The translations under genes and the position numbers were made by a program. DNA of 6,118 nt, taken from Gammaproteobacteria bacterium. GTDB lineage: Bacteria > Pseudomonadota > Gammaproteobacteria > UBA1113. The DNA lies in assembly GCA_019752835.1 (NCBI GenBank), contig JAIELR010000049.1, positions 1-6,118 of the forward strand, read 5' to 3'. Under the pieces are notes generated by a model. The model had not been told where the DNA came from. It did no database searches and saw nothing but the letters and a program-made list of their open reading frames with translations. Position 1 is the first letter of the stretch. Each line of letters starts with the position of its first letter. Below are positions 1-6,118 of the stretch, one piece after another.

Positions 1-56
1 CAATTTTAAAGTGCATATTCTATGCTTTATCCTTTTGCCTTATCTCTTCATTGACC

Positions 57-296
57 CTAATTTATAATTAAATTTCGTAAGGGTTTATAAATATGATTTT
101 CTTGGCGTTTCAAAAAAATAACCGCCTTGCCACCCTCAGGGTGCACAAGCTCTACACGAGAAACACCGCTCCACCCGCCACGGCGTTTATTGGGTTCCTC
201 AAACCAATCGGCTTTGAGGTTCCATAATTTTTCAAAATTATCCAAGTTATTGGCTTTTAATATAGCTTGCCAATTTTCATTCATATAATCTTTCAT
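57..296 (-). pseudogene. Amino-terminal remnant of an InaA/Kdo-kinase-type LPS kinase
   Basis: A 79-residue frame resembles only the first third of the LPS kinase family that includes InaA and the extra WaaP-like kinases downstream of waaP in Pseudomonas. The recognisable part is WFEEPNKRRGGWSGVSRVEL (residues 31-50) followed by FLKRQENHIYK (61-71), which covers the glycine-rich nucleotide-loop region and the ATP-binding lysine strand. Full members run to roughly 230-250 residues and continue into the HRD catalytic loop. Here the similarity stops at about residue 76 and a TAG follows at 57-59. None of the three minus-strand frames in the remaining 56 bases continues the family pattern, so this looks like a truncation with loss of the rest rather than a simple frameshift. 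The ATG at 296 has only a weak purine-rich stretch upstream; the ATG at 284 is an alternative. Its place after waaP fits LPS core modification. A short intact protein is possible but unlikely to be a kinase. Confidence 0.6.
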
Positions 297-337
297 GCTT
301 CTACTCTCTATGTCATCCCTTCAGGGAATAAAAATCT

Positions 338-430
338 ATACTCTTCGCACGTCAATTTTGACGGCTGCAAGCCGCCCCGAGGGGCGAGGGCCATAGATGG
401 CCCGAGTCAAAACCGAATTGCTTTGAGTAT
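338..430 (-). repeat. Palindromic element copy 1 (93 bp), just after the waaP stop
   Basis: This is the shortest of three related palindromes. The ends are ATACTC (338-343) and GAGTAT (425-430). The 25-base arms align without gaps and match at 18 positions, in blocks of 6, 3, 2 and 7. The innermost block, TTTTGAC (356-362) with GTCAAAA (406-412), closes three adjacent hairpins: GGCT/AGCC (363-373), GCCCC/GGGGC (374-385) and GGGCCAT/ATGGCCC (388-403), giving a cloverleaf-like fold. The element starts four bases beyond the waaP TAA, so it is not translated. Transcribed from the minus strand it is followed by AGATTTTTATT, so it could also act as a terminator for the LPS operon. It lacks the inner arm (about 15 bp per side) that copies 2 and 3 have. 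Confidence 0.75.
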
Positions 431-433
431 ACT

Positions 434-1276
434 TTATAATGGCGTGTCAAAAAACTTGTGATGTCTGCGTATAAAATGCTTAGCCTTCTTTTTGACGGCA
501 AACCAATACTCAGAACGATCCTTTAATTCATCAACCCAAGGTTTATTGGCATAATAAGCCATAAACCGCAATATATCACGTTGCGTTACCCCAAAGTTGA
601 GTATGGAATAATAAAGGCTTGCTAAATCTTTCCGTATCCAACGCAAGGGCGTTTTTTTACGTAAGCCCGCGCGATGAAGATCCATAATGGTCACATCAGG
701 ATTTTCTGTCAACGGTTGTGTGATCATAAAATGGCAAGCATACAAATCACGGTGATTAACGCCATTTTGATGCAAAGCTCGTGTAATCTCAGCTATTTTT
801 TTTATTAAATTTTGTTTCGTTCGCCAAGACAGTTGATTACTTTTCCACTGCGTCGCAAGCGTGTCCATTCCTACTGCTGAAGGAATTTCATGAGTGATGA
901 CAAAGGAGCGTCTATTCAGTGGATTCAAGCCTGATGCACCAAAGCCAGCCACAATGGGTGCTTTAATATCTAACTCAGCCAAGCGCTTTAAAATGATGTA
1001 TTCATTTTTCGCCCCTAAAATGGCGGGTCGGCCAGAAAAAATATTTTTGACGATATCCGTCCATGCGGCGCCATGATGCTTTTTAATAAAAAAATTAGCA
1101 TCATTATGCGTAAACTTCAATGTTACACGCTGTTCAATTTGACGATATACCATACCCTCTGTTTGCATAATTTGATCAAAAAGGGGCAACGTCGTCCAGT
1201 AAGACAGCAAATCAGGCGTTAACTTTACCGATGCATTTTTTTGCTTTTTTAAGGGTAGCACGGTTATTAAGCTCAT
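434..1276 (-). CDS. waaP: Lipopolysaccharide core heptose(I) kinase WaaP/RfaP
   Basis: The 280-residue protein (E. coli WaaP is 265) is a eukaryotic-type kinase fold that transfers phosphate from ATP to heptose I of the LPS inner core, at the cytoplasmic face of the inner membrane. Visible family features are VYRQIEQRVTLKF (about 43-55), FFIKKHHG with the likely ATP-binding lysine (63-70), FSGRPAILGAKNEY (about 80-93), GLNPLNRRSFVIT (about 116-128), the catalytic loop NHRDLYACHF with Asp177 as likely base (174-183), and IMDLHRAGLR with metal-binding Asp199 (197-206). The start at 1276 is chosen because AAGGG (1284-1288) sits seven bases upstream and the family similarity begins nearby. The longer frame back to 1378 would run through repeat copy 2. 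It begins ten bases after the waaC stop, and the ribosome site overlaps that stop, so the two are probably translationally coupled. It ends normally at TAA (434-436), just before repeat copy 1. Confidence 0.93.
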   Translation of the reverse strand: MSLITVLPLKKQKNASVKLTPDLLSYWTTLPLFDQIMQTEGMVYRQIEQRVTLKFTHNDANFFIKKHHGAAWTDIVKNIFSGRPAILGAKNEYIILKRLAELDIKAPIVAGFGASGLNPLNRRSFVITHEIPSAVGMDTLATQWKSNQLSWRTKQNLIKKIAEITRALHQNGVNHRDLYACHFMITQPLTENPDVTIMDLHRAGLRKKTPLRWIRKDLASLYYSILNFGVTQRDILRFMAYYANKPWVDELKDRSEYWFAVKKKAKHFIRRHHKFFDTPL

Positions 1277-1283
1277 TGCACAA

Positions 1284-1288
1284 CCCTT
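1284..1288 (-). promoter_or_regulatory. Ribosome binding site of waaP, overlapping the waaC stop
   Basis: On the minus strand AAGGG lies seven bases before the waaP ATG at 1276. Its first two bases are the last two of the waaC TAA (1287-1289). It lies immediately outside repeat copy 2, so the insertion left this site intact. It decides the waaP start in favour of 1276. Confidence 0.65.
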
Positions 1289-2429
1289 ATACTCTTCGCA
1301 CGTCAATTTTCGGCGTTGTTGCTGTTGACATCTCGCCGTCCTCATGCACAGGAAGTGCACTCCGGCGGCTCGAGTCAACAGCGCCTAGCCGAAAGCCGAC
1401 GTGCTTTGAGTATATAATGTCGAGCAACTGGCTCAAAACCAGTTGCGGAGAAATCGTTGTAAAACAGGGTGGAAAATCCTTTTCGGTGACTTTTTTAATC
1501 TGGCATTGCTCTTGCATACAGGGCGCGCAATCGAACTTTGCGGATAAATGATATTGATTTCGACCCAAAGTGCCGGTGAGTGCTGGATTTGTGGGGCCAT
1601 AAAGTGACACTGTTGGCGTACCAAATGAAGCCGCCAAATGCCCTAAACCGGTATCGACAGCAACACAGGCCGTCACTTTATGTAATAAACTTGCGAGTTG
1701 CGCCAGTGATAATTGAGGCAGCAAAACAGCACCTGAGGTCTCAGTAATGCGCTGAGCACGTTCATGTTCAGCGGGCGATCCCCACGGCACTAATACTGTC
1801 AATCCCGCCTTTTTAGCTAACTGCGCCAATTCATGCCAATAGGATTCTGGCCAGTGCTTGGTTGGCCAGGTCGTGCCGTGAAAAAACAGTATAGTATTCT
1901 TCTCGGCTACTAAAGGAAAATCACTATCTAAAGGTAAATCCACCACAGAATGGGGAGCATCGACGGGCATTTTGTAGCCTAGTGCTTTTGCCATTAATTC
2001 TCTGGTACGCGTGATGGCGTGTTGTGCAAAAAGAACGGTATATTTTTTATTGTAAAACAGGGACGCAATGGGCTCACGTGCCGAACGAAAATCAGCACCC
2101 GCACGAGGTCCTTTTGCAAATCGTGTAATAACTCCACTTTTAAATAAGCCTTGCGCATCGATGATGAGATCGTACTTATCTTCACGTAAGCTTGAAATAA
2201 ACGATTTTATTTCTTTCAATGAACGCAACCAACCTTGTTTGCGCCAACGTCGTAATGCAACGGGTATCACTTTTTTCACATTGGGCAACCAACGTGGAAT
2301 TTCTTGAAAACCTTCCTCAACCACCCAATGAAACTCAATGCCTACGATCGCATTGGCCGCATCCGTAATGGCTGGCAATGTGTGAATAATATCACCCATA
2401 GAAGAAGTTTTTACAATCAACACCTTCAT
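1287..2429 (-). CDS. waaC: ADP-heptose:LPS heptosyltransferase I (WaaC/RfaC) with a repeat-encoded C-terminal tail
   Basis: A GT-B fold, family 9 glycosyltransferase that adds the first heptose from ADP-heptose to Kdo of Kdo2-lipid A at the inner membrane. It opens with MKVLIVKTSSMGDIIHTLPA, the standard WaaC start with likely catalytic Asp13, and carries LIIDAQGLFKSG (about 88-99), FFHGTTWPTKHWP (about 182-194) and the ADP-heptose motif DTGLGHLAASFGTPTVSLYG (259-278). A Cys-rich stretch follows (Cys301, 304, 309, 322). The family-like part ends at LLDII (about 339). The last 41 residues (340-380) come entirely from repeat copy 2, reading YSK, then RLGAVD, then STATT, then KIDVRRV. Total 380 residues against 319 in E. 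coli. The start at 2429 fits the family; in-frame GTGs at 2438 and 2447 would add three or six residues, and the latter overlaps the waaF stop as GTGA. No good ribosome site precedes any of them, because repeat copy 3 separates the gene from its likely original site. Confidence 0.93.
   Translation of the reverse strand: MKVLIVKTSSMGDIIHTLPAITDAANAIVGIEFHWVVEEGFQEIPRWLPNVKKVIPVALRRWRKQGWLRSLKEIKSFISSLREDKYDLIIDAQGLFKSGVITRFAKGPRAGADFRSAREPIASLFYNKKYTVLFAQHAITRTRELMAKALGYKMPVDAPHSVVDLPLDSDFPLVAEKNTILFFHGTTWPTKHWPESYWHELAQLAKKAGLTVLVPWGSPAEHERAQRITETSGAVLLPQLSLAQLASLLHKVTACVAVDTGLGHLAASFGTPTVSLYGPTNPALTGTLGRNQYHLSAKFDCAPCMQEQCQIKKVTEKDFPPCFTTISPQLVLSQLLDIIYSKHVGFRLGAVDSSRRSALPVHEDGEMSTATTPKIDVRRV
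1289..1413 (-). repeat. Palindromic element copy 2 (125 bp), translated as the WaaC tail
   Basis: The ends are ATACTC (1289-1294) and GAGTAT (1408-1413). The arms are about 40 bases and pair in long perfect blocks: GCACGTC/GACGTGC (1298-1304 with 1398-1404), TTTCGGC/GCCGAAA (1308-1314 with 1388-1394) and GCTGTTGAC/GTCAACAGC (1321-1329 with 1374-1382). The centre forms a nested hairpin of CGCCG/CGGCG (1334-1338 with 1363-1367) enclosing TGCAC/GTGCA (1345-1349 with 1355-1359, five-base loop). It is the best-paired copy. The frame of waaC crosses the whole element, and the TAA that stops it is completed by the first bases outside. Confidence 0.85.
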
Positions 2430-2450
2430 ACTCTTCACACTCTTCACACT
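2424..2450 (-). repeat. Three tandem 9-bp units at the waaC start
   Basis: CTTCATACT (2424-2432) is followed by two copies of CTTCACACT (2433-2441, 2442-2450). On the minus strand this gives AGTGTGAAG twice and then AGTATGAAG, placing GTG, GTG and ATG nine bases apart in the same frame, at 2447, 2438 and 2429. The other two repeat copies have only one TCTTCGCAC unit at this position, so this is a local expansion at the end of copy 3. It also creates the waaF stop codon (2444-2446). Confidence 0.7.
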
Positions 2451-2579
2451 TCAATTTTCTGCGTTGTTGCGGTTGACTGCTGTAGGGGTCGGCCCCCGTG
2501 CAGACCCGAAGACGGACAATCACCGGGGGTTGCCTCTACGTCAACCGCGCCTAGCCGCAAATCGGATTGCTTTGAGTAT
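2428..2579 (-). repeat. Palindromic element copy 3 (152 bp), translated as the WaaF tail and forming the waaC start
   Basis: The longest copy, with ends ATACTC (2428-2433) and GAGTAT (2574-2579). It shares with copy 2 the inner arm GTTGTTGC-GTTGAC on the left and GTCAAC-GCGCCTAGCCG on the right; the inner stem GCGGTTGAC/GTCAACCGC (2469-2477 with 2540-2548) is perfect over nine pairs. The centre is unrelated to the other copies and holds CTGC/GCAG (2477-2480 with 2500-2503) around GGGG/CCCC (2485-2488 with 2493-2496), with CCCCCG/CGGGGG (2493-2498 with 2524-2529) as an alternative pairing. The waaF frame runs through nearly all of it. Its last two bases are the first two of the waaC ATG. Confidence 0.83.
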
Positions 2580-3598
2580 AACACCTCTTCCAACGCGGTT
2601 TGCACTCGCTCAGGAGGAAGTTGTTTTAAACAATTTAAATGGGTCAGTGGGCATTCCCGTTTAAAACAAGGACTGCAACTCAAACCCAAACGAACGATTT
2701 GAACTTTATCTGACAAAGGAGGCGTAAAGCGAGGATCAGAAGAGCCATAAATAGCCACCAATGGCCGATCCAATGCAGCTGCGATGTGCATCAGCCCGGA
2801 GTCATTACTTACCACCGCTTCTGCTTCGGATAACAAATCGATAGCCTCTGCTAAACTCGTTTTTCCTGCCAAGTTAGTGCATTGCCCGTTGGTTGCTTTG
2901 TTAATGTCTTCACAGACAGCAAAATCATTTTTCGAACCAAACAAACAAACCTGGCCGCCTTTTGCTAGCCATGCATTGGCAATCTCGGCATAGTAATTCT
3001 CAGGCCAGCGCTTGGCAGGCCCAAACTCTGCGCCTGGGCACAAAGCCAAAATAGAAGTTGCGGCCATTAATCCAAATTTTTCTTTGGCTGCATTGACTGT
3101 TTCAGGCGAAACACGCAACTTGGGGCGCGGATACGGTTGTGTTAACAGCTGATCATTCGGCAAGGCCAGTGCCATAAAACGCTCTATCATGAGCGGATAC
3201 TGTTCTTTATCCAAGACGCGTATATCATTTAAGACCAAAAAGCGTAACTCACCGCGCCAGCCAATGCGCTTTGGAATCTTCGCAAACCAGGGAATAAGGG
3301 CTGATTTAAAGGAATTAGGCAGTACATAAGCAACATCATAATTACCTGATTTCAGCTGCTGGCCTATTTTTTTTCTTGCAGCCAATAATAATTGCCCGTG
3401 CCCGATAGGCATAGAAATAGCTTGATTAACCTCAGGCATACGCTCGAGCAGAGGACGGCTCCAGTCAGGTGCAAGCACATCGATAACGGCAAGAGGGTCT
3501 ATTTCCTTCAACTTGGTAAATAGAGTTTGAGCCATTACCATGTCCCCCACCCACGAAGGACCGACTATCAATATACGTTTTGGATGTTGTTCTGCCAT
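2444..3598 (-). CDS. waaF: ADP-heptose:LPS heptosyltransferase II (WaaF/RfaF) with a repeat-encoded C-terminal tail
   Basis: Family 9 glycosyltransferase that adds the second heptose to heptose I of the LPS inner core, using ADP-heptose. It starts KRILIVGPSWVGDMVMAQ (about 7-23, with the conserved Asp19), then has YVLPNSFKSALIPWF (about 91-105), CPGAEFGPAKRWPENYY (187-203), VSNDSGLMHIAAALDRPLVA (263-282), the YGSSDPRFTPP loop, and CSPCFKRECPLTHLNC (308-323). These are typical WaaF features and the family-like part ends near LEEVL (about 340), against 348 residues in E. coli. Residues 341-384 are encoded by repeat copy 3 (YSK, RLGAVD, a variable centre, then STATT and KIEV). The start at 3598 is chosen over the in-frame codon at 3655 because AAAGGT lies six bases upstream (3605-3610) and the longer form would overlap the upstream gene. 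It follows the zinc-ribbon gene by 17 bases. Confidence 0.94.
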   Translation of the reverse strand: MAEQHPKRILIVGPSWVGDMVMAQTLFTKLKEIDPLAVIDVLAPDWSRPLLERMPEVNQAISMPIGHGQLLLAARKKIGQQLKSGNYDVAYVLPNSFKSALIPWFAKIPKRIGWRGELRFLVLNDIRVLDKEQYPLMIERFMALALPNDQLLTQPYPRPKLRVSPETVNAAKEKFGLMAATSILALCPGAEFGPAKRWPENYYAEIANAWLAKGGQVCLFGSKNDFAVCEDINKATNGQCTNLAGKTSLAEAIDLLSEAEAVVSNDSGLMHIAAALDRPLVAIYGSSDPRFTPPLSDKVQIVRLGLSCSPCFKRECPLTHLNCLKQLPPERVQTALEEVLYSKQSDLRLGAVDVEATPGDCPSSGLHGGRPLQQSTATTQKIEV

Positions 3599-3604
3599 TC
3601 GATT

Positions 3605-3610
3605 ACCTTT
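3605..3610 (-). promoter_or_regulatory. Ribosome binding site of waaF
   Basis: AAAGGT on the minus strand ends six bases before the ATG at 3598, in the 17-base gap after the zinc-ribbon gene. It supports the shorter waaF start. Confidence 0.6.
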
Positions 3611-3615
3611 ATGTC

Positions 3616-3807
3616 TTAATCTATTAATGTATAAATTGCACCGCAATAAGGGCACGTTGCCTGCCCTGTTTTTTCAATCGGTAAAAAAACCTTGGGGTGC
3701 GCATCTTGCAAACGCATGGATGGCATGGGACAGGAAAGTGGCAAATTTGCGCGCGTGACTTCGTAATAACGTGACGCACAGGCTGTTTGCAATGATTGTT
3801 CCGGCAT
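3616..3807 (-). CDS. Small zf-CHCC zinc-ribbon protein
   Basis: A 63-residue protein of the zinc-finger CHCC family, related to the zinc-binding part of the mitochondrial complex I subunit NDUFS6. The four likely zinc ligands are Cys26, His37, Cys52 and Cys55, in SCPMPSMRLQDAHPKVFLPI followed by ATCPYCGAIYTL, the usual C-x10-H-x14-C-x2-C spacing. The bacterial role is not established. In Pseudomonas and relatives a gene of this family sits just before waaF, often next to ilvE, and the same neighbour relation appears here. The ATG at 3807 is chosen because GGAAGG (3812-3817) precedes it closely and the family's usual length is about 60-70 residues. A 19-residue upstream extension to 3864 would run into the 3848-3984 palindrome and has no family support. 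It is the first gene of the probable operon. Confidence 0.85.
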   Translation of the reverse strand: MPEQSLQTACASRYYEVTRANLPLSCPMPSMRLQDAHPKVFLPIEKTGQATCPYCGAIYTLID

Positions 3808-3811
3808 AGGG

Positions 3812-3817
3812 CCTTCC
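3812..3817 (-). promoter_or_regulatory. Ribosome binding site of the zinc-ribbon gene
   Basis: GGAAGG on the minus strand, four bases before the ATG at 3807. It is the strongest Shine-Dalgarno match in the operon and decides the start against the longer frame. Confidence 0.6.
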
Positions 3818-3847
3818 GTTTTAAATGAAAAAGAGGAGCGTAACTGT

Positions 3848-3984
3848 ACCATATGCCCAAACAAAAAGCACCTATTGCATAGCTGCGGGGCGGCGCTGTA
3901 AAGGCAGCCCCCTGTGACTTCGGGCTGTTTGTAGGAACAGCCCCCCGTGGCTGCCCGTGACTTTAATGAAGTTGGGCATTTGGT
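3848..3984. repeat. MITE/REP-like palindromic element (137 bp)
   Basis: It is bounded by 13-base terminal inverted repeats matching at 12 positions: ACCATATGCCCAA (3848-3860) and TTGGGCATTTGGT (3972-3984). Inside are stacked inverted repeats: GGCAGCC/GGCTGCC (3903-3909 with 3949-3955) enclosing GGGCTGTT/AACAGCCC (3922-3929 with 3936-3943, six-base loop), plus GGGGCGGC/GCAGCCCC (3887-3894 with 3904-3911, one mismatch). A GTAG tetranucleotide (3931-3934) stands before an AACAGCC/GGCTG hairpin, the arrangement seen in REP sequences handled by RAYT transposases. GTGACTT occurs twice, 43 bases apart (3914 and 3957), so the core is an imperfect tandem of two units. No target duplication is obvious. 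It is unrelated to the three waa-operon elements. Confidence 0.6.
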
Positions 3985-4146
3985 TCACGGGCCAAAATGG
4001 CAGCAAAACCTTACTCCGATCTAGATCTGTGTATTATCTCCCCACCCTCTTTCATCCTCTGTTCTGGGTGACTTAGGTCATGCACCTAATACGGGACCGA
4101 AAAATGGTCAAATCAATCGGTTTGAAGCAAAAAAAGTCAACGTGAG

Positions 4147-4169
4147 ATACCGCGAACAAGTCGCGGTAT
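4147..4169 (-). terminator. Terminator-like hairpin after the effector-like gene
   Basis: ATACCGCGA (4147-4155) pairs perfectly with TCGCGGTAT (4161-4169) around a five-base loop, 24 bases beyond the stop of the gene at 4194. On the minus strand the T-tract (TTTTTTT, 4129-4135) comes about eleven bases after the stem rather than directly, so termination may be weak. It could instead be a copy of a dispersed genomic palindrome. Confidence 0.5.
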
Positions 4170-4193
4170 GTTGAGAAACAAACAAGAAAGTTT

Positions 4194-6118
4194 TTATTTA
4201 TCAAACAAAGATGTATGTGAATTGGGATTATTTTCTTCTTGTTTCAGACGTTCTGCTTTTTTGGGTTTAAATAGAGTTGTAAAAACAGCTGTTGCAGCAG
4301 AATTGAATGTTTTTTGATACTGGCCAGACAGCGTTGGTTTAACCGTTTTGCCTTTATAGGCACTCATTTCCCCAACGTCACGACCAATTTTAGCAGAGCC
4401 AACGGGGGCTGCAATGCCCAAAATAACTAATAATGTGCCTGTTAAGAAAGGTAAAGTGCCGATACCTCCAGTTAAAACACCTATGGTAACAAGAGTTCCA
4501 ATAAAAATACTGCCTCCTACGATGACGCCAGCTGCAGTACCAATATTCTTTTTGGTTTGTGTACTCCAATGAGAATTGTAATGAACTTCTTTGTCTAGAT
4601 CTGTTTTCGTTTTTTCCAGGATTTCCATGTCAGGTTGGCGGTCCTGTATAATAGCATCAACAGGTTCGTGAAAATGTTTAAAAATCACACCGGCCTCTTT
4701 GACAGTAAAATCAGAACCATCTACCACGGTTTTAATCAGCTTATTCACATGGTTATTTACCCATTCATTATCTGATTTAAGAGTTTTATTTTCTATCGTG
4801 CCTGTCTCATCATTTTGTTCTGAGACTTTTACAAATAGCGTGAGCGCCTTGACTCCTTTAAATAGTTTATCAAAATCTTGTTCTTCAACATAACGAAGTG
4901 ATTCATTAGAATCATCAGAAACAATCATATTATCAATAAAACTAGTTAAGCAATTGTGGCTCTTACTTAAAATCCAATCAAAAATGACTTCAGATTCTTT
5001 AAAAGAAATATCTGCATTCCAAACTACGGCTTGTACCAGCTTTTTTAACGCATCTGTTTGAAACACCTCTGAACTAAATTTCAGTAATAGCTCATATGCA
5101 TTTAAAGCTTTAATGAAAGCAAGCGATTGATCCTTAGATGCATTCATTAATTTGGTGTTATCGTTATGAGTTACATATTGAAATTCGGGAAATAAGTTAC
5201 GATAATTCTCCCAAGTTTGGAGCCATTCATGCGGTAGCTGCTCATTCCCGTAAGGACCGAAAGCAGAAAGTCCAGGGTGATTAAATAAATCGGTAGCATA
5301 CCTTAAATTAAGGGTATTCTTTTTGTTAAAATCATCATCCAGTTGAGAAATTTCACCCGGTAAAATGCTGTTGGTACAGATATCATCGAATGGCTGTGGT
5401 GCATAAATATGATCAATGTGCATGGCGGGACGAAAACGGTAGAAAATATCTCGTTGTTGATCTGGCATGCTCTCAGGTGGACGAGCAATTTCGGCTGCTG
5501 TAAAAGGCAAGCCTGTTTGAGGATTATACTGAATTGTTCTAGCTTGTTGAGTGGTTTGAGTATGGGGATGATAAGCAAATGCAGCATCGATTTTGTGCCC
5601 ATGTTGTATAGGGTATTCTGGCGTAAAACCTCCCGGGGCAACGCTTGTAGCGCTATATTCAAGAGGTGTGCCTGGCGCACTCGAAACAGCAGCATTAAAA
5701 TCACCGATAGTAACATTGGTTGTATCATCCGTAACCTCAGCCTTTTTTCGATTTTGAAACAGAAAGCTTAAAATGCTTTTCTCATGCTTTAATGGAGTAT
5801 GCTGAAAAGCAGCATGAACATTTCGGATACATAATTTTTCACCTGATTTTAAAGTAAGGTGGTTTTGCCAACTGTCGATGGTTCCATAATGTGTGCCCCG
5901 TGCATAATTATTTGCACTAAATTTGTTTTTGCGCACGAGAGTAATATTGGCACCAGCATCAGCTACTTTTTCTTTACCTGCGTTATATTTATCAACTTCC
6001 ATGGTGACTTCATATTGGTCCCCAATCACGGCCAATATTTCCTTAAGCAAGCCTTTGTCAGCTGTAATTTCCTGCAAGGTAATTACATCAGGCGAGGCAT
6101 TGTTAGTCATTCGTTTTA
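4194..6118 (-). CDS. EEP-fold hydrolase with C-terminal membrane hairpin, effector-like, 5' partial
   Basis: Residue numbers count from the ATG at 6110. Residues about 1-285 match the endonuclease/exonuclease/phosphatase fold: DVITLQEI with metal-binding Glu14, NVHAAF (97-102), VTIGDFNA with Asp137 and Asn139, HIDHIYAP (231-238), and LFNHPGLSAF with likely catalytic His278. The family spans nucleases, inositol-lipid phosphatases and sphingomyelinases, so the substrate cannot be named. The usual first strand with its conserved Asn is missing, no ribosome site precedes the ATG, and the frame stays open to 6118. The real start is therefore probably outside the window. Residues 286-510 are mostly helical with an internal duplication (about 333-380 and 417-480). 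Two hydrophobic segments (about 523-546 and 549-572) would form a membrane hairpin. The tail is charged, with ERLKQEE at 620-626, like the E-block secretion signals of Dot/Icm substrates. By eye it is more AT-rich than waaF and waaC. Effector status is inference. Confidence 0.75.
   Translation of the reverse strand, partial: KRMTNNASPDVITLQEITADKGLLKEILAVIGDQYEVTMEVDKYNAGKEKVADAGANITLVRKNKFSANNYARGTHYGTIDSWQNHLTLKSGEKLCIRNVHAAFQHTPLKHEKSILSFLFQNRKKAEVTDDTTNVTIGDFNAAVSSAPGTPLEYSATSVAPGGFTPEYPIQHGHKIDAAFAYHPHTQTTQQARTIQYNPQTGLPFTAAEIARPPESMPDQQRDIFYRFRPAMHIDHIYAPQPFDDICTNSILPGEISQLDDDFNKKNTLNLRYATDLFNHPGLSAFGPYGNEQLPHEWLQTWENYRNLFPEFQYVTHNDNTKLMNASKDQSLAFIKALNAYELLLKFSSEVFQTDALKKLVQAVVWNADISFKESEVIFDWILSKSHNCLTSFIDNMIVSDDSNESLRYVEEQDFDKLFKGVKALTLFVKVSEQNDETGTIENKTLKSDNEWVNNHVNKLIKTVVDGSDFTVKEAGVIFKHFHEPVDAIIQDRQPDMEILEKTKTDLDKEVHYNSHWSTQTKKNIGTAAGVIVGGSIFIGTLVTIGVLTGGIGTLPFLTGTLLVILGIAAPVGSAKIGRDVGEMSAYKGKTVKPTLSGQYQKTFNSAATAVFTTLFKPKKAERLKQEENNPNSHTSLFDK

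Follow-up and report, generated by a model that had tools for sequence, protein, structure and literature searches.

The window, by which we mean the whole stretch of 6,118 nucleotides analysed, carries on its minus strand an operon of waaF (heptosyltransferase II, 2444..3598), waaC (heptosyltransferase I, 1287..2429) and waaP (core heptose kinase, 434..1276). Three palindromes lie at its three consecutive junctions in one orientation, at the places given in the preliminary description. Counted with their end dinucleotides, all three on the minus strand, they are copy 1 (337-431, 95 bp, an ERIC-type element with another centre, after the waaP stop), copy 2 (1288-1414, a canonical ERIC-type element of 127 bp near the end of waaC) and copy 3 (2427-2580, 154 bp, ERIC-type, at the waaF/waaC junction). 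On the minus (operon) strand each reads TATACTCAAAGCA...GAAGAGTAT, i.e. TATACTC...GAGTAT. The dinucleotide TA stands on both sides of copies 1 and 2; in copy 3 the left TA is present and TG takes the place of the right-hand TA. Folding relative to shuffles gave z values of -6.1, -9.5 and -3.4 for copies 1, 2 and 3 (the last computed on 2436-2580), and for no copy did any of 200 shuffles fold as well. In addition, the right arm of copy 3 carries a tandem duplication of about 10 nt, and its apex is a 58-bp REPIN-like GTAG...CTAC repeat pair (2482..2539, no strand assigned).

The preliminary placement of the palindromes at the 3' ends of genes applies to copy 1, which starts 2 nt past the waaP stop and ends 40 nt before the next ATG, but not to copies 2 and 3, which lie inside coding sequence and supply C-terminal tails. 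The last 41 codons of waaC are copy 2 (tail YSKHVGFRLGAVD...KIDVRRV, stop at the right junction) and the last 44 codons of waaF are copy 3 (tail YSKQSDLRLGAVD...TTQKIEV), the right end of which is overlapped by the waaC start codon (GAGTATG). From the waaF stop to the waaC start there are 14 nt, and from the waaC stop to the waaP start 10 nt. Among the 240 proteins listed in a motif test, the best 120 of about 8000 scored in each of two homologue sets, such tails were found only in the window's own two proteins.

GC-rich hairpins at gene ends, together with the short T-run GATTTTTATT within a few nt after copy 1, are what terminators or attenuators that arose in place would look like. No T-run follows copy 2 or copy 3, however, terminator-like sites number 7 against 7.3 in shuffles, which is no excess, and homologous dispersed copies occur in other genomes. 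An origin in place is already refuted, so that this account of the hairpins is extremely improbable; copy 1 itself may nevertheless terminate transcription.

Identity of the element

The arm pattern had one exact match in genome contigs, which led to a genome (G001) with 12 arm matches at up to 3 mismatches and 0 for the reversed control. A covariance model, R1, was made from 22 aligned of 28 full copies (copy 2 and 21 from relatives), the six left out being copies 1 and 3 of the window and four more. With E-values that are rough owing to a short calibration, R1 matched copy 2, a training member, at 5.7e-27 and recovered the untrained copies 1 and 3 at 4.6e-9 and 7.6e-14 (for 2436-2580). At 16 of its 32 consensus pairs there are changes on both sides that keep the pairing. 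The long imperfect stem-loop typical of ERIC is thus present, in the folds as well as in the paired changes, and the dispersed multicopy occurrence typical of ERIC was seen in relatives only. Against E. coli ERIC, R1 matched 10 of 12 loci over the full length, with E from 1.2e-12 (the K-12 copy) to 6.4e-7; of the remaining loci one gave a short match (5e-5) and one none.

Comparison by sequence without pairing was less clear with a narrow profile, whose match to ERIC was weak (best E 0.006; 11.2 bits for K-12 ERIC vs 8.0 for the best of 500 scrambles). This weakness, like the RPE-like presence in frame inside enzyme genes described below, would suit a separate lineage-specific family, comparable to Rickettsia RPE or Coxiella QMITE, that came to resemble ERIC by convergence. 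A wider sequence-only profile, from 43 of 62 loci with a usable copy together with the 22 and copy 2, nevertheless reached 8 of 14 ERIC loci at E <= 3.1e-4 (best 5.6e-9, 16-32 bits), with 500 pairing-preserving scrambles of one ERIC far below at 8.6 bits or less. Moreover, K-12 ERIC has the same seven-base ends, and QMITE2 is described as 150-190 bp long with duplications of 7-11 nt (PMC5896051), so that convergence appears very unlikely. The family that the preliminary description did not recognise is, by the covariance model and the wider profile, ERIC, and the three elements very probably arose when a miniature mobile element of this family inserted three times independently, at a TA that was duplicated. 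Rfam gave no family at threshold in the window, the plasmid collection had no match to 1231-2640 and the phage collection none to the window, and the arm pattern had 0 matches in viral contigs.

The centres had been called unrelated. Those of copies 1 and 3 do differ, and these two copies keep ERIC ends without ERIC length (95 and 154 bp); the centre of copy 2 is the family standard, up to 95% identical to copies in G509, the closest genome compared. G509 has matches to the centre of copy 1 at 2 places, next to ERIC copies, and 16 of 20 weak R1 places read in that genome are elements of about 163 bp (one of 176) with ERIC-type ends and arms and another palindromic centre. The apex of copy 3 has 26 matches in genome G512 and 4 in G513 (75-80% identical) but none in the order's 8 other genomes. 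At 10 of 12 fetched apex loci there is no ERIC-profile match nearby, and in the other 2 one adjoins; the apex therefore shows both the GTAG...CTAC ends and the independent dispersed copies of a GTAG REPIN.

Abundance and placement in relatives

Of the 143 genomes in G001's order, 41 had R1 matches (E <= 0.001), as had 55 of the 369 genomes drawn from the class (E <= 1e-4), both lower bounds because few candidates were scored per genome; in G509's order R1 matched 9 genomes out of 10 (E <= 0.01). In G509, 78 rows at E <= 0.001 fell into about 67 places after merging of strands, a count that takes in partial copies and the 163-bp type. The great abundance proposed earlier as one explanation of the cluster is therefore real in relatives. 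From 67 places in 2.7 Mb about 0.1 clusters of three copies per 2.24 kb would be expected per genome.

G509 was reached through the class sample and then its order, and its waaC is 72% identical to that of the window (in G001's order, waaC relatives, found in 14 of 143 genomes, are 37-47% identical). Its genes stand in the order waaF, waaC and a waaP relative, with waaF and waaC overlapping by ATGA. An R1 search of this operon gave nothing at the junctions and one weak match (E=0.053) elsewhere. With one TA kept, the reconstructed window waaC ends in ...LLDIIRVVQ stop (by eye), the same length as ...LLDIVEPGK stop in G509; an insertion that hit the waaC stop codon was accordingly rejected.

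For the placement tests, 120 stretches round copies in seven genomes gave 131 profile matches, of which 124 copies remained after short, near-stretch-end and duplicate ones were dropped; genes were plain ORFs of at least 100 codons, and the P values treat related copies as independent. TA flanks both sides of 71 of the 124 copies as aligned and of 102 with a 2-nt shift. When the empty sites were reconstructed, 40 of 124 lay at -3 to +10 nt from a stop. The 102 TA-flanked copies comprise 28 inside an ORF and 74 extragenic ones, and 35 of these 74 lie at -3..+10 nt from a stop, where the TA sites of these loci would predict 12.35 (never more than 25 in 20,000 simulations). The suggestion that the element targets gene ends is thus borne out as far as the excess is concerned. 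E. coli ERIC, a small sample, end 1-5 nt from an ORF stop at 3 of 10 loci, two of which are probably one site.

The excess could mean that the transposition machinery itself prefers stop-codon regions, i.e. targeting and not survival. Besides the 35 copies, this is favoured by the A-rich flank before the TA of copies and by spacers with at least 4 TA sites, in which copies tend to lie on the stop side (n=30, mean rank 0.35, KS P=9e-4). Avoidance of promoters and start regions would also shift survivors stop-ward, however, and copies inside enzyme genes show that stop regions are not required, which makes targeting rather unlikely.

Near stops (-36..+20 nt) the element is oriented at random, with 26 sense and 24 antisense copies, and the orientation of copy 1 is therefore uninformative. 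Only there is it random: inside ORFs, which hold 32 of the 124 empty sites, orientation is biased to sense (23 sense, 9 antisense; P=0.02, uncorrected), 16 of the 32 sites being doubtful because they lie within 120 nt of the longest start. This bias fits copies 2 and 3, whose frames continue waaC and waaF. A constant orientation to transcription, as first noted in the window, hence extends to in-frame open copies, which are all sense, but not to copies near stops. Since gene ends are in excess and in-frame copies are sense only, placement and in-frame orientation are traits of the family.

The preliminary description had also considered that the palindromes were kept for an intercistronic role, and selection for such a job, whether in mRNA processing, in protecting 3' ends or in setting the waaF:waaC:waaP ratio, has several points in its favour: the strong folds, the paired changes in half of the consensus pairs, the stop-codon excess beyond the TA expectation, the T-run after copy 1, and the reported action of Yersinia ERIC on upstream mRNA, orientation-dependent and via an RNase E site (PMC2229807; PMC10969869). 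In the nearest relative, however, the element is absent from the junctions, there is no orientation bias near relatives' stops, copies 1 and 3 have different centres, and palindromes can gain paired changes at the DNA level too. A selected role is not borne out by the G509 operon and seems improbable to us, and the transcribed hairpins may still change mRNA processing, as in Yersinia ERIC.

Copies inside enzyme genes

Fourteen copies lie deep in ORFs (11 sense, 3 antisense). Ten of them, all sense, leave the ORF open with 123 additional nt, i.e. 41 codons, and one sense and three antisense copies interrupt their ORF. The antisense frames are open more often than the sense frames (101 vs 56 frame counts in 71 copies of suitable length), and from open frames alone a sense share of 0.36 would be expected; ten sense copies out of ten have P ~3e-5 on this basis, the copies being not fully independent. 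The commonest net insertion is 123 nt (61 of 124 copies), and whole codons are therefore added. By eye, 8 of the 10 in-frame copies use the same frame as the window's tails.

Eight of the ten are in proteins of clear families, namely DprA, Lnt, TilS, NadE, HemC, glycyl-tRNA synthetase, LpxK and CarB. The PP-loop match of TilS is divided into stretches, the second of which begins at profile position 95, close to where the insert ends, and in NadE, LpxK, HemC and CarB the family is also entered inside, judged from insert positions. The insert lies between domains or at a domain edge in Lnt, DprA and glycyl-tRNA synthetase. In a TatD protein (locus L219) it precedes the domain, and the gene may in fact start downstream of it; the protein of locus L137, with an in-frame copy, matched no protein family. 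Where a copy lies in the last codons of a relative's ORF, the frame often closes at a TGA near element position 18. It runs past the element in no more than 2 of 15 such rows, which makes the long tails of WaaC and WaaF unusual.

We propose that the element is a palindrome of about 125-127 bp without its own gene that would insert at TA and duplicate it, and that copies would survive where they are least harmful, just past a stop or in frame inside proteins, the latter since in many copies the sense frame is free of stops and the most frequent copies lengthen a gene by 41 whole codons. In the window, ribosomes translating waaF and waaC would cross the hairpin and finish at a new stop, 14 and 10 nt respectively upstream of the following start codon, whereby stop and start would stay close, and the inserts would presumably be translated. 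A more far-reaching and tentative reading, possible in our view, is that the ERIC-family element in these lineages is a coding mobile element: its sense frame and 123-nt net length would be kept, its 41-residue inserts translated in mid-enzyme or at protein ends, or silent after stops, and its palindromic centres exchangeable, with the waaF and waaC tails as the gene-end form. The three-element find is explained as an ERIC-family insertion cluster, and the in-frame copies of relatives are more interesting than the cluster.

Comparison with known systems

Known from enterobacteria and vibrios, ERIC is here seen in further gammaproteobacteria, some of whose genomes carry dozens of copies. The occurrence of ERIC among Gammaproteobacteria was reportedly treated by Zo in 2011, and that work may overlap the present results. 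Among titles and abstracts of open-licence literature we found no report of ERIC in Legionellales, of ERIC inside such enzymes, or of REP pairs in ERIC. The sense-only bias in frame and the stop-codon excess are numbers that others can test.

With ERIC (IRU, RU-1) of enterobacteria and vibrios the elements share the length of about 127 bp, the TATACTC/GAGTATA ends, the TA duplication and homology over the full length. ERIC also makes in-frame C-terminal fusions, e.g. in the ECA3499 amidase, and occurs within small ORFs (PMC2759123), and Yersinia insertions lie at gene 3' ends (PMC10969869). The elements of the window and its relatives differ in belonging to a lineage outside the Enterobacteriaceae and Vibrionaceae named in PMC10969869. 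They are furthermore diverged inside, those of the relatives most commonly give a 123-nt net insertion and are found inside enzyme domains, and window copies 1 and 3 have replaced centres.

The GTAG REP/REPIN elements, which can supply stops to ORFs (PMC3733652), resemble the apex of copy 3, which starts with GTAG, ends with CTAC and recurs in G512 and G513, whereas in copy 3 the pair is a passenger in an ERIC-type element. Coxiella QMITE1 and QMITE2 are likewise MITEs over gene 3' ends that can add C-terminal residues (EnhC, 33 aa; PMC5896051), but they are larger and their duplications are 2-3 nt and variable or 7-11 nt, not TA (PMC5896051); in place of the 7-11 nt direct repeats of QMITE2 the present elements have the 2-nt TA. 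Rickettsia palindromic elements, which occur inside proteins (PMC2229807), are mobile palindromes in frame inside conserved protein genes, and in-frame insertion inside conserved proteins is what was found in the relatives. This likeness is functional only, since the homology here is to ERIC and RPE were compared by description alone. It nevertheless joins ERIC to the problem posed by RPE, namely how TilS, LpxK, HemC and CarB tolerate an in-frame mobile palindrome.

Open reading frames flanking the operon

On the minus strand, waaP is followed by an open reading frame of 79 residues (60-296), whose N-terminal start resembles that of the next gene in G509, the nearest relative genome compared (MKDYMNENWQAIL versus MKDYINNSWEPI), although the window frame ends at 79 residues and its G509 counterpart at 264. 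A second minus-strand frame of 638 residues (4194-6110) carries the motifs GDFN and HIDH, which resemble those of endonuclease/exonuclease/phosphatase proteins; Pfam and NCBIfam searches gave no match at E<=0.001, and PHROG a single weak one (0.004). Among the homologues of window proteins, P0011 (633 residues) joins waaC-type and waaP-type domains in one protein, the types encoded by both gene neighbours of copy 2, the ERIC-type element at 1288-1414.

Elements within enzyme genes

In relatives' genomes, ERIC-type elements were found in frame within the genes for TilS, Lnt, NadE, HemC, glycyl-tRNA synthetase, LpxK, DprA and CarB (loci L147, L208, L113, L151, L209, L210, L144 and L254).

Related hairpins and elements

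The spacer beyond the zf-CHCC gene holds a GC-rich hairpin (3894-3965) containing GTAG and GCAGCCCCC/GGCTGCC motifs, alike in style to the GTAG...CTAC pair (2482-2539) of copy 3. G509 holds 16 elements of ~163 bp (L276-L282, L284, L287-L294), which share ends and arms with the ERIC-type copies but differ in their palindromic centre.
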